Positions 1 through 64,000 of a stretch of 64,000 nt of DNA are shown here, in pieces. How positions within the stretch are numbered: the first letter of the stretch is position 1; each line of letters starts with the position of its first letter. The notes beneath the pieces were generated by a model. The model had not been told where the DNA came from. It saw nothing but the letters and a program-made list of their open reading frames with translations, and made no database searches. The stretch is from Daejeonella sp. JGW-45 (GTDB lineage: Bacteria; Bacteroidota; Bacteroidia; Sphingobacteriales; Sphingobacteriaceae), in the NCBI RefSeq assembly GCF_029360805.1, contig NZ_JARKNC010000006.1, positions 126,199-190,198 of the forward strand, in the 5' to 3' direction. The translations under genes and the position numbers were made by a program.

Positions 1-894
1 ATGTTTATAAATATGCTTTTCAGACCTATACGTGAGCTCGCAGATAAATTCAATACGCTGCAGATGGGTATGGTTGGTGCCGAACGGATCTTCACTGTAT
101 TAGATACCGATGAAAAGACTGAGGATAAAGGCAGGCAAAAGCCAGAAAATCTGCGGGGAGACATTGAATTCAACAAGGTTTGGTTTGCATATAACGATGA
201 GCATTGGGTATTAAAAGATATATCGTTCCATGTAAAACCCGGCGAAACATTAGCCCTTGTCGGTGCTACCGGAGCCGGTAAATCTTCCACAATAAATATT
301 CTAAACAGGTTTTATGAAATAAATAAGGGCAGTGTTAAAATAGATGGCATTGACATCCGTGAGTACGACCTGGCTTATCTGCGCACCCATATAGCGACGG
401 TATTGCAGGACGTGTTTTTGTTCTCAGACTCGATTGCCAATAATATCAATCTGAATAACAAGGAAATTACCAGGGAAAAGTTGATGAGGGCTGCACGGGA
501 GGTTGGTGCCGAAGATTTTATCGGGCGGCTTCCGGCAGGTTTCGATTATAACGTCATGGAAAGAGGCGCGACATTATCAGTGGGTCAGGCGCAGTTGATC
601 TCTTTTATACGGGCCATGGTGTATAACCCGCGGATCCTTGTTCTCGACGAAGCGACTGCTTCGCTCGATACCGAAACCGAAGAACTAATTCAGAATGCAA
701 TTACAAAATTGATGGAAGGCCGTACTTCTATCGTCATCGCACATCGTTTATCTACCATCCAGAACGCCGACCGGATTATCGTGCTCGATCACGGCGAAAT
801 CAAGGAAATGGGCTCGCATCAACAGCTTTTAAAGCTTGATGGCTACTACAAGCGGCTTTACGATCTGCAGTTTAATTCGGAAGGAATCTTGTAA
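1..894 (+). CDS. ABC exporter, ATP-binding half, 5' end cut by window
   Basis: C-terminal part of a fused permease/ATPase exporter of the MsbA/MdlB type, which uses ATP hydrolysis to move a lipid, drug or peptide across the inner membrane. The visible 297 residues start in the last transmembrane/coupling segment and contain a full nucleotide-binding domain: Walker A GATGAGKS near residues 88-95, a signature reading LSVGQ (not the standard LSGGQ) at 192-196, Walker B ILVLDE near 212-217, and the switch histidine in IAHRLS. A full exporter has about 580-600 residues, so the permease half lies to the left of the window and the methionine at base 1 is probably internal. The substrate cannot be read from sequence. 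Confidence 0.9.
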   Translation: MFINMLFRPIRELADKFNTLQMGMVGAERIFTVLDTDEKTEDKGRQKPENLRGDIEFNKVWFAYNDEHWVLKDISFHVKPGETLALVGATGAGKSSTINILNRFYEINKGSVKIDGIDIREYDLAYLRTHIATVLQDVFLFSDSIANNINLNNKEITREKLMRAAREVGAEDFIGRLPAGFDYNVMERGATLSVGQAQLISFIRAMVYNPRILVLDEATASLDTETEELIQNAITKLMEGRTSIVIAHRLSTIQNADRIIVLDHGEIKEMGSHQQLLKLDGYYKRLYDLQFNSEGIL

Positions 895-995
895 GTTGTA
901 CGTTTTACGTAATACGTTTGACGTTCTGGGCGGCTAGCACAGCGGAAGAACGTATAACGTAAAACGTATTACCTAAAACTCTATATTAGTCATCC
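895..995. repeat. Palindrome built of ACGT-containing words
   Basis: The gap between the exporter and the symporter is filled by two arms, about 899-927 and 946-973, that are roughly complementary. Each arm repeats short words such as TACGTTTTACG and AATACGTT. The centre (about 928-945) is GC-rich. It could act as a transcription terminator for the exporter, although no clean U-tract follows. It belongs to a set of word-repeat palindromes described under findings. Confidence 0.6.
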
Positions 996-2270
996 ATGAA
1001 AAGAGTCGTTACCCACCTCACCTTCCAGGTACTTGTAGCTATAGTAATAGGAATACTTGTCGGTCTTAATTTCCCAGGATTCGCGCCAACGGCGAAGCTG
1101 ATCGGTCAAACTTTTATCAATATGATCACCATGCTTATCGCACCGATCATATTTTTCACCATTGTTCTTGGCATCGCTCAGATGGGCGACATGAAAAAAG
1201 TTGGCCGGGTAGGAGGAAAGGCAATTTTATATTTCGAGGTCATAACGACGCTGGCAATAGTTATCGGCATGCTCGTGGCTAATATTTTTCAACCTGGTAA
1301 AGGCGTCGACATACGTTCTACTCATCCCGATATTTCCAAGGTACAGGCATACCAGGATGGTGCGGCAGACATGAACTGGCTGGAATTTTTTGCACATATC
1401 GTTCCCAAAAACATTATCGATTCGTTTGCAAAGGGCGACATTCTTCAGATACTATTTTTTGCTGTTCTATTTGGTCTTGCTCTCAGTAGGATGGGGGCAA
1501 CAGGTACTTCCCTCATAAATACCTTTGAAAAAATTTCACAGGTGATCTTCAATATTATGAAAATGATCATGAAGCTCGCACCTTTCGGAGCGTTTGGTGG
1601 TATGGCATATACCATTGGAACGTATGGTATAGAGACGCTTTTTCCGCTTGGTAAGCTGATGATAGCCGTTTATATGACGATGTTCCTTTTCATTTTTGGG
1701 GTATTGAATATTATAGGGTATATCTTCGATTTCAGCCTTTGGAAATATCTAAAGTTCATCCGGCAGGAAATAGTGATCGTTCTTGGTACATCTTCCTCGG
1801 AATCTGCTCTTCCCAGCATGATGCAGAAAATGGAAAAATTCGGCTGTTCGAAACCGGTTGTGGGGCTGGTTATTCCAACGGGTTATTCATTTAACCTGGA
1901 CGGCACGTCGATCTATTTATCGATGGCTGTGATATTCTTGTCGCAGGTTTTCGACATTAACCTGAGCCTCAGTCAGCAAATCACCATCATCGGGGTGTTG
2001 ATGGTTACCTCAAAGGGAGCGGCGGGTGTAACAGGAAGCGGTTTTATAGTGTTGGCGTCAACCCTCGCTGCGCTGAAGGTTATTCCCGTAGAAAGTATAG
2101 CTATCTTACTGGGTGTAGACAGGTTTATGTCTGAGGCCCGTGCAATCACCAACCTGATTGGGAATGGAGTGGCGGCAATAGTTATTGCCAAGAGCGAAAA
2201 GGAGTTTGACCAGGCGGCTTATGAAAAGGCAACTAATCCGCGGACGGCAGATTTCATTAGTGAGGGGTAA
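996..2270 (+). CDS. Dicarboxylate/amino acid:cation symporter (DAACS family)
   Basis: A 424-residue inner-membrane carrier of the glutamate/C4-dicarboxylate symporter family (GltP/DctA-like) that couples uptake to H+ or Na+. The family hallmarks are visible: the serine-rich re-entrant loop GTSSSESALP (about residues 265-274), the NLDGTSIY motif in helix 7 and the TSKGAAGVTGSGF stretch of the second re-entrant loop. Length is typical. The start at 996 follows a 101-bp repeat-like gap, so it is probably a separate transcription unit from the exporter. Whether it prefers glutamate, aspartate or succinate cannot be decided from sequence. Confidence 0.93.
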   Translation: MKRVVTHLTFQVLVAIVIGILVGLNFPGFAPTAKLIGQTFINMITMLIAPIIFFTIVLGIAQMGDMKKVGRVGGKAILYFEVITTLAIVIGMLVANIFQPGKGVDIRSTHPDISKVQAYQDGAADMNWLEFFAHIVPKNIIDSFAKGDILQILFFAVLFGLALSRMGATGTSLINTFEKISQVIFNIMKMIMKLAPFGAFGGMAYTIGTYGIETLFPLGKLMIAVYMTMFLFIFGVLNIIGYIFDFSLWKYLKFIRQEIVIVLGTSSSESALPSMMQKMEKFGCSKPVVGLVIPTGYSFNLDGTSIYLSMAVIFLSQVFDINLSLSQQITIIGVLMVTSKGAAGVTGSGFIVLASTLAALKVIPVESIAILLGVDRFMSEARAITNLIGNGVAAIVIAKSEKEFDQAAYEKATNPRTADFISEG

Positions 2271-2470
2271 AGGAAGTTGAAAGTTGAAAACTGAAAGTGG
2301 AAAACTGAAAACTGAAAGTGGAAAACGCCTATCCCGCACGTGCGGGATTATTATCCTATTAATCCTTTGCTTCGCTTCGCTCGCTATGACACGAAAAGTC
2401 AGCTTTCCGCCCGCATTCTATTAATCCTGTCATCTTATTAATCCTAATTATAATTCTTTTCCCAATTACC
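2271..2470. repeat. Low-complexity word repeats with an 18-bp palindrome
   Basis: Downstream of the symporter come tandem, slightly varied copies of GAAAGTTGAAAACT-type words (2276-2325). A perfect palindrome ATCCCGCACGTGCGGGAT follows at 2331-2348 and may act as a terminator hairpin. After that there are four copies of a TATTAATCCT-type word between about 2350 and 2450. No gene is apparent. Confidence 0.6.
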
Positions 2471-2472
2471 TT

Positions 2473-2502
2473 TTGACATTCTTGCTGATTCTGTTAGCTT
2501 TG
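2473..2502 (+). promoter_or_regulatory. Promoter of sucD (TTG-N19-TAnnTTTG)
   Basis: TTG at 2473-2475 is separated by exactly 19 bases from TAGCTTTG at 2495-2502, matching the Bacteroidota housekeeping sigma consensus. The sucD ATG lies 20 bases downstream, so the leader would be very short. Confidence 0.75.
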
Positions 2503-2521
2503 CGGTACAAAAATATATTCA

Positions 2522-3424
2522 ATGAGTGTACTTGTTAATAAAGATTCAAAAGTTATAGTTCAGGGATTTACAGGAAACGAAGGCACATACCATGCCTCGC
2601 AAATGATTGAATACGGAACGCAGGTTGTAGGAGGTGTTACTCCGGGAAAAGGTGGTCAAACTCACCTTGACAGGCCCGTTTTTAATACTGTTAAAGACGC
2701 AGTGGACAAGACCGGAGCTAATGTTTCTATCATATTCGTGCCGCCGGCATTTGCTGCAGATGCGATCATGGAGGCTGCAGAAGCAGGAATTAAAGTTATA
2801 GTTTGTATCACAGAAGGTATCCCGACTAAGGATATGATCCTGGTTAAGGAATATCTTTCTGATAAAGATTCCCGTCTGATCGGTCCGAATTGCCCGGGTA
2901 TTATCACCGCTGATGAAGCTAAGATTGGCATTATGCCAGGATTTATCTTCAAAAAAGGAGGTGTTGGTATCGTATCCAAGTCAGGTACTCTAACGTATGA
3001 AGCTGTTGATCAGGTTGTGAAAGCTGGTTTGGGTATTACGACCGCGATAGGAATTGGTGGTGATCCGATTATCGGCACGCCAACGAAAGAAGCTGTTGAA
3101 TTATTGATGAATGATCCTGAAACTAAAGGTATCGTGATGATCGGTGAGATTGGCGGAAGTATGGAAGCTGATGCAGCCCGCTGGATCAAGGAAAATGCCC
3201 GCCAGAACGAGCTGCTCGGGCTGGGAACTAAACCCGTTGTAGGATTTATTGCAGGTCAGACAGCGCCTCCGGGACGTCGTATGGGGCATGCAGGAGCAAT
3301 AGTAGGCGGTGCTGATGATACGGCAGCAGCGAAGATGAAAATAATGAGAGAATGCGGTATCCGTGTTGTTGAGTCGCCGGCAGAGATTGGTGCAGCAATG
3401 GCAGAAGAGCTCGCAAAGCTATAG
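2522..3424 (+). CDS. sucD: Succinyl-CoA synthetase alpha subunit
   Basis: Alpha subunit of succinate-CoA ligase, which makes succinate and ATP or GTP from succinyl-CoA in the TCA cycle as a complex with SucC. It is 300 residues long, close to the usual 290. The N-terminal CoA-binding Rossmann domain starts [14 protein letters not shown], and the C-terminal domain carries the phosphohistidine loop (GHAGAIVGG, near residue 258). No sucC lies next to it; in many Bacteroidota sucC and sucD are unlinked. It has its own consensus promoter and is closed by a strong terminator, so it looks monocistronic. Confidence 0.97.
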
Positions 3425-3449
3425 TGAAATTAGGGTGATTAGTCATCGG

Positions 3450-3479
3450 AAAACCGGCTTTTTGCCGGTTTTTTTGTTT
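3450..3479 (+). terminator. Rho-independent terminator of sucD
   Basis: Perfect 9-bp stem (AAAACCGGC at 3450-3458 with GCCGGTTTT at 3464-3472) with a 5-T loop, running into a T-rich tract. It lies 25 bp after the sucD stop. Confidence 0.88.
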
Positions 3480-3521
3480 TTACCTCCCTAAAACCCCATC
3501 TTTGCCCCGTTCAACAAATGA

Positions 3522-3914
3522 ATGAAGCATATGAAAACACTAATTTTTATACTCTTCACAGTTTTTTCGACAGCATTCGGTGAGCCTGCGGAGAGGGACA
3601 AAGCATCAGGATTGATTACCGTTACTGGCAAAGCCACTTATTACCACAGCAAGTTTAACGGACGTAAAACCACCAGCGGTGAAGTTTTCAGCAACAAGAA
3701 ATTAACAGCTGCGCACCTTAAGTTACCTTTTGGGACAATGGTGACTGTAACGAACGTCGACAACGGCAGATCGGTCGAGGTGAGGGTCAACGACCGGGGG
3801 CCGCACAGTAAATATTATATCATCGACCTTTCCCAGGCGGCAGCCAGGGAGATCGGGATGTTCGGTAAAGGGGTGGCGAATGTTGAGATAAGTTATACAC
3901 TGCCGGGAGAATAA
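3522..3914 (+). CDS. RlpA-like septal ring / DPBB domain protein
   Basis: Small exported protein of 130 residues with an RlpA-type double-psi beta-barrel. An N-terminal signal peptide (residues 4-20, KTLIFILFTVFSTAFG) is followed by the barrel core: GKATYYHSKFNGRKTTSGE, then AAHLKLPFGTMVTVTN and VRVNDRGP. In E. coli and P. aeruginosa RlpA proteins bind or cleave denuded septal glycan, and the Asp in the NDRGP motif belongs to the active-site region. There is no lipobox cysteine and no SPOR domain, so this is a minimal version. A second ATG at 3531 gives a more compact signal peptide and is an equally good start. No consensus TAnnTTTG is present upstream; CATCTTTG is close. Confidence 0.88.
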   Translation: MKHMKTLIFILFTVFSTAFGEPAERDKASGLITVTGKATYYHSKFNGRKTTSGEVFSNKKLTAAHLKLPFGTMVTVTNVDNGRSVEVRVNDRGPHSKYYIIDLSQAAAREIGMFGKGVANVEISYTLPGE

Positions 3915-3929
3915 CGGTTATTTTATTTC

Positions 3930-4049
3930 AACGCAAAGGCCTCAAAGTACACACGAAGGACGCAAAGTTTGCATAACGTATAATAGGTTTCGCTAAAGCT
4001 AGTCACGTGATTTCGCGTCCTTCGCGAAAAACTTTGCGTCCTTTGCGTT
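3930..4049. repeat. REP-like palindrome, copy A (AACGCAAAGG ... CCTTTGCGTT)
   Basis: Left arm begins AACGCAAAGG (3930-3939) and ends near 3970. Right arm ends CCTTTGCGTT (4040-4049) and begins near 4015. The arms are about 35-40 bases, imperfectly complementary, and each contains the GACGCAAAG/CTTTGCGTC word. The same termini recur at 13581-13669, and one arm at 4970-5011. It fills the gap between the RlpA-like gene and msrB. Confidence 0.8.
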
Positions 4050-4130
4050 AAAATCGGCGTTCAGCTTAAAGCTATTGTTTCTTCGACGTCATTTCTCTTC
4101 CCATTTAAACTCTTTTGCCTCCCCTGTGTT

Positions 4131-4138
4131 TATCTTTG
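4131..4138 (+). promoter_or_regulatory. -7 element of msrB promoter
   Basis: TATCTTTG matches TAnnTTTG. It lies 16 bases before the ATG at 4154 and downstream of the in-frame upstream start at 4115, so it supports the shorter msrB start. No TTG is found at the ideal 19-base spacing (the nearest is at 4115-4117). Confidence 0.55.
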
Positions 4139-4153
4139 TACAAGCGAATAAAC

Positions 4154-4513
4154 ATGGAGTACAATAAATTAACACCCGAAGAAGAATATATCATACTGCA
4201 TAAAGGAACAGAGCGCCCCTTTACCGGCGAGTTGCTGGATAATAAATTGCCCGGTACGTATGTGTGTAAACGCTGTGACAGTCCATTGTACCGGTCGGAA
4301 GACAAATTTGAATCACATTGTGGCTGGCCAAGTTTCGACGATGAGATTGCCGGCGCAGTAAAAAGTGTTACTGATGCGGATGGCAGAAGAACTGAAATTC
4401 TTTGTAATAACTGCGGCGCGCATTTAGGACATGTATTTGAGGGCGAAAGATTTACCCCGAAGAATACGCGTCACTGTGTGAATTCGTTGTCGATGAAATT
4501 TATCCCGGCCTGA
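4154..4513 (+). CDS. msrB: Peptide-methionine (R)-S-oxide reductase
   Basis: Repairs oxidised proteins by reducing methionine-R-sulfoxide. The 119-residue protein has both zinc-binding CxxC pairs (CKRCDSPLY and [12 protein letters not shown]) and the catalytic cysteine in [11 protein letters not shown], with the resolving region and the SHCGWPSF motif intact. I start it at 4154 ([10 protein letters not shown]) because a -7 promoter element sits at 4131-4138; an in-frame start at 4115 would add 13 unlikely residues. It is tail-to-tail with the next gene, with only 3 bp between the stops. No msrA fusion is present. Confidence 0.95.
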
Positions 4514-4516
4514 CCA

Positions 4517-4846
4517 TCACTTAATATAAACTTCGCCTTTATAAGGTTCAATAACCGAATGGAAGTTAAACCCAGCAACGTGCACCAGGTAGTACGCCAT
4601 AATATCGCACCAGCAAATTTCATCTCTAAAGATCTCAAGCTGGGGTAATGAACCTTTCTGGCAGCTATTTTCCTTATCGTAATCATACAGCCCGTCATTT
4701 TCAAGGCACCAGGTTTTCCATAGGTCAAATTCTTTGGGATCTGAGAATACGATCTTAAAAAATGTTTCTTCTCTTACATCTTTAAGATCATCATTCATGT
4801 AATGATGATATTTATGCCGGTGGCGGATGATCTTTGCAGTGGTCAT
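4517..4846 (-). CDS. Hypothetical protein, 109 aa
   Basis: I do not recognise this protein. It is a soluble 109-residue product rich in aromatic and acidic residues (for example HRHKYHHYMNDD at the N-terminus and FDLWKTWCLENDGLYDYD in the middle), with no signal peptide or membrane segment. It is convergent with msrB, with 3 bp between the stop codons. Even composition over the whole frame, and the good fit to the gap, argue that it is a real gene rather than chance. The frame at 4471-4728 on the same strand overlaps it and looks like a shadow. Confidence 0.65.
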   Translation of the reverse strand: MTTAKIIRHRHKYHHYMNDDLKDVREETFFKIVFSDPKEFDLWKTWCLENDGLYDYDKENSCQKGSLPQLEIFRDEICWCDIMAYYLVHVAGFNFHSVIEPYKGEVYIK

Positions 4847-5189
4847 AGCGGTGATTTATTTCCTAACCACCAGCCTCCTTATTTGTTCTTAGTGTTTTTG
4901 GATTTTTATTTTCTGTGCTCAAATTCTTCTCACTTTATTCCCTACTTGTGTTATAGCATTCGCCTTTTTAACGCAAAGGCCGCGAAGGTTTACGCGGAGA
5001 TCGCAAAGCATTTATAGCGACAGTTTATGGTCAAGATGTTCATTGAAAACTCAGGGTACTTCGCGTGTACTTGCCATTCTCTGCATTCAAGAAATAAGCG
5101 ATTGGGAAGCGGGTCGTTAACAACCTTCACACATAAAATTTCACGCTTTTTTAAGAAAAACCCTAATTTTACAGTTCTAAAATTATACT
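4847..5189. repeat. Intergenic stretch with half copy of the AACGCAAAGG repeat (copy B)
   Basis: A 343-bp gap between divergent genes. One arm of the REP-like repeat, beginning AACGCAAAGG, lies at 4970-5011. A partner arm is not clear; a TTCGCGTGTACTT stretch near 5060 may be its eroded remnant. I see no convincing gene; a 71-codon frame at 4802-5017 runs through the repeat and has no family features. Upstream of fabG there is only a weak TAATTTTA box near 5163. Confidence 0.55.
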
Positions 5190-5933
5190 ATGAAACTACT
5201 TGAAGGAAAAATCGCCTTAATCACCGGGGCATCTAAGGGAATTGGCCGCAAGATTGCTGAGAAATTTGCCGAGCACGGTGCTGATGTGGCTTTTACATAT
5301 TTATCATCCGTTGAACAGGGGCAGGCATTGGAGAATGAGCTTCAAAGTTTTGGTACAAAAGTAAAAGGCTACCGGTCAGATGCTTCTAAATTTGAAGATT
5401 CTGAAAAGCTGATTAATGATATCGTAGCCGATTTTGGTTCACTTGATATAGTTGTAAACAATGCTGGGATTACCAAAGACGGCCTTTTAATGCGAATGAC
5501 CGAAGAGAACTGGGACGATGTTCTGAATATCAACCTTAAATCGGTTTTCAATATTACCAAAGCGGCTTCCAAGATCATGATGAAGAACCGTAAGGGCGTG
5601 TTCATTAATATGAGCTCTGTAGTGGGTGTTCAGGGCAATGCGGGTCAGGCAAATTATGCAGCCTCAAAGGCCGGTATCATTGGTTTTTCTAAATCTGTTG
5701 CTAAAGAGTTGGGCTCAAGAAATATACGGGCTAACGTCGTGGCTCCCGGATTTATCCGCACAGAGATGACAGATGTACTGGATCCCAAGGTCGTTGAAGG
5801 CTGGGCGCAGGCTATTCCGCTGAAGCGTGCCGGTGAAACGGAAGACGTTGCTAACCTTTGTGTGTTCCTGGGCTCGGATATGGCAGGGTATATTACCGGG
5901 CAGGTTATTCCGGTGGATGGGGGGATGTTATAG
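5190..5933 (+). CDS. fabG: 3-oxoacyl-ACP reductase
   Basis: NADPH-dependent beta-ketoacyl-ACP reductase of fatty-acid elongation, from the classical short-chain dehydrogenase family. It has 247 residues, the usual length. Visible features are the cofactor motif TGASKGIG (residues 13-20), NNAG, the catalytic serine in NMSSVVG and the YAASK catalytic Tyr/Lys pair. The C-terminal PVDGGM is typical of FabG. It stands apart from other fab genes here, so a paralogous role (for example in polyhydroxyalkanoate or other acyl reduction) cannot be excluded, but the sequence is close to housekeeping FabG. Confidence 0.92.
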   Translation: MKLLEGKIALITGASKGIGRKIAEKFAEHGADVAFTYLSSVEQGQALENELQSFGTKVKGYRSDASKFEDSEKLINDIVADFGSLDIVVNNAGITKDGLLMRMTEENWDDVLNINLKSVFNITKAASKIMMKNRKGVFINMSSVVGVQGNAGQANYAASKAGIIGFSKSVAKELGSRNIRANVVAPGFIRTEMTDVLDPKVVEGWAQAIPLKRAGETEDVANLCVFLGSDMAGYITGQVIPVDGGML

Positions 5934-5981
5934 AACAAAACCATCCAACATTTCCATATATAAAGCGTTATAACTATTAAT

Positions 5982-6728
5982 ATGCCCGATAACACCCCTC
6001 CCCCACAAAAAAGCTATTTTGTCGTCCCTGCTGCGATACTTGGCATCTCACTGATCCTTTCCACGTTTATCTTTTCAGGAACCTGGAAGAAAATTAAAAG
6101 TGAGAACCAGATCATTACAGTTACGGGATCGGCGAAAAAGGTTATTGTATCAGATCTGGGGATATTACGGGGAACACTTAATGTGGAGGGCCCTACAGCC
6201 AGGGATGCTTACCGTGCCCTTGAATTGCAAAAGCCGGTCCTGCTCACATATTTAAAGTCAAAGGGCTTTGACAGCGATAAGGTAAACTATCAGACGATCA
6301 GTACCTATCCGAATTTTAACTTCAATGCCCAGGGGCAAAACGTAGGGGTGCGGTCTTACAATGCCGCGCAGACGATTGACATTTCTTCATCTGACGTCAA
6401 TCTGATCAAAGAAATTTCCCTGGAAATAAGCTCTTTGGTAGAGCGGGGTGTAAGTTTCCAGGTAAATTCTCCGGAATATTACTATACTAAGCTGGGTGAT
6501 ATTAAAATTGAGATCCAGGCTCAGGCGGCGAAAGATGCGATGAACCGGGGGGAACGGATCGCTGAAGCCACAGGCAGGAAACTGGGGACTCTGAAGAGCG
6601 CCCGAATGGGCGTATTGCAGATCACACCGGAAAACTCTAACCTGACTTCCGATTATGGGATCAATGATGTGAGCTCGATCCGCAAGGAAATTGTTGCCGT
6701 GGTGAACGCCAATTTTGAAATAGATTAG
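5982..6728 (+). CDS. SIMPL (DUF541) domain protein
   Basis: A 248-residue membrane-anchored protein: a hydrophilic N-terminus, one transmembrane helix at about residues 12-32 (FVVPAAILGISLILSTFIF), then an extracytoplasmic SIMPL/DUF541 domain beginning around ITVTGSAKKVIVSDLG. Family members (YggE-like, BP26) are periplasmic or membrane proteins linked to oxidative stress and to oligomeric channel-like rings, but the molecular role is poorly known. It starts 48 bp after fabG on the same strand and may be cotranscribed with it. Confidence 0.85.
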   Translation: MPDNTPPPQKSYFVVPAAILGISLILSTFIFSGTWKKIKSENQIITVTGSAKKVIVSDLGILRGTLNVEGPTARDAYRALELQKPVLLTYLKSKGFDSDKVNYQTISTYPNFNFNAQGQNVGVRSYNAAQTIDISSSDVNLIKEISLEISSLVERGVSFQVNSPEYYYTKLGDIKIEIQAQAAKDAMNRGERIAEATGRKLGTLKSARMGVLQITPENSNLTSDYGINDVSSIRKEIVAVVNANFEID

Positions 6729-6783
6729 CGAGTCTTTTCTTTAAAGCATATCGCTTTGAAGAAAAAGGCATATTTTTATAATT

Positions 6784-8871
6784 ATGCCATTGTTATTTCA
6801 GCTGCAGTTTACATCCCTTACTTTTTTCTGGCTGTTAGCTTGCCTTGCCCTGGGGATGGGCTATGCTTTCTTGCTTTATAGCTCATCTGCGCATCTGAAA
6901 AAACCTCTTCGGAACCTATTATTTGCGCTCAGGACTCTTGCTGTAACTTTTATTTCCTTTCTTCTTTTCGCCCCCCTCGTCCGGAATATTAAAACAACTG
7001 CTGAGAAGCCTCTCATCATTATTGCGCAGGATAATTCGGCATCGATCCTTGTTTCCAAAACCAAAGGTTTTAATGAAAGATCGTACGCTGAAGAATTGAA
7101 GGAACTCAGAAAAGCCCTGGCAGACGACTATGATGTCCGCTCTTTCAGCTTTGGATCGGAGGTTAAAAACGGGCTTGATCTCATGTTTAACGCACCGCTC
7201 ACGGATATCGCTTCAATTTTCAAACTTATAGACGATCAGTTTTCCAATCGTAATATTGGAGCTTTAATAATTGGAAGTGACGGGATCTACAACCGTGGCC
7301 CCAACCCTCAGTATGAAGCAAAAAATCTGAAGTCCCCGGTCTATACTATCGCATTAGGAGACACCATTGCAAAAAGAGACCTTCTTATTTCCAACGTAAA
7401 TTATAATAATATCACATACCTGGATAATCAGTTCCAGGTGGAGGTTAGTGTCGAAGCTTATCAGGCGCAAGGCAGTTCGAGCGTACTTACAGTCTCCGAT
7501 AAGTCAGGTATAGTGTTTTCGCGACCGGTATCGATTAGTTCGAACGAATTCCGTTTGCTTGTTCCAATAACATTGCCGGCTAACAATAAGGGGATCCAGC
7601 AATATACAATCCGCCTGTCGCCGATTTCAAATGAGCTTTCGGTCAAGAATAATACTCAAACTATTTTCGTGGAGGTGATCGATGGCAGGCAGAAAGTCTT
7701 GCTCCTTGCTAACTCACCGCACCCCGACCTGTCGGCCTTAAAGCAATCTATAGAGGTTAATAAAAATTACTCCACGAAAATAGCGTTTGCCGCTGAGGTA
7801 ACCAGCTCAGATATTGAGGATGCCGGTCTGGTGATCCTGCACCAGCTTCCTTCCCTTAGTAACAGCGCTCCGGAGCTGCTAAAAGCAATGCCTTCGAAAC
7901 CACTATGGTTTGTGCTCGGTGCTCAAAGTAATGTCAATGCCTTTTCTTCATTCCAATCCATTCTGGGAATCACCTCATCGGGTAATACCCAGGAAGCTAC
8001 AGCCAGTTTTGAACCTGACTTTTATGCATTTACATTAACCGATGCGAGCAAGCAGCGTATACGTAATCTGGCGCCGCTAATAAGTCCTTTCGGGAATTAT
8101 GGTTTGAAAGGCCCTGCCAGTGTTATGATTAGTCAGCAGGTCGGGAAACTTGTTACTAAGATGCCCTTGCTTGTTTTTGGAGAAGACGCACAGCGTAAGG
8201 TCGCAGTAATGGCTGGTGAAGGGATCTGGAGATGGAGGCTCGAAGATTTCCAGGAGAGCGGGAACCATGAGGCTGTGGATGAGTTAGTAGGGAAAACCGT
8301 CCAGTACCTTTCAACACGGGAAGATAAGAGGAAGTTCCGGGTTTATCCGGCAAAAAATGCCTTTGATGAAAATGAGCATGTCATACTTAACGCCGAACTT
8401 TATAATGACGCATTTGAGCTTGTAAATACGCCGGATGTAAATATCTCCCTTAGAAGTAAGGCCGGGAAAAGCTATCCCTTTGTTTTTTCAAGAACAAGTA
8501 ATGCATACAGCCTCGATGCCGGGATATTGCCCGCTGGCGAGTACAGTTATACTGCGCGAACAGAATATGGCAAGAGCAGGCATTCGGCCGCCGGTAAATT
8601 CGTCATCACACAGCAGCAGGCGGAATTCAAACAAACAAGGGCGAACCACCAATTGCTTTATGCAATGGCACAGCAAAGCGGGGGTAAGATGATATTTCCC
8701 TCACAGATCGGAGATCTGGCGCGGCATATTAAGGAAAATGAGAATATAAAGACTGTGTCTTATGAAGACCGTAAATATGAAGAACTCATTAATGTTAAGT
8801 TATTGTTTTTTGTCATCCTCGCATTGCTTAGTTTAGAATGGTTCTCAAGGAAAAGAAATGGGGAAGTCTAA
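6784..8871 (+). CDS. Large VWA-like membrane protein
   Basis: A 695-residue protein with two N-terminal transmembrane helices (about residues 10-30 and 41-62), a VWA-like segment with the MIDAS-type signature IAQDNSASIL (near residues 78-88), a long extracytoplasmic beta-rich region, and a C-terminal transmembrane helix (about 672-690, KLLFFVILALLSLEWF) with a basic tail. This architecture matches a conserved Bacteroidota family annotated as VWA domain-containing and related to the Bat aerotolerance membrane proteins; its biochemical role is not established. It begins 55 bp after the SIMPL gene. Confidence 0.75.
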   Translation: MPLLFQLQFTSLTFFWLLACLALGMGYAFLLYSSSAHLKKPLRNLLFALRTLAVTFISFLLFAPLVRNIKTTAEKPLIIIAQDNSASILVSKTKGFNERSYAEELKELRKALADDYDVRSFSFGSEVKNGLDLMFNAPLTDIASIFKLIDDQFSNRNIGALIIGSDGIYNRGPNPQYEAKNLKSPVYTIALGDTIAKRDLLISNVNYNNITYLDNQFQVEVSVEAYQAQGSSSVLTVSDKSGIVFSRPVSISSNEFRLLVPITLPANNKGIQQYTIRLSPISNELSVKNNTQTIFVEVIDGRQKVLLLANSPHPDLSALKQSIEVNKNYSTKIAFAAEVTSSDIEDAGLVILHQLPSLSNSAPELLKAMPSKPLWFVLGAQSNVNAFSSFQSILGITSSGNTQEATASFEPDFYAFTLTDASKQRIRNLAPLISPFGNYGLKGPASVMISQQVGKLVTKMPLLVFGEDAQRKVAVMAGEGIWRWRLEDFQESGNHEAVDELVGKTVQYLSTREDKRKFRVYPAKNAFDENEHVILNAELYNDAFELVNTPDVNISLRSKAGKSYPFVFSRTSNAYSLDAGILPAGEYSYTARTEYGKSRHSAAGKFVITQQQAEFKQTRANHQLLYAMAQQSGGKMIFPSQIGDLARHIKENENIKTVSYEDRKYEELINVKLLFFVILALLSLEWFSRKRNGEV

Positions 8872-9027
8872 GAGGCATGCCGAGTAGCAACTGTTCATAA
8901 CAATACTTGACCTAACGGGCCTTTAATATGCCGTTTCTTGCCCACAACTCGCCGTTCGCTAAACCGGGCTTAATTTAATCTTCTGATTGATACCTGGCTG
9001 ATACTTTTAGGTAATCAACGGGTAAAT

Positions 9028-10203
9028 ATGTCATTAGCCAGTCCTTTTTCCGATAGTGAACCGCCTTTATCTATAGCTTATGCCTATAGAGTCAGGAAGC
9101 AGAGCAGGATAATCTATATCACTGTATTAGCAGTGTTCATCGTCGTTCTGATAGCACTGCCGTATATTAATATTCCAGTCAATGTCAAAGCCACAGGCGT
9201 TTTGCTGCCGGAATCGAGGCGCTATGAATTGATAAGTCCGGTTCAGGGAAGAATCCTTAAGGTGTTTGTTGCTGAGAATCAGAAGGTACGTAGAGGAGAT
9301 ACGGTACTGATAATGGACGCATCCGTAACTGCTGAGCAGATCACCTCGCTGAATGAACGTGCATTACAATTGGAGCAATTTATAGAGGACCTGGAGATCC
9401 TTCTGAGGTATTCTAAAAGGCAACGGTTCGACGATCCTTTGTCAGCATTACAAACAGGGCGGTACAACGCAGCGTTGAAGCAATTTCTTGAAGAAGTACA
9501 GCAAAAGAAAAATACACGCGGTCAGAAAGAACGCATGCTCAACAGGTATGGCTATCTATATAAGAATGGTGTTATTACCCGGGCTGAGTTCGAAGGGTTC
9601 AAATTCGAGCATGATCAGTCTGTCTCTGGATTTCTTTTCCTCGTCAGGCAGTATCGTTTCCAATGGCAAACGGACATGACCGGATATCGCGAGGAATTGC
9701 GTCAGATAAAAACCAGGATCTTTGGGCTGCAGCAGGAGCGTGATCTCTATTCGATAATATCGCCGTACGACGGATCCATACAAAATCTCAAACTTCTGCA
9801 AAAGGGAACTTATGCGCTTGCCAGTCAGAAAATAGCCGAGATTTCTCCAGACGGCAAGCTTAAGGCATACTGTTTTGTGAGGCCGGCCGACATAGGAGAG
9901 ATTAAAAGGGGCCAGCGGGTTAGTTTCCAGGTGGAGGCATTCAACTATGCTAAATGGGGATCATTAACCGGACGGGTAGCAGAGATCTCGGATGATGTGG
10001 TCCTTTTAAACGATGAAGTGCCTGTTTTCAGGATTGAGTGCTTTTTGGACAGGGACTATTTCGAGGCGGCAGGCAGCCGTGCTTATCTAAAGAAAGGAAT
10101 GAGTTTTACTGCACGGTTCAGGATAGGCGATTATAGTCTGCTTCAGTTACTGTATCGAAGCGCAGATGATATGGTGGGAAAGAGTACTGATATCGGCAAT
10201 TAG
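9028..10203 (+). CDS. HlyD-family membrane fusion protein of peptide exporter
   Basis: Periplasmic adaptor linking an inner-membrane exporter to an outer-membrane channel. It is 391 residues long: a cytoplasmic N-terminus of about 28 residues, one transmembrane helix (about 30-50, IIYITVLAVFIVVLIALPY), a first lipoyl half (ELISPVQGRILKVFVAENQKV), a coiled-coil hairpin (about 110-235), the second lipoyl half (YDGSIQNLKLLQKGTYA) and a C-terminal beta-barrel. The stop codon is immediately followed by the start of the exporter gene, so the two are translationally linked. With the C39 transporter and the Gly-Gly peptide downstream it forms a complete export cassette. Confidence 0.9.
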   Translation: MSLASPFSDSEPPLSIAYAYRVRKQSRIIYITVLAVFIVVLIALPYINIPVNVKATGVLLPESRRYELISPVQGRILKVFVAENQKVRRGDTVLIMDASVTAEQITSLNERALQLEQFIEDLEILLRYSKRQRFDDPLSALQTGRYNAALKQFLEEVQQKKNTRGQKERMLNRYGYLYKNGVITRAEFEGFKFEHDQSVSGFLFLVRQYRFQWQTDMTGYREELRQIKTRIFGLQQERDLYSIISPYDGSIQNLKLLQKGTYALASQKIAEISPDGKLKAYCFVRPADIGEIKRGQRVSFQVEAFNYAKWGSLTGRVAEISDDVVLLNDEVPVFRIECFLDRDYFEAAGSRAYLKKGMSFTARFRIGDYSLLQLLYRSADDMVGKSTDIGN

Positions 10204-12375
10204 GTGTTTATGGACATAAGAGTCAGGCAACTTGATATCACCGATTGTGGCGCAGCGTGTCTAGCCTCGATTGCGAAGTTTTATAAACTTGATCTTCCTA
10301 TTGCCCGGGTTCGTCAGAAAGCGGGTACCGACAAAAAGGGAACCAGCGTGCTAGGGTTGGTCCAGGCGGCAGAAAGCTTTGGCTTCGATGCCAAAGGTGT
10401 AAAGGGACCCTATGAGAGTCTTAAGTCAGTTCCCTTGCCGGCTATCGCTCATATAGTTGTAAAGGGACATATTCATCATTATGTGGTGATTAATAGGATA
10501 ACTGGCAGGGGTGTTGAAATTATGGATCCGGCAGACGGAGAGTACCATTTTAAGACCGGGGAGGAGTTTTCACAATTATGGAGCGGGGTGCTCGTACTTT
10601 TGCTGCCTTCAGACGACCTCGAATCATCGCCGCCCGGCGAACGCGGCTATAAGAGATTTTGGTTTCTTCTCCGCCCTCACAGCAGCATATTGATCCAGTC
10701 GCTGTTCGGAGCATTGATCTACACTGTTCTTGGCCTTTCCATGTCGGTCTACATTCAAAAAATTGTTGACAATGTGATCATAGGGGCAAATTTCAGACTT
10801 CTCAACCTGATGACTATAGCGATGGTACTGCTTCTTTTATTAAGGATCAGTATAAGTTCTTTTAAGAGCGTTTTCGTTTTGCGTACAGGCCAATTGATTG
10901 ATACAAGGCTTATTCTGGGTTATTATAAGCACCTGCTCAACCTGCCGCAGCAGTTTTTTGACTCGATGCGCGTCGGGGAAATAACCTCACGCATCAATGA
11001 TGCCGTTAAAATCCGTTTGTTCATCAATGATATCGCAATAAACCTCGTCGTGAACATTTGTATGATGCTTTGTTCACTGGCCCTGATGTTTACCTACTAC
11101 TGGAAACTGGGGTTTATTATGGCTTCTATGGTTCCGATCTATTTCCTGATCTATTTTGCTGCGAACAAACTGAACAAAAAATGGCAGCGAAAGTTAATGG
11201 AGGAGAGTTCGGCGCTTGAATCACAGTTGGTAGAGAGCTTAAACTCTATTGGTACGATCAAGCGCCTGGGACTTGAAGCTTATTCTAATAATAAAACTGA
11301 ATTAAGGTTTATAAAGCTCATGCGAGCAGTATACCGGTCCGGAATGAATTCTGTTATGTCGGGCATTTCTGCTGAATTTGTTTCTCAATTATTTACGATC
11401 ATATTATTATGGCTGGGTGCAGGTTTCGTTCTTAATCAGCAGATCAGCCCCGGCGAACTGTTGTCGTTTTATGCTTTGATAGCCTATTTCACGGCGCCTG
11501 TTTCGTCAATAGTAGGCATGAACCGCGTGGTGCAGGATGCTTTCATCGCTGCCGACAGGTTATTTGAGCTTATGGATCTGGAAAAGGAAACACCGGCCGG
11601 GGAAACCCAGATAGAGTTGAATGCGGGTAACATTGGAGATATCCGGTTCAGTGACATTTCATTCCGTTACGGTGCAAGGCCTGCGGTATTCGAAAATCTA
11701 AACTTAGTTATACCTCTTAAAAAAATGACCGCAATTGTCGGTGAAAGTGGTTGCGGGAAGTCTACCCTGGCGGCGCTGCTTCATAATATTTATCCGGTAA
11801 CGGACGGAAGCATATTCATCGGAAACCATGCGTTAAAATATTTTACTACCAGATCCTTGAGGGCAGCCATAGGAGTAGTGCCGCAGGTTACCGACCTGTT
11901 TTACGGGAGTGTTATAAGCAATATCACGATAGGTGATGAAAACGTTGACATGGAAAGCGTATTAAGCATTTGCGATCAGCTTGGCATCACGAAATTTATC
12001 GAAGATCTTCCGGAAGGTTTTGAAACAAATATTGGTGAAAATGGATTTGCTTTATCGGGCGGGCAGAGACAGCGAATAGCAATTGCACGTGCCTTATATA
12101 GAGATCCGGAGATCCTGATCCTGGATGAAGCCACTTCATCGCTCGACCCAAGGTGTGAATGTTTTGTCCGGAAAGCGATAGAGATTTTTCTGGGAAAGGG
12201 AAGAACAGCGATAGTCATTGCACACCGGTTAAGTACCATTCAGAACGCCGACAAAATCATAGTGATGAAAGATGGAAAGGTCGTCGAGGAAGGGTCTCAT
12301 GAGTTCCTGATATCCCTTAAATCAGATTATCACTTACTATGGTCCCAAAATGCCTCTTTTAACAATCTTAATTAA
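10204..12375 (+). CDS. C39 peptidase-containing ABC exporter
   Basis: Bifunctional exporter that cleaves a double-glycine leader and pumps the peptide out. It has 723 residues in three parts. Residues 1-140 are a C39 cysteine peptidase with catalytic Cys15 in DITDCGAACL, the histidine of GHIHHYVV (about 92) and the aspartate of MDPADG (about 108). Residues 165-440 are a six-helix permease. The last 240 residues are the ATPase, with Walker A GESGCGKST, signature LSGGQRQR and Walker B ILILDEATSSLD. The GTG at 10204 abuts the HlyD stop; the ATG at 10210 is an alternative start. Its likely substrate is the small precursor encoded at 12855. Confidence 0.95.
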   Translation: MFMDIRVRQLDITDCGAACLASIAKFYKLDLPIARVRQKAGTDKKGTSVLGLVQAAESFGFDAKGVKGPYESLKSVPLPAIAHIVVKGHIHHYVVINRITGRGVEIMDPADGEYHFKTGEEFSQLWSGVLVLLLPSDDLESSPPGERGYKRFWFLLRPHSSILIQSLFGALIYTVLGLSMSVYIQKIVDNVIIGANFRLLNLMTIAMVLLLLLRISISSFKSVFVLRTGQLIDTRLILGYYKHLLNLPQQFFDSMRVGEITSRINDAVKIRLFINDIAINLVVNICMMLCSLALMFTYYWKLGFIMASMVPIYFLIYFAANKLNKKWQRKLMEESSALESQLVESLNSIGTIKRLGLEAYSNNKTELRFIKLMRAVYRSGMNSVMSGISAEFVSQLFTIILLWLGAGFVLNQQISPGELLSFYALIAYFTAPVSSIVGMNRVVQDAFIAADRLFELMDLEKETPAGETQIELNAGNIGDIRFSDISFRYGARPAVFENLNLVIPLKKMTAIVGESGCGKSTLAALLHNIYPVTDGSIFIGNHALKYFTTRSLRAAIGVVPQVTDLFYGSVISNITIGDENVDMESVLSICDQLGITKFIEDLPEGFETNIGENGFALSGGQRQRIAIARALYRDPEILILDEATSSLDPRCECFVRKAIEIFLGKGRTAIVIAHRLSTIQNADKIIVMKDGKVVEEGSHEFLISLKSDYHLLWSQNASFNNLN

Positions 12376-12385
12376 CAAACGCAGT

Positions 12386-12655
12386 ATGAAACTACTCGAA
12401 CAGATAGAACGTATCAACAGGCTCCACCAGCTTATCAAATATAAAAGAACCGGCACGCCTGAACAATTGGCGAAACGCCTGAACCTATCCACATCGATGA
12501 TCTATAAGATTATGGAGGAATTGAGACTAAACGACGCACCCATAGAATATTCAAGACAACTCAAAACTTATTATTATTCGAGTCAATATCTAATGCATAT
12601 TCGAATGGATTTTCGCTTATTGGACGACGATGAGCCTGGGAACAGGACAGAATAA
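12386..12655 (+). CDS. Small helix-turn-helix protein of the peptide cluster
   Basis: An 89-residue protein whose first 65 residues form a winged-helix/HTH_11-like DNA-binding fold (EQLAKRLNLSTSMIYKIMEELR is the helix-turn-helix), followed by PIEYSRQLKTYYY, a typical wing. Similar small HTH proteins often sit beside double-glycine peptide genes in Bacteroidota (family knowledge, not checked here). I start at ATG 12386 (MKLLEQIERIN), 10 bp after the exporter stop. An upstream in-frame start at 12350 would overlap the exporter by 26 bp. It may regulate the peptide gene 200 bp downstream. Confidence 0.82.
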   Translation: MKLLEQIERINRLHQLIKYKRTGTPEQLAKRLNLSTSMIYKIMEELRLNDAPIEYSRQLKTYYYSSQYLMHIRMDFRLLDDDEPGNRTE

Positions 12656-12854
12656 TAGCCCGGTCTGCAAATGTCAATTCACCGTTTGCTAGAAATTAAC
12701 CCACGCTAGCTGGTTTTTCCATTTGCTCTAATTTTTTTCCACTGAAATCAGGTTTCTTAGACTATCGCGAAAATGCTGATCAGCGAAGGCAGAAGCCGAA
12801 AAGCCTGAAAAGAGTAGGGATATATAAATGTTTAACACTTAAAAATTAAAAGAA
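12656..12854 (+). other. Untranslated stretch before the peptide gene
   Basis: About 200 bp between the HTH gene and the Gly-Gly peptide. I see no gene in it and no clear TTG/TAnnTTTG pair. The A/T-rich end (TTAAAAATTAAAAGAA before the ATG) is a typical Bacteroidota ribosome-entry context. The spacing suggests that the peptide has its own regulated promoter. Confidence 0.4.
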
Positions 12855-12992
12855 ATGAAAAATCTTAAAATGGTAAACGGATTACGGGAACTGAACGTTC
12901 GGGAGCAGGCAGAGATCAACGGTGGCGAAACTCTCTGGTATCACATCGGAGCTTATCTGGGCCGGACGGTCAGATTTATCGAAGACCTGTAG
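12855..12992 (+). CDS. Double-glycine leader precursor peptide (45 aa)
   Basis: A short ORF that fits the class of peptides cut and exported by C39 transporters. Residues 1-24 form the leader: basic start MKNLKMVNG, then LRELNVREQAEINGG, in which the hydrophobic/acidic pattern (L, L, E, I at the classic leader spacings) ends in Gly-Gly at positions 23-24. The remaining 21 residues would be the mature peptide; it begins ETLWYHIG, is aromatic and amphipathic, and has no cysteine. Its ATG has an A-rich upstream region. It lies 200 bp after the small HTH gene and downstream of the exporter pair. It could be a bacteriocin or a signalling pheromone; the sequence does not decide. Confidence 0.83.
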   Translation: MKNLKMVNGLRELNVREQAEINGGETLWYHIGAYLGRTVRFIEDL

Positions 12993-13023
12993 GATCTGCG
13001 TTATCCCGGAGTCTTAAACGAGT

Positions 13024-13055
13024 GGGAGTGTATCGTGTGTATACTCCCATCTTCT
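13024..13055 (+). terminator. Hairpin downstream of the peptide gene
   Basis: GGGAGTGTA (13024-13032) pairs with TATACTCCC (13040-13048), with one G-T pair and a 7-base loop, followed by a short pyrimidine-rich run. It is 31 bp after the peptide stop and probably ends the peptide transcript. A second hairpin (CCGGAT at 13121-13126 with ATCCGG at 13132-13137) lies further on. Confidence 0.6.
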
Positions 13056-13168
13056 GTTAACATCATAAAGATGCTTCGTTTACCATCTATATCGAATATT
13101 TGTTACGGGAATCCTGCATTCCGGATTCGATATCCGGTTGGAAAGCTAGAAATTGCAGGATCCGGCTG

Positions 13169-13489
13169 CTAGAAAAATGACTTATTTTCCTTTTTCTCTT
13201 CCTCCTTAATGATCACAAATACATCCTCGTTATCCTTCTTCATGAGGTACTTCTCGCGAGCAAATTTTTCGAGTTTCGCGCGGTCGGTGGTAAGTTCATT
13301 CAGATCTTTAACCGTTTTTGCGGTTTCTGTAGTATAGAATTCCTTCTCAGCTTCCAGCACATTAAGTTGCTGCCGATATTCGTATTGCGACATCAGGTCA
13401 TTCCGGTCAAAGAATAGCATCCATGTAAGAAAAGCAATTCCGCAGATCAGGTATTTGTTCTTGAGGAGATTGAAGGCCTGTGTCATCAC
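13169..13489 (-). CDS. DivIC/FtsB-family septum formation initiator
   Basis: Small bitopic cell-division protein of 106 residues: short cytoplasmic N-terminus, one transmembrane helix (about 12-28, YLICGIAFLTWMLFF), then a periplasmic coiled coil (about 33-85) ending in the family motif EKFAREKYLMKKDNEDVFVI. FtsB/DivIC proteins join FtsL and FtsQ in the divisome. It lies downstream of eno on the same strand, an arrangement common in Bacteroidota, with a repeat element between them. Confidence 0.88.
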   Translation of the reverse strand: MMTQAFNLLKNKYLICGIAFLTWMLFFDRNDLMSQYEYRQQLNVLEAEKEFYTTETAKTVKDLNELTTDRAKLEKFAREKYLMKKDNEDVFVIIKEEEKKENKSFF

Positions 13490-13580
13490 AGCAAATATAA
13501 CTGATTAAGGACTATAATAATCGCTTAACAGAGAGTCCTAGTTATCAACTTATTAACAAATTGGTAGCGGGTGTTCCTTA

Positions 13581-13669
13581 AACGCAAAGGAAGGCCGAGG
13601 TGTTCGCAAAGGTAGCCAGCATGTGTTATCACTTTGCGTCCTTCGCGCGTACTCCGCGTCCTTTGCGTT
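13581..13669. repeat. REP-like palindrome, copy C
   Basis: Begins AACGCAAAGG (13581-13590) and ends CCTTTGCGTT (13660-13669), the same termini as the copy at 3930-4049. Internal CTTTGCGTCCTTCGCG words are shared. It sits between eno and the divIC-like gene. Confidence 0.8.
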
Positions 13670-13707
13670 TTAATAGGCGCAAGTCCTAATATAGCCGGCC
13701 GTCAGCT

Positions 13708-15051
<1,344 letters not shown>

Positions 15052-15064
15052 TTCGTTGATCATT

Positions 15065-15072
15065 CAAAGATA
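15065..15072 (-). promoter_or_regulatory. -7 element of eno promoter
   Basis: On the minus strand this reads TATCTTTG, a match to TAnnTTTG, 61 bases upstream of the enolase ATG. No TTG lies at the ideal distance. Confidence 0.5.
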
Positions 15073-15089
15073 TCTTTTTGCGTCTCTCA

Positions 15090-16190
15090 TCACTTCTTCA
15101 GCATCCCCACAAAGTCATCAAAAAGATATCTCGAATCATGCGGACCTGGTGAAGATTCGGGGTGATATTGTACAGAGAACGCTTTTTTGCCTTTAACCCT
15201 TATGCCTTCAATAGACTGATCGTTCAGATTCACGTGTGTTATCTCCACTTTATCTGATTTGCGGACATCTTCCTGGATAACGCCAAAGCCATGGTTTTGG
15301 GAAGTAACTTCACAATGGTTAATGATCACATTTTTAACCGGGTGGTTCAGGCCGCGATGCCCGTTGAACATTTTCATAGTACCGATACCATTGGCAAGCG
15401 CAAGGAGCTGGTGCCCCAGGCATATCCCGAATAATGGCTTGTCGGCAGCAAGGATCTCTTTTACAGTTTCCACAGCGTAGGGCATTGCTGCCGGGTCGCC
15501 GGGACCGTTCGAAATGAAGTACCCATCCGGTTTGAAGTTTTCCATTTCTGAAAAGCTGGTCTTCGCAGGAAATACCTTCGCAAAGACACCCCTGGTATCA
15601 AAGCTTCTAAGAATATTTTTCTTTACGCCCAGGTCAAGTACTGCAACTTTATGGGCAGCCTTAGGATCGCCATATTCATAAGCTACTTGCGTGGAGACCT
15701 GCGATGAAAGCTCAAGACCATCCATAGGAGGAACGGCAGCAAGTTTCTTTTTCAATTCTTCCAGGTCAAGGATCTCAGACGAAATGATCGCATTCATCGC
15801 ACCCTTATCACGGATATGTCTTACGAGTGAGCGTGTATCAACGTCAGAAATACCCACGATATTCTCATCCTGGAAATAATCCTGGATGGATGTATCCGAT
15901 ATCTTACGGCTATATGCAATGTTGAAGTTCTTGCACACCAGGCCGGCTATCTTAATGTCGCCTGATTCTATTTCTTCATCATGTATCCCGTAATTACCGA
16001 TATGCGCGTTGGTGGTAACCATGATCTGACCGAAATAGGAAGGATCCGTAAAGATCTCCTGGTAGCCGGTCATACCTGTATTGAAACAAATCTCACCAGT
16101 AGTGGTACCAATTTTTCCTGCTGCCTTTCCATGGTAAACGGTTCCGTCTTCCAAAAGTAATACTGCAGGTAATTTGATGTAATTAGTCAT
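15090..16190 (-). CDS. carA: Carbamoyl-phosphate synthase small subunit
   Basis: Glutamine amidotransferase subunit that supplies ammonia to CarB for carbamoyl phosphate (arginine and pyrimidine synthesis). It has 366 residues. The N-terminal CPSase domain (VYHGKAAGKIGTTTGEICFNTG) is followed by a class I amidotransferase domain with nucleophile Cys in GICLGHQLLALA and His/Glu in VQYHPESSPGPHDS. carB is not in this window. It is followed by eno on the same strand with 86 bp between them; eno has its own -7 box. Confidence 0.97.
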   Translation of the reverse strand: MTNYIKLPAVLLLEDGTVYHGKAAGKIGTTTGEICFNTGMTGYQEIFTDPSYFGQIMVTTNAHIGNYGIHDEEIESGDIKIAGLVCKNFNIAYSRKISDTSIQDYFQDENIVGISDVDTRSLVRHIRDKGAMNAIISSEILDLEELKKKLAAVPPMDGLELSSQVSTQVAYEYGDPKAAHKVAVLDLGVKKNILRSFDTRGVFAKVFPAKTSFSEMENFKPDGYFISNGPGDPAAMPYAVETVKEILAADKPLFGICLGHQLLALANGIGTMKMFNGHRGLNHPVKNVIINHCEVTSQNHGFGVIQEDVRKSDKVEITHVNLNDQSIEGIRVKGKKAFSVQYHPESSPGPHDSRYLFDDFVGMLKK

Positions 16191-16230
16191 TGATTTTATT
16201 TGAAGAATTTAGAAAATCAGGTAAAAAGAG

Positions 16231-16255
16231 AGTCAGTTCGAATGAATTCTGACTG
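16231..16255 (-). promoter_or_regulatory. Hairpin in the carA leader
   Basis: AGTCAG (start of the arm) pairs with CTGACT across a 12-base interior that itself contains TTC/GAA. The stem lies about 40-65 bases upstream of the carA start, inside the predicted leader. Function unknown; pyrimidine or arginine control is only a guess. Confidence 0.3.
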
Positions 16256-16293
16256 TTGGGAAGGAAGTTTATTACTTCTTTTATCACAAAGGA

Positions 16294-16301
16294 CAAAAGT
16301 A
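16294..16301 (-). promoter_or_regulatory. -7 element of carA promoter
   Basis: Minus strand reads TACTTTTG, matching TAnnTTTG, about 104 bases upstream of the carA ATG. No well-spaced TTG is seen. Confidence 0.45.
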
Positions 16302-16437
16302 CGGTTTTTTATGCGTTCCTGAAAAAACTTCTTACAAAAAGATTGCTTTTCCTGTGTCGCTGTTACGGGCATATTGGATAATCTTATCAAAGTACACATT
16401 TCTCGTCTTCCGTAAGATCATATTGTTTCTTTAATCC

Positions 16438-16445
16438 TAACTTTG
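16438..16445 (+). promoter_or_regulatory. -7 element of panB promoter
   Basis: TAACTTTG, 24 bases before the panB ATG. A TTG at 16423-16425 is closer than the ideal spacing. Confidence 0.5.
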
Positions 16446-16469
16446 AGCTGATTTACTAAACCCGTCCAT

Positions 16470-17285
16470 ATGTCTGTTCACAACGAGGTGAAACGCATCA
16501 CCACAAATACGATCCTGGGGATGAAGCAAAAAGGCGAAAAGATCGCTATGCTCACTTCTTATGATTATTCCATGGCAACCATCGTTGACGCCGGTGGGAT
16601 TGATGTTATCCTGATTGGCGATTCAGCCTCGAATGTTATGGCCGGCCACGAAACAACCCTTCCGATTACCCTTGATCAGATGATTTATCACGCTGCATCG
16701 GTTGTCAGGGCTGTTAAGCGTGCGCTGGTTGTTGTGGACCTTCCTTTTGGCTCATATCAGGGGAATTCGAAGGAAGCTCTTAATTCGGCCATAAGGATCA
16801 TGAAAGAATCGGGGGCACATGCTGTAAAACTGGAAGGCGGGGTTGAAATCAGAGAATCTATTGAAAGGATCATTACTGCCGGAATACCCGTTATGGGACA
16901 CCTCGGCCTGACGCCTCAATCCATTTATAAATTCGGCACTTATACGGTGCGGGCTAAGGAAGAGGCTGAGGCAGAAAAGCTGAAGAGCGACATCGTTGTG
17001 CTCCAGGAGGCAGGCTGCTTTTCTGTAGTGCTTGAAAAGATACCAGCAACACTTGCCGAGGAGGTAAGTAAAAGTGTAAAGATCCCGACAATTGGAATCG
17101 GTGCCGGACCACATTGCGACGGGCAGGTGCTGGTAGTACACGATATGCTGGGTTTAAACAAGGGATTTAAGCCAAGATTCTTAAGGCAATACCTTAATCT
17201 GTTCGATCAGATCAACGGTGCCGTGAGTAGTTATGTAAGCGATGTTAAATCAGGGTCCTTTCCGAACGAGTCTGAGCAGTACTAA
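16470..17285 (+). CDS. panB: 3-methyl-2-oxobutanoate hydroxymethyltransferase
   Basis: First committed step of pantothenate (CoA) synthesis: adds hydroxymethyl from 5,10-methylene-THF to alpha-ketoisovalerate. It has 271 residues, typical for PanB. Motifs are [10 protein letters not shown], the metal-binding [12 protein letters not shown] and KLEGG, and [14 protein letters not shown]. The stop at 17283-17285 overlaps the longest reading of the next gene, so the pair is probably one operon. Confidence 0.97.
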
Positions 17286-18039
17286 AATATTTGGTGTGAA
17301 TAAGCCGCCATACAAGAAATCGAAATTCCCTGCGCTGGTAGCTGATATTGGTGACAGCGATATCCTGTTCGAGGATAATCACCTTATTGCAGTGAATAAG
17401 CGCGCGGGGGATATCGTCCAGGTGGATGATACCGGTGACGAATCACTCGATGAGAAGGTCAAACGCTACATCGCTAAAAAATATAACAAACCTAATGGTG
17501 CGTTTTTAGGCGTTGTTCATCGCCTCGACAGGCCCGTGAGCGGTGTTATCCTGTTTGCAAAAACCAGTAAGGCCCTCGACCGGATCAACAAGATGTTTAA
17601 GAACCGGGATATGCACAAGACGTATTGGGCAGTAGTCAGGAACCGGCCGGCTGTAGAGTCCGGCAACCTGGTTCATTGGCTGGTAAAGAATCCGCAGAAA
17701 AATGTAACCAAGGCCTACGACAAAGAAGTAGCTGGCAGTCAGCGCGCCGAGTTAAATTATAAGCTTTTGGGCGAACTTGGCGGATATTACCTGATAGAAG
17801 TAGATCCGATAACCGGCAGACCGCACCAGATCCGTGTCCAGCTTTCTACATTAAACTGCCCGATAGTAGGGGATAATAAGTATGGCTATCCACGCGGGAG
17901 TCTTAAAAAGAGTATCTGCCTCCATGCACGGCGGCTTGAATTTATTCATCCTGTAAAGCAAGAACCTGTAAGCATATTTGCGCCTTTGCCGGTTGATGGC
18001 TTCTGGGAGAGGTTTGAGAGTCTGAGGCCTGAGGTCTGA
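17242..18039 (+). CDS. RluA-family pseudouridine synthase
   Basis: RNA pseudouridine synthase with the catalytic aspartate in the [10 protein letters not shown] motif, followed by FAKTSKA and the C-terminal [11 protein letters not shown] signature. The longest frame gives 265 residues but overlaps panB by 44 bp. A GTG at 17296 ([12 protein letters not shown]) would avoid the overlap and gives about 247 residues, which I find at least as likely. Which rRNA or tRNA position it modifies cannot be told. The last codons (SLRPEV) fall inside a GAGGCCTGAGGTCTGA word repeat. Confidence 0.9.
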
Positions 18040-18076
18040 AGTAACTTGCCAAATAGGGATATAACGGTTTTGATTC

Positions 18077-18118
18077 AAAAAACAAGGGCCGTTTCACAAG
18101 AAACGGCCCTTGTTTTAT
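18077..18118. terminator. Bidirectional terminator between the RluA-type gene and icd
   Basis: Perfect 15-bp stem: AACAAGGGCCGTTTC at 18081-18095 and GAAACGGCCCTTGTT at 18100-18114, with a 4-base loop. It is preceded by an A-run and followed by T-rich sequence, so it can end transcription from both convergent genes. Confidence 0.93.
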
Positions 18119-18163
18119 TGGCTGTAATTCAGCCAGGCTGCCAGAGCGCTCAGAAACTTATAA

Positions 18164-19402
18164 CTATTTCGCCAGTCTAGCTTTTAAATTCTCGTCAATC
18201 GCTGCTAAGAACTCCTCTGTGTAAAGGTAGTGCTCACCGTGGTTTACCTTATTGCCGTGGATACAAACTGCAAGATCCTTAGTCATTTTACCGCTTTCAA
18301 CTGTTTCAACACAAACTTCCTCAAGAGTGTTGCAGAAGTTGATCAGTTCCTGGTTGTTGTCTAGCTTACCGCGGAATTCAAGTCCCCTGGTCCACGCAAA
18401 GATCGAAGCGATAGGGTTGGTCGACGTTGGTTTCCCGGCCTGGTGGTCGCGGTAGTGACGTGTTACTGTACCGTGAGCTGCTTCAGCTTCCATAGTTCCC
18501 CCATCCGGAGTAACCAGTACAGAAGTCATCAGTCCAAGTGAGCCGAAGCCTTGTGCTACAGTGTCCGATTGAACGTCGCCATCGTAGTTCTTACAAGCCC
18601 AAACGAAGTTTCCGTTCCATTTCAAAGCCGAGGCAACCATGTCATCGATCAAACGGTGCTCGTAGGTTATGCCGGCTCCATCGAACTTAGCTTTGAATTC
18701 GTTCTGGTAAACTTCTTCAAAGATATCTTTGAACCTTCCGTCGTATTTCTTCAGGATTGTGTTTTTGGTAGATAAGTATAAAGGCCAGCCTTTAGAAAGC
18801 GACTGGTTGAAACAAGCGCGGGCAAAACCGTAGATACTTTCATCTGTATTGTACATCGTTAAGGCAACACCGTCACCTTTGAAGTTAAACACCTCGAACG
18901 ACTGTACTTCACCGCCGTCTTCAGGGGTGAATGTTACTGTTAATTTTCCTTTTCCCTTTGTCAGGAAATCTGTTGCACGGTACTGATCGCCAAATGCGTG
19001 ACGTCCGATACAGATAGGAGCGGTCCAGTTCGGGACTAAACGTGGCACGTTTTTCATAACGATCGGCTCACGAAAAACTGTACCATCGAGGATATTACGG
19101 ATGGTTCCGTTTGGCGACTTCCACATTTGCTTCAGTCCAAATTCTTCTACGCGCTGCTCATCAGGAGTGATGGTTGCACATTTGATACCAACCCCATATT
19201 GTTTTATGGCATTCGCTGCATCTATAGTAACCTGATCATTAGTCTCATCACGATATTCCATGCCGAGATCATAATATTTAATATCCAGATCAAGATAAGG
19301 AGTGATCAACTTGTCCTTTATAAATTTCCAGATTATCCTGGTCATTTCATCACCGTCTAATTCTACTACCGGATTTGCAACTTTAATTTTTTGTATTGAC
19401 AT
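18164..19402 (-). CDS. icd: NADP-dependent isocitrate dehydrogenase
   Basis: TCA-cycle enzyme making 2-oxoglutarate, CO2 and NADPH from isocitrate. It has 412 residues and is of the eukaryote-like (subfamily II) type, as shown by the start [29 protein letters not shown], the SPNGTIRN substrate loop, and the metal-binding [11 protein letters not shown] and ANYDGD-like [12 protein letters not shown] segments. It is convergent with the RluA-type gene. A TATCTTTG box lies 32 bases upstream of the start. Confidence 0.97.
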
Positions 19403-19433
19403 ATACTTAATAATGAGGTTTTTGTAATTTCCA

Positions 19434-19441
19434 CAAAGATA
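19434..19441 (-). promoter_or_regulatory. -7 element of icd promoter
   Basis: Minus strand reads TATCTTTG (TAnnTTTG), 32 bases before the icd ATG. Confidence 0.5.
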
Positions 19442-19547
19442 GGAATTTTGGGTAGACCCTAAAAGCCTCTTCCACTATTTTTAATGCGGTTTAATTAAAA
19501 ACTAAATTCCAACGTTCCTGTTTCAATAGAACAAACAAGCCCGATTT

Positions 19548-19967
19548 ATGGAACGCAGACAAAAACCCGGAGAAGAATTACTTCCCGATAAAACAGATAG
19601 AGACCAGGCATTGAAAGATAAGTTGAATATGAAGGTGAACATAGATGATCTGGCCTACGATGAAGAAAAGAATAGCTATGAGCTTGACGTTCAGAGTGAA
19701 GACCCGGAATATATCCACCCGGACCCATACGACACCGCTGTCGAAAATGGGGGTGATGCCGACTCGGATTTCGATGAGGCCAACCCGACGGCAGTTAAGG
19801 AATACGACAAGGACCTTAGTCTGGAGACTGATCTGGAAGAATTGGGGATGCATGTCGACAATGGAAATATTGTTGAAGTGCTGCCAATAGATGAAGAGCT
19901 TTCAAGGACGCCGGAAGATGACAGGGATGATCTGGATGAAGAGGGATATCCGATGAATGATAGGTGA
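19548..19967 (+). CDS. Hypothetical acidic protein, 139 aa
   Basis: I do not recognise a family. The 139-residue product is strongly acidic (many Asp/Glu, for example DVQSEDPEYIHPDPYD and SRTPEDDRDDLDEEG), with no signal peptide, no membrane helix and few hydrophobic residues, so it is probably largely disordered. It is divergent from icd and convergent with dnaX. Its stop codon lies in the left arm of the GAGGTCGGAG palindrome. Similar acidic small proteins are often conserved within Sphingobacteriales, but I cannot name a function. Confidence 0.65.
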   Translation: MERRQKPGEELLPDKTDRDQALKDKLNMKVNIDDLAYDEEKNSYELDVQSEDPEYIHPDPYDTAVENGGDADSDFDEANPTAVKEYDKDLSLETDLEELGMHVDNGNIVEVLPIDEELSRTPEDDRDDLDEEGYPMNDR

Positions 19968-20063
19968 GGTCGGAGATTTGAGGTAGAGGTCTGAGGTCTG
20001 ATGGATTTCCGACATTTGCATGTCCGTCGTGCATCTCCACCGAGCTCCGAACCTCCGACCTTC
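19966..20063. repeat. Palindrome of GAGGTCTG-type words
   Basis: GAGGTCGGAG at 19966-19975, followed by GAGGTAGAGGTCTGAGGTCTG words, faces CTCCGAACCTCCGACCTTC at 20045-20063. The outer 9 bp are perfectly complementary and the rest is partly so. It fills the convergent gap between the acidic-protein gene and dnaX and may act as a bidirectional terminator. Confidence 0.65.
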
Positions 20064-20065
20064 AG

Positions 20066-21874
20066 TTAATAGTCTATGTCAAGGTTAAACCTCCTTCTGA
20101 ATTCCTCCAGTTTTGGGTTTTTTTCTACCATGTGGCTGTACTTTTCAGTCGAAGTATAAAGCCTTCTTTTTGCGGTAGGTTCTACCTGCCTTGTGGTGAG
20201 CTCAATTCCGAAGTTCTTAAGCTCCGTACGCATGAAGTTGAGCAGATCAACCTTTTCGCTCATCAGGAGCTCTTCCTGTACCTTATTTTCTATGATCAAT
20301 TCGATAATAAATCCTTCCAGCAATGCAGGAGGGTTGGATGTCATGATCGTAAAAATATTGATCTTTCCTTCCTTCTTTATTCTTCCGGCATATTGGTTCC
20401 AATGCTTTAACATCTTGTCAGCATCAAAATCTTCCCGGCTTTCACCGATGAGATATTCAGGGGCTTGATCCTCTTTCTTTGAATAACTGGCTTCCAGATC
20501 GTTAAGATTTGGGATAAGCGATGCTGAACCTGCGAGTGAAGGCTTAGGAATGCTGATCTTCTTCTTTTCCTCAACCTGAGAGACAGGCGAAATTATTTCC
20601 TGGCCAGGCACCCGAACAGTGGAGGGCACAGCCTGAGGGGCTTCGGTTTTTGGAACAGGCGCTTGCGAGCTGTTAAGAACGTTTGTATCAGGCGGCAGCG
20701 GCTCTTTCTTTACTGACTCAGGTTTTTTTTTTAGTTCCCCGTTTTCGGAAGATAGAGGCTGAGCGCTGGAAATGTTAATCGCTGAGGGTATATGACAGAG
20801 TTTGATCAGGGCGAGTTCTACCTGCAGGCGTTGATTTTTGCTGGTCTTATAATTAAGGTCGCACTGGTTTGTGATATTCAGCGAGGACATTAAGAACGAC
20901 GCAGTCGAGGCTTGTGACTGCATTTGGTATTTCTGACGGATACCTTCGCTAACTTCCAGCAATTTCAGTGTAGAGGCGTCTTTTGACACAAGCAAATTCC
21001 GGAAGTGTGAAGCCAACCCGGTGATAAAGTGATTGCCGTCAAAACCATGGCTCAGAATTTCATCGAAGATCAGCAAGCTGCCCGGAACGTCTTCTCCTAA
21101 TATGGCATCAGTGAGTTTAAAGTAATAGTCGTAATCCAGTATATTAAGATTATCAATTACTGCTTTATAATTGACGTTCTTGTTAGAGAAACTGACAATC
21201 TGGTCAAACATGGATAAGGCATCCCTTAACCCGCCGTCAGCCTTTTGGGCAATGAGGTGTAAACCATCCTGGTCGTAGCTTACGCCTTCTTTAACTGCAA
21301 TTTCCTGCAGGTGCAGGGCCATGTCATCTACCTTGATCCTGTTAAAATCAAATATCTGGCATCTTGAAAGAATTGTCGGAAGTATCTTATGCTTTTCTGT
21401 TGTCGCGAGAATGAAGATCGCATAATTAGGCGGTTCTTCCAGCGTTTTCAGGAAAGCGTTGAATGCCGCCTGTGAGAGCATATGGACCTCATCTATGATA
21501 TAGATCTTGTATTTACCGGCCTGCGGCGGGATACGAACCTGCTCTATAAGACTCCTTATATCATCAACCGAGTTGTTCGAAGCTGCGTCCAGTTCATGGA
21601 TATTAAATGAATTGCCATTTTGAAATGATACGCATGAATCGCAGACTCCGCATGCCTCGGCTTCAGCGCTCAGGTTTTGGCAGTTTATCGTTTTGGCAAG
21701 TATCCTGGCACAGGTTGTTTTCCCAACTCCGCGCGGTCCGCAGAAAAGAAAGGCCTGGGCAAGTTGATTTCCCTTAATGGCATTTTTCAGCGTACCGGTT
21801 ATATGCTGCTGACCAACAACGGTTTGAAACGTTAAGGGCCGGTACTTTCGTGCTGAAACTATGAAGTTATCCAT
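20066..21874 (-). CDS. dnaX: DNA polymerase III gamma/tau subunit
   Basis: Clamp-loader ATPase of 602 residues. N-terminal AAA+ domain: Walker A GPRGVGKTTCARI (about residues 46-58), the zinc-binding cysteines CGVCDSC plus the upstream NCQN cysteine, Walker B/DEVHMLSQAAFNAFLKTLEEPP, and the SRC sensor (LSRCQIFDF). Domain III follows to about residue 365, then a proline/lysine-rich linker and a C-terminal region like tau. I see no obvious programmed-frameshift slippery site, but did not test for one exhaustively. A TAAGTTTG -7 box lies 35 bases upstream. Confidence 0.96.
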   Translation of the reverse strand: MDNFIVSARKYRPLTFQTVVGQQHITGTLKNAIKGNQLAQAFLFCGPRGVGKTTCARILAKTINCQNLSAEAEACGVCDSCVSFQNGNSFNIHELDAASNNSVDDIRSLIEQVRIPPQAGKYKIYIIDEVHMLSQAAFNAFLKTLEEPPNYAIFILATTEKHKILPTILSRCQIFDFNRIKVDDMALHLQEIAVKEGVSYDQDGLHLIAQKADGGLRDALSMFDQIVSFSNKNVNYKAVIDNLNILDYDYYFKLTDAILGEDVPGSLLIFDEILSHGFDGNHFITGLASHFRNLLVSKDASTLKLLEVSEGIRQKYQMQSQASTASFLMSSLNITNQCDLNYKTSKNQRLQVELALIKLCHIPSAINISSAQPLSSENGELKKKPESVKKEPLPPDTNVLNSSQAPVPKTEAPQAVPSTVRVPGQEIISPVSQVEEKKKISIPKPSLAGSASLIPNLNDLEASYSKKEDQAPEYLIGESREDFDADKMLKHWNQYAGRIKKEGKINIFTIMTSNPPALLEGFIIELIIENKVQEELLMSEKVDLLNFMRTELKNFGIELTTRQVEPTAKRRLYTSTEKYSHMVEKNPKLEEFRRRFNLDIDY

Positions 21875-22478
21875 CGGCTCCTAAATTAGAAAGAGGAACG
21901 GGTTAAAGCAAACTTAGGGGGAGATTTTTCTGGTTGCCAGTTTTTGTGAGCAGAACCAGGAACCAAGAGCCAGGACTTCCACAAAACGTACCAGGTAAGT
22001 GTGTGGCGAGGAACCAAGACTTAACAAGACGTATCGTGTCAATAAGTGGATCTCAATAACTGTGCTTCTATATCTAGCCTGATAGCAGATAGCTCATAGC
22101 TCACAGCTGATAACAACAAAATAAGAACAATTCCGCAAACCACTTGTTAAAGAAAATACCCATTTCTGGGTATGGTGCAGGTTGCATCATAGATTGATAT
22201 TTGCATAGGAAAGAGTGAGATGAAAACATTTAATAAGTATTTGAGATTTACGATTGGGTTCCTTGTTTTTATTGTAAAAAGCAATACCAGATAATACTTC
22301 CCGATTTTAAGCCGCGAATGAGGTCCTGATCCCTCGACCGGGTTCCCCTCCTCCAATAACGGTAGATATCTAAATAGCGAGGCTATGGATACCCTGCAGC
22401 GCTTTCCAGGCAGACGTGTGGACGTTTTCAGCTTCGGTTTTCCCCTTTCAGCTCCATATACTATTCTAACAAAACCAT
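21875..22478. other. Long intergenic region between dnaX and rpsF
   Basis: About 600 bp with no confident gene before the rpsF promoter. From 21935 to 22110 it holds word-repeat sequence (AACCAGGAACCAAGAGCCAGG, then ATAGCTCATAGCTCACAGCT). A short hairpin TACCCA-TTTC-TGGGTA lies at about 22158-22173. A 24-codon frame starts at 22220 and resembles a truncated signal or membrane peptide. The 22295-22450 part is GC-richer and unassigned. Confidence 0.5.
21909..21916 (-). promoter_or_regulatory. -7 element of dnaX promoter
   Basis: Minus strand reads TAAGTTTG, matching TAnnTTTG, 34 bases upstream of the dnaX ATG. Confidence 0.45.
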
Positions 22479-22508
22479 TTGATAAATAGAAAATTATATC
22501 TATTTTTG
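22479..22508 (+). promoter_or_regulatory. Promoter of the rpsF-rpsR-rplI operon
   Basis: TTG at 22479-22481, 19-base spacer, TATTTTTG at 22501-22508: a full match to the Bacteroidota housekeeping promoter. The leader to rpsF would be about 60 bases and contains a hairpin near 22521-22545. Confidence 0.8.
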
Positions 22509-22576
22509 CATCCCGCTTTGAGCCCTGTTCTGAGGACCAGAGGGGATTAATAAATTAAAAAAAATAAATAGCAACA

Positions 22577-22945
22577 ATGCAACAGTACGAAACAGTGATC
22601 ATTCTGACCCCGTTGTTATCTGAAGAAGCTGCGAAAGAGGTATTAGCCAAATTCGGTAAGCTTATGACTGATAACGGAGCCGAAATTGTCCATGAAGACA
22701 ATTGGGGTTTGAAAAAACTAGCGTATCCGATTCAAAAGAAGACAACGGGATACTATCACCTAACTACATTCAAAGCTCCGGGTGAGTTCATTAACAAACT
22801 TGAAGTTGAATACAAACGTGACGAGCGCATCATGCGTTTCTTAACTGTAGCGCTCGACAAGCATGCACTTGCTTTCAGTGAGAAAAAGCGTAGCGGAGCT
22901 TTCAACAAGAACAAGGAAACTAAAACTGAGGAGGTAGCGAACTAA
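22577..22945 (+). CDS. rpsF: 30S ribosomal protein S6
   Basis: Small-subunit protein of 122 residues that binds the central domain of 16S rRNA as a pair with S18. Family start YETVIILTPLLSEEAAKEVL and the conserved ENDWGLKKLAYPI-like segment EDNWGLKKLAYPIQKKTTGYY are present. The lysine-rich tail is longer than in E. coli core S6. The stop overlaps the rpsR start by one base, and GGAGG inside its 3' end forms one of the few Shine-Dalgarno-like sequences in the window. Confidence 0.97.
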   Translation: MQQYETVIILTPLLSEEAAKEVLAKFGKLMTDNGAEIVHEDNWGLKKLAYPIQKKTTGYYHLTTFKAPGEFINKLEVEYKRDERIMRFLTVALDKHALAFSEKKRSGAFNKNKETKTEEVAN

Positions 22946-23208
22946 TGGCAAAAGATACAATCCAATACGTTACAGCTCCAAAAGTTGATGAGAGCCGTAA
23001 AAAATACTGCCGTTTCAGGAAGAACGGAATTAAGTATATTGATTATAAAGACGCAAACTTTCTTTTAAAGTTCGTTAATGACCAGGGTAAAGTTTTACCA
23101 CGCCGTTTAACGGGAACATCATTAAAGTTCCAACGTAAAGTAGCTCAGGCTGTGAAGCGCGCGCGCCACATCGGTTTGTTACCTTATGTTACTGATTCAT
23201 TAAAATAA
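22945..23208 (+). CDS. rpsR: 30S ribosomal protein S18
   Basis: An 87-residue partner of S6. The S18 signature is visible: KYCRFRKNGIKYIDYKDANFL and GKVLPRRLTGTSLKFQRKVAQAVKRARHIGLLPY. The ATG overlaps the rpsF TAA (TAATG), so translation is coupled, helped by the GAGGAGGT sequence 14 bases upstream. It is followed by rplI after 16 bp. Confidence 0.97.
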   Translation: MAKDTIQYVTAPKVDESRKKYCRFRKNGIKYIDYKDANFLLKFVNDQGKVLPRRLTGTSLKFQRKVAQAVKRARHIGLLPYVTDSLK

Positions 23209-23224
23209 GAGGACGATAAGCGAC

Positions 23225-23668
23225 ATGGAACTAATTTTAAAACAAGACATCAAGAATCTCGGAGAGAAAGATGATGTTGTAAATGTAAAGCCAGGATTCG
23301 GGCGCAATTATCTTATACCAAAGGGATATGCTACACTGGCTACTGAATCAGCAAAAAAAGTATTAGCTGAAAACTTAAAGCAGGCAGCTTTTAAACAAGA
23401 TAAGATCAAGAAGGATGCGGACGCAATCGCGAGCAAGCTGGAAGGTGTTAAATTGTCTATCGGAGCTAAAGCAGGTGAGAGCGGTAAGATCTTCGGATCA
23501 GTAAATACCATCCAGATTGCTGATGCCTTAAAGAAAGAAGGATTTGATGTAGATCGCAGGCGCATTACATTCGAAACCGAGCCTAAGTTTGTAGGTGAAT
23601 ACATCGCAAACTTAAACCTGCACAAAGAAGTGAAGGTTAAGGTTCCGTTTGAAGTAATAGCGGAATAA
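23225..23668 (+). CDS. rplI: 50S ribosomal protein L9
   Basis: Large-subunit protein of 147 residues with the N-terminal rRNA-binding domain (ELILKQDIKNLGEKDDVVNVKPGFGRNYLIPKGYA in spirit; key residues G14, G23, N27, P31), a long connecting helix and the C-terminal domain. It is the last gene of the rpsF operon; a terminator follows 20 bp after the stop. Confidence 0.97.
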   Translation: MELILKQDIKNLGEKDDVVNVKPGFGRNYLIPKGYATLATESAKKVLAENLKQAAFKQDKIKKDADAIASKLEGVKLSIGAKAGESGKIFGSVNTIQIADALKKEGFDVDRRRITFETEPKFVGEYIANLNLHKEVKVKVPFEVIAE

Positions 23669-23688
23669 TTCATTTTACTGATAAAATG

Positions 23689-23726
23689 ATGCTTTCTGAT
23701 TAATTTCAGGAAGCATTTTTTATTTT
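23689..23726 (+). terminator. Rho-independent terminator after rplI
   Basis: ATGCTTTCTG (23689-23698) pairs with CAGGAAGCAT (23707-23716), 10 bp with one G-T pair and an 8-base loop, followed by a T-rich run. Confidence 0.88.
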
Positions 23727-23832
23727 AGGGAATTATCTGTTGTTAGTTTACCAGCTTTCAGCTGCGAGGCAAGGCATTTGTTCGCCCAGAATGGCGAGTT
23801 GTAACTGGTAATCTGGAACCAAGAATCCCCAA

Positions 23833-24552
23833 ATGGCAAAAAGACCTAAACCTAAACCTTCCACCCAAACCAAAATCAGAAAACTAGCCCGGTTAGCCGG
23901 CAAAGCCATTTTATGGTTTATTGGCATCACCTTCGTATGGGTCCTGGCCTACCGGTTTCTTAATCCTCCTATTACGTTTCTGATGTTGCAGCGAGGTATT
24001 GAACGCAAAGTGGACAATAAGGGTTGGAAGATCGAAAAGGAGTGGGTCAGGTTAGAAGATCTTTCTGATAATCTGAAAGCAGCTGCAATAGCCGGGGAGG
24101 ATGTGAATTTTCTGAAGCATTGGGGCTTCGATTTCAAAGCAATGGAGAATGCCTTTGAGAAAAATCAGAAAGGCAAGCGTATTATTGGCGGCAGTACAAT
24201 AAGTCAGCAGACTGCAAAGAACGTTTTCCTCTGGCCGGGCAGATCATATGTACGCAAAGTGTTCGAGGTTTATTTCACAGGCCTGATCGAGCTGTTGTGG
24301 AGCAAGGAACGTATCCTGGAAGTTTATTTGAATGTCATTGAAACAGGCGACGGGTTATACGGCGCAGAGGCTGCTTCCTGGAACTATTACCATAGATCGG
24401 CAGTGAGTATGAGCAAACAGCAGGCCGCCTTGCTGGTGGCGGTACTTCCAAATCCAAGACGCTGGTCGCCTGCAAAACCTACATCATACATTTACTATAA
24501 GCAGGGGCTCATACTCCGCAATATGCGAAGGCTCGGGAAGTTACCTTTTTGA
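23833..24552 (+). CDS. mtgA: Monofunctional peptidoglycan glycosyltransferase
   Basis: Polymerises lipid II into glycan strands at the inner membrane (GT51 family). It has 239 residues: a basic N-terminus, a transmembrane helix at about 25-43 (AILWFIGITFVWVLAY), and the five GT51 motifs, including the catalytic glutamates in AGEDVNFLKHWGFD and the ISQQTAKNVFLWPGRS, VRKVFEVYFTGLIELLWSKERILEVYLNV segments. No transpeptidase domain, hence monofunctional. It is convergent with the gene at 24553 with no gap. Confidence 0.95.
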   Translation: MAKRPKPKPSTQTKIRKLARLAGKAILWFIGITFVWVLAYRFLNPPITFLMLQRGIERKVDNKGWKIEKEWVRLEDLSDNLKAAAIAGEDVNFLKHWGFDFKAMENAFEKNQKGKRIIGGSTISQQTAKNVFLWPGRSYVRKVFEVYFTGLIELLWSKERILEVYLNVIETGDGLYGAEAASWNYYHRSAVSMSKQQAALLVAVLPNPRRWSPAKPTSYIYYKQGLILRNMRRLGKLPF

Positions 24553-25041
24553 CTATATCCAGCTTATCTTGTCAGCAAAAACACTCCCATGCCAGCTATT
24601 TTTAACCGGAACTTCCCAGGAAGTCAGCAGATCTTTACGTGTTGACACCATATTGTTGAACACAATGGTATCCGAATTAAGATCTCCTCTATCCAACAGA
24701 TCTTCAAATTCCTTGCGGCTGCAATTAATTACATTCTCACCATCCCGGTAAGCTATTCTAAATCTGTCGAAAAGATCCAGATTGAATTCATTTTCTATCT
24801 CTTTCATCAAATAAACCGACTTATCTATAGAACACCCTGTGGCGCCGGCAACCTGTTCGTCAACAGACAGGATAATAAACTGTTTATGCCTTATCTCCCC
24901 ATGTGCCGCCAGCGAATGCCCGTGGGCTTGCCACTGCGAAGTGAAATTATCAAGCTTTTGCTGGATCTTTTGTTTTTCCGTTTCGCTCAGGATCCGGTTA
25001 GCCTGGTAGATCCAGATCCTGGAATTCTCAGAAATATTCAT
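24553..25041 (-). CDS. Conserved Bacteroidota protein, 162 aa
   Basis: A soluble 162-residue protein beginning with SRIWIYQANRILSETEKQ and ending DLLTSWEVPVKNSWHGSVF. Homologues in Bacteroidota are, as I recall, often labelled ABC transporter ATPase, but no Walker A, Walker B or signature motif is present, so I do not use that name. It contains VAGATGCSIDKSVYLMKEIE, a conserved-looking core. Its stop touches that of mtgA. Function unknown. Confidence 0.8.
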   Translation of the reverse strand: MNISENSRIWIYQANRILSETEKQKIQQKLDNFTSQWQAHGHSLAAHGEIRHKQFIILSVDEQVAGATGCSIDKSVYLMKEIENEFNLDLFDRFRIAYRDGENVINCSRKEFEDLLDRGDLNSDTIVFNNMVSTRKDLLTSWEVPVKNSWHGSVFADKISWI

Positions 25042-25106
25042 ACTGCAAAATTAACGATTTAATAGGGTATATTAGTAATGGGTCTGATTATTGCAAGTAC
25101 GGCGGT

Positions 25107-26267
25107 ATGTTTAAAAGGATAGCATTAGCTTCAGTTTTTATAACTGCTACCGTTTGGTCAGCCGTTGCTCAGCAGGATACAAGCATCGTTCCTAACGGGG
25201 GCTCCGCGCCGCGCGGCTTAAAGGGATTGTTTGAAGGACCCGGGCTAAAGCCTACTGCAGATCTGCGTTCGGTCGATGGCATATCGCTTGGCTTATCCTA
25301 CAAAATTGAAACTAAAGGCTCTGCAGTCAATATACATAAACTCAAGGCCCTTCATAGTCTATCTACGCGGTCCTTAGTACTTGCCTATGATGCAGAGTTC
25401 GCCAAGGTTTTTAAAAATACCGATATAGTAGTAAATGCCCTGGCCGACCTGAAGGGCAATATCATGAACTATTTTGGCAAAGGAAACGATACTGAGTTTG
25501 AACGGATGGGCGACTTTCGTAAGTTTTACCGTGCAAATTTTTCTTTTTATAAACTGGACCCGGCATTCCGCTTTTTATTGGCTGAGGGCTTCACGCTGAC
25601 TGCCGGGCCTTCACTGCAGTATTTCGTATATGGAATTAATGGCGGCCGGTTTATAGAGGGCCCTTCTTTAATTGACAAAGACCCTGATATATTTCAGGAA
25701 AAGGCCCATGGCGGTTTAGTTCTGAATTTCACCCTCGATAGACGTGACGATGTTTATTTGCCCGGCCGCGGTTATAAGGTCAATATTTTAATTCAGGGTT
25801 ATGAAGGACTGAACACGCGGTCGGCATCCTATGCCCAGTTGTTTCCGCAGGTATCTTTTTATAAGGCACTGGATAAGGATGGCAATATTACTATTGCCAA
25901 CCGGACAGGCGCCGGGTTCACAAAAGGAACAACTGCTTTTTACCAGCATGCATTTCTGGGAAGCGAGGACGCCCTGCTCGGATTTAGAAAGAACAGGTTC
26001 GCCGGGGAAACTACCCTTTATAATAACCTGGAAGCACGCATTGCGATCCCCAATATTATCAGCTCATTAATTCCCGGGAGAACCGGCCTGATCGGCTTCT
26101 ACGATGTCGGCCGGGTTTGGGTTAAGAAAGAGAACTCAGAGACCATTCATCAGGGCGTTGGAGGTGGGATATTCTTCATTCCTTTTAACAAGATCTTCCT
26201 TCGTGGTGTCGCGGGATTTTCTGAAGAGGGAATGCAGGCAACCGTGGCGGTAAGGCAACGGTTTTAG
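25107..26267 (+). CDS. BamA/Omp85-like surface antigen barrel protein
   Basis: Predicted outer-membrane beta-barrel of 386 residues. The N-terminal signal peptide (about 1-21, ending AVAQ) is followed by a short linker and a barrel resembling the surface-antigen (D15) domain, including a GRGYKVNILIQGYEGLN strand, a GSEDALLGFRKNRFAGETTLYNNLEAR segment, equivalent to the conserved lid region of the family, and a C-terminal aromatic residue (RQRF). POTRA domains are absent, as in patatin-associated and other short Omp85-like proteins. Exact function unknown. Confidence 0.75.
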   Translation: MFKRIALASVFITATVWSAVAQQDTSIVPNGGSAPRGLKGLFEGPGLKPTADLRSVDGISLGLSYKIETKGSAVNIHKLKALHSLSTRSLVLAYDAEFAKVFKNTDIVVNALADLKGNIMNYFGKGNDTEFERMGDFRKFYRANFSFYKLDPAFRFLLAEGFTLTAGPSLQYFVYGINGGRFIEGPSLIDKDPDIFQEKAHGGLVLNFTLDRRDDVYLPGRGYKVNILIQGYEGLNTRSASYAQLFPQVSFYKALDKDGNITIANRTGAGFTKGTTAFYQHAFLGSEDALLGFRKNRFAGETTLYNNLEARIAIPNIISSLIPGRTGLIGFYDVGRVWVKKENSETIHQGVGGGIFFIPFNKIFLRGVAGFSEEGMQATVAVRQRF

Positions 26268-26302
26268 GGAGGTGAAAGTTGAAAGTTGAAAGTTGAAAGT
26301 GT
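26268..26302. repeat. Tandem TTGAAAG heptamers
   Basis: About four copies of TTGAAAG directly after the barrel gene, in the convergent gap to the histidine kinase gene. Confidence 0.65.
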
Positions 26303-26321
26303 CTGGGAGATTAGGCACTTG

Positions 26322-27695
26322 TTAAGAAGGCAGTGGCAGGGTAAAGTAAAAGGTAGAGCCTTTTCCTTCTTCGCTGTCGACGCCAATTTTGCCACCATGT
26401 CTTTTGATGATCTGCGAACAGATATACAGACCAAGGCCAAAGCCCGAGATAACCGCATTGCTGTCTTTCGCCCGGTAGAACCTGCCGAATATCTTTTTAT
26501 GTTCCGTATCAGCGATTCCAATTCCCTCGTCTCTTACAGTAACCTTCACTTCAGCAGGCGTTTTCGTGGTTTCCACGAAAATATGCGTTCCTGCCGGGGA
26601 GTATTTTATAGCATTCGAGATCAGGTTTATCAATACTTGTTCCAGCCTGTCGCGGTCACCCAAGGTAATCACTCCTGACGCGCCGCCAATTTTAGTGATC
26701 GTATGAGTCGTGGTGCTCATCTGAGCATCCTGAATGCATTCATCGACCAGTTCATCAATGGCGAGCTCTTTATGATTTAGCTGGAGCTGTCCCGACTCGA
26801 TTTTCGAAACATCTAAAAGGTCCAGGATAAGATTGTGAAGCTTCTTGACACCTTCCTTTGATTTTAAGATAAACGTATGAACCAGCGGTTCATGCTTCAT
26901 TTTGGCGAGAGTTTCAAGATAAAGCTTGACGCTGGTAAGCGGGGTTTTCAGTTCATGGCTTGCAATGCCGATGAACTCGTCTTTCTTTTGGTGGCTCTTG
27001 GCAACCTCGTCCATCAGGTTATTAAATTCAGCTGATAGCTTACTTATCTCATCTTTTCCGGCTACAGTAACGTGCCTGCTATAATCATTACTCTCCCTGA
27101 TCTGCTTCATCACATTAACCAGGCTTAACAATGGGCGGGAAATATAGCGCTGATTCAGGTAGGCGATCAGGAAAGCGAGTGCAACGCCAACAAAAAGCAG
27201 GATGGTAGCGATCTCAAACTTCTGGGCCTTGATAGCCTCAAGCTGAGTGAGCTCAACCTTAAGGCAAACGGTAGCCAGGGGCAGGCCTTGATTATCGTCA
27301 ATATTCTTATAGACAAAAAGGTAACCGTCCCTGATGACGGCTTTATCTTTAAAAGGGGGAAGAAAGCGGTACTTCTGCTGGCCCGGGCGACTAAAACTTG
27401 CAAATACATTCCCCCGGTTATCAATAATACTCGTATTGACCACGTCTGACTCGACATTTTGCAGATCGAGGAGAATTTTACGGGCTGCTTCATTATCAAG
27501 AAACTGGATCGCAGAAATACTGTTCGTGCCGATGACCTGTGCGAATGAGATGGTGCTCGCAATTTTCCGTTCTTTATAGCCCCTGATATCGGTGATCACA
27601 AATGCAGCAAAACACAAGCCGAGAACTGTAACCGCTGTAATGACCTGCATTAAAACTAGTTTGTTTTTTATCGAGAAATCGCGTAAACCAACCAT
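26322..27695 (-). CDS. CHASE8-HAMP sensor histidine kinase
   Basis: Inner-membrane sensor kinase of 457 residues: TM1 (about 13-35), a periplasmic CHASE8-like domain (about 40-150; pattern SFAQVIGTNSISAIQFLDNEAA and DNRGNVFASF), TM2 (160-180), HAMP (181-233), HisKA with His247 in IASHELKTPLT, and HATPase with the N box (LISNAIKYSP), DEGIGIAD and GFGLGLYI. CHASE8 is the periplasmic domain of the diguanylate cyclase YfiN, the partner of YfiR. Here the yfiR-like gene is 8 bp upstream in the same operon, which suggests that the kinase is controlled by it. No response regulator gene is adjacent. Confidence 0.9.
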   Translation of the reverse strand: MVGLRDFSIKNKLVLMQVITAVTVLGLCFAAFVITDIRGYKERKIASTISFAQVIGTNSISAIQFLDNEAARKILLDLQNVESDVVNTSIIDNRGNVFASFSRPGQQKYRFLPPFKDKAVIRDGYLFVYKNIDDNQGLPLATVCLKVELTQLEAIKAQKFEIATILLFVGVALAFLIAYLNQRYISRPLLSLVNVMKQIRESNDYSRHVTVAGKDEISKLSAEFNNLMDEVAKSHQKKDEFIGIASHELKTPLTSVKLYLETLAKMKHEPLVHTFILKSKEGVKKLHNLILDLLDVSKIESGQLQLNHKELAIDELVDECIQDAQMSTTTHTITKIGGASGVITLGDRDRLEQVLINLISNAIKYSPAGTHIFVETTKTPAEVKVTVRDEGIGIADTEHKKIFGRFYRAKDSNAVISGFGLGLYICSQIIKRHGGKIGVDSEEGKGSTFYFTLPLPS

Positions 27696-27703
27696 CTTAT
27701 CTT

Positions 27704-28243
27704 TTATCGTCGTATTACTTGTGCGTGCTGTAGTAGCTGTGAACCAATCTTAATGCCAGAGCCGGAGGCACCTTTCAAATTGACTTCAAACTTCAGTTTG
27801 TTGTCTGATATAAGAAAATTAATATGACTGCCTTTCTCCAGTTCCCCCTTTTGCTCGCTGATTATCAGGACCTGGCGCTCATATAGCCTGGAAACGACAG
27901 CCTCAATGGGAAATTTATAATTCCGTGAAACGAAGACCACCTGGCTGCGACCAATTTCATTCACACTCTTACACAGCCGGACATTGACTATTTTACTGCC
28001 CGACCTGTGGGATGCTTTACTGATCTGGTTAAGAGGCGCATACATCCCCGACTCCCCAAGAACGGCTATCGTGATCGGACGGTCAGTTCCCTCGCCCCAG
28101 TCAATATAATCCATGAAACGATAGAGAAAGGCCGCCTTCAGGTTGTACTCCTGGCCGAGCAGCTGGGGTCCCTGGAAGGTATAGCCGCTTAGCACCGGAA
28201 TTGATGCCAAAAGTAATAATATGAACCTTTTTAGCCTTCTCAT
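27704..28243 (-). CDS. YfiR-like (DUF4154) periplasmic protein
   Basis: A 179-residue exported protein. A signal peptide (about 1-22, FILLLLASIPVLSGYTF) is followed by EYNLKAAFLYRFMDYIDW, the typical start of a YfiR domain, then TIAVLGES and a C-terminal core (SHINFLISDNKLKFEVNL). In P. aeruginosa YfiR is a periplasmic repressor of the CHASE8 cyclase YfiN. The gene lies 4 bp after the TonB receptor and 8 bp before the CHASE8 kinase, a tight operon. Confidence 0.87.
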   Translation of the reverse strand: MRRLKRFILLLLASIPVLSGYTFQGPQLLGQEYNLKAAFLYRFMDYIDWGEGTDRPITIAVLGESGMYAPLNQISKASHRSGSKIVNVRLCKSVNEIGRSQVVFVSRNYKFPIEAVVSRLYERQVLIISEQKGELEKGSHINFLISDNKLKFEVNLKGASGSGIKIGSQLLQHAQVIRR

Positions 28244-28247
28244 GTTC

Positions 28248-30362
28248 TTAAAAGCTTACCTCTACCTTGAGCATCGTGGTTCTCCCGGGTTGTTCCAGCA
28301 CCGTAGAGAATAAAAACCCGTCGGCAGTACGGGAGCCCGGATCAAGCCATTCTACGTCAAATAAATTGCGAATGTTCAGACTGGCGCTAACCCGGTCATT
28401 AAAGAGTTTCCTGGTTTTCAAATTCAGATGTGTCAGGAAATAGCCGCTCACCGCACCATAGGGGCTCGTAGAAGGCGCTCTCCGTTCTCCCACCCAATTG
28501 CCGGTGAGGGCTGCATTGAAGAGATCCTGAACATTGAGCGACATCCCGATATTCCCCTTTATCCTGGCAATACCCGGCACATTTCCTGTCCGGTTGGTGG
28601 CTTTATTTATTCCGGTACCGTCTTGCAAAGTAAAGTTGGTAAACGCTGAGAGTCTGGAAGAATAGGCATAATTAATCTGCCCTTCAATGCCATTGATAGT
28701 TATTTCTGCGGGATTTTTATTTACAGTCAGATTAGACAGGTTCCCAATAACGATCACATCCTTTAATTTATTACGAAATCCGTTTAACCGGAACATTGCA
28801 CGGCTGGACAGTTCATAAGAGAGGTTCAGCTCATAGGTTTTTATCTTCTCTTCTTTTAAAGGAATATTAGGCGGCGCCTGGTATATTTCGGTGTTTGTTG
28901 GTGCACGGTAGGCTGTACCAAACTGTAGCTTAACTGTGAATTTGTCAGTTGGCTGGTTAACTATTGCCACCTTTGGGCTTACATTGCTTCCGTAATAGCT
29001 GTTGTAATCGTAACGCCCTCCCAGGGTAATGGTTGTCTTCCTTAGAAATCTTGTGCTGTGCACATATTGGAGGTAACTCCCAAAATTGTTCCTGATATCA
29101 TACTGCCTGGGCAGAAATGTAGAATAGAGGTTGGAAACGAGGTGCCTGCCATCTATCAGGTACACTGTGCCGGTATCCACAGTCGATTTTCTTCCACCTT
29201 TCTCCACGTTATCCTGGTACCACTGGATCCCTGCGGAGAGCTTATGATTTTCCGCGGGGGAGAAGTTTCCAATTAGTTCCCCAAATGCACGGGTTGAACG
29301 GCTCGCGGTGATCACACGGTAGAGGGTCCGTCCGTCGATGGTGATATAGGCATAAGAATCTTCTCCCACACCCGTCTCGCGATAAACCGCGCGTGCCAGG
29401 AAATTAAGTTTTTCACCCGGAGTGAACTCGTTTTGTAGAAAGAGGGTCCGGGAGTAAGGAGATTCCAGTCCTGACCGCTCGTTCCGCACATCGCGCGCCA
29501 GGAGCCCCAGAACACCCTTATTCTCATATCCCTGTGAGGGAAGCCCGAGAAATTCGGTAGGACTGTTGAAGAATGTCCCCCAGCCCATGGGTGTTTTATA
29601 AGCACGGAAACCCAGGGTACTGCGTGAGTTTTTTCCAAGATAGGAAACGGAGCCGTTTAGCGAATAAGCCTTGTCGACGTAAGAAGCACTGTAATTTGGG
29701 TCCCTGTTGGAAAATTTTGGCCCGTCTGTGCTATACAATGAGCCAGAGAGTGCAACTTCGAACTTCGAACTGGCTGCACCCATGTGAACTTTGTCCAGGG
29801 AAGTATTGAATGTTCCAAATCCCTTTTCGGCAATCACACCGTTTATGTCGCGGCCTTTTTTGGTGATGATGTTAATTACGCCGCCAAATGCATTCGCACC
29901 ATACAGAACTGAAGCGGGTCCCCATACGATCTCTATGCGTTCTACATTGTGAAGATTATAGGCTGGCCCGGCCATATCGTTACTGCCGATGATATTATTT
30001 TCGACAATTCCGTCGACCATCAGCAATGCACGGAGGTTTTCTGCGCCATACATGCCGCGGAAGTAGATCAGAGTAGGGGCGTATCCGTTCAAATGGATCA
30101 TATCTATGCCGGGGATATCGCGCAACGCATCGCTCAGTTCTTCATAACCTCTTTCCGAAATTTGCTTAGCTGTAATAACCTGGATCGTAGCAGGAGCTTC
30201 AGAGGTTTTCTGAAGATAGCCGGATGCCGTAATAACCCTTATGTTCATTAGTTCTTCCAACGATAAACCGGAAAGGGAATCGATTTGCGCCGGTTCGCGT
30301 TGAGCTGAAACACGCAGTGCGCAGAAACAGATAATAAGCAGGGTAAAGATTTTAATCTTCAT
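28248..30362 (-). CDS. TonB-dependent outer-membrane receptor (YfiR operon)
   Basis: Outer-membrane gated channel of 704 residues. The signal peptide (1-20) is followed by a plug domain (about 45-170: EAPATIQVITAKQISERGYEELSDALRDIPGID in outline, then RIEIVWGPASVLYGANAFGGVINIIT) and a 22-strand barrel ending in an aromatic residue (VEVSF). The LSLEELMNIRVITAS start is typical of receptors next to DUF4154 genes. It has no CarboxypepD-like N-terminal domain and no SusD partner. First gene of the operon with yfiR-like and kinase genes. A terminator-like hairpin lies just upstream of its start. Confidence 0.9.
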   Translation of the reverse strand: MKIKIFTLLIICFCALRVSAQREPAQIDSLSGLSLEELMNIRVITASGYLQKTSEAPATIQVITAKQISERGYEELSDALRDIPGIDMIHLNGYAPTLIYFRGMYGAENLRALLMVDGIVENNIIGSNDMAGPAYNLHNVERIEIVWGPASVLYGANAFGGVINIITKKGRDINGVIAEKGFGTFNTSLDKVHMGAASSKFEVALSGSLYSTDGPKFSNRDPNYSASYVDKAYSLNGSVSYLGKNSRSTLGFRAYKTPMGWGTFFNSPTEFLGLPSQGYENKGVLGLLARDVRNERSGLESPYSRTLFLQNEFTPGEKLNFLARAVYRETGVGEDSYAYITIDGRTLYRVITASRSTRAFGELIGNFSPAENHKLSAGIQWYQDNVEKGGRKSTVDTGTVYLIDGRHLVSNLYSTFLPRQYDIRNNFGSYLQYVHSTRFLRKTTITLGGRYDYNSYYGSNVSPKVAIVNQPTDKFTVKLQFGTAYRAPTNTEIYQAPPNIPLKEEKIKTYELNLSYELSSRAMFRLNGFRNKLKDVIVIGNLSNLTVNKNPAEITINGIEGQINYAYSSRLSAFTNFTLQDGTGINKATNRTGNVPGIARIKGNIGMSLNVQDLFNAALTGNWVGERRAPSTSPYGAVSGYFLTHLNLKTRKLFNDRVSASLNIRNLFDVEWLDPGSRTADGFLFSTVLEQPGRTTMLKVEVSF

Positions 30363-30370
30363 AAATACAA

Positions 30371-30401
30371 TAAAAACCTCTCTGGCAAAAGCCCAGGAGA
30401 G
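30371..30401 (-). promoter_or_regulatory. Terminator-like hairpin in the receptor leader
   Basis: On the minus strand CTCTCCTGGGC, a TTTT loop and GCCAGAGAG form a stem of about 9 bp with a small bulge, followed by GTTTTTATTG and then, 8 bases on, the ATG of the TonB receptor. A terminator placed between promoter and start codon suggests attenuation. Confidence 0.5.
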
Positions 30402-30494
30402 AAATCCTTGGAATATTTAATTACGCCGGAGTAATTGATATGCAATTTAATAAATATGCGATGAAGGCGCATTTGTAATACAGCCTTGCAAAGT

Positions 30495-30523
30495 GTTATG
30501 TTGACCTATTTGATCAACATAAC
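30495..30523. promoter_or_regulatory. Inverted repeat, candidate operator
   Basis: GTTATGTTGA and TCAACATAAC, perfect 10-bp arms separated by 9 bases, centred between the two divergent genes. This looks like a dimeric regulator site, though a hairpin is also possible. Confidence 0.5.
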
Positions 30524-30647
30524 CGCTCGTGGAGCAATTTGTTTAATGAAAATTGCGGTTGTTATTAGCTCATTTCTGTAATTATTCATTGAAAATATTT
30601 ATGAATACTTATTTTAGAAGGGTCATTTCAGGCCTGAGGTATTAAAA

Positions 30648-31121
30648 ATGAAACCGATAATATTTTTGCTTACGGTATCGTACGCTGTTGTTACATACCT
30701 GCTTGTCTTTGTTTTCGGGGCTGACGAACGTATACATCAGCTTGCAGAACAAACACAGCGCCGGCTGACTGCGCTTCATAGTGCCGAACCAGAGGCGGAC
30801 AGGATTAAGAAATGTGAGATCATACTCTCGGATGAGGGCTTTTTAAGACACCGCAGAACCTATGCCACAGGTAAGCAGGAATATTATTCGCTTAACCTCT
30901 CACGGCTCAGGAGTGTCGATTATTACGGCACGATCAAAGCTGGCAGTCTTACACTGCATACGCAGGAAGACGATGTTATCGTTCAAACTTATAATGACCG
31001 AAGTGGGAATGTCGATTCGATGTCAGTACGATTTGATCTTTCTCTGAGAATAGTTGAGCCCGAAGATATCTCAGCGCTGGAGCGCGATCTTATTGAGCTG
31101 AAGCGCCTTGTAAGCAAGTAG
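30648..31121 (+). CDS. Hypothetical membrane-anchored protein, 157 aa
   Basis: I do not recognise a family. One N-terminal transmembrane helix or signal anchor (about 3-22, IFLLTVSYAVVTYLLVFVFG) is followed by a charged helix (23-55) and a beta-rich domain containing KQEYYSLNLSRLRSVDYYGTIKAGSLTLHTQ. It starts divergently from the TonB receptor/YfiR operon and shares its control region, and is followed by another secreted-protein gene after 80 bp. Confidence 0.7.
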   Translation: MKPIIFLLTVSYAVVTYLLVFVFGADERIHQLAEQTQRRLTALHSAEPEADRIKKCEIILSDEGFLRHRRTYATGKQEYYSLNLSRLRSVDYYGTIKAGSLTLHTQEDDVIVQTYNDRSGNVDSMSVRFDLSLRIVEPEDISALERDLIELKRLVSK

Positions 31122-31207
31122 TTTTTTGCAGCATTTTTTGTGAAATCACCGTAAATGGGTATATTTCAGGAACGATAATTTTAATATTTTTGATTAAAAA
31201 AATGATT

Positions 31208-31864
31208 ATGAAAAAAGCTCTACTACTTTCTTTCGGTCTTTTAATAACATCGTTCGTTTTAAAAGCAGATGAAAAAATTAAGATCAATGCATCAGAGCAG
31301 GATGCGGTAATTTACGTGGATGGCAAACCTTCAGGATCTTCTGCGGAGATCAAGATTGACAAGGGCTCATGTGTAACTGTGAAAGTCGTTAAAACCGGCT
31401 TCCTGACCGAGACTCTTTCGTTTTGCGATAAAAAGAATGCGGCAAGCATCCCGAAAACTCTTTTCGTTGATATGAAGCGTGATGACTCATATGATGCTTC
31501 TACAAAGATCGACTTTGCCAACAATGATATCGATGTGCGGACCAGCAAATCTGAAGCTGACGCCTGGAGGCTAATGAACCAAATCATCACTTCGCAGTTC
31601 GATATTATCGAAATCACCGACAGGGAGACAGGTTACTTGCGTACTGCCTGGGCGGTGCAGTCCTTTAAGGGAAATACCATCCGAACCCGCGTGGTTGTGA
31701 AACTGGGTTCCAATAACCCGCTATACTACAAAATAAAGCTAATGAGTGAGCAATCGGGTGAGGCAGGAACAAGTCCGAAAGCCGATGAGAAGTTCGTTGA
31801 GTGGGATCGTATACTTAGGAAATACGAAAACATCGTGAATGAAATTCAAACGAGGATCAAATAA
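31208..31864 (+). CDS. Secreted PEGA-like domain protein
   Basis: Exported protein of about 218 residues. Signal peptide MKKALLLSFGLLITSFVLKA, then a PEGA-like segment (AVIYVDGKPSGSSAEIKIDKGSCVTVKVVKTGF in outline: the VYVDGxxxG and VxVxxxGY pattern), a linker, and a C-terminal alpha/beta region (LMNQIITSQFDIIEITDRETGYLRTAW in outline). I prefer ATG 31208; ATG 31202 is also possible. Function unknown; PEGA-like domains are found in surface proteins. Confidence 0.72.
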   Translation: MKKALLLSFGLLITSFVLKADEKIKINASEQDAVIYVDGKPSGSSAEIKIDKGSCVTVKVVKTGFLTETLSFCDKKNAASIPKTLFVDMKRDDSYDASTKIDFANNDIDVRTSKSEADAWRLMNQIITSQFDIIEITDRETGYLRTAWAVQSFKGNTIRTRVVVKLGSNNPLYYKIKLMSEQSGEAGTSPKADEKFVEWDRILRKYENIVNEIQTRIK

Positions 31865-31886
31865 ACCTTAACCTTTATTATAACGC

Positions 31887-31930
31887 AAAACTCCTGGCTT
31901 CCTGCAAAAGAAGTTGGGAGTTTTTGTTTT
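31887..31930 (+). terminator. Terminator after the PEGA-like gene
   Basis: AAAACTCC-T-GGCTTC pairs with GAAG-TT-GGGAGTTTT across an 8-base loop, and a T-rich tract follows. It ends the transcript 23 bp after the stop. Confidence 0.75.
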
Positions 31931-31932
31931 TT

Positions 31933-32035
31933 GAGGTATTAGGTATTAGGTAATAGGTAATAGGTAATAGGTAATAGGTAACTTGTTAAGTTACGAATTC
32001 AGTTTTCAGTTTTCAGCTTTCAGTTTTCAACTATT
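31933..32035. repeat. Tandem GGTAATA and TTTTCAG word arrays
   Basis: Six or more copies of a GGTAATA/GGTATTA heptamer at 31935-31981, then four copies of an AGTTTTC-type word at 31999-32030. The tract lies in a convergent gap before the Fe-S protein gene. Confidence 0.7.
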
Positions 32036-32057
32036 CCACCGTTCCCAACCTAGTCTA

Positions 32058-32852
32058 TTAAATAAGCCCGTTCGCCTTCGCGGTTATTTCGGCGATATCC
32101 AATACTTTCACCTCTTGTTCTTTATTGAAGTTTTTAACGCCGTCGCTTAGCATGGTCATGCAGAAGGGACAGGAAGAGGCTACGATATTTGGCTCGAGGC
32201 TTAAGGCTTCTTCTATACGTTCAATATTAATATCCTTGTTGCCTTTTTCGGGCTCCTTAAACATCTGGGCTCCGCCTGCACCACAGCAAAGACCATTAGA
32301 TCTGCAGCGCTTCATCTCAACAAGCTCGGCGTCGAGGATCTCAAGTGCAGCCCTGGGTGCTTCATAGACATTGTTGCCTCTGCCCAGGTAACAGGGATCA
32401 TGAAAGGTGATGCGTTTACCCTTAAAGGATTCTCCGCCTTCTGCCTTCAGTTTGCCTTCGTCTATCAGTTGCTGAATGAGCTGCGAGTGGTGGATCACAT
32501 CATAATTGCCGCCTAATGAAGGGTATTCATTTTTGATGGTATTAAAACAATGCGGGCAGCCTGTAACTATTTTCCTAATGGAATAAGCGTCGAGGGTCTG
32601 GATATTGGCCATAGCCTGCATCTGGAAAAGGAATTCGTTTCCCGCGCGCTTAGCCGGGTCGCCGGTGCAGCTCTCTTCCGTACCAAGCACAGCATATTTC
32701 AGGCCTACATGTTCCAGGATCCTGCAGATATCCCTGGTGATCTTCTGCGCACGCTCATCAAAGCTGCCGGCACAACCAACCCAAAAGAGGATTTCTGGTG
32801 ATTCACCTTTTGCTGCCATTTCGGCCATTGTAGGGACTTTTAGATTTTCCAT
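32058..32852 (-). CDS. (Fe-S)-binding CCG-domain oxidoreductase subunit
   Basis: A 264-residue soluble protein with two CCG (cysteine-rich) domains of the HdrB/LutA/GlpC kind. N-terminal WVGCAGSFDERAQK, then GCPHCFNT and HDPCYLGRGNNVYEAPR; then CCGAGGAQMF and SSCPFCMTM complete the second. Such domains bind a non-cubane 4Fe-4S cluster or zinc and move electrons to or from quinones or disulfides. Its partner is the membrane Fe-S protein encoded upstream (32933-34246) on the same strand. Confidence 0.9.
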   Translation of the reverse strand: MENLKVPTMAEMAAKGESPEILFWVGCAGSFDERAQKITRDICRILEHVGLKYAVLGTEESCTGDPAKRAGNEFLFQMQAMANIQTLDAYSIRKIVTGCPHCFNTIKNEYPSLGGNYDVIHHSQLIQQLIDEGKLKAEGGESFKGKRITFHDPCYLGRGNNVYEAPRAALEILDAELVEMKRCRSNGLCCGAGGAQMFKEPEKGNKDINIERIEEALSLEPNIVASSCPFCMTMLSDGVKNFNKEQEVKVLDIAEITAKANGLI

Positions 32853-32859
32853 TTCTGTG

Positions 32860-32960
32860 TATTCAGTAGTCAGTATTTAGTGATCAGTCTCGGCAAGCCA
32901 GTTCTCCATTCCCATTCCCTATTCTCCATTCTCTATTTCCACTCCCCATTCTCAACTCTC
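32860..32960. repeat. TTCTCCATTC word repeats between the Fe-S genes
   Basis: Short arrays of AGTAGTCAGTATTTAGTGATCAGT (about 32863-32887) and TCCATTCCCATTCCCTATTCTCC words (about 32900-32960). The array reaches into the 3' end of the upstream gene, whose last residues read RVENGEWK. Confidence 0.65.
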
Positions 32961-34246
32961 CAATTAATCCTGTCCGCCGGCGAGTACTTCCACGGGGCGC
33001 CATTATTCTCCACGTTACCGAACATGTTGTTAAGGCTTGCCGGGGCCTGCGATTCTTCCATCACCGCATAACGTCTCAGCTCCACGATAATTGCCAGCGG
33101 GTCGATATTCACGGGGCAGGCTTCAGTACAGGCATTGCATGTGGTACAGGCCCAGATCTCTTCGCGGCTGATATAGTTATCGAGCAGGGTTTTGCCGTCG
33201 TCATGGTCTTTGCCATGTTTGCCAGCCAGATCGCCCACCTCGGTGGCCCGGTCGCGTGTGTCCATCATGATCTTGCGTGGCGATAAAAGCTTGCCCGTAA
33301 TGTTTGCCGGGCAGACGGAAGTACATCTTCCGCACTCTGTGCAGGTATAGGCGTCCAGCAGGTTTTTCCAGGTCAGATCCTTAATATCTTTAGCTCCAAA
33401 GCGCCCCCCGTCGGCAACCGGCTCGGGAGTGAAGGAAGGATCGAGCATCGCTTTTACCTCGTTAGTTACTACCGGCATATTGGTAAACTCGCCTTTTGGC
33501 TGTAGGTTGGAAAAATAAGTGTTCGGAAAAGCCAGTATGATGTGGAGATGTTTTGAATAAGGAAGATAGTTCAGGAATGCAAAGATCCCAATGATGTGAA
33601 ACCACCAGCAGCCGCGTTCGATAGCCACCAGTGTTGTTTCCGAGTCGGGGAGGAGGGGTAGCAATAAGCCGCTTACAGGAAAAGAGCCCGCCACCGGATA
33701 GCCGGCAGCGCCCATCAGCTGCAGCTTCTGGTCGGCGGCATTCATCGTTAAAAACGCTGTCATTAAAAGTACTTCTGCTATCAGAATGATATTAGCATCC
33801 GATCTCGGCCATTTGGTCATTTCTACTCCCGAAAAGCGCCCGACCTTAACGATATTTCGTCGCGCCAGGAATACGATAACACCGATCAGTACCAGCGCGG
33901 CAAGTACCTCGAAGGAAGCTATCAGGATATTGTATAATCCGCCGAGCGGAGAAGCAAAAATACGGTGAGTACCGAAAAGGCCATCAATGATGATCTCCAG
34001 CACCTCCAGATTGATGATCACAAATCCCAGGTAAACAAAAAGATGCAGGATAAAGGCCAAAGGTCTCTTAGTCATTTTGGTTTGCCCGAATGCTACCCTG
34101 AGCATCACCATCAGCCGCTCAGCCGGCCTGTCTGAGCGGTCAGCCGGACGGCCCAGCCTGATATTCCGTATGATTTTCCGTGCATTGAACGAAAAAAGTG
34201 CTATTGCAGTAATTGTAAGAATAAGAAAAAGGGCCTGTAGAAGCAT
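32933..34246 (-). CDS. Membrane (Fe-S)-binding oxidoreductase (HdrE/D-like)
   Basis: Inner-membrane electron carrier of about 437 residues. The N-terminal half has five or six transmembrane helices of the NarI/HdrE cytochrome b type, and the C-terminal half has two 4Fe-4S ferredoxin motifs: CTECGRCTSVCPANITG and CTTCNACTEACPVNIDP. It works with the CCG protein just downstream, probably passing electrons between quinone and a soluble partner. I start at the ATG 34246 (MLLQALFLIL); a longer frame begins at 34306. The C-terminal residues RVENGEWK are coded by a word-repeat array. Confidence 0.88.
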   Translation of the reverse strand: MLLQALFLILTITAIALFSFNARKIIRNIRLGRPADRSDRPAERLMVMLRVAFGQTKMTKRPLAFILHLFVYLGFVIINLEVLEIIIDGLFGTHRIFASPLGGLYNILIASFEVLAALVLIGVIVFLARRNIVKVGRFSGVEMTKWPRSDANIILIAEVLLMTAFLTMNAADQKLQLMGAAGYPVAGSFPVSGLLLPLLPDSETTLVAIERGCWWFHIIGIFAFLNYLPYSKHLHIILAFPNTYFSNLQPKGEFTNMPVVTNEVKAMLDPSFTPEPVADGGRFGAKDIKDLTWKNLLDAYTCTECGRCTSVCPANITGKLLSPRKIMMDTRDRATEVGDLAGKHGKDHDDGKTLLDNYISREEIWACTTCNACTEACPVNIDPLAIIVELRRYAVMEESQAPASLNNMFGNVENNGAPWKYSPADRINWRVENGEWK

Positions 34247-34322
34247 ATTGGTATAGCTTGATAGTGCTAAAGTAAATAATATCCTGCATATCCAATTGCT
34301 ATGCACGCATAATACTTTTTAT

Positions 34323-36497
34323 TTAATTCCACCAATAGGTGAACTTCAGCACCAGGGCACGGTTTCGAATGGCAAAGGGGGACGGGTAGTAATTGTCTGT
34401 ATATACAAGGAACAGATCGCTGGCTGGTTTATACCGCCACTGAAATCGGGTATTCACGTTCAGGTTTTTCTGCTGGTTGTTATACTGCACGAAAGTGGTG
34501 AAGAACAGTTTATTGCTGAATGTAAAATCAGTTCTGGGGCCTACCAGCCATAGGTTAGTTGTCGCCCAGGGCTGGGGCAGCACGATATGGTTATAGCTGG
34601 CGCTCATGGCGATATTAACATAGGGCTGAAAACGGTAGCCGAGGTCGGCCGACATGCTCAGGCGTGTACCATCTGCATAATACCCTCCGTACTGGCCTGA
34701 GAAAGAGTAAGTGTATAGCTTTTGAGGTTTGGAGCTATAGTTTGCTCCGACGGTGTTCCATGAATGTTCGGTGCCGGTATTTAACGTCCCTTTTCCCGTA
34801 TTCAGAGGGTCAAATGGCCTCAGCAGGCGGATAAAATTATCGGAAGTCCAGACCTCGAAGGTACTTTGGTTGCGATGCGTAAACCGGTAATTGAGCGAGG
34901 TTTCGTTATCTGTCTGGTCGAAGGATTTGTCAAAATAATAGGTGGAGCCGAGCGCCGGGCCGTGGTTCAGAATACTACCACCTTTAGGGAAGAACAAGTA
35001 ACTGATCCTGGGGTTGAGCTTGACATAGTTGATGCGGGGTACATAACCCACTTCTGCAGTATAATTTTCACCTACATACTCATGCTGCCAGCTGAGAACC
35101 CACTTTCTGCTGTTGTACTGCAGATTGGCCGCGTGCACCAGATCGTTGCTGCTTTTTACAGGCCCAAACGATTTGACGAACATGGATTTTCCGGTCCACA
35201 GGTTATTGGTGGAGGCCAGATTATATTCCAACCCGATATTCCGGTTATATGCACTGTAAACAGGCTTCCCTGGATGCTGCGCCGGGTCGTAATTAACTGA
35301 TTGCTTGTTCACGAACATAAGGCGGATATTAGACCTGGAGAACACTCTTCGCTGCAGAGCGAGAACGGCAAAGTTCTGCGCTGGGAGGCCTGTCTCATCC
35401 ATATTCTTTGTCTGCATATCCATTGCACCGATCCGCCATTTTTTGTTGATGCTTCCACTCAGGCGCGCGCCGTATTCGATAGGTACACCCAACCCGATCC
35501 TTCGCGAAAAGAAAGGCCTGATCGTAGAGTAACCAAAGTTTGCAAAGAGATCGGCATTTTCCAGGAAGAACTGCCTGCGCTCAGGGAAAAAGAGCTCGAA
35601 GCGGTCCAGGTTGGTTACCTGTTTATCAACCTCAATCTGTGAAAAATCCGGGTTCACCGTCAGGTCAAGGTTCAGGGAAGAGGTGATCCCGATCTTGGCA
35701 TCCGCACCGATATCGCGTTTAAATTTGGTTCCCGTGTTATTCTCATAGTCCTTGGTAAAGCCACCCAGGACGTAAGGGATCACGGATATATTGGTCCCTG
35801 CATCAGGCGGAGGATTATCCCAGATCAGGTTGCCGGTATAGGCAAGGGACGCAACATTGAATTGTCTTGGGATCTTAGCCCAGGCCGATTTCTCTGGCTC
35901 CTTGATGTCCAGCCTGGCGAAATTGATCCCCCAGGTCCGAATGCCTTTCTTGTAACGGATCGATTTAAAGGGGATGGCCGCCTCAAAAACCCAGCGGTCT
36001 GCATAATGCTTCACCTCCGAATACCATTTATTGTCCCAGCTCAAGTCGTAGCCATTGCTGTTGAATATCAACCCGTCCCATTGGGCGCCCGCTGCATTCA
36101 CCCCGAAAGTAAAGCCGTTGGTCTGGTCGTCGAAAGGATCGACAATGAGCAGGAAATTATCATTTTTTGTATAGGAGAAATCCCGTCTCAGAGATTCGAC
36201 TGCATAATCTTTACCTGCTACAGGTTCGTAGCAAACTGCAGAGATATAGAGATTATGCTGGTCGTAGGTCATGCGTACGGTGGTTCCGATTCTGGCATAA
36301 CTGGTGTCCATGGGGTTAACCATAAAAAAGTTAGCGGCTGAGTCGCGGACCTTCCACGCTTCCTCATCAATAAGTCCGTCAATTTTTATGGGAAGCTTAG
36401 TCTCGGAAATATGAAGCTTATAGGCGCTGTTTATTTTCTGTGAATAAAGCTTGGAAGCGGAAAGCGTGCAAAAAATGCACAGAAGTAGGTATCTCAA
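34323..36497 (-). CDS. CBM9-like / DUF5916 outer-membrane protein
   Basis: Large exported protein of 724 residues: signal peptide (1-18), an N-terminal domain resembling carbohydrate-binding family 9 (KLPIKIDGLIDEEAWKVRDSA, NLYISAVCYEP, DDNFLLIVDPFDDQTNG-like), and a long C-terminal region of the DUF5916 type with repeated aromatic beta strands that looks like an outer-membrane barrel, ending in LVLKFTYWWN. Homologues are widespread in Bacteroidota and some are near peptidase or transport genes; function is not established. Confidence 0.85.
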   Translation of the reverse strand: MRYLLLCIFCTLSASKLYSQKINSAYKLHISETKLPIKIDGLIDEEAWKVRDSAANFFMVNPMDTSYARIGTTVRMTYDQHNLYISAVCYEPVAGKDYAVESLRRDFSYTKNDNFLLIVDPFDDQTNGFTFGVNAAGAQWDGLIFNSNGYDLSWDNKWYSEVKHYADRWVFEAAIPFKSIRYKKGIRTWGINFARLDIKEPEKSAWAKIPRQFNVASLAYTGNLIWDNPPPDAGTNISVIPYVLGGFTKDYENNTGTKFKRDIGADAKIGITSSLNLDLTVNPDFSQIEVDKQVTNLDRFELFFPERRQFFLENADLFANFGYSTIRPFFSRRIGLGVPIEYGARLSGSINKKWRIGAMDMQTKNMDETGLPAQNFAVLALQRRVFSRSNIRLMFVNKQSVNYDPAQHPGKPVYSAYNRNIGLEYNLASTNNLWTGKSMFVKSFGPVKSSNDLVHAANLQYNSRKWVLSWQHEYVGENYTAEVGYVPRINYVKLNPRISYLFFPKGGSILNHGPALGSTYYFDKSFDQTDNETSLNYRFTHRNQSTFEVWTSDNFIRLLRPFDPLNTGKGTLNTGTEHSWNTVGANYSSKPQKLYTYSFSGQYGGYYADGTRLSMSADLGYRFQPYVNIAMSASYNHIVLPQPWATTNLWLVGPRTDFTFSNKLFFTTFVQYNNQQKNLNVNTRFQWRYKPASDLFLVYTDNYYPSPFAIRNRALVLKFTYWWN

Positions 36498-36560
36498 AAC
36501 AAAAAATAGTATACAAGTTAAATCCCGGGGAATTGGATTTAAATGTAATGAAAAGGAGTG

Positions 36561-37013
36561 TTATTTTTTACCTATTTCTTCTGCCAGCCCGATAAGCAGT
36601 CCTTCGGTTCCCCGGATGTAGCACAGCCGGTACGCGTTTTCATACTGCACCACATCTCCAACAAGCTGAGCGCCATGCCTGATTAGCCGGGATAGCATTT
36701 CGTCAATATCCTCAACGGTGAACATGACACGCAGGTAGCCGAGAGAGTTCACAGGAGCCGTGCGGTGATCCGACATAATAGGAGGCGTAATGAATTTTGA
36801 AAGTTCCAGCCGGCTATGCCCGTCTGGAGTGATCATCATGGCAATTTCTACATGCTGCGAACTCAGCCCTGTAACCCGGCCAGCCCACTCTCCTTCTATT
36901 ACTCCCCTTCCTTCAAGCGTCAGGCCTATCTCTGAGAAGAACGAAATAGCATCATCAAGCGACTCAACGACGATGCTGACATTGTCCATTCTTAATAATT
37001 TGTTTTTAGTCAT
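36561..37013 (-). CDS. VOC (glyoxalase-like) family protein
   Basis: A 150-residue protein with the paired beta-alpha-beta-beta-beta motif of vicinal oxygen chelate proteins: MDNVSIVVESLDDAISFFSEIGL at the start and the second half LGYLRVMFTVEDIDEMLSRLIRHGAQLVGD followed by YRLCYIRGTEGLLIGLAE. VOC members include glyoxalases, dioxygenases and resistance proteins. The start at 37013 (MTKNKLLRM) is chosen over 37025. Substrate unknown. Confidence 0.88.
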   Translation of the reverse strand: MTKNKLLRMDNVSIVVESLDDAISFFSEIGLTLEGRGVIEGEWAGRVTGLSSQHVEIAMMITPDGHSRLELSKFITPPIMSDHRTAPVNSLGYLRVMFTVEDIDEMLSRLIRHGAQLVGDVVQYENAYRLCYIRGTEGLLIGLAEEIGKK

Positions 37014-37201
37014 AATTGCAGCCATTAATTTCTTTCAATGTATTTCTGTCTTGTAAAGTCTGACTTTCAGATCATTTCGTTTTAATGCTTTTGAGTACTA
37101 CAAATATCCGGCAGACCGGAACTAACACTAATTTCAAATTTTATTTTCTTAAACCAAAAAAGACACTACATTTGCAGTCCCGAACAAAACGGGTATGGTC
37201 T

Positions 37202-37274
37202 GGTACCATAGCTCAGTTGGTAGAGCAAAGGACTGAAAATCCTTGTGTCGCTGGTTCGATTCCAGCTGGTACCA
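37202..37274 (+). tRNA. tRNA-Phe (GAA)
   Basis: A 73-base cloverleaf. Acceptor arms GGTACCA and TGGTACC pair perfectly; D-stem GCTC/GAGC; anticodon stem AAGGA/TCCTT with loop CTGAAAA, so the anticodon GAA is at 37235-37237; T-arm GCTGGTTCGATTCCAGC. The discriminator is A and the CCA end is not encoded. A terminator follows. Confidence 0.97.
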
Positions 37275-37310
37275 CATCGATCGCCGTAGCTTCAGCGAAG
37301 GAGGTCAAAG

Positions 37311-37339
37311 AAACCCTCAGAGAGATCTGGGGGTTTTTT
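37311..37339 (+). terminator. Terminator after tRNA-Phe
   Basis: AAACCCTCAGA pairs with TCTGGGGGTTT (11 bp, one G-T pair) across a GAGA loop and ends in T6. Confidence 0.88.
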
Positions 37340-37680
37340 GATTTAAAGCTATTTTAAGATGCCGATTTAGTGTCATAGCTCAAAGTCAAAGATATCATCG
37401 TCGACCTTTATCCTGTTCATTCTCTCCCCGAGGACCTGCCATAAAACCGGTATTGAGGTATGCAAAAAATATTTTTTAGCAAACCTGCTGAAAAACCGCA
37501 AGAAGTTTCTATCACACATTTCCGAATTGTGCCGTTAGTATGGTGAAGCCGCCTCCGACGGTTAGTACACCGAAGGCGAACGAGGCGGTAGGTATGAAAG
37601 ACTCTGCTAAAAGTTTTTATTATAACATATATGAACAAAAGCCCCGGACGGTTGTTGGCAACACGTATAAACTACTGAAC
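37340..37680. other. Unassigned stretch between tRNA-Phe and the DUF6766 gene
   Basis: About 340 bp. It includes a 7-bp inverted repeat (CCGCCTC at 37549-37555, GAGGCGG at 37582-37588) and a 5' extension of the next gene's frame back to 37540 that is proline-rich and unlike the rest of that protein. No gene or known RNA is recognised. The tRNA 3' end does not seem to be repeated here, so there is no evidence for an attachment site. Confidence 0.4.
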
Positions 37681-38340
37681 ATGAAAAAACATACTTTTTT
37701 TTATCGGAATGGTTTAAGTATCGTGTTTCTCTCGCTGTTTATTTTTACGCTCCTTGCGCAGGCTTTAACCGGGTGGAAAGAGCATAATAGCGAGCTTGAG
37801 GATGCCGGCAGGACGGCAATAACTTTTGGAGCTTACCTCAACACCGGGCATTTTATTTCATCTACCTTCGAAAATTTTCAGAGCGAGTTCCTTCAAATGG
37901 CGCTCTACGTAGTGCTGACGATTTATCTGCGGCAGGAGGGCTCATCCGAATCTAAAAAGCTGGATGGCAAGGAAGCGGTCGACCGTGAGCCGAAGGCTCA
38001 TAAAGACGCACCGGCAGCTGTAAAAAAAGGCGGCTGGATATTGAGGTTATATAGTATGTCCTTATCGCTGGCCTTCTTTATACTCTTTTTCATCAGTTGG
38101 GGTATGCATTTATACGGAAGTATGAATGACTATAATGAACAAAATCTGCTTGACGGTGAGGCAGCTGTAAGTTTGATGGAGTACCTTGGTCAGCCTCTAT
38201 TCTGGTTCGAGACTTTTCAAAACTGGCAGAGTGAATTTCTTTCGGTAGCTTCTATCGTGATATTGTCGATATACTTGAGGCAGAAGGGTTCACCGGAATC
38301 CAAACCTGTTGACGCGCCCCATAATGAAACTGGGGAGTAA
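37681..38340 (+). CDS. DUF6766-type duplicated membrane protein
   Basis: A 219-residue inner-membrane protein made of two similar halves. Each half has a hydrophobic N-terminal helix, a FENFQSEFL / FQNWQSEFL motif, and a helix ending IYLRQ(E/K)GS(S/P)ESK. This duplicated pattern matches the DUF6766 family. The ATG at 37681 (MKKHTFFYRNG) begins at the conserved part; the longer frame from 37540 adds a dubious extension. Function unknown; relatives occur beside general-stress genes such as the SDR and ferritin-like genes that follow here. Confidence 0.8.
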   Translation: MKKHTFFYRNGLSIVFLSLFIFTLLAQALTGWKEHNSELEDAGRTAITFGAYLNTGHFISSTFENFQSEFLQMALYVVLTIYLRQEGSSESKKLDGKEAVDREPKAHKDAPAAVKKGGWILRLYSMSLSLAFFILFFISWGMHLYGSMNDYNEQNLLDGEAAVSLMEYLGQPLFWFETFQNWQSEFLSVASIVILSIYLRQKGSPESKPVDAPHNETGE

Positions 38341-38361
38341 TCCTTGAAGGCGGGCATCGTG

Positions 38362-39120
38362 CTATATTAGTTGTAAATGTGGCCTTATCTGCATTCCCAC
38401 AATGTCGCATCTGTCGGGCTGAACCAGGCAAAATGCAACGGCCATAGCTATATCCTCTGCTTTAAGCATTTCTCCCTGCGCTACCTGGAGAAGCTTTTCG
38501 TCGTTACTGGCCTCCTGCATGTCGGTGTCGGTAGCACCGGGCTCAATTAAAGTTACTTTTATCCCATCCGGGTTAAGCTCTTTCCTTAACGCTTCTGAAA
38601 AACCCTGGATCCCGGACTTAGTGGCAACATATACAGAACTTCCTTCCTCCCTGACATCCGCACTCATCGATCCAATATTCAGGATATGACCGCTTCCCGC
38701 GGCTTTCATCCTCGTGGCGGCATGATGAGTGCAAGCCATGTACGACAGCAAATTAGTTTGAACTGTATAGCTCCATTTTTCATAATCACCCTCCATGATA
38801 CTTCCGTATCCAAGGGCTGCGTTGTTAATGAGGATATCGATACCGCCGAATATGTTATCGACCGTGTGGAAGATATTTTCAATATCTTCATTCTTAGACA
38901 GGTCCGCTACCACCCCCAGGCAGTAGGCACCTGGCGATATACTGTTGGCCTCGGCAATGGTTTCGTCTATTTGGGCCTGGTGACGCCCGCAGATGATACA
39001 CCTGGCGCCAAACGAGATGAGCAGCAGGACTATTTCCCGGCCAATTCCGGTGGTGCCTCCTGTAATTAGTACCCGTTTACCCGATATTTTCTCTTTCCAG
39101 TAAGTATTCAGACCTTTCAT
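38362..39120 (-). CDS. Short-chain dehydrogenase/reductase
   Basis: A 252-residue NAD(P)-dependent oxidoreductase of the classical SDR family: TGGTTGIGREI cofactor motif near residues 20-30, NNAALGYG, catalytic Ser in NIGSMSADVREEG and Tyr/Lys in YVATKSG. It is of the YdfG/YciK-like type often annotated as a general oxidoreductase. It is convergent with the DUF6766 gene (21 bp between stops). Substrate unknown. Confidence 0.9.
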   Translation of the reverse strand: MKGLNTYWKEKISGKRVLITGGTTGIGREIVLLLISFGARCIICGRHQAQIDETIAEANSISPGAYCLGVVADLSKNEDIENIFHTVDNIFGGIDILINNAALGYGSIMEGDYEKWSYTVQTNLLSYMACTHHAATRMKAAGSGHILNIGSMSADVREEGSSVYVATKSGIQGFSEALRKELNPDGIKVTLIEPGATDTDMQEASNDEKLLQVAQGEMLKAEDIAMAVAFCLVQPDRCDIVGMQIRPHLQLI

Positions 39121-39171
39121 TTCTTAGCTGGCTTATTTGTGGTAAAAATGACGGTTCGCTTAACAAATCAT

Positions 39172-39208
39172 AAAAATGGCCTCTGTCCGGATAGAAGAGG
39201 CCATTTTA
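39172..39208. terminator. Bidirectional terminator after the ferritin-like gene
   Basis: AAAATGGCCTCT (39173-39184) and AGAGGCCATTTT (39196-39207): 12-bp perfect stem with an 11-base loop, flanked by A/T runs. It lies 9 bp after the stop of the minus-strand gene. Confidence 0.88.
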
Positions 39209-39216
39209 TGAAGACG

Positions 39217-39729
39217 TTATGCCGCTACATTGGATTCCGACATGGCGATCTCCGTCAGCTTCACATCGGTGTCTTTCTCTTCCGCGAGAGTCTGACTTAA
39301 AAGTTCCTCAGCTTCCGTATGTTCCATCAGGTGCGCATAGGTAACGAGACAGCCATAACTTGCTATTTCATAATGTTCTACCTTCTGGGCTGCGGCTATA
39401 AGGGCAGCGTCGAGTATCTGGCTGTCCTCGAAGCTTTCCATGATTTCATCTGCTTCTTCAAGGAGGCCTTCCATTGCTTTGCACTTTTTACCCCTTGCGG
39501 TTAGACCGATGGATTTGAAAGCGTCCTTTAGCCGCTCGATGTGCTGTTCCGTCTGGGCATAATGCTCTTCAAAGGCAGCTTTCAGGGTCGGGCTGCTCGC
39601 GCCGTTAGCCAGTTTTTTCAATCCCTTTAGAAGTTGTTTCTCTCCTCCTAAAATATCTCTTAATTCATCTACAAATAATTCGTGCAGATGGCCGTTCGGC
39701 ATTCCTGTTAATTGATTTGAATTTGCCAT
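39217..39729 (-). CDS. YciE/YciF-like ferritin-family protein (DUF892)
   Basis: A 170-residue four-helix protein of the DUF892 family: HELFVDELRDILGGEKQLLKGL at the start, then AFEEHYAQTEQHIERL and the C-terminal KVEHYEIASYGCLVTYA and LMEHTEAEELLSQTLAEEKDTD segments. The E/H pattern for a di-metal site is present. Family members are induced under general stress. It is followed on the left by the SDR gene in the same orientation. Confidence 0.92.
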   Translation of the reverse strand: MANSNQLTGMPNGHLHELFVDELRDILGGEKQLLKGLKKLANGASSPTLKAAFEEHYAQTEQHIERLKDAFKSIGLTARGKKCKAMEGLLEEADEIMESFEDSQILDAALIAAAQKVEHYEIASYGCLVTYAHLMEHTEAEELLSQTLAEEKDTDVKLTEIAMSESNVAA

Positions 39730-39907
39730 AAGTAAAGTTTTTAATGATGATTTAACTCTATAACAGCAATTCTCAGCGCGTGGTTTGGCTAACTGGCGAA
39801 ATAAGTATTAATACCTGACTAAGAAAAAAAGACTACGCGGAATTTTACATACCGGTCCTATGGCGTATCTGTTCCTGATAAGCCCTCGCAAATTAAAGAA
39901 GCTGGTA

Positions 39908-40240
39908 TTACGCAGTCTGATCATTCACCTTTGCGTCTGGCGCATTGGTCTTTACCGATTCGATCCCGTTTTCGCGTGAAGAGGCGCTTTCGTACATTTC
40001 ACTGGATCCGATGATCTGTCCGTTTGAAGCTTTTAAGTTGAAGAAATGTTTTCCATTTGTAGATGTTTTGCGGTCAAACCTGGCGTCGTCCTGTGAGTTG
40101 GTTCTTACTGACTCAATGCCGTTTTCGCAGCTTGCCTTTGAAGAATAGCCTTCGCTTGCTAATATGGTCTGTCCGTTACCTGCTTTAAGATTGAATTGAA
40201 ATTCTCCGTTTGTCCTTTTAGTAATTACAAATGATCCCAT
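39908..40240 (-). CDS. YegP-like protein with two DUF1508 repeats
   Basis: A 110-residue protein made of two tandem DUF1508 repeats: FQFNLKAGNGQTILASEGY followed by NGIESVRTN in the first, and HFFNLKASNGQIIGSSEMY followed by NGIESVKTN in the second. It is the YegP fold, a small beta-sheet protein found in stress-related contexts; biochemical role unknown. Confidence 0.92.
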   Translation of the reverse strand: MGSFVITKRTNGEFQFNLKAGNGQTILASEGYSSKASCENGIESVRTNSQDDARFDRKTSTNGKHFFNLKASNGQIIGSSEMYESASSRENGIESVKTNAPDAKVNDQTA

Positions 40241-40363
40241 GTTGCTAATATTTAGTTTTTATTGGATAGTGTTTAAATAAAGATAGAATTTTTGGAATAG
40301 ATATGTATAAGGAAAGTAATTATTGCCGGAAGCAATTATGTTCCGGGCAGATAATCTTCATAT

Positions 40364-40398
40364 CTAAAATTAAGCATGCCGCGTGAACTTAATTTTAG
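40364..40398 (-). terminator. Inverted repeat after the helicase-associated-repeat gene
   Basis: CTAAAATTAAG (40364-40374) and CTTAATTTTAG (40388-40398), perfect 11-bp arms with a 13-base loop, just after the stop of the minus-strand gene. The stem is AT-rich, so terminator strength is uncertain. A second, GC-richer stem (TGCCGGAA ... TTCCGGGCA) lies at 40324-40349. Confidence 0.6.
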
Positions 40399-40411
40399 CA
40401 AAAGATTAAGT

Positions 40412-42031
40412 TTACGCAGCTGCCTTTTTTTTGTCTTTACTTACTACCCGCCATTCAAAACCGATAGCGTCTAAAAGAGCACACCTTGCCTGGCTTATTT
40501 TTGCCGATTCGTTCCTCATCCTGCTGACCCATTTGCCGAGTTTGGGATCCCTTTCCCAATAGACCGGTACGCGGGTGTGTCCGAACTCCTGTTTGAACGC
40601 CAGCAGGCGTTTATACATGAATGGCCATGCTACGAACACTTTTTTTTGTATCGGCCATTCAAATCCGAGCTTGTTTAACAGGTTTGTTTTTTCGGGACTT
40701 AGCTCATGACGTAATAATTTCATTCTGTAGACCCAGGTGGCAAGTCTTGGATTTTGTGGCCACTGTGATGGAACCCTGCTGTGGCCAAACTGCTCATGGA
40801 AACCGAGGAGGAGCTGATACATTTTCTGCCAGTAGCCCTCATTTACGCTCCAGGGAAAGGATATTGTATTCAACTTAGCGATTCGTTGTGCTGATAACTT
40901 ATCCTCGTAATATAACTTCCGCTGCCACACCGTCCATCCCTGAAGAGCGGGCTCTATTTTCAAAGAAACCTGACACGTGCCATGCTTACGATAGTAGTCG
41001 GTCAGCTTTTCAAAATGATTCTCCCATAGGGAATCGAGGTCAGACTGCAGTCTGCCAGAAGTATCCCGGCTCCACACAAAATTAAGCTTATCCAGTTTTT
41101 TTATTTTTTCCGGCGGGAGCTTTCCCTTGCTTTCCAGTTTTCTTTGCAGCGCTATCCAGATGCCCAGCGATTTATTCTTCTTGTAATTAACAGGAACAAA
41201 ACTGTGGCCGTGGATTTGTTTGAATTCGCATAGCTCTTTGTACCTGCCTTCCCAGTTCTTCTTTTTAACCGCTGTGAAGTCCCAGATAAACTGAATATTA
41301 TTCAGGCGGGTTTCGCGCTCCTCCGACAAGAATTTTTTCTTCTTTTGCAACCGCTGACGCTCCATCCAGCTCACAAGCTTTTTCTCACTTCCCGGAACAT
41401 TAAAATGACCATGCCGGTTGTAAAATCCAAGCAGCTCCTGGTAATGGTCATTCCACTGGGCGTCATACAGGTCCTGGACTTGCCAGGTAAATTCAATCTC
41501 TTTAAGTAATTGTTCCCGATAGCTGAGCATTTTACCATCTGCATATTGTTTCCTTTGCCTGAGTACCCAAAGGGCCAGTTGCTTATCTTCCTTCCATTGA
41601 TAGGGTACGCGGCAATGGCCGTGCTCTTTATTAAAAGCTAGCAGTCTGTTATACATGATCTCCCAGGCGTGATCGCGGCTCATGGGAACATCCCAGTGGA
41701 TGCCCAGACCATCGAGTTTTAGGAATTGCACCTTCTGTAAATGACGCCTGTTCAAAACCTGCCGGTTCAGCCAGTCTCTTAATTCATGTTTTCCCGGGTC
41801 CGAAAATACGCCTGCAAGGCCGGTATCTTTAATTGCAGTTTCCAGGCGCAGGTACATGGTTTCCCAGAAGTTATCTATTTCTCCAAAAGTGAGTGTGGGG
41901 TCGGCCGGCTCGTCCCGCAGATGGGAAGACTTTAGTTGATCGTCCACAGCAGATCTGCCGGCAGCGGTATAATGTTTCTCGATAGGGTCTTGAGCAGGAT
42001 CTAATGTTATATTCCCGGTAGTATTGATCAT
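40412..42031 (-). CDS. Protein of seven helicase-associated (HA) repeats, no helicase
   Basis: A 539-residue protein made almost wholly of about seven tandem repeats of some 65 residues. Each contains a W/YxxLLxF-HGHxxVP-type first part, then an LxxWVxxQR helix and an LxxLxFxW end. Repeats begin near residues 56 (divergent), 122, 192, 259, 334, 400 and 470. They match the helicase-associated domain normally found C-terminal to superfamily II helicases. No DEAD/DEAH, Walker or other ATPase motif is present. The first 50 residues are low-complexity. A TAACTTTG box 4 bases before the ATG suggests a leaderless mRNA. It is presumably a nucleic-acid-binding protein. Confidence 0.85.
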   Translation of the reverse strand: MINTTGNITLDPAQDPIEKHYTAAGRSAVDDQLKSSHLRDEPADPTLTFGEIDNFWETMYLRLETAIKDTGLAGVFSDPGKHELRDWLNRQVLNRRHLQKVQFLKLDGLGIHWDVPMSRDHAWEIMYNRLLAFNKEHGHCRVPYQWKEDKQLALWVLRQRKQYADGKMLSYREQLLKEIEFTWQVQDLYDAQWNDHYQELLGFYNRHGHFNVPGSEKKLVSWMERQRLQKKKKFLSEERETRLNNIQFIWDFTAVKKKNWEGRYKELCEFKQIHGHSFVPVNYKKNKSLGIWIALQRKLESKGKLPPEKIKKLDKLNFVWSRDTSGRLQSDLDSLWENHFEKLTDYYRKHGTCQVSLKIEPALQGWTVWQRKLYYEDKLSAQRIAKLNTISFPWSVNEGYWQKMYQLLLGFHEQFGHSRVPSQWPQNPRLATWVYRMKLLRHELSPEKTNLLNKLGFEWPIQKKVFVAWPFMYKRLLAFKQEFGHTRVPVYWERDPKLGKWVSRMRNESAKISQARCALLDAIGFEWRVVSKDKKKAAA

Positions 42032-42035
42032 GTTG

Positions 42036-42043
42036 CAAAGTTA
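42036..42043 (-). promoter_or_regulatory. -7 element abutting the HA-repeat gene start
   Basis: Minus strand reads TAACTTTG, then CAAC and the ATG. Transcription would start on or within a few bases of the start codon. A TTG lies about 24 bases upstream, longer than ideal. Confidence 0.45.
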
Positions 42044-42199
42044 CAAGGAAGGGCACTCGCCCCCTGTCAAATTGCTGTTATCTTTTCTTAACCTTTGTCA
42101 CAAAAGGCAAGAGGAATCAAATTGTTTGATGTATTAAGGTGGATGATTAGTTAATAAATTATTAATTTAAGCTTTAATTCGGGCTTGTACATTTATCGG

Positions 42200-43597
42200 A
42201 TGATTAATTCGAGAAGAGATTTTATAAAAAGCACCGGCCTGATAGGTCTTGGATTTTTAGGCCTGAATCAGCTGGCAGTCGAGGCTGCAGCCCTTGGCTT
42301 TGTTAATTATAATGATGCGGGGGGCAAATATGGTCCGCTGGAATACAGGCAGGGCGAGATTCTCAGTTTGCCCAAAGGCTTTACAGGGAAAATTATTTCA
42401 TGTCGTGGGGATAAGATGAGCGACGGCCTTCTGTCGCCCGGAGCCCATGACGGGATGGGTGTGTTTAAGCTGCGGGGAAATAAAATTATATTGATCCGAA
42501 ATCACGAATTGTCGCCAGGCGCTATAACTTCAGGCCCTTTTGGGAAAAGTAATGAGTTGCTATATAAGGTCGATAAAAGCAATATTTATGATTACGGAAA
42601 CGGGGATGCCATGTGCTATGGAGGTACAACGACCCTGGTATATAACGAAAAGCGCCAAAAGATCGAGTTGGAGTACCTTAGCCTGATCGGCACCGTGCGG
42701 AATTGCGCCGGGGGCATTACTCCGTGGAACTCCTGGCTAACTTGTGAGGAGACCAGTTTCCTTAAAGGCGGAGAGAAGGGCTTGCTCGAAAAAGATCACG
42801 GTTATAATTTCGAAGTGTTTGCGACTGAGAAAATAGGTTTGACGGCCCCTGTTCCAATTAAGCCAATGGGCCGCTTCGTCCATGAGGCGGTGGCGGTTCA
42901 TCCCCGTGAAGGTATTGTATATCAAACCGAGGACACCAGCGACAGCCTGTTCTATCGTTATGTGCCGGTTAAACCCGGCGACCTTCATAAAGGAGGAAAA
43001 CTTCAATGCCTGGTTGTTGATGAATGGACGAGCGCTGATACGCGCAACTGGGCAAACCTTAACACTGATAAGTTTCCTCAGAAGACGGCCTTCAATGTAC
43101 ATTGGGAAGATCTGGATAACGTAGAAGCGCCCGACAACGATCTTCGGCTTAGGGGTTATAAAAAAGGAGCTGCAAGATTTTCCAGGGGAGAAGGTATCTG
43201 GTATGGAAAAGATGAGCTGTTTTTTGCTTGTACCGATGGAGGGATGAACCGTACCGGACAGATATTCAAGTATATCCCAAGTAAATACGAAGGAGCGGAA
43301 AGGGAGAAAGAATCTCCTGCAACGCTCGAACTATATATAGAGCCTAATGATATAAATATATTTCAGAACTGCGATAACCTGACCATTGCACCCTGGGGCG
43401 ATGTGATTATTTGCGAAGATAAATCGGATCCAAGGATCGTAGGTATCACACCCGAAGGCAAAACCTACGTGATCGCGAAGAATATTGGTTACCGCCAGTC
43501 TGAATTTGCCGGGCCTGTGTTTTCCCCTTCAGGAAAAACCTTGTTCGTCAATATTCAATCTCCTGGGTTAACCCTGGCAATTACAGGCCCATGGTAA
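42200..43597 (+). CDS. PhoX-type phosphatase (DUF839), Tat-exported
   Basis: A 465-residue exported protein. The N-terminus MINSRRDFIKSTGLIGLGF is a twin-arginine signal. The mature part matches the PhoX/DUF839 family of alkaline phosphatases: PGAHDGMGVF, IRNHELSP, the conserved NCAGGITPWNSWLTCEE, MGRFVHEAVAVHP, and GEGIWYGKDELFFACTDGG segments. PhoX enzymes use Fe and Ca cofactors and act in the periplasm or outside the cell on phosphate esters. I start at ATG 42200 rather than the TTG at 42185. Confidence 0.9.
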   Translation: MINSRRDFIKSTGLIGLGFLGLNQLAVEAAALGFVNYNDAGGKYGPLEYRQGEILSLPKGFTGKIISCRGDKMSDGLLSPGAHDGMGVFKLRGNKIILIRNHELSPGAITSGPFGKSNELLYKVDKSNIYDYGNGDAMCYGGTTTLVYNEKRQKIELEYLSLIGTVRNCAGGITPWNSWLTCEETSFLKGGEKGLLEKDHGYNFEVFATEKIGLTAPVPIKPMGRFVHEAVAVHPREGIVYQTEDTSDSLFYRYVPVKPGDLHKGGKLQCLVVDEWTSADTRNWANLNTDKFPQKTAFNVHWEDLDNVEAPDNDLRLRGYKKGAARFSRGEGIWYGKDELFFACTDGGMNRTGQIFKYIPSKYEGAEREKESPATLELYIEPNDINIFQNCDNLTIAPWGDVIICEDKSDPRIVGITPEGKTYVIAKNIGYRQSEFAGPVFSPSGKTLFVNIQSPGLTLAITGPW

Positions 43598-43613
43598 ACT
43601 CTCTCGGATATTT

Positions 43614-43742
43614 ATGAAATAGAATATAGTGTGGCTGTTAAATTCTTTCCGGCCCACGATATTGATCACCTTCCTGGCCTTTGCCGGAATTCTGATCGGT
43701 ACAGGTAAGATCAAAGCGCTTGCTGATTCTGTCAGCTTATGA
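43614..43742 (+). other. Short membrane-like reading frame after phoX
   Basis: ATG AAA is followed at once by TAG (43620), after which the frame stays open to 43742. From a GTG at 43629 it would give a 37-residue peptide with one hydrophobic helix (TILITFLAFAGILIGTG). It may be a small membrane protein started at GTG, or a nonsense-interrupted remnant. Confidence 0.25.
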
Positions 43743-43824
43743 AAATTATTTTTCCGCAAACTGTCACATTTTAATTTAAGCGGAGTCTTTTGTGAGAAGG
43801 TAAATCCACCTTCGGGAAAGCCGT

Positions 43825-46635
43825 ATGAAGAACATCATCATTTTTATTTTCACCAGCCTGATCGGGGCGCAGTTGTTTGCGCAGGATGGCCGTTTAAACG
43901 GAAAAGTAGTTTCATCAAAAAATAATGAGCCAATCGCTTACGCAGCGGTACTCTTAACCGGAGAAACCGATTCAACTAAACGGACTGGTGCGCTCACGAG
44001 CACAACCGGGGAATTTTCCTTAAAAGACCTGCAGGCTGGGAGGTACCTGCTGCAAATATCTTTCCTGGGTTATAAGTCGATCTTAAGACCTGTTCAGATA
44101 GCTGCAGGAAGTATCGATCTGGGATTGCTGAAGCTTGAGGAGGAAGCTCTTTCGCTGAATGAGGTTACCATAAGCGCAGAACAACTGGCAGTAAAAGTAA
44201 GGAAGGATACCATCGAGTATAATGCCGATTCCTTTAAAACACAGCCTAATGCGGTGGTAGAAGACCTGCTGAAGAAGCTGCCGGGAGTAGAAGTTGACCG
44301 CGACGGGAACATCCTGGTAGCCGGGCAAAAGGTAACCCGTTTGACCGTCGATGGAAAGGACTTCTTTGGCACTGATCCAAAAACGGCAACTAAAAACCTG
44401 CCGGCAGATGCAATAGCAAAGGTGCAGGTGGTAGACAGCAAAACCCTCGAGGCAAAAGCAACCGGTGTTGACGACGGGCAGCGCGAGAAAGTGCTGAATC
44501 TGACAATCAAGGAAGATAAAAAGCGGGGCTGGTTTGGTAATGCAAATGCTTCCGGCGGTACAACCGACAGGTATAATGGTTACTTGAGCGCAAATCATTT
44601 CAATAAAAACCTGCAGTTTGCTGTGCTTGGCATGAGCAATAATATTAGTAATTCCAGCTTTCAGTACGATGACCTGAGTAGTTTCTCAGGCGGAAATGTG
44701 GGAAATATATTTGCACCGCCAGCGGGCGGGAACTTCTCTATAAATGTAAATAACGGGCGTACTACTATCAGTGGTTCGGGAGTTTTCGATAACAATGCCA
44801 TCGGCGAAGTGACCACTCATAGTGGCGGAATAAATTACAGTAATAGCTGGGGTATGAGTAACAAACTGGCTATTAGCAGCAGCTACTTTACCTACTTTTC
44901 CCAAGGTGTAGGCAATCGGCGTTCAACTATTCAGGACATTAATCAAGCAGATGTACTGCGTACAGCTGAAGTCACAAACAGAAACTCCGACAATGAGGCT
45001 CACCGCTTCAATCTTAAAGCGGAGTATCATCCGGATTCTCTGACTGATATTACGTTCAGACCGAATGTGATCCTGAATTATACTACCAATGTTCATAACA
45101 GGGCTTTCAACTCTGCCTTTGACGGCACTGGAAGAAGCAATGACGGGAATCAGTATTTTAGCCAGCGGAACGTGACACCTTCGCTGTTTGGAGAATTTTC
45201 GGCGCTTCGCAGGATAAAAAGGGGCTCGATAGCCCTGCGTCTCAATGGTACACAAAACACCTATAATGCAGATTGGATAAATCGATCGCAGATCAATACT
45301 TACCAGAATGGAACACCGGAAATGACTGAACTGGATCAGCAGGCGCGTCAGGACAATGCGTCGAAAACCTATACAGTGGGATTAACCTATAATCGCCAGC
45401 TGAACAAAACCTGGAGTGCAAATGCAGGATATGCTTACAATCACGGGCTCGTTGACGCCGAGCAGTTGACTTATAGTTATAATACCATCACTGACAGGTA
45501 TGAAACGCTGGTTCCGAATCTTTCAAACCGCACCGACAATATGAACTGGATGCAGTCTGCACGCTTTGGATTTATTAATACTCGGGCACAATGGACCTAT
45601 AATTTCGGCTTTTGGCTTCAGGAATCGGGATTCGATGTTGCAGCATTTAGCACATCGGGAGCTACAATTAATCAGTTGGACAAAGCTTACTATAATTTTT
45701 TACCGCGGTTAAACATCAGCTTTAAAAACAAGGCCAATCATACCATCCAGCTGAACTATAATTCATCCGTAAACCTGCCTTCGGCAAATGACCTGCAGCC
45801 GGTGCAGAATAATACGAACCCGCTTTACCAGCGTATCGGGAATCAAGACCTGGAAGCGAGGAAGAATCACCGGATGTCGATCAATTTTAACACCTTCAGC
45901 GCCGACAATAACAAATATTGGAATGGTTATTTCCTGATCAATTACGCGATGGATGATTTTGGCAATAGTATGCGCTATGTTGACGGCGTGCAGCATGTCC
46001 AGCCTGTAAATGTTGACGGTAATTATTTCATCACGACAGGGACCTATTTTGGAAAGCCAACCGGGCTCAAAGGCTTGAGAATGGGTTACGGGCTTAACCT
46101 TTTCACTTCGCATACATCCTCATTTATAAACGCGAGCCGGAACCTGACTAAGCGATATAATATGGGCCCAAATGCGACTTTCAGCTATGACATAGAGGGT
46201 AAATTAAACAGCGGAGTGTCATTTGGTGTACAGTATAGCATGGTTAACAATTCTCAGCCCGCGGCGATCGATAACAAGTATTTCAGTTTCTATAATTACA
46301 GCAATGTGAGTTGGGAGTTCGTGAAAAATATGCGCGTTACCGCCGACCTCCAATTCAATGGCACAGCCGGAAGGGCCGATGGCTTTAATAATAATATGTT
46401 CCTTTTGAATTCGGGGATCGAACAATATTTGATGAAGCGGAGGATGACATTATCTGTAAAAGGATTTGATATCCTTAATCAGAATACCAACATCGATAGG
46501 ACGATTAATGCCAGCAGGATAGAAGACATCCGCTTTAACAGTATGACCAGGTATTTTTATATGATGTTAAACTTCCGGATCAATAAGGCAGGCGCAGGAA
46601 CAACCAGGTCAAATCCTAGAAGCACTGTTGGTTAA
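43825..46635 (+). CDS. Outer-membrane beta-barrel protein with CarboxypepD-like domain
   Basis: A 936-residue outer-membrane protein. Signal peptide 1-19; a carboxypeptidase-regulatory-like beta-sandwich (about 22-110, GRLNGKVVSSKNNEPIAYAAV); a plug-like region (about 125-215, VVEDLLKKLPGVEVDRDG and RLTVDGKDFFGTDPKTATKNLP); and a large C-terminal barrel. This is the TonB-receptor-like OMP family common in Bacteroidota, which lacks a strict SusD partner. It is 227 bp after phoX on the same strand. Substrate unknown. Confidence 0.88.
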   Translation: MKNIIIFIFTSLIGAQLFAQDGRLNGKVVSSKNNEPIAYAAVLLTGETDSTKRTGALTSTTGEFSLKDLQAGRYLLQISFLGYKSILRPVQIAAGSIDLGLLKLEEEALSLNEVTISAEQLAVKVRKDTIEYNADSFKTQPNAVVEDLLKKLPGVEVDRDGNILVAGQKVTRLTVDGKDFFGTDPKTATKNLPADAIAKVQVVDSKTLEAKATGVDDGQREKVLNLTIKEDKKRGWFGNANASGGTTDRYNGYLSANHFNKNLQFAVLGMSNNISNSSFQYDDLSSFSGGNVGNIFAPPAGGNFSINVNNGRTTISGSGVFDNNAIGEVTTHSGGINYSNSWGMSNKLAISSSYFTYFSQGVGNRRSTIQDINQADVLRTAEVTNRNSDNEAHRFNLKAEYHPDSLTDITFRPNVILNYTTNVHNRAFNSAFDGTGRSNDGNQYFSQRNVTPSLFGEFSALRRIKRGSIALRLNGTQNTYNADWINRSQINTYQNGTPEMTELDQQARQDNASKTYTVGLTYNRQLNKTWSANAGYAYNHGLVDAEQLTYSYNTITDRYETLVPNLSNRTDNMNWMQSARFGFINTRAQWTYNFGFWLQESGFDVAAFSTSGATINQLDKAYYNFLPRLNISFKNKANHTIQLNYNSSVNLPSANDLQPVQNNTNPLYQRIGNQDLEARKNHRMSINFNTFSADNNKYWNGYFLINYAMDDFGNSMRYVDGVQHVQPVNVDGNYFITTGTYFGKPTGLKGLRMGYGLNLFTSHTSSFINASRNLTKRYNMGPNATFSYDIEGKLNSGVSFGVQYSMVNNSQPAAIDNKYFSFYNYSNVSWEFVKNMRVTADLQFNGTAGRADGFNNNMFLLNSGIEQYLMKRRMTLSVKGFDILNQNTNIDRTINASRIEDIRFNSMTRYFYMMLNFRINKAGAGTTRSNPRSTVG

Positions 46636-46644
46636 GTTTAAAAT

Positions 46645-46702
46645 GGTGAAAGAAGGTGAATTGAATGAGTTTTATGAAGGCATTCAATTCACCTTTTACC
46701 TT
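46645..46702. terminator. Bidirectional palindrome between two receptor genes
   Basis: AAGGTGAATTGAATG (46653-46667) and CATTCAATTCACCTT (46681-46695) are perfectly complementary over 15 bp, with outer GGTGAAAG/CTTTTACC extending the stem with one G-T pair. It lies between the convergent stop codons and repeats the word GGTGAA. It is probably a bidirectional terminator. Confidence 0.85.
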
Positions 46703-46710
46703 TCAGCCGT

Positions 46711-49281
46711 TTATAAGGAGTAACGAAGGGTCAGCCCAAATGTTCTTGGGTCTCCAAGTACGCCTGCGTAATGGCCTGCATTTCCGCCTGCAGGCAATAA
46801 TTGCTCAAAATAATCTTTGTTGAACAGGTTACGGCCCCAAACGTATGCCGAAAAGCCTGTCGTAGCTTTATAGCCGATGCGGCCGTTAATAAGGGTATAG
46901 GCTTCAATATTCAAGTATTTAGAAGGCGAAGGGCTTGACGAAAAGTCGGAACGGTAATAAGCATCCAGTGCACTGAAGAACTTAGCTTCCTTCTTGAAAA
47001 ACTTAGCCGGCGTAGCGAATTCTCCTCCCGCTGATCCTGCCCACTTGGAGATGCCTGGAAGCTGTCCGCCGGAAATGTCTTTGAATGCTACCTGTACGCC
47101 GTTAACTGTTAAGCCTGTTTCTTCCAGCGGAAGCGGTGCATTGGTAAAGCGGTCATATTTCGCGTCCGTGTAAGCTGCAGCTCCGTAGAACGTGAAATTC
47201 TGGTTTGCTCTCAGGTTTGCATCCAGTTCAAACCCTTTTACGCTTACCTTTTCTGCGTTTGCAATATAGCCTCGGTTCACGCCCAGTTCAGGCGACTGCA
47301 CATTGGTCTGGTAATCTTTAATATCAGACTGGTGAAGGGTAAAGTTCAGCGTAAGGTTGTCAGCAGGTGAAGATTTTATTCCAAGTTCATAGTGCTTTGT
47401 GTCCTCGGGTTTAATAACCGCCAGGTTAGTGGCCGCCCCGCCCCCTGGTGCTGATGGAAGACCAGCTACGTTAACACCTACGGGCTTGAAGCTGGTAGAG
47501 TATGTAGCAAAAGCATTTAATCGTCTGCTTGGTCTGTAAGCGGCGGTGAACGAATACGTGAAGTTTTTCTCATCGGCATCGGCTACATACGACTGACTGC
47601 TGTATACACCGTTTTTTAGCGCAATTAATGCGGGGTCTGTAGTTTGCAGGCCACCCCGGGCGATCCGGCTATAGTTTACATCCTTTTCATCATAATTGAA
47701 GCGAACGCCCGGCAATATGTGGAAGTTCTTAATGATCTCCCAGTCGATGCTGGCAAATGCAGCTGCGCTTTTCGATTTGATGGAAGCGGTAGTGTATATA
47801 CCATATCCTTCAAACAGGCCGGGTGTTCTCCAAAGTAGGCTGGTGGAGCTCTGAGAGAAGCGCCATTGATCGGAACCGGATTCTTCTGTTCCGTTGATCT
47901 TTACTTCCTGATCGATGAAAAATACACCGACGACACCGCTTAGTTTTTCTGAAAGCTGACCTGCATAACGTAGCTCCTGAGACCAGTTCCGGTGTTCTGC
48001 CGGGTTTTGAGATTTGGCCAGAGCCTGTAGTCCGGTGAAATCCCTGTCATTTGACGGAATCCAGTTCCAGTAGCGCCAGGCTGTGGTAGAGGTCAGGGTG
48101 CCTGGTCCTAATTTTGTTTCGGCGTTTAATGAAACACCACCCAGTTCGTTACCTGAATTCCATGGTGTATCATGATCAATTTTACGATCAAAAGCATTGA
48201 GGCTAGGCAGCGAATATCCGAGCTCGGCGGTAATTGCGTTGAACTGGCGATAAGCAGGCCTTAGGGTTTGTACTACTCCCGCAACTACCTGGGCATACCC
48301 ATCAGGTTCCTGGTCAGAGGCATCCAGCGCAAGGGTTATGAAGGTGTTGTCTGTGGGCTTGTACAGCAGCTGGCCGCGAAAGCCGAGGTTGTTTATATCG
48401 TTGGTTGCTTTACCAGTTCGGATGTTTTCTATCACACCGTCCCGTTGGGTGCCAGAAAAGGAAACACGCACAGCAAATTTCTTGCTTAAAGGTCCGGTGA
48501 CAGAGGTTTTCGCCTGGATGTATCCATAGTTACCGAAGCTGCTTTCAAAATTATATTCAGGGGTGAAACTAGCTTTGCGGGTTACGATATTGAAAGCACC
48601 AGCCGTTGTATTCTTCCCGAAGAGGGTACCCTGTGGACCGCGCAGTACCTCAATGCGGTCGATATCAATAAAGTCAAGAGTAGCAGCTGCAGGCCTTGCA
48701 TAGTAAACGCCGTCTACATAATAACCTACTCCCGGATCAAGACCATCATTTGTCAGCCCGAATGGTGAGCCTATACCACGAATATTAACACCGGTGTTTC
48801 TGGGATTTGACGTATACATCTGCACGGATGGGATGAGCTCTTTAACGCGGCCCACATTGAATGCTCCTGATTCCTGGATCTGTGCACCGCCAACAACAGA
48901 AATCGGAATTGGAACATCTTGCAATGCCTCTGATCGCCGCCTGGAGGTAACGACGATTTCTTCAAGCAGAGCGTCTTCTACAAGTGTAAGCTGTACTGGC
49001 GTATTGAAACCGAGTATCTGGAAATCCTGAGGTCTAAACCCTATAAAGGTTGCCCTGATGTAAAAAGGGGGCTGTTGATTCACAGTTAGTTTGAATTGCC
49101 CGAGAGAATCAGCTTTGGTTGAGTTGTTGGTCCCTCTTACTGCAATTGTGGCGTCGGCCAGAGGCTGTCCCTGGCTGTCTTTTACCGACCCGGAAACTAC
49201 TTGCTGAGCAAGCAAAGAACCAGAATAGAGAAGAAATACGTTTAGCAGCAGAAATTTTACTGCATACGGGAAATGTTTCAT
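46711..49281 (-). CDS. TonB-dependent receptor behind a polycysteine leader ORF
   Basis: An 856-residue outer-membrane receptor. Signal peptide (1-25), CarboxypepD-like domain (about 27-112, VVSGSVKDSQGQPLADATIAV), plug (about 120-230, SEALQDVPIPISVVGGAQIQ in outline, then RIEVLRGPQGTLFGKNTTAGAFNIVTR) and a 22-strand barrel ending LTLRYSL. It belongs to the iron/siderophore/other small-molecule class rather than SusC. Upstream on its own strand lie a consensus promoter and a 37-codon ORF ending Cys-Cys-Cys-Arg, and a methylenetetrahydrofolate-reductase-like gene is divergent, which hints at sulfur-compound uptake (inference). Confidence 0.9.
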   Translation of the reverse strand: MKHFPYAVKFLLLNVFLLYSGSLLAQQVVSGSVKDSQGQPLADATIAVRGTNNSTKADSLGQFKLTVNQQPPFYIRATFIGFRPQDFQILGFNTPVQLTLVEDALLEEIVVTSRRRSEALQDVPIPISVVGGAQIQESGAFNVGRVKELIPSVQMYTSNPRNTGVNIRGIGSPFGLTNDGLDPGVGYYVDGVYYARPAAATLDFIDIDRIEVLRGPQGTLFGKNTTAGAFNIVTRKASFTPEYNFESSFGNYGYIQAKTSVTGPLSKKFAVRVSFSGTQRDGVIENIRTGKATNDINNLGFRGQLLYKPTDNTFITLALDASDQEPDGYAQVVAGVVQTLRPAYRQFNAITAELGYSLPSLNAFDRKIDHDTPWNSGNELGGVSLNAETKLGPGTLTSTTAWRYWNWIPSNDRDFTGLQALAKSQNPAEHRNWSQELRYAGQLSEKLSGVVGVFFIDQEVKINGTEESGSDQWRFSQSSTSLLWRTPGLFEGYGIYTTASIKSKSAAAFASIDWEIIKNFHILPGVRFNYDEKDVNYSRIARGGLQTTDPALIALKNGVYSSQSYVADADEKNFTYSFTAAYRPSRRLNAFATYSTSFKPVGVNVAGLPSAPGGGAATNLAVIKPEDTKHYELGIKSSPADNLTLNFTLHQSDIKDYQTNVQSPELGVNRGYIANAEKVSVKGFELDANLRANQNFTFYGAAAYTDAKYDRFTNAPLPLEETGLTVNGVQVAFKDISGGQLPGISKWAGSAGGEFATPAKFFKKEAKFFSALDAYYRSDFSSSPSPSKYLNIEAYTLINGRIGYKATTGFSAYVWGRNLFNKDYFEQLLPAGGNAGHYAGVLGDPRTFGLTLRYSL

Positions 49282-49344
49282 TTTTATGTGTTATTAAAGA
49301 TTTATTGGAAATAATAAAAATTGATAGTTTGAATTCAATGGTGA

Positions 49345-49458
49345 TCAGCGGCAACAACAGGGTTGCAAAAAGCGGCTTAAATTCAGGGGAAGAGGTGAAT
49401 AGCTAACTTGTTTTGACATAATCCTGCCTTTAGTAGTGGGACGTTCTGGTTGTTTCAT
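49345..49458 (-). CDS. Short leader ORF ending CCCR, candidate cysteine attenuator
   Basis: A 37-codon ORF on the minus strand, ending with SRFLQPCCCR and a TGA, in the leader of the TonB receptor 63 bases upstream of its start. The ATG at 49458 lies 4 bases after a TATACTTG promoter box, so its mRNA would be leaderless. An internal ATG at 49419 gives a 24-residue version. It contains three consecutive Cys codons just before the stop, the feature of polycysteine upstream ORFs described in mycobacteria, where ribosome stalling at low cysteine activates downstream genes. That it works the same way here is inference. Confidence 0.55.
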   Translation of the reverse strand: MKQPERPTTKGRIMSKQVSYSPLPLNLSRFLQPCCCR

Positions 49459-49462
49459 GCCG

Positions 49463-49492
49463 CAAGTATAGGTAAATATCCTATTATATCAA
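49463..49492 (-). promoter_or_regulatory. Promoter of the leader ORF/TonB receptor transcript
   Basis: Minus strand: TTG (plus 49490-49492), 19-base spacer, TATACTTG (plus 49463-49470). It fits TTG-N19-TAnnTTTG except for one base of the -7 box. The next ATG starts 4 bases downstream. Confidence 0.7.
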
Positions 49493-49661
49493 TAAAGTCT
49501 ATGGAATTAGTAGTCATTTATTTTAAAAAATGCTTTGATCAATGGGCAGACAACGTTTTTATGAATTATTTTTATCGTTCATATCGGCTTTTGTTAAGAG
49601 TTATAAACCAGAGGCATTCCGTTCCATCCCCGAATAGCGTTCTTGAACTCAGCTCCGGTTG

Positions 49662-49695
49662 TTGAAAATATTTTGGTTCTACTTTTATATCTTTG
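49662..49695 (+). promoter_or_regulatory. Promoter of the MTHFR-like gene
   Basis: TATCTTTG at 49688-49695 matches the -7 element; TTG at 49662-49664 is 23 bases upstream. The ATG at 49720 lies 24 bases downstream, supporting that start. Confidence 0.6.
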
Positions 49696-49719
49696 CAACA
49701 GCAGAGCAGCTTAAGAATT

Positions 49720-50691
49720 ATGTTTGTACAAAAAATTAAATCCGGCGCGTCAGGGATTTTACTTTATGGTATTACACCTCCAAAGTCGGAGACAAGTCCG
49801 GAGAAAGTGGCCGAAATTGCTGAAAAGACAATGGGTCGTTTAGCTACAATTGATATCGATGCCCTTATCGTATACGATGTGCAGGATGAGTCGGCGAGGA
49901 CATCGGAGGAAAGACCATTCCCTTTTCTGAAGGCTCTTGATCCGTTTTATTTCGCAAGTAAATACCTCAATGAATTGGATGTTCCCAAGATAATCTATCG
50001 TCCTGCCGGTAAATTTTCGACAGAAGAACTTTCGGAATGGCTGGAGAATGTTCATAGTTATAATTTTTATCCGGTGTTTGTGGGGGTTCCGGCTCCTGAT
50101 TTTCCCGTAAAAACGAGTCTCCCCGAGGCTTATAAAATCTGGAGTAAGCACGAAAGTACATCCGTGATAGGTGCTGTCACTATTCCTGAGAGACATGCAG
50201 TTCTTAAAGATGAAGATGTACGTATCCTGGATAAAGTAGGTTGCGGGGTATCTTATTTTATTTCCCAATGTGTCTTTAATGTTGAATATGCGAAGAAGGT
50301 TATCGAAGATCTTGATTGCGCATGTACGAAAAATAATCGGAAAGTCCCAACAATTATATTTACCCTGACAGCTTGTGGTTCGGCAAAAACGCTGCATTTC
50401 ATGGAATGGCTTGGAATACATGTACCCGAAGAGCTAAAGGAAGAACTAAGGACATCTGATAATATCCTGGAGAAGTCGGTGAATGTTTGCCTGAGCATAG
50501 CTTCCGAGTTGATTGAATTCTGCACCGCGCGTTCAATTCCCTTTGGATTTAATATTGAAAGCGTCGCGATAAGGAAGGAAGAGATCGAAGCCTCAATAAA
50601 TATGGTGGATGAAATAGCTCAAATGCTTGCAAATAAGGGCTTGCGTAAATTGCGTGAGAAAGAGGCGGAAGTTTTACCAAAAGGAGTTTAA
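49720..50691 (+). CDS. Methylenetetrahydrofolate-reductase-like protein
   Basis: A 323-residue TIM-barrel protein related to MetF-type methylenetetrahydrofolate reductases, which make 5-methyl-THF for methionine synthesis. The core includes VYDVQDESARTSEERPFPF, the strand-loop VFVGVPAPDFP, and FTLTACGSAKTLHFMEWLG, the latter typical of a divergent MTHFR-like branch. It is not the canonical MetF, whose FAD-binding motifs I cannot find exactly. Start chosen at ATG 49720 (MFVQKIKSG), behind a -7 box; a longer frame starts at 49693. It is divergent from the TonB receptor with the polycysteine leader. Confidence 0.75.
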   Translation: MFVQKIKSGASGILLYGITPPKSETSPEKVAEIAEKTMGRLATIDIDALIVYDVQDESARTSEERPFPFLKALDPFYFASKYLNELDVPKIIYRPAGKFSTEELSEWLENVHSYNFYPVFVGVPAPDFPVKTSLPEAYKIWSKHESTSVIGAVTIPERHAVLKDEDVRILDKVGCGVSYFISQCVFNVEYAKKVIEDLDCACTKNNRKVPTIIFTLTACGSAKTLHFMEWLGIHVPEELKEELRTSDNILEKSVNVCLSIASELIEFCTARSIPFGFNIESVAIRKEEIEASINMVDEIAQMLANKGLRKLREKEAEVLPKGV

Positions 50692-50721
50692 CTACAGCGA
50701 TTTAGTGAATTGTCGTTTCAG

Positions 50722-50767
50722 TTTAAATGAATACGGTTCTTTACTTTAAATGAATACGGTTCTTTAC
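50722..50767. repeat. Perfect 23-bp tandem duplication
   Basis: A 23-bp unit beginning TTTAAATGAATACGG occurs twice in a row (50722-50744 and 50745-50767) without mismatch, directly next to the stop codon of the minus-strand gene. Confidence 0.9.
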
Positions 50768-51208
50768 TTACTTTTTCGTCATAAGCGCCAGTACACCCGC
50801 CGTTACCAGGGATCCAAACACATAGTAGCCGATGGTCATCATTTGCCGCTTATCAGTATTTGCAACGTGCTGATCATTTAAACCCATAGGCTTTGGAGCT
50901 TTAACAGCTGCTATTCCGGCTGATACTCCGGCTCCAATTGCACGTAATAACATGAATTTCTTACCGCCCATTCCTATTGCCGCAAAATAAGACGCATTCG
51001 TAAGGACATCACCGGCGAGTGTAATACCATATAGGCGATCGCCGGTAGGGGGTGCAACATCCATTGCCGCAGCTGATTTTTTCAGGGCTTCTTTTCCAAC
51101 GAGATCAAGCCTCGGAGCGTCCGGATCCAATTTTCGTAATGTTTCATGAAGGATGTTAAGCGCTGCAGCGCCTGCGAAGCCGGCAATAAGAGATTTCATG
51201 AAGTTCAT
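50768..51208 (-). CDS. Hypothetical membrane protein, 146 aa
   Basis: A small integral membrane protein of 146 residues, rich in Ala/Gly. Hydrophobic stretches lie near residues 5-20 (LIAGFAGAAALNIL), 60-80, 85-100 and 127-143 (YYVFGSLVTAGVLAL). I do not recognise a named family; homologues of this kind are generally annotated as hypothetical. An internal start at the second Met (MKSLIAG) is possible. The gene is convergent with the MTHFR-like gene. Confidence 0.7.
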   Translation of the reverse strand: MNFMKSLIAGFAGAAALNILHETLRKLDPDAPRLDLVGKEALKKSAAAMDVAPPTGDRLYGITLAGDVLTNASYFAAIGMGGKKFMLLRAIGAGVSAGIAAVKAPKPMGLNDQHVANTDKRQMMTIGYYVFGSLVTAGVLALMTKK

Positions 51209-51343
51209 ATTTGTAGTTTTAGGGATAACACAATAGCAAGGTGATTGGTTTTGATAAGTATTAAGTAGTGTGATTAGCCGCAGGATCAGCTTGCCAGTTG
51301 TCCGCTTATTTTATTAATTTGTCTTCCAACTTTATATCTCGCC

Positions 51344-52087
51344 ATGCTTAAAGAAGAACGGTTAAATTACATCATCAATCAAATAAACATTCATAACAAA
51401 GTGTTGTCAGCCGAGTTGAGTGTGCAGCTGCGTGTTTCTGAGGATACAATAAGAAGAGATTTAAACGAATTAACTGAAAGCGGGCTTATTCTTAAAGTAC
51501 ATGGCGGTGCGATATCGCGGTCTTTCCATTCGCCTTTTTCGGAACGGGAAGTTTATAAAAAGGAGGCCAAAAAAGATATAGCAAGGCGAGCACTGGGGCT
51601 GATTGAAGACGGCATGGTCATATTAGTGGGAGGCGGTACTACAATGATTGAGCTGGCAAGAATGATTCCCGAGCAACTGCATTGTACTTTTTTTACTATT
51701 AGTCCGCTGGTTGCCCTCGAACTTGCCGAGTCCCCGAACCTGGATGTTCACCTGATTGCCGGTAAGCTCTCATCAAATTCGCAGATACTGGTAGGATCTC
51801 AAGTGATTCATCAGTTAGCTGAAATTCATGCAGATCTCTGTTTTCTGGGTGCAAACAGCGTGTCGATTAAAGACGGTGTTACGGATTCCGATTGGGAAGT
51901 GGTTCAGGTTAAGAAGGGTATGATTAAAGCAGCATCTGAAACAGCTATTCTAACCATTGCAGATAAGCTTAATTCTGTTCAAAAAATGCGGGTTTGCAGT
52001 CTCGACGAGATTACTTACATGATCACTGATCTGAATAATACGCACGCGACCTTTAGCCAATATGCTGAAAAGATTAAACTCATCTAG
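51344..52087 (+). CDS. DeoR/GlpR-family transcriptional regulator
   Basis: A 247-residue repressor-type regulator. The N-terminal DeoR winged helix (about 1-60: RLNYIINQINIHNKVLSAELSVQLRVSEDTIRRDLNEL in outline) carries the helix-turn-helix VSEDTIRRDL. The C-terminal DeoRC sugar-phosphate sensor domain has VGGGTTMIELAR. Proteins of this family often control sugar catabolism genes and respond to a phosphorylated sugar. Its position 172 bp upstream of anmK-susC-susD suggests that it regulates this salvage locus. Confidence 0.93.
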   Translation: MLKEERLNYIINQINIHNKVLSAELSVQLRVSEDTIRRDLNELTESGLILKVHGGAISRSFHSPFSEREVYKKEAKKDIARRALGLIEDGMVILVGGGTTMIELARMIPEQLHCTFFTISPLVALELAESPNLDVHLIAGKLSSNSQILVGSQVIHQLAEIHADLCFLGANSVSIKDGVTDSDWEVVQVKKGMIKAASETAILTIADKLNSVQKMRVCSLDEITYMITDLNNTHATFSQYAEKIKLI

Positions 52088-52259
52088 GTTTTTTACTTCA
52101 TGCAGGATTTTGCAGGATTTCTGAAAAACTTGCAAAATAATTTGTTTAGTGACGAAAAACTTCCCACTTTACACTGTCTAAAGTATCTTTAACAGGAATA
52201 TATAATCGTGTTTTTTTTGCGTATATTGATACGTAGACATATTCCGCGCCGATCATATC

Positions 52260-53453
52260 ATGAATAAAAATATACAGAATTTAGCCGGTATTTCTGTCAA
52301 GCCTGTAAGGAGAGTAATCGGCTTGATGTCCGGCACGTCCTTCGACGGTTTAGACATTGCCTTATGTGAGTTTCGAGGGAGCGGACTTGGCACAGATATT
52401 AAAGTAAACAATTTCGTCACGCGCGACTATAATTCTGACTTCAAGGAAGACTTGAAATCGGTATTTGCAAAAAAGTTCGCTGACCTGGAAAAGATCACAC
52501 TCCTTAATGCGGTTATTGGAAGTTATTATGCAGAGCTAATCCTCGAATGCCTTGAAGAATGGGGAATCTCACCATCGGAGGTTGATTTAATTGCCAGTCA
52601 TGGCCAGACTATCTTTCATGCGCCCAAGCATCAGCACCGAATGAGGGGATATCCAAATGCGACACTTCAAATTGGTGACGCAGATCACATAGCAATGAAG
52701 ACGGGCATTATTACGCTAAGTGATTTTCGTCAAAAGCATATTGCTGCTGGAGGTGAGGGTGCACCTTTAGCAGTGTATGGAGATTATCTCATTTTTTCGA
52801 GTGCCACCGAGAACAGGATAATGCTAAATATAGGTGGTATAGCCAATTTTACGTTTTTACCTTCCGCCCATTCGACGGGATTTTTCTCTTCGGATGTAGG
52901 GCCAGGTAATACCCTCATGGATCAGTTCGTCCAGCTTAAATACCCAGGCAGGTATTACGATGAGAATGCTGCCATAGCATCAGCTGGCACCGTAAATACC
53001 GACCTTTTAAAGGCATTGCTGGATCATCCGTTTTACAAGGCAGAATTTCCTAAAACAACCGGACCAGAACTTTTCAGCCTGGATTACCTGAACGATGCGA
53101 TGAGGCGATCAACTCAACATAATTTGTCAAATGAGGATATTATGGCAACCCTCGCGATGTTCTCTGCGAAAGGTATTATACAGGCCATTGTTGAATCCGT
53201 TAAGGGAAGGGGTGAATTCGAAATATATATGAGTGGGGGTGGAATGTATAACCCTTTGATGGTGAGTTATATTGAGCAGTATTTTGGAAGAAAACTTAAA
53301 TTTACATCAGATTTAGGAATTAATCCGGATGCAAAGGAAGCAGTATTATTTGCCTTACTGGCAAATGAAGCCGTGGCCGGAGGGAGCACCCCGTTTGGTG
53401 ATCGTCCAGGGGTGCCAACAGTATCTATGGGTAAGATAAGTTTCCCGCAATAG
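52260..53453 (+). CDS. anmK: Anhydro-N-acetylmuramic acid kinase
   Basis: Phosphorylates and opens 1,6-anhydroMurNAc to MurNAc-6-phosphate in peptidoglycan recycling. It has 397 residues. ATP-binding MSGTSFDGLDIALCEF at about residues 24-39, ASHGQTIFHAP, LQIGDADHIA, DFRQKHIAAGGEGAPL, MLNIGGIANFTFL and the C-terminal MSGGGMYNPLM are the family motifs. It begins a cluster with SusC/SusD 38 bp downstream, so it is likely to be cotranscribed with the transporter. Confidence 0.95.
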   Translation: MNKNIQNLAGISVKPVRRVIGLMSGTSFDGLDIALCEFRGSGLGTDIKVNNFVTRDYNSDFKEDLKSVFAKKFADLEKITLLNAVIGSYYAELILECLEEWGISPSEVDLIASHGQTIFHAPKHQHRMRGYPNATLQIGDADHIAMKTGIITLSDFRQKHIAAGGEGAPLAVYGDYLIFSSATENRIMLNIGGIANFTFLPSAHSTGFFSSDVGPGNTLMDQFVQLKYPGRYYDENAAIASAGTVNTDLLKALLDHPFYKAEFPKTTGPELFSLDYLNDAMRRSTQHNLSNEDIMATLAMFSAKGIIQAIVESVKGRGEFEIYMSGGGMYNPLMVSYIEQYFGRKLKFTSDLGINPDAKEAVLFALLANEAVAGGSTPFGDRPGVPTVSMGKISFPQ

Positions 53454-53491
53454 ATCTAATTCAAATAAACCAATTAATAAAAACCAGAAGT

Positions 53492-56400
53492 ATGAAAAGA
53501 GTGTTACAAACATTTAAAAAAGGCCGGTATCTCCTTGCAGTACTGGTACTCATGTGCTCTCAGTTGGCTGTCGCACAAACCCCGAGATACTCGATCCGGG
53601 GTGTTATAACGGATGCCCGTAACCAGGAACCGCTTATTGGTGCAGCGGTTAAAATTACAGGTACTAACCTGGGCACATCTACTGATGTTAACGGTGCATT
53701 CACCCTTAATGTGGATCTCAGTGCTGGCAGTTATCCCGTCTCAATAACCTATACAGGGTACAAACCGGTAAGCCGAACAGTTTTGCTGGATCAAAGTACT
53801 GTAACTTTAAACGTTCAAATGACTGAAGACGCCTTAAGTATCGATGAGGTCGTTGTTACAGGTACTACAGTTGCAACAAGCAAAAGACAATTAGGTAACG
53901 CAATTTCAACTGTGTCTGCGAAACAATTGGAAGGAGGTGCTGCAACATCAGTTGATCAGGCTCTTGCTGGGAAGGTTTCCGGTGCACAAATATCTCAAAA
54001 CTCCGGGAACCCGGCAGGCGGGATCAGTGTACGCTTGCGTGGTAACAGTACTATATCCGGCTCGAGTGATCCCTTGTATATCGTAGATGGTGTAATCATT
54101 AACAACAGCTCAGCGGAATTGGTCGACTTGGGTGGTTATACCCAAAACCGGCTTGTGGATATTAATCCGGCAGATATCGACCGTATCGAGATCATTAAAG
54201 GTGCAGCAGGAGCGGCTATTTATGGCTCCCGCGCCAGTAACGGTGTTGTTCAGATATTTACCAAGAAGGGAAAATCGGGTAAGCCAGTAGTTGCTGTTTC
54301 TACACAGTTTCGTAGCAATTCTTTACGGAAACCGTTGGAATATAATCAATACCCCTTCCGATTTGCAAACACAGTTGCTGCGGACTTAACACAGGTTCCT
54401 GTAACACGATATGATCTTCAGGACCAGATCTTTGAAACAGCGTATGGATCAGAAACCAATGTATCTGTGTCAGGCGGATCAGACAATAGCCAGTACTATG
54501 TAAGTGCAGGTTATCTTGGCAATGATGGTATTGTTAAGAACACAGATTTCAAAAGGGCTACAACCCGTTTAAGATTTGATCAGAGATTTAATGATGTATT
54601 CAAGTTAAGCACTGGCGTCAGTTTTACCAGGAGTACGAGTTCTGAACTTCCGAACGGAGGGATTAACTCGGCATGGGGTGCTTTGACCGGATTTATTTTT
54701 GGGAATAACTTTGTTAATCCTAATCCTGATCCGGTTACCGGCGTGTATCCTACATTAGCTCCGACTGGTCTTTTGAGGACAAACCCGCTGGAAGCGATTA
54801 ACCGCTTTGATTTTAACCAGCAAACCAGCCGTTTTATAGGAGACCTTACATTGACTGCGGAGCCCATGAAGAACCTTTCTATAAACTATACGCTTGGCTT
54901 TGATAACGCAACTCAGCTAGCTACCGCCTTTATTCCTATTGGCAACACAACACCAGCCAATACAACCGGGTATGCCAGAAAAGCAGACAGGATAAGCCTT
55001 TTGCTAAATAACGATCTGAACATGGCGTATCGTGCCAAAGTTGGGTCCTGGCTTGAATCGACTACATCGGTTGGTGGTACTTTACAAACAGAGAGAATAA
55101 ACTCTAATAGCATTACAGGCACCCAGTTAAGCCCGGTAAGTCAGGCGGCGTCAAGCGGCGCATCAATCGTAACAGGAGATGCTAACTCAACTCTTAATAT
55201 TCAGGGCTTTTATGTTCAGCAAACTTTTGGACTCGCTAACAAGCTGTTTTTAACCGGAGCGATCCGCAGAGACGGCTCGTCGTCTTTTGGGGAAGCGAAC
55301 AGGTGGCAAAACTACCCAAAAGTGAGCGGATCATATGTGATTTCTGAAGAAGGATTCTGGAAGAACTCAATCGCTTCTGTTATCCCTAGCTTGAAGATCC
55401 GTGCATCTTACGGACAGTCAGGTAATCTTACCGCCATTGGCGCCTACGACCGTTTCAGTAATTATGTAAATGTTTCGCTCGCCGGACTGCCTGGCCTTTC
55501 TGCGCCGACTCAGTTTGGAAATCCGGATGTTAAGCCAGAGCGCCAGACTGAAAAGGAAATTGGTTTGGATGCAAGCTTCCTTGGCGACCGTTTAGGACTT
55601 GAGATATCCCTTTATGATAAGAGTGTTCAGGATTTGCTTCTGCCGGTTACTCTCAGGCCTTCAACCGGTTACCTGACCCAGTTCCAAAATATAGGAAACA
55701 TGACAAATAAGGGTCTGGAAATCATGTTGAGAGGTGTGCCGGTTCAGAGTTCCAACTTTAAATGGAATTCTACTTTGATTTTTTCTAAGGTAAAAAACAG
55801 AGTTACCGATGTGCCAGGAGGAGTAGTAACATTCCCGGGCGGTTTTGGTCAGGTGGCAGCTGTTAATGGTTACGCTCTGGGCGCGTTTTATGCAACGGCC
55901 TTTGCACGTGATGCTTCAGGGAACAGACTGTTGAATGCTGCGGGCTTTCCTCAGCCGGAGCAAAGAAGCCGCAACGCGGCCGGACAACCCACAGGCGGAA
56001 ACAAGCCAATGGTAATTGGAGATCCTAATCCGGATTGGACAGGATCATTTACTAACGAATTTTCGATTGGTAAAAGCCTTTCCCTGAGGATGCAATGGGA
56101 TGCTTCCTATGGTAACGATGTGTTCAACTTTACGCGCCGCGTGGGAGATCGTGATATCTACGGTGGACTTAAAGGTTATGAAGATGAATTGAGAGGTACA
56201 GTACCGAAAGGAACTTCCGCGGCCTTATTCAGTATTATGGAAAATTGGATAGAGGATGGTTCTTATCTGAAATTCAGAGAGATCTCAGCCACTTACGACA
56301 TCCGTCTGAAAGCACTTAATAATAAGCCACTAAGGGTTACCGTTTCAGGAAGGAATCTTTGGTCAATTGACAAGTATAAAGGATGGGATCCAGAAACCAA

Positions 56401-56494
56401 CGCGGCTGGTCAAAGTACAGCCGTACGAGGCTTCGACTTTGTGGAAGTTCCGATCCCGAGAACTATTGCTGTCGGATTAAATTATACTTTTTAA
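53492..56494 (+). CDS. SusC/RagA-family TonB-linked outer-membrane transporter
   Basis: A 1000-residue nutrient transporter. Signal peptide (1-28), CarboxypepD-like domain (about 32-115, YSIRGVITDARNQEPLIGAAVKI), plug (about 120-260, including SVDQALAGKVSGAQISQNSGNPAGG, VRLRGNSTISGSSDPLYIVDGVI and RIEIIKGAAGAAIYGSRASNGVVQI) and a C-terminal barrel ending VGLNYTF. It pairs with the SusD-like lipoprotein 20 bp downstream to bind and import an oligomeric ligand. The anmK neighbour suggests muropeptide or amino-sugar fragments (inference). Confidence 0.95.
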   Translation: MKRVLQTFKKGRYLLAVLVLMCSQLAVAQTPRYSIRGVITDARNQEPLIGAAVKITGTNLGTSTDVNGAFTLNVDLSAGSYPVSITYTGYKPVSRTVLLDQSTVTLNVQMTEDALSIDEVVVTGTTVATSKRQLGNAISTVSAKQLEGGAATSVDQALAGKVSGAQISQNSGNPAGGISVRLRGNSTISGSSDPLYIVDGVIINNSSAELVDLGGYTQNRLVDINPADIDRIEIIKGAAGAAIYGSRASNGVVQIFTKKGKSGKPVVAVSTQFRSNSLRKPLEYNQYPFRFANTVAADLTQVPVTRYDLQDQIFETAYGSETNVSVSGGSDNSQYYVSAGYLGNDGIVKNTDFKRATTRLRFDQRFNDVFKLSTGVSFTRSTSSELPNGGINSAWGALTGFIFGNNFVNPNPDPVTGVYPTLAPTGLLRTNPLEAINRFDFNQQTSRFIGDLTLTAEPMKNLSINYTLGFDNATQLATAFIPIGNTTPANTTGYARKADRISLLLNNDLNMAYRAKVGSWLESTTSVGGTLQTERINSNSITGTQLSPVSQAASSGASIVTGDANSTLNIQGFYVQQTFGLANKLFLTGAIRRDGSSSFGEANRWQNYPKVSGSYVISEEGFWKNSIASVIPSLKIRASYGQSGNLTAIGAYDRFSNYVNVSLAGLPGLSAPTQFGNPDVKPERQTEKEIGLDASFLGDRLGLEISLYDKSVQDLLLPVTLRPSTGYLTQFQNIGNMTNKGLEIMLRGVPVQSSNFKWNSTLIFSKVKNRVTDVPGGVVTFPGGFGQVAAVNGYALGAFYATAFARDASGNRLLNAAGFPQPEQRSRNAAGQPTGGNKPMVIGDPNPDWTGSFTNEFSIGKSLSLRMQWDASYGNDVFNFTRRVGDRDIYGGLKGYEDELRGTVPKGTSAALFSIMENWIEDGSYLKFREISATYDIRLKALNNKPLRVTVSGRNLWSIDKYKGWDPETNAAGQSTAVRGFDFVEVPIPRTIAVGLNYTF

Positions 56495-56514
56495 TTACTC
56501 AAAACTGTAAAGAG

Positions 56515-57825
56515 ATGAAAACAAATTTCATATATAAATATCTCCTTCCCGTATTGGTTCTGTTCGTTTCCTCATGTGACCTCGATCAAACTAATCCTAA
56601 CTCTGCGACAGATGAGCAGGTGCTGAAGACCAGGGAGGGTATTATTGCCCTAAGTATCGGTATAAGACAAAACTATTCAACGAACGGACTTAGCAGCGCT
56701 ATGCTTGCTCCAACCGTTACAGCCCGGGAGATGAAAGGTATTGCAACCTTCACGAATACCCTTGAACTTGAGGCTGGCGGTACTGCCCTTCCAAGCGCCA
56801 ATGGTATCATTCTAACTTACTGGTCGTCTATGCAAAGGCAGATGCAGATGAGTGAGAATCTGATTGCCAATGCGCCAAACGTAGCCGGGATTGAGCCAGG
56901 TTTGCTGAGTGGCATCATGGCACAGGCTTACCTGTTCAAGGCAATGGCGTTAGCTAATTTAGCAACTACATTCGAACAGGCCAATCTTAACAGCAGCACA
57001 ACCGAGCCAGTAGCTTTCGTTCCGAGGGCACAGGTTTTTGCCGAAGCTCTAAGATTAATAGGCTTGGGAATAACTGGTATTACCACAACAGCACCATCTG
57101 CTTCATTTGCAAGCCTTGTAGCCGGCCCCGATTTCGACATACGGAATACCCTTTATGCCATGCAGGCGAGGATAAATCTGATGGCTGGTAATTATCCGCA
57201 GGCTCTTGCAAGTGCTAACCAGGTAGATCTGACTAAGAAATCAAGCTTTACTTACACTACGATCAGCCCTAATCCATTATATACCATTTATAATGTAACC
57301 AAATCTTACCGCCCGCGTGAGAATTATGGCCTGCCTGCCGGATTATATGAGGCTGCAGATAAACGTCTTGCATTTTACTTCACCACTCCAAGAGATGTGA
57401 TCAATACCGATCCGGTGGTGACGCTTGCTGGCTTTGCTGCCGCTCAAACTACGCCGATCCCTGTTTATCTTACTGATGAAATTAAACTCATTAAAGCAGA
57501 GGCTACTTTAAGGACAGATGGTCCTTTAACTACCGCGCTTGATCTTATTAACGAAGTAAGAACTCAGAATACGGGCGACCTTTTCGGGGTGAATGCGGGG
57601 CTTCCTGCTTACTCGGGAGCTGTTACAAAGGATGCCTTATTACTGGAAGTTTATAAGCAGCGCTGTGCCGAACTTTACCTGAGCGGGTTAAAGTGGGACG
57701 ATACAAGGCGTTTTAACCGTCCTGTTCCGCCAGCGAATAACTCCGAGCGTAACAGAGTATTCTATCCATATCCAGATCAGGAGAGGATAAACAATACTAA
57801 TACACCGGCTGATCCGGCCATTTAA
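56515..57825 (+). CDS. SusD/RagB-family lipoprotein
   Basis: Surface lipoprotein lid of the SusC transporter, 436 residues. The lipobox VSSCDLDQ places the lipidated cysteine at residue 21. SusD-type helical repeats follow; the C-terminal YLSGLKWDDTRRFNRP is the hallmark of the family. The start at 56515 (MKTNFIYKYLLP), 20 bp after susC, is preferred to a longer frame from 56383 that overlaps susC. A strong terminator comes 16 bp after the stop. Confidence 0.93.
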   Translation: MKTNFIYKYLLPVLVLFVSSCDLDQTNPNSATDEQVLKTREGIIALSIGIRQNYSTNGLSSAMLAPTVTAREMKGIATFTNTLELEAGGTALPSANGIILTYWSSMQRQMQMSENLIANAPNVAGIEPGLLSGIMAQAYLFKAMALANLATTFEQANLNSSTTEPVAFVPRAQVFAEALRLIGLGITGITTTAPSASFASLVAGPDFDIRNTLYAMQARINLMAGNYPQALASANQVDLTKKSSFTYTTISPNPLYTIYNVTKSYRPRENYGLPAGLYEAADKRLAFYFTTPRDVINTDPVVTLAGFAAAQTTPIPVYLTDEIKLIKAEATLRTDGPLTTALDLINEVRTQNTGDLFGVNAGLPAYSGAVTKDALLLEVYKQRCAELYLSGLKWDDTRRFNRPVPPANNSERNRVFYPYPDQERINNTNTPADPAI

Positions 57826-57841
57826 TTTATCTATAGATGTT

Positions 57842-57873
57842 AAAGAGAGGAACTGTTGTTCCTCTCTTTTTTT
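57842..57873 (+). terminator. Terminator between susD and the serine hydrolase gene
   Basis: AGAGAGGAAC (57844-57853) with GTTCCTCTCT (57858-57867), perfect stem with a TGTT loop and a run of T. It lies between two same-strand genes 58 bp apart, so it would limit read-through into the hydrolase. Confidence 0.9.
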
Positions 57874-57883
57874 ATCCAGAATT

Positions 57884-59683
57884 ATGAGAAATACATTAAG
57901 CCTGATCTTGATTTTTGTTTCTGCCTTTGCTTTTTCACAAAGTGAAAGTCCACTGAAGAGGATTCAGGTGGCCGAGGCCGGTGTCGTGGCGTTAAACAAT
58001 AGCAGATCATTGCTTCCGCTAAAAAGCTTGAAGGATCTTGAAATCGCCAGCGTGGATCTCGGTTTTTCAAATTCAGCTGTTTTTGACAGTATCGCAGGAA
58101 AATATTGGGCGCTTAAAACTTTTCGTGGGGATACGATAACAACGGTTGAGGGCTTTAATGGCCTACACATGAAGTTAAAATTTTTTAACCTGATTTTCCT
58201 GAAGCTCCCCGATCAGGCGTCTGCAAGTAAAGCCTTAATTGATTTTGCTGCCGATCTTGAAAGACAGACAAAAGTCGTTTTCGTGGTAGCACGGGATGGG
58301 GCTAATTTGGCAAAACTTAATAAAATGAAATCCCCCGTAATCTGGCATAAGCTTAACAGTCCGGAAGCCGCTTCGGTCAGCGCCCAGGTTATTTTTGGCG
58401 GGATGGCATCTAATACAAAGCTAGACGCTGATTATAGCGAAGTTTTTAAAAAGGGATCAGGCTTTAATATTCAAAAGACTCGTTTGGGATATTCCATTCC
58501 GGAATCAGTTTCTTTATCAAGCGATTTTACTTCAGGTATAGATGCGCTTGTGAAGGACGGAATTGCCGCTCACTCAGCTCCGTCGGCCGTAATCCTGGTT
58601 GCAAAGGATGGCAAGGTTATTTTCAATAAGGCTTATGGAACTCATGTTTATAATGGCGTTGTCCCAACCAGGCTTGACGATATTTACGATATGGCATCTG
58701 TTACAAAAGTTACGGCCACGACACCTTCTGTGATGCGGCTGTATGAGCAGAAGATGATCGGCCTCGACAGTCCGATAAGTATATATGTTGCCACCACCCG
58801 GAACATCCCTGATAAGAAAGACGTGAAGATTAAGGAAGCTCTGCTTCATGAAGGTGGGTTTTACCCTTACATCAAGTTCTTTGAATTATTAAAGCCTGGT
58901 GAAATGAGTAAAGATTCGTCGGCCGCTTACCCGATAAAAGTAGCTGACGGGTACTTTCTGAGAGCTAATTATTTCGAAGAGGTGATGTGGCCGGTTACCT
59001 TGAGATCGCACGGCGGCACAAGAGGCAAGTTCGTCTACAGTGATGTTGGTATGTATATGCTCAAAGAGGTGGTCGAACAGACCACGCGCAGAAGACTTGA
59101 CGAATATGTTCTGAACGAGTTCTACCTCCCGCTTGGAATGCAGGCGACAGGATTCCGGCCAAGGAACCGGTTCGAAAAGGCAAGGATTGTTCCGACCACT
59201 GAGAACGATAACTGGTTTAGAGATATGTTGGTTCAGGGTTATGTAAATGATCCGGGAGCGGCTATGTCGGGGGGCGTGCAGGGACATGCAGGTCTATTCT
59301 CAAATGCAAACGATCTGGCGATTTACTACCAAATGCTGCTAAATAAGGGAAGTTATGGCGGAGATAGTTATTTTGAATCCTCCACGGTAGACTTATTTAC
59401 TTCCCGGCAATCTAAAGTCAGCCCGAGAGGCTATGGCTTTGCCCGCTTAACGGAGGCTGAAGAAAATGCTGATAGAGGATTCCCTTCACAACTCGCTTAC
59501 GGGCATAGCGGATATACCGGAACTTATGTTTGGGTGGATCCGAAATATAATATGATATATATATGTCTGACAAACCGGGTATATCCCGACGATAATAAAA
59601 CCTATGGAGTATCTAAAATAAATCTCCGGGCCAGAGTGCTGGATTATGTTTACGAAGAAATAATAAAGGCAAAAAAACAATAA
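57884..59683 (+). CDS. Serine hydrolase (beta-lactamase class C fold) with GH3 C-like domain
   Basis: A 599-residue exported protein with a signal peptide (1-19). Residues 22-210 resemble the C-terminal domain of a GH3 glycosidase (VAEAGVVALNNSRSLLPL, FVVARDGANLAK, VIFGGMASNTKL), then a class C beta-lactamase/transpeptidase-like domain with SVTK (Ser272, Lys275), YSD (Tyr385) and HSG (541-543). In related Bacteroidota proteins a GH3 N-terminal catalytic domain precedes these parts; here it is absent. It may trim peptides from cell-wall fragments. The neighbours anmK/susCD support this. Confidence 0.85.
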   Translation: MRNTLSLILIFVSAFAFSQSESPLKRIQVAEAGVVALNNSRSLLPLKSLKDLEIASVDLGFSNSAVFDSIAGKYWALKTFRGDTITTVEGFNGLHMKLKFFNLIFLKLPDQASASKALIDFAADLERQTKVVFVVARDGANLAKLNKMKSPVIWHKLNSPEAASVSAQVIFGGMASNTKLDADYSEVFKKGSGFNIQKTRLGYSIPESVSLSSDFTSGIDALVKDGIAAHSAPSAVILVAKDGKVIFNKAYGTHVYNGVVPTRLDDIYDMASVTKVTATTPSVMRLYEQKMIGLDSPISIYVATTRNIPDKKDVKIKEALLHEGGFYPYIKFFELLKPGEMSKDSSAAYPIKVADGYFLRANYFEEVMWPVTLRSHGGTRGKFVYSDVGMYMLKEVVEQTTRRRLDEYVLNEFYLPLGMQATGFRPRNRFEKARIVPTTENDNWFRDMLVQGYVNDPGAAMSGGVQGHAGLFSNANDLAIYYQMLLNKGSYGGDSYFESSTVDLFTSRQSKVSPRGYGFARLTEAEENADRGFPSQLAYGHSGYTGTYVWVDPKYNMIYICLTNRVYPDDNKTYGVSKINLRARVLDYVYEEIIKAKKQ

Positions 59684-59748
59684 TGGTCATTTCAAGGTAG
59701 ACCTGTAATTTTCTCACCTGTTCTCTTATCCTGATTGTTGAATTATTT

Positions 59749-59782
59749 CACACAGTGTGGAGTTTCTCTACAACACCTGTTG
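59749..59782. promoter_or_regulatory. Palindromes, candidate enhancer-binding sites
   Basis: CACACAGTGTG (59749-59759) and CAACACCTGTTG (59771-59782) are palindromes 80-120 bp upstream of the expected start of a candidate sigma-54 transcript, the distance usual for NtrC-type activator sites. The word CACCTGTT is repeated at 59715 and 59774. Confidence 0.35.
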
Positions 59783-59837
59783 CTGGCATTTTTAATTAAA
59801 CAGCTCGTTAACAGCTTTTTGGCTATTTAATCATTGC

Positions 59838-59854
59838 TTGGCATGGTACTTTCA
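59838..59854 (+). promoter_or_regulatory. Candidate sigma-54 promoter
   Basis: TTGGCATGGTACTTTCA matches the sigma-54 consensus TGGCAC-N5-TTGCA with the -24 GG and spacing kept, and one mismatch in the -12 region (TTTCA in place of TTGCA). It is 43 bases before the small secreted protein's ATG at 59897. Confidence 0.5.
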
Positions 59855-59896
59855 TAATGCTTATCACATTAATCAATAACCATTTAAATGAATATT

Positions 59897-60211
59897 ATGA
59901 AAAAAGTAATCTTATCCGCAGCAATCATGGCGATCACAGGTTTCACCGCGGTGAACGCAAAATCAATTGAAAATACAACAATTCCGGTTTACGCGGTTGT
60001 TCAAGATAGTACTCAATCTAAAGAAGTTAAACTGGAAGAGCTTCCGGCGCCGGTGAAAGCTACCTTAGGAGCCGATGCGTATAAAGACTGGACTCCTGCT
60101 TCGGCAACATGGGTAAAGACCAAAGATGGAGAACATTTTGCAATCGTCGTTACTAAAGGTCAGGAAAAGGCGGTTCTAAAAATTGATCCGGCCGGAAAAG
60201 TAATTCAGTAG
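59897..60211 (+). CDS. Small secreted protein, 104 aa
   Basis: A 104-residue exported protein: signal peptide (about 1-21, ending VNA), an acidic linker, then VKLEELPAPVKATLGADAYKDW and WVKTKDGEHFAIVVTKGQEKAVLKIDPAGKVI, a PepSY-like half-domain. Similar small proteins in Bacteroidota are annotated hypothetical. A start at 59888 (MNIMKK) is also possible. It is preceded by a candidate sigma-54 promoter and followed by a terminator, then the NtrC-type regulator gene. The regulator may control it (inference). Confidence 0.75.
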   Translation: MKKVILSAAIMAITGFTAVNAKSIENTTIPVYAVVQDSTQSKEVKLEELPAPVKATLGADAYKDWTPASATWVKTKDGEHFAIVVTKGQEKAVLKIDPAGKVIQ

Positions 60212-60235
60212 CCCATAATTACCATATCTATATAA

Positions 60236-60270
60236 CGAAAGCCGGGAAGTCACCCGGCTTTCGTATTTTT
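60236..60270 (+). terminator. Terminator after the small secreted protein gene
   Basis: CGAAAGCCGGG (60236-60246) and CCCGGCTTTCG (60253-60263), perfect 11-bp stem followed by TATTTTT. The TATTTTTG that follows could double as a weak -7 box of the next gene. Confidence 0.9.
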
Positions 60271-60287
60271 GGATATTTTCTAAGCGT

Positions 60288-61616
60288 ATGCCAAAAATCC
60301 TGTTAGTTGAAGATGATTTAACGTTCTCCCGTTTGTTGGAAGGCTTCCTTCAGAAGCATGGTTTCCAGGTCGATGTTAAAAAGACCGTCGCGGAGGGGAT
60401 TTTGGCTGTCGACGTGGGCTCTTATGAGATCATGTTACTTGACTATAGACTACCAGATGGAACGGGACTCGACGTTTTGAATGCCGCGCGTAAAAAAGGT
60501 TTGAACTTTCCAACGGTAGTTATGACGAGTTTTAACGATGTCAGAACAGCTGTCAAGGCGATCCGTTCCGGAGCATTTGACTACATCACAAAGCCCGTGA
60601 ACCCGGAAGAGTTACTCATGATCATACAGGAATCAATGGATCGTGGCAAACAAAAGACTGATGAAGGAAGACCGGAAAGAGGGTTTATCAAGGGAAGGAG
60701 CGGAGAATCGGATAAGCTATACGATTATATTTCATTAGTAGCTCCCACAGATATGTCGGTAATTATCCAGGGAGAAAGTGGAACCGGTAAGGAGCACGTT
60801 GCGAGGTCTATTCATGACCAAAGTAAAAGGGCGTCAAAACCATTTATTGCTCTCGACTGCGGTGCATTGTCGGGCGAACTGGCTGCCAGTGAATTTTTCG
60901 GGCATGTTAAAGGCGCGTTTACAGGCGCATTTGACGATAAGAAAGGCCAATTTGAATCTGCAAATGGTGGAACTATCTTTCTCGACGAAGTCGGTAATTT
61001 GAATTATGCCGTCCAGGTTAAATTATTAAGAGCCGTCCAGGAAAGGCTTATACAGCCTGTAGGCAGTACCAAAATTATCCCGGTGGACGTCCGGATATTG
61101 ACTGCTACCAATGAGGACCTTCTTTCAAACGTTAATCGCGGCGATTTTAGGGAGGATCTTTATCATAGGTTAAATGAATTCAAAATCCAACTCCCGCCTT
61201 TGCGGGAAAGAGGGAAGGACCTGCTTATTTTTATCGAGCATTTTATTGGTTTGGCTAATTCGGAACTGGGACGGAATGTCAACAGCCTCTCTCCCGAGGT
61301 TATGGAAGTTTTTCAGGCTTATGATTGGCCCGGCAATTTAAGAGAGCTCAAAAATGTAGTTAAGCGAGTAGTACTGCTAAGCAGCGACGAACTTGTTAAG
61401 ATCGAGGCACTTCCCGAAGAAATGATATTTTCGGTTAATAAGCCAAAAGTATCAACAGGTAGTTCAGACATCAAAGCAGTTAATGAAGCCAATGAGAAAG
61501 CGTTAATAGCAGCAACGCTAGCTCAGGTAAAATATAATAAAAGCCTTGCTGCGAAATTGCTAAACATTGATCGAAAGACGCTCTACAGCAAGATTGATAA
61601 ATACAATATTAAGTAG
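60288..61616 (+). CDS. Sigma-54-dependent response regulator (NtrC family)
   Basis: A 442-residue transcription activator. Receiver domain (1-120) with phospho-acceptor Asp52 in LLDYRLPDG; AAA+ domain with Walker A GESGTGKE (162-169), the sigma-54 contact loop GAFTGA (209-214) and EVGNLNYAVQ; C-terminal Fis-type HTH (about 415-440, KSLAAKLLNIDRKTLYSKI). It acts with sigma-54 RNA polymerase. Its stop is followed with no gap by the stop of a hybrid histidine kinase on the opposite strand, a likely partner. Confidence 0.95.
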   Translation: MPKILLVEDDLTFSRLLEGFLQKHGFQVDVKKTVAEGILAVDVGSYEIMLLDYRLPDGTGLDVLNAARKKGLNFPTVVMTSFNDVRTAVKAIRSGAFDYITKPVNPEELLMIIQESMDRGKQKTDEGRPERGFIKGRSGESDKLYDYISLVAPTDMSVIIQGESGTGKEHVARSIHDQSKRASKPFIALDCGALSGELAASEFFGHVKGAFTGAFDDKKGQFESANGGTIFLDEVGNLNYAVQVKLLRAVQERLIQPVGSTKIIPVDVRILTATNEDLLSNVNRGDFREDLYHRLNEFKIQLPPLRERGKDLLIFIEHFIGLANSELGRNVNSLSPEVMEVFQAYDWPGNLRELKNVVKRVVLLSSDELVKIEALPEEMIFSVNKPKVSTGSSDIKAVNEANEKALIAATLAQVKYNKSLAAKLLNIDRKTLYSKIDKYNIK

Positions 61617-64000
61617 TTATGATACTTTTTCAGTCTCAAACTGTAATGTTATAATGTCTATAAGGCCCCTAAGCTTTTGTATCACCTGATTTATTTGTTG
61701 TTGTATGTCAATTGTTAACTCAGAAGACTCACTTAGCACAATTTCCTTCAGTCTAAAGTCGGCAGCCAACTTTTGCGATCCGATTTGAGCCGTTCGACCT
61801 GCAATACGATGGAGCAATAACCGGCAATCTTCGACATTGTCGCTGGATATTGCTATCTCCAACAGAGTACAATCTGACAAAGAGTCGCTTACAAATTGTT
61901 TCAGGATCATCAAGACCCTAGCGTTGTTTCCAAAAGACATCTCTGTGAGATATTCCAGGTCGGGCATTGGTTCGAGGGATTCTCCAACCTGTTCTTCCGT
62001 AGTACTGTAAATAAGGTTCACTAGCTCAGCCTCCCTGAAGGGCTTCATTAGCAAGCCATCAAATCCTTGCCTCATTACATTTTCCTGCTCCCAGGGGAGT
62101 GCTTGGGCTGTAAGAGCGAAAATATGTATACCAACGGGCAATTTCTTTCGTAAAATAGAACATAGTTCAGCCCCATTCAATCGCGGCATTCTCATGTCTA
62201 ATAATACACAGCGAAGCTTTTCATCGTGCGTTTCTTTTAGCAAAGCCAACGGATCGCTGAAGCATTTGTAATCAATATTATTTTTTTCAAAAATAGCAGA
62301 GCAAAGCTGCAGGATGAAACCGTCATCATCGACCATCCAGACACTACCGTCGTAAGGCTCCCTGTCTGTATGTTCTTGAATAGTAATAGCCTGCGCCGGT
62401 TTCTCAGCCTTAATAAAGGGGAGATAAACAGTGAAGCAACTTCCTTCGCCCATCGTGCTTTTTACATAGATCCGGCCGCCGAGATGAGAGACGATGGTTT
62501 GCACAATACTAAGGCCCAGGCCGGTGCCGGAACTGTTGTTCCTCGCTGCGTTTTCTGTACGTTCAAATTCACTAAAGATGTGACGGGTGTCTTCCGGACT
62601 TATACCTATTCCGGTGTCTTCCACCTGGATATTGAGGTGTATTTTCCCGTTATTTTCCTTACCGGCAACCGTCAGCGTGATTGTTCCGGTTTCGGTATAT
62701 TTTACGGCATTTCCAATTAAGTTGTAAAAGATCTGTTTTAAACGGAAAGGGTCGCCTTCAAGGTACAATTCAGTATTTAATTCATAGTTTGGGATCAATA
62801 CAAGCGTCTTTTTCTCAGCATGAACCCTCATCACGGAGATCACTTCATCAACAAGATCTTCTAGTCTGAAAACGCAATTAGTAAAGTTAAATTTCCCTGA
62901 GATAATATTGCTGTAGTCCAGGACTTCGTTCACTATTTGAAGCAGGTGGCCTGAAGAATTGTAGATTGCATCTATATTCTTGCTGCCTGCTTCATTCTGT
63001 TGTTTGGTCAGTTCTGCATAGCCCATTATGGCCTGTAGCGGGGTTCTTATTTCATGGCTCATATTTGACAGGAATCGTTGCTTAGCCATCGTGTGATAAG
63101 CGGCCTCCTGATTGGCGTGTTCAAGCATCTGACGGTATTTATTGTTCCTGGTAATGTCTGTCAGTATAAAATATCCCAGGCATGCAGTGACAAGAAAAAA
63201 CGCCATTATGATTAGCTTGATCTCCCTGCTACTTTTCGACACGACAAGAAGGGCTTGCAGATGATTTGCCCTGGATTGTTTCACAACTTCATTTTCAACC
63301 TGTTCCAGAATGGTGAGCATCTGACTGACCAGGACATTACCCGCATCGGTTAACTGTTTTTCGCGGGAAATAAATTGCACAGCCTGTTGTTTCTGTTTTT
63401 TCTGCAGATTCACTAAAACCGAATCTACACTCTTGACCAAGCTGTCTTTGACAGCCGACGGAAAGGTATCAATGGTAATACTCAGTTCTTCATTGATGAT
63501 TTTCTGAGGCGTTGTATTTTCTGAATTTGTTCTTTTACCAAATATTCTTTTAAGTAAACCAACGGGTGTTTCCTCTTTTCTGGCAGGAATAATGGTGGTT
63601 GTCGATCTGTTTTCTGCTTTAAGCACGGTTGTGCTGTCAGGGCGTTTGGAATTATCAAGCAGGAGCTCGTTCAGGCTGCTTAATTCTCCATTGAGTGCTT
63701 TATTATTCACAATTGCGCCCCTTATCGTCAGGTAGTCCGCAAATAATTTTTCGCGCTTTCGAAGCAATACTTTCATTGTGTAAATACGGCCCACCTGCGA
63801 TTTGTCACCTTTATAAAGTTTTTGAAGCGTGTCCAGGGAATGCATCAGGTGGCGGGATTCCCGGCGGAAAAGGGCAGGGGCTTCCGCGGCGGCCTTAGCG
63901 GAAAGTGATCGCTGAACCTGCTCCAGTTTCGTTATCCTCCGATAGAGGTTATTTACAACTGAAAGTCTTTCATCGGGTTCAGAAAACTGTTCAACCGTTT
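61617..64000 (-). CDS. Hybrid histidine kinase with receiver and HPt domain, 5' end cut by window
   Basis: The frame is open from 61617 to the window edge, so the N-terminus is missing; the methionine at 63845 is internal or one of several starts. Visible parts in order: charged coiled-coil sensor region, a transmembrane helix (LIIMAFFLVTACLGYFIL, near 63190), HisKA with the His in SNMSHEIRTPLQ, HATPase (NLIGNAVKYTETG; DTGIGIS; GTGLGLSIV), a receiver with Asp in CVLLDMRMPRLNG, and an HPt domain with HRIAGRTAQIG. This is a complete phosphorelay in one protein. Tail-to-tail with the NtrC-type regulator. Confidence 0.93.
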   Translation of the reverse strand, partial: TVEQFSEPDERLSVVNNLYRRITKLEQVQRSLSAKAAAEAPALFRRESRHLMHSLDTLQKLYKGDKSQVGRIYTMKVLLRKREKLFADYLTIRGAIVNNKALNGELSSLNELLLDNSKRPDSTTVLKAENRSTTTIIPARKEETPVGLLKRIFGKRTNSENTTPQKIINEELSITIDTFPSAVKDSLVKSVDSVLVNLQKKQKQQAVQFISREKQLTDAGNVLVSQMLTILEQVENEVVKQSRANHLQALLVVSKSSREIKLIIMAFFLVTACLGYFILTDITRNNKYRQMLEHANQEAAYHTMAKQRFLSNMSHEIRTPLQAIMGYAELTKQQNEAGSKNIDAIYNSSGHLLQIVNEVLDYSNIISGKFNFTNCVFRLEDLVDEVISVMRVHAEKKTLVLIPNYELNTELYLEGDPFRLKQIFYNLIGNAVKYTETGTITLTVAGKENNGKIHLNIQVEDTGIGISPEDTRHIFSEFERTENAARNNSSGTGLGLSIVQTIVSHLGGRIYVKSTMGEGSCFTVYLPFIKAEKPAQAITIQEHTDREPYDGSVWMVDDDGFILQLCSAIFEKNNIDYKCFSDPLALLKETHDEKLRCVLLDMRMPRLNGAELCSILRKKLPVGIHIFALTAQALPWEQENVMRQGFDGLLMKPFREAELVNLIYSTTEEQVGESLEPMPDLEYLTEMSFGNNARVLMILKQFVSDSLSDCTLLEIAISSDNVEDCRLLLHRIAGRTAQIGSQKLAADFRLKEIVLSESSELTIDIQQQINQVIQKLRGLIDIITLQFETEKVS

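Follow-up and report, generated by a model that had tools for sequence, protein, structure and literature searches.

A candidate cysteine-codon leader peptide upstream of a TonB-dependent receptor gene in Daejeonella sp. JGW-45

A short upstream open reading frame (uORF) ending in a run of cysteine codons precedes a TonB-dependent receptor gene of Daejeonella sp. JGW-45, and clusters of cysteine codons recur, beyond chance, upstream of the relatives of this receptor. In our judgement, the uORF probably encodes a cysteine-codon leader peptide which sets receptor expression according to the supply of charged tRNA-Cys. This type of device is already known from mycobacteria.

All features described here belong to one window, the whole stretch of 64,000 nucleotides that was analysed, and are located on its minus strand unless stated otherwise. 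The receptor gene (46711..49281) encodes a protein of 856 aa with a CarboxypepD_reg-like domain. Its ATG at 49281 follows an intercistronic stretch of 63 nt (49282..49344) which is almost free of G. The uORF (49345..49458) comprises 37 codons, MKQPERPTTKGRIMSKQVSYSPLPLNLSRFLQPCCCR-stop, and extends from an ATG at 49458 to the stop codon at 49347-49345, with M14 at 49419 as a second possible start. It terminates in Cys-Cys-Cys-Arg-stop, and the three Cys codons TGT TGT TGC (49351..49359), which we propose as the sensor codons, are situated 78 to 69 nt upstream of the receptor ATG. Further upstream, a promoter-like sequence TTG-N19-TATACTTG of the Bacteroidota -33/-7 type covers 49463..49492; its TTG at 49492-49490 is presumably the -33 element of this promoter type, while TATACTTG at 49470-49463 is separated from the uORF ATG by four bases. 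TAnnTTTG is given as the -7 consensus in the accessible text of PMC9723704. With regard to promoter, uORF, CCCR end and 63 nt spacing, the initial annotation was accurate in every coordinate on the minus strand. At gathering score, the only Rfam matches in the window, a tRNA and DUF805b, lie away from the leader, and the uORF peptide matched none of the NCBIfam models.

The receptor set comprised 80 upstream regions, namely that of the window and those of 79 relatives; L103, located at a contig end, was left out. As a Cys leader we counted any ATG-initiated uORF of 10-70 codons within 350 nt upstream that carries at least three Cys within six residues. This rule is satisfied in 50 of the 80 receptor regions; among 470 other genes taken from these loci it is satisfied by 6, and 60 rounds of dinucleotide shuffling gave a mean of 0.65 matches per 80 regions with a maximum of 3. 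The cysteine reading of the initial annotation depended on Cys codons being kept in relatives, with variation in their third positions. The cluster is indeed kept in these 50 regions, although 30 miss the strict rule (11 with two Cys in six residues, 19 with at most one), and TGT and TGC alternate in 16 patterns among the 50 loci (141 and 39 codons, respectively). Outside the Cys cluster the peptide is variable among relatives. Because of this variability, the window leader peptide was of no use as a protein query: searched against 150 genomes, it gave a best hit of E = 0.0135 beyond the window itself. The pattern of a Cys run plus stop was also rejected as a leader detector; in 65 loci it returned six short ORFs, of which only that of the window precedes a long ORF.

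In 33 of the 50 loci, the Cys cluster ends 54-84 nt upstream of the receptor ATG (proximal leaders), and this position is held regardless of the uORF stop, which ranges from -15 to -81. The remaining 17 loci (distal leaders) have a Cys cluster that ends at -140 to -276. The Cys run is not always terminal among the 50 leaders, but partly internal to the ORF. Of the 50 Cys-leader receptors, 49 have a TAnnTTTG-like box with at most one mismatch within 120 nt, and a gap of only 4 nt between box and ATG is confined to the window and L127. The initial annotation had described the uORF as leaderless. Judged by this gap, leaderless translation is possible in the window; as a general property of the receptor leaders it does not hold, since the box-to-ATG distance is 18-45 nt in 43 of the 49 boxed cases. 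Moreover, the start codon common to close relatives aligns with the ACT codon at position 9 of the window uORF, and thus the window start may be codon 1 or M14. Leaderless leaders in the genus are nevertheless credible, because the start codon of the sulfite reductase leaders lies exactly 4 nt downstream of TATATTTG in 6 out of 7 genomes from this genus, and the same spacing after TATATTTG is found in one genome of another genus of the family. In the phylum as a whole, leaderless mRNAs are rare: excerpts of PMC9723704 put leaderless mRNAs at 5.5% in F. psychrophilum, and excerpts of PMC7366714 put 5' UTRs under 10 nt at about 3.7% in B. thetaiotaomicron.

Leaders of the same type precede sulfur genes. 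Within the same genome, one Cys-rich leader is located upstream of the sulfite reductase/sulfate operon (L236), together with an intrinsic terminator, and another one lies downstream of a SAM riboswitch and upstream of metY; elsewhere in the genus, further sulfur genes carry such leaders, and cysH-type genes are likewise preceded by them. In case of metY, our reading of genes of family PF01053, all 16 loci have a leader with at least three Cys in 12 residues (a raw, unshuffled count; 14 of 16 under a stricter first filter), and most of these leaders add Met codons. The L255 leader reads ...YMCCCCCMCMC and precedes a gene that we read as homoserine dehydrogenase. Of 11 sulfite reductase loci examined, 7 have an intrinsic terminator upstream of the gene (six by script, L238 by eye and fold), and a TTGAAGA-like element at or just past the uORF stop could pair with the 5' arm of the terminator. 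An antiterminator was rejected for these leaders: as equilibrium folding of seven loci retains the terminator in both ribosome states, we claim the terminator alone.

Gene neighbourhoods point in the same direction for a minority of the loci. Fetched flanks of 14 of the 81 receptor loci contain cysD/N/H, SUMT or an Rrf2 regulator, and TauE also stands beside some receptor orthologues; in the flanks of 67 loci, among them the window, no cysD/N/H, SUMT or Rrf2 was recognised. The divergent gene of the window (49720..50691, plus strand), which the initial annotation took as a hint at one-carbon or methionine metabolism, is only weakly MTHFR-like, with 22.4 bits against Pfam PF02219 (cut-off 24) and 29.2 bits against TIGR00676 (cut-off 293.7). 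At the cut-off used, no MTHFR-like gene was present in the fetched flanks of the 80 other receptor loci. As evidence the hint is weak, and the gene probably stands outside the system. Solved structures of receptor relatives (siderophore receptors, colicin receptors and others, in part covering the plug region only) did not reveal the substrate.

We propose the following course of events. As long as cysteine is plentiful, the ribosome would pass the Cys codons and the receptor would be kept low. When Cys-tRNA becomes short, the ribosome would stall on these codons, some 70-80 nt upstream of the receptor start, and receptor synthesis would go up. The receptor would then act as a sulfur-scavenging importer that is controlled jointly with sulfate assimilation. 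We infer translation of the uORF, stalling, the sign of the response and the receptor substrate, and likewise the induction by cysteine shortage and the import of a sulfur compound, as already put forward in the initial annotation; the recurrence in relatives and on sulfur genes suggests an importer made at low cysteine. A cysteine leader is preferred because the Cys clusters exceed both shuffles and other genes and hold their position in 33 loci, because the codon variation is synonymous and like leaders occur on sulfur operons, and because sulfur genes adjoin some receptor orthologues and mycobacteria provide a terminator-free precedent. Against it stand the 30 of 80 regions that miss the rule and the 67 of 81 loci without recognised sulfur or Rrf2 neighbours. 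Bacteroidota starts do not rely on Shine-Dalgarno sequences. For the last step, a hairpin switch seems to us less likely than altered initiation or Rho-dependent termination within the short gap, which is unstructured.

Between leader and receptor of the window, neither an intrinsic terminator (hairpin plus U run) nor a sequestering structure was found. Terminator-like hairpins exist in 15 of the 80 receptor regions: that of L158 lies between leader and gene, those of L098, L101, L105 and L109 overlap the leader, and the other ten either precede the leader or belong to loci that have no Cys leader. An alignment of 15 regions from Pedobacter, made up of L172 and 14 of the 33 proximal loci, yielded 0 conserved pairs, and a distal alignment (13 of the 17 distal loci) yielded 31 weakly supported ones. 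Start sequestration relieved by the stalled ribosome was rejected, as the shift in mean predicted access from 0.652 (free) to 0.678 (stalled) is too small; with a stalled ribosome, access increases in 10 and decreases in 4 of 33 leaders (Wilcoxon p 0.02) and is unchanged in the window. Given the lack of conserved proximal structure and the marginal shift in access, a downstream switch is not demonstrated. Pairing of the Cys-codon tract with intercistronic RNA was rejected as a general mechanism as well: the mean z is -0.8 in the 33 proximal, 0.2 in the 17 distal and 0.0 in 13 metY leaders, with p<=0.05 in 7 of the 33 proximal leaders, four of them being L139-L141 and L153.

Rho-dependent attenuation is a variant of the last step that is compatible with cysteine sensing. 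Rho would load on the unstructured, G-poor gap after the ribosome has left the uORF and would halt transcription, while stalling on the Cys codons would let the ribosome shield the gap. This is conceivable, but we consider it doubtful. It agrees with the failure to find an intrinsic terminator in the window, with the action of CruR on a TonB-dependent transporter via Rho and a C>G region (accessible text of PMC9426467), and with the base composition in the 60 nt upstream of the receptors, where G amounts to 7.8% and C minus G to 0.125, compared to 12.6% and 0.038 in 242 control genes. However, the depletion of G peaks in the last 30 nt and may mark a strong start site only; G is 3.8% there for the receptors and 10.2% for all controls, and a subset of 12 controls that encode large proteins is G-poor as well (7.8%). 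Furthermore, 22 of the 33 proximal leaders have their uORF stop only 15-50 nt upstream of the receptor, and hence little RNA would be free at high cysteine and more when the ribosome is stalled, the opposite of shielding.

Alternatively, a stalled ribosome might stabilise the receptor mRNA or alter initiation without any RNA switch, or an Rrf2-like operator might dominate, with the uORF merely tuning; we regard this as rather unlikely. The narrow stall-to-start distance without conserved structure would fit the former. With respect to the latter, the window contains a palindromic operator-like site, TGACTACTAATTCCATAGACT (49496..49516, minus strand), with two mismatches to AGTCTA-N9-TAGACT. 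A similar palindrome is found at the sulfite reductase promoter of the same genome, where the gene upstream of sulfite reductase encodes an Rrf2 regulator, and an Rrf2 gene adjoins the receptor in three Flavobacterium loci; the Rrf2 regulator may act at the palindrome. Still, the operator match is moderate, with 40 of 80 receptors versus 36 of 235 control genes at up to two mismatches.

A metal sensor like CruR (DUF2946), in which copper or some other metal is bound by Cys residues of the nascent peptide and receptor expression is set in this way, would share the layout of a Cys-bearing uORF before a TonB-dependent transporter, but is very improbable: CruR is a putative exported protein of 145 residues with CXXC and RAPP, whereas the peptides here are mostly 20-45 residues long, are variable except for the Cys run and, in the window, lack an NCBIfam match, and the same leader type occurs on sulfur genes, with Met codons in most metY leaders. 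A functionless chance ORF, with which the unshared N-terminal part of the window uORF and the 19 of 80 relatives with at most one Cys in six residues would agree, deserves hardly any credence in view of the enrichment of Cys clusters over shuffles and other genes and their recurrence on sulfur operons.

Extending the cysteine-leader reading, one may envisage a Bacteroidota sulfur regulon run by Cys(-Met) leaders which are terminator-bearing (sulfite reductase/sulfate assimilation), SAM-I-stacked (metY) or free of both terminator and structure (the receptor, as a dedicated importer of an organic sulfur compound), the last with a new ribosome-position mechanism. We put this forward as a plausible but tentative proposal, in which the main conserved parameter of the receptor leader would be the ribosome stall site. 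For a receptor family with obscure substrate, the leader suggests sulfur as the nutrient class, and it offers a codon-level signature for finding other sulfur-scavenging genes in Bacteroidota. It also provides a clean test case of a stalled ribosome raising the expression of a downstream gene where neither a terminator nor start sequestration is involved.

Canestrari et al. (2020) reportedly dealt with polycysteine leader ORFs upstream of cys genes in mycobacteria. Their leaderless layout may have a counterpart in the window, where 4 nt separate the promoter box from the ATG. Cys-run leaders of mycobacterial cys operons are predicted, without terminator hairpins, in the accessible text of PMC1262725, and polycysteine leaders are mentioned in excerpts of PMC9094748 and PMC13236596. 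As far as these excerpts describe them, the likeness comprises a short ORF, Cys codons near the stop and no terminator hairpin, as well as sulfur genes as targets, which corresponds to the same leader type here on sulfite reductase, metY and cysH-type genes. Here the device occurs in a different phylum and in front of an outer-membrane receptor, the box position speaks against leaderless translation for most receptor leaders, and the Cys run can be internal; the comparison concerns layout. Within Bacteroidota, leader peptide attenuation is suspected in the accessible parts of two transcriptome papers (PMC9723704, PMC7366714), the former placing suspected leader peptides before amino-acid biosynthesis operons; in these parts, outside the supplements that list the cases, neither a cysteine leader nor a receptor as target is named, and in the literature searched we found no Bacteroidota version of the device on a receptor. 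The CruR uORF of Bordetella bfrG, as described in excerpts of PMC9426467 and PMC9973294, regulates a TonB-dependent transporter and is alike in layout, but encodes a copper-sensing nascent protein of ~145 residues with CXXC and a C-terminal RAPP, whereas the window uORF has 37 residues and no RAPP. Finally, uORFC-8-2 upstream of cysS in Rhodobacterales (PMC8632094, in the part available) is likewise a uORF with tandem Cys codons, and the gene behind it is tied to Cys-tRNA supply. It possesses two stems and a U-run terminator, neither of which the window leader has; on the available description, the genus's sulfite reductase leaders, with their terminator, come nearer to uORFC-8-2 than the window leader does.

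The layout described in the initial annotation was confirmed on the minus strand. A promoter-like TTG-N19-TATACTTG ends 4 bases before the ATG of a 37-codon upstream ORF (uORF, 49345-49458) with the C-terminal end Cys-Cys-Cys-Arg, and 63 nt further downstream follows the gene of a TonB-dependent receptor of 856 residues (46711-49281). The Cys codons are located at -78 to -69 relative to the receptor start. The surrounding genome comprises 4.1 Mb in ten contigs. Elsewhere in the window, a DUF805b RNA (RF02914) was found at 12786-12820 with 51.2 bits.

Recurrence of the Cys codons was evaluated upstream of the best 80 of 140 confirmed receptor relatives (one scan, named genomes), where L103 was discarded due to a contig edge, leaving 79 regions plus the window. 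A strict rule demanded at least 3 Cys within 6 residues of an ATG-initiated uORF of 10-70 codons, at most 350 nt upstream. It selected 50 of the 80 regions versus a mean of 0.65 in 60 rounds of dinucleotide shuffling, a count exceeding the number of events because many relatives are Pedobacter and hence non-independent. Demanding at least 2 or at least 4 Cys yields 61/80 and 24/80 regions, respectively (shuffles: 8.7 and 0). Among 470 control genes from the same loci, many of them operon-internal, 6 (at least 3 Cys), 51 (at least 2) and 1 (at least 4) qualify. Of the 30 regions that the strict rule misses, 19 carry 0 or 1 Cys and 11 exactly 2; several of the latter are plausible leaders, e.g., MIMCMC in Flavobacterium. 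The expected third-position variation is evident within the 50 leaders (TGT 141, TGC 39, 16 patterns). With L098 and L100 set aside, whose genomes carry no family name, only three loci outside the Sphingobacteriaceae follow the strict rule: L124 from Niabella, and L125 and L126 from Flavobacteriaceae.

In 33 of the 50 leaders, 54-84 nt lie between the end of the last Cys codon and the receptor start, while the uORF stop is found anywhere from -15 to -81 (-15 to -50 in 22 cases). Since the Cys end is confined and the stops scatter, this points to the position of a stalled ribosome rather than the peptide end as the constrained feature. Outside the Cys run, the peptides show group-specific differences. 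The remaining 17 leaders have their Cys codons ending at -140 to -276. Several Pedobacter loci with such a distant leader (L138, L143, L146, L158, L160 and others) share a conserved GGATG..AAAACATCC..GGCTTTGCTTTGC-like stretch between leader and receptor.

Genes for cysD/N/H, SUMT or Rrf2 occur in the fetched flanks of 14 out of 81 receptor loci, and in three Flavobacterium loci Rrf2 is the next gene upstream of the receptor; in the window, all of them are absent within 5 kb. A TauE-type permease cluster (c7), of which one member was tested, is represented in 8 receptor loci, and a sulfatase adjoins the receptor in L117. The divergent gene (49720-50691, plus strand) cited in the initial annotation is only weakly MTHFR-like and, at the cut-off applied, unshared in the fetched flanks of the other receptor loci. 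A search for the palindrome AGTCTA-N9-TAGACT, with spacings of 7-10 permitted, matched 40/80 receptor regions versus 36/235 controls at up to two mismatches, and 18/80 versus 9/235 at up to one. The window carries this operator-like element with two mismatches upstream of the promoter (49496-49516), as does the sulfite reductase promoter of the same genome; that of L237 has a similar site.

In the window's own genome, the leader MKIKRTYMFHVLTTGCCYKKCLI heads the sulfate operon, which encodes a nitrite/sulfite reductase, a tetrapyrrole methylase, a siroheme synthase, a Cys/Met PLP enzyme, two PAPS-reductase-family proteins and a GTPase, read as CysN; an Rrf2 regulator gene is located directly upstream. 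The shuffle control covers the receptor set, and all counts for sulfite reductase, operon and metY leaders are raw counts. A first criterion, three or more Cys among the final 12 residues, retrieved a leader in 5 of 20 operon stretches (L236, L237, L248, L249, L255). The sulfite reductase leaders of L238, L240 and L241 matched only under a looser rule, by which 5 of 11 sulfite reductase regions still lack a leader. Within these 11, a hairpin plus T run was matched by script in seven (L236, L237, L239, L240, L241, L249, L252), the one in L252 lying approximately 100 nt upstream of a gene without a preceding Cys leader; the mismatched hairpin of L238 falls below the script rule, is visible by eye and folds. 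A terminator separates leader ORF and gene in 7 of 11 regions (L236-L241, L249). Cys leaders with a terminator are located at 8705-8776 (minus) in L236, the window's own genome, and at 9435-9509 (plus) in L237; a TTGAAGA element at the stop codon of these uORFs is a candidate antiterminator arm. L249 exhibits two tandem Cys-run leaders (7302-7364 and 7445-7522, minus), each with its own terminator-like hairpin. A start codon exactly 4 nt past TATATTTG occurs in 7 of 8 sulfite reductase regions of the family (seven of Daejeonella plus L246), and within the genus in 6 of 7, L243 being the exception; two of the seven ORFs with this spacing (L239, L246) lack a Cys pair.

The query gene of family PF01053, read as metY (O-acetylhomoserine sulfhydrylase), has 16 close homologues, 15 in Daejeonella and one from another family of the class. 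A leader precedes 14 of them by the first filter and all 16 when three or more Cys within 12 residues are required; these leaders end 93-127 nt upstream, and most additionally contain Met codons. In all seven metY loci run against Rfam (L206, L208, L214, L215, L216, L220, L221), a SAM-I riboswitch lies directly 5' of the leader, an arrangement we read as two sulfur sensors in series; L126 and L176, run alongside, gave no match. Further leaders were found before a cysH-type gene (seven Cys; L248 and L176, one and the same place) and, as CCCCCMCMC, before a gene read as a putative homoserine dehydrogenase in L255, the only such case within 350 nt among 27 loci with 18 recognised starts. In Daejeonella, this gene is situated approximately 1 kb downstream of metY. 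Cys-run uORFs also precede a SusC-like receptor (L116, 10132-10215, by eye), an AhpC/TSA-family protein (L117, 9270-9374) and a RimK-like ATP-grasp protein (L122, 9722-9799).

Sensing of charged tRNA fits the Cys leaders better than metal sensing, because the same genome carries them on sulfite reductase and on metY, the latter with Met. For sulfite reductase, the presence of a terminator makes transcription attenuation likely; equilibrium folding of these leaders revealed no antiterminator outcompeting it. At the receptor, a terminator was looked for in the window and not found, an alignment of proximal Pedobacter regions gave no conserved structure, and a modelled stalled ribosome left the window's receptor start unchanged. 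Here, the stalled ribosome would act via initiation, Rho or mRNA stability. Rho-dependent termination ahead of the receptor is suggested by the G-poor gap upstream of it and by precedents in PMC1262725 and PMC9426467. ORFs running to 15-50 nt before the receptor start speak against a simple shielding from Rho.

Polycysteine leader ORFs of mycobacterial cys genes are reportedly the subject of Canestrari et al. 2020. Our literature search, which covered titles and abstract beginnings mostly outside subscription journals, returned no Cys leaders in Bacteroidota and none before a sulfur-linked receptor. PMC9723704 and PMC7366714 mention Bacteroidota leader peptides in general terms; the former tabulates candidates ahead of amino-acid operons in its supplements, which may include a cysteine case. 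Mycobacterium and other Actinobacteria are known to carry leaders with Cys runs (PMC1262725, PMC9094748, PMC13236596), and in Rhodobacterales such a leader precedes cysS (PMC8632094).
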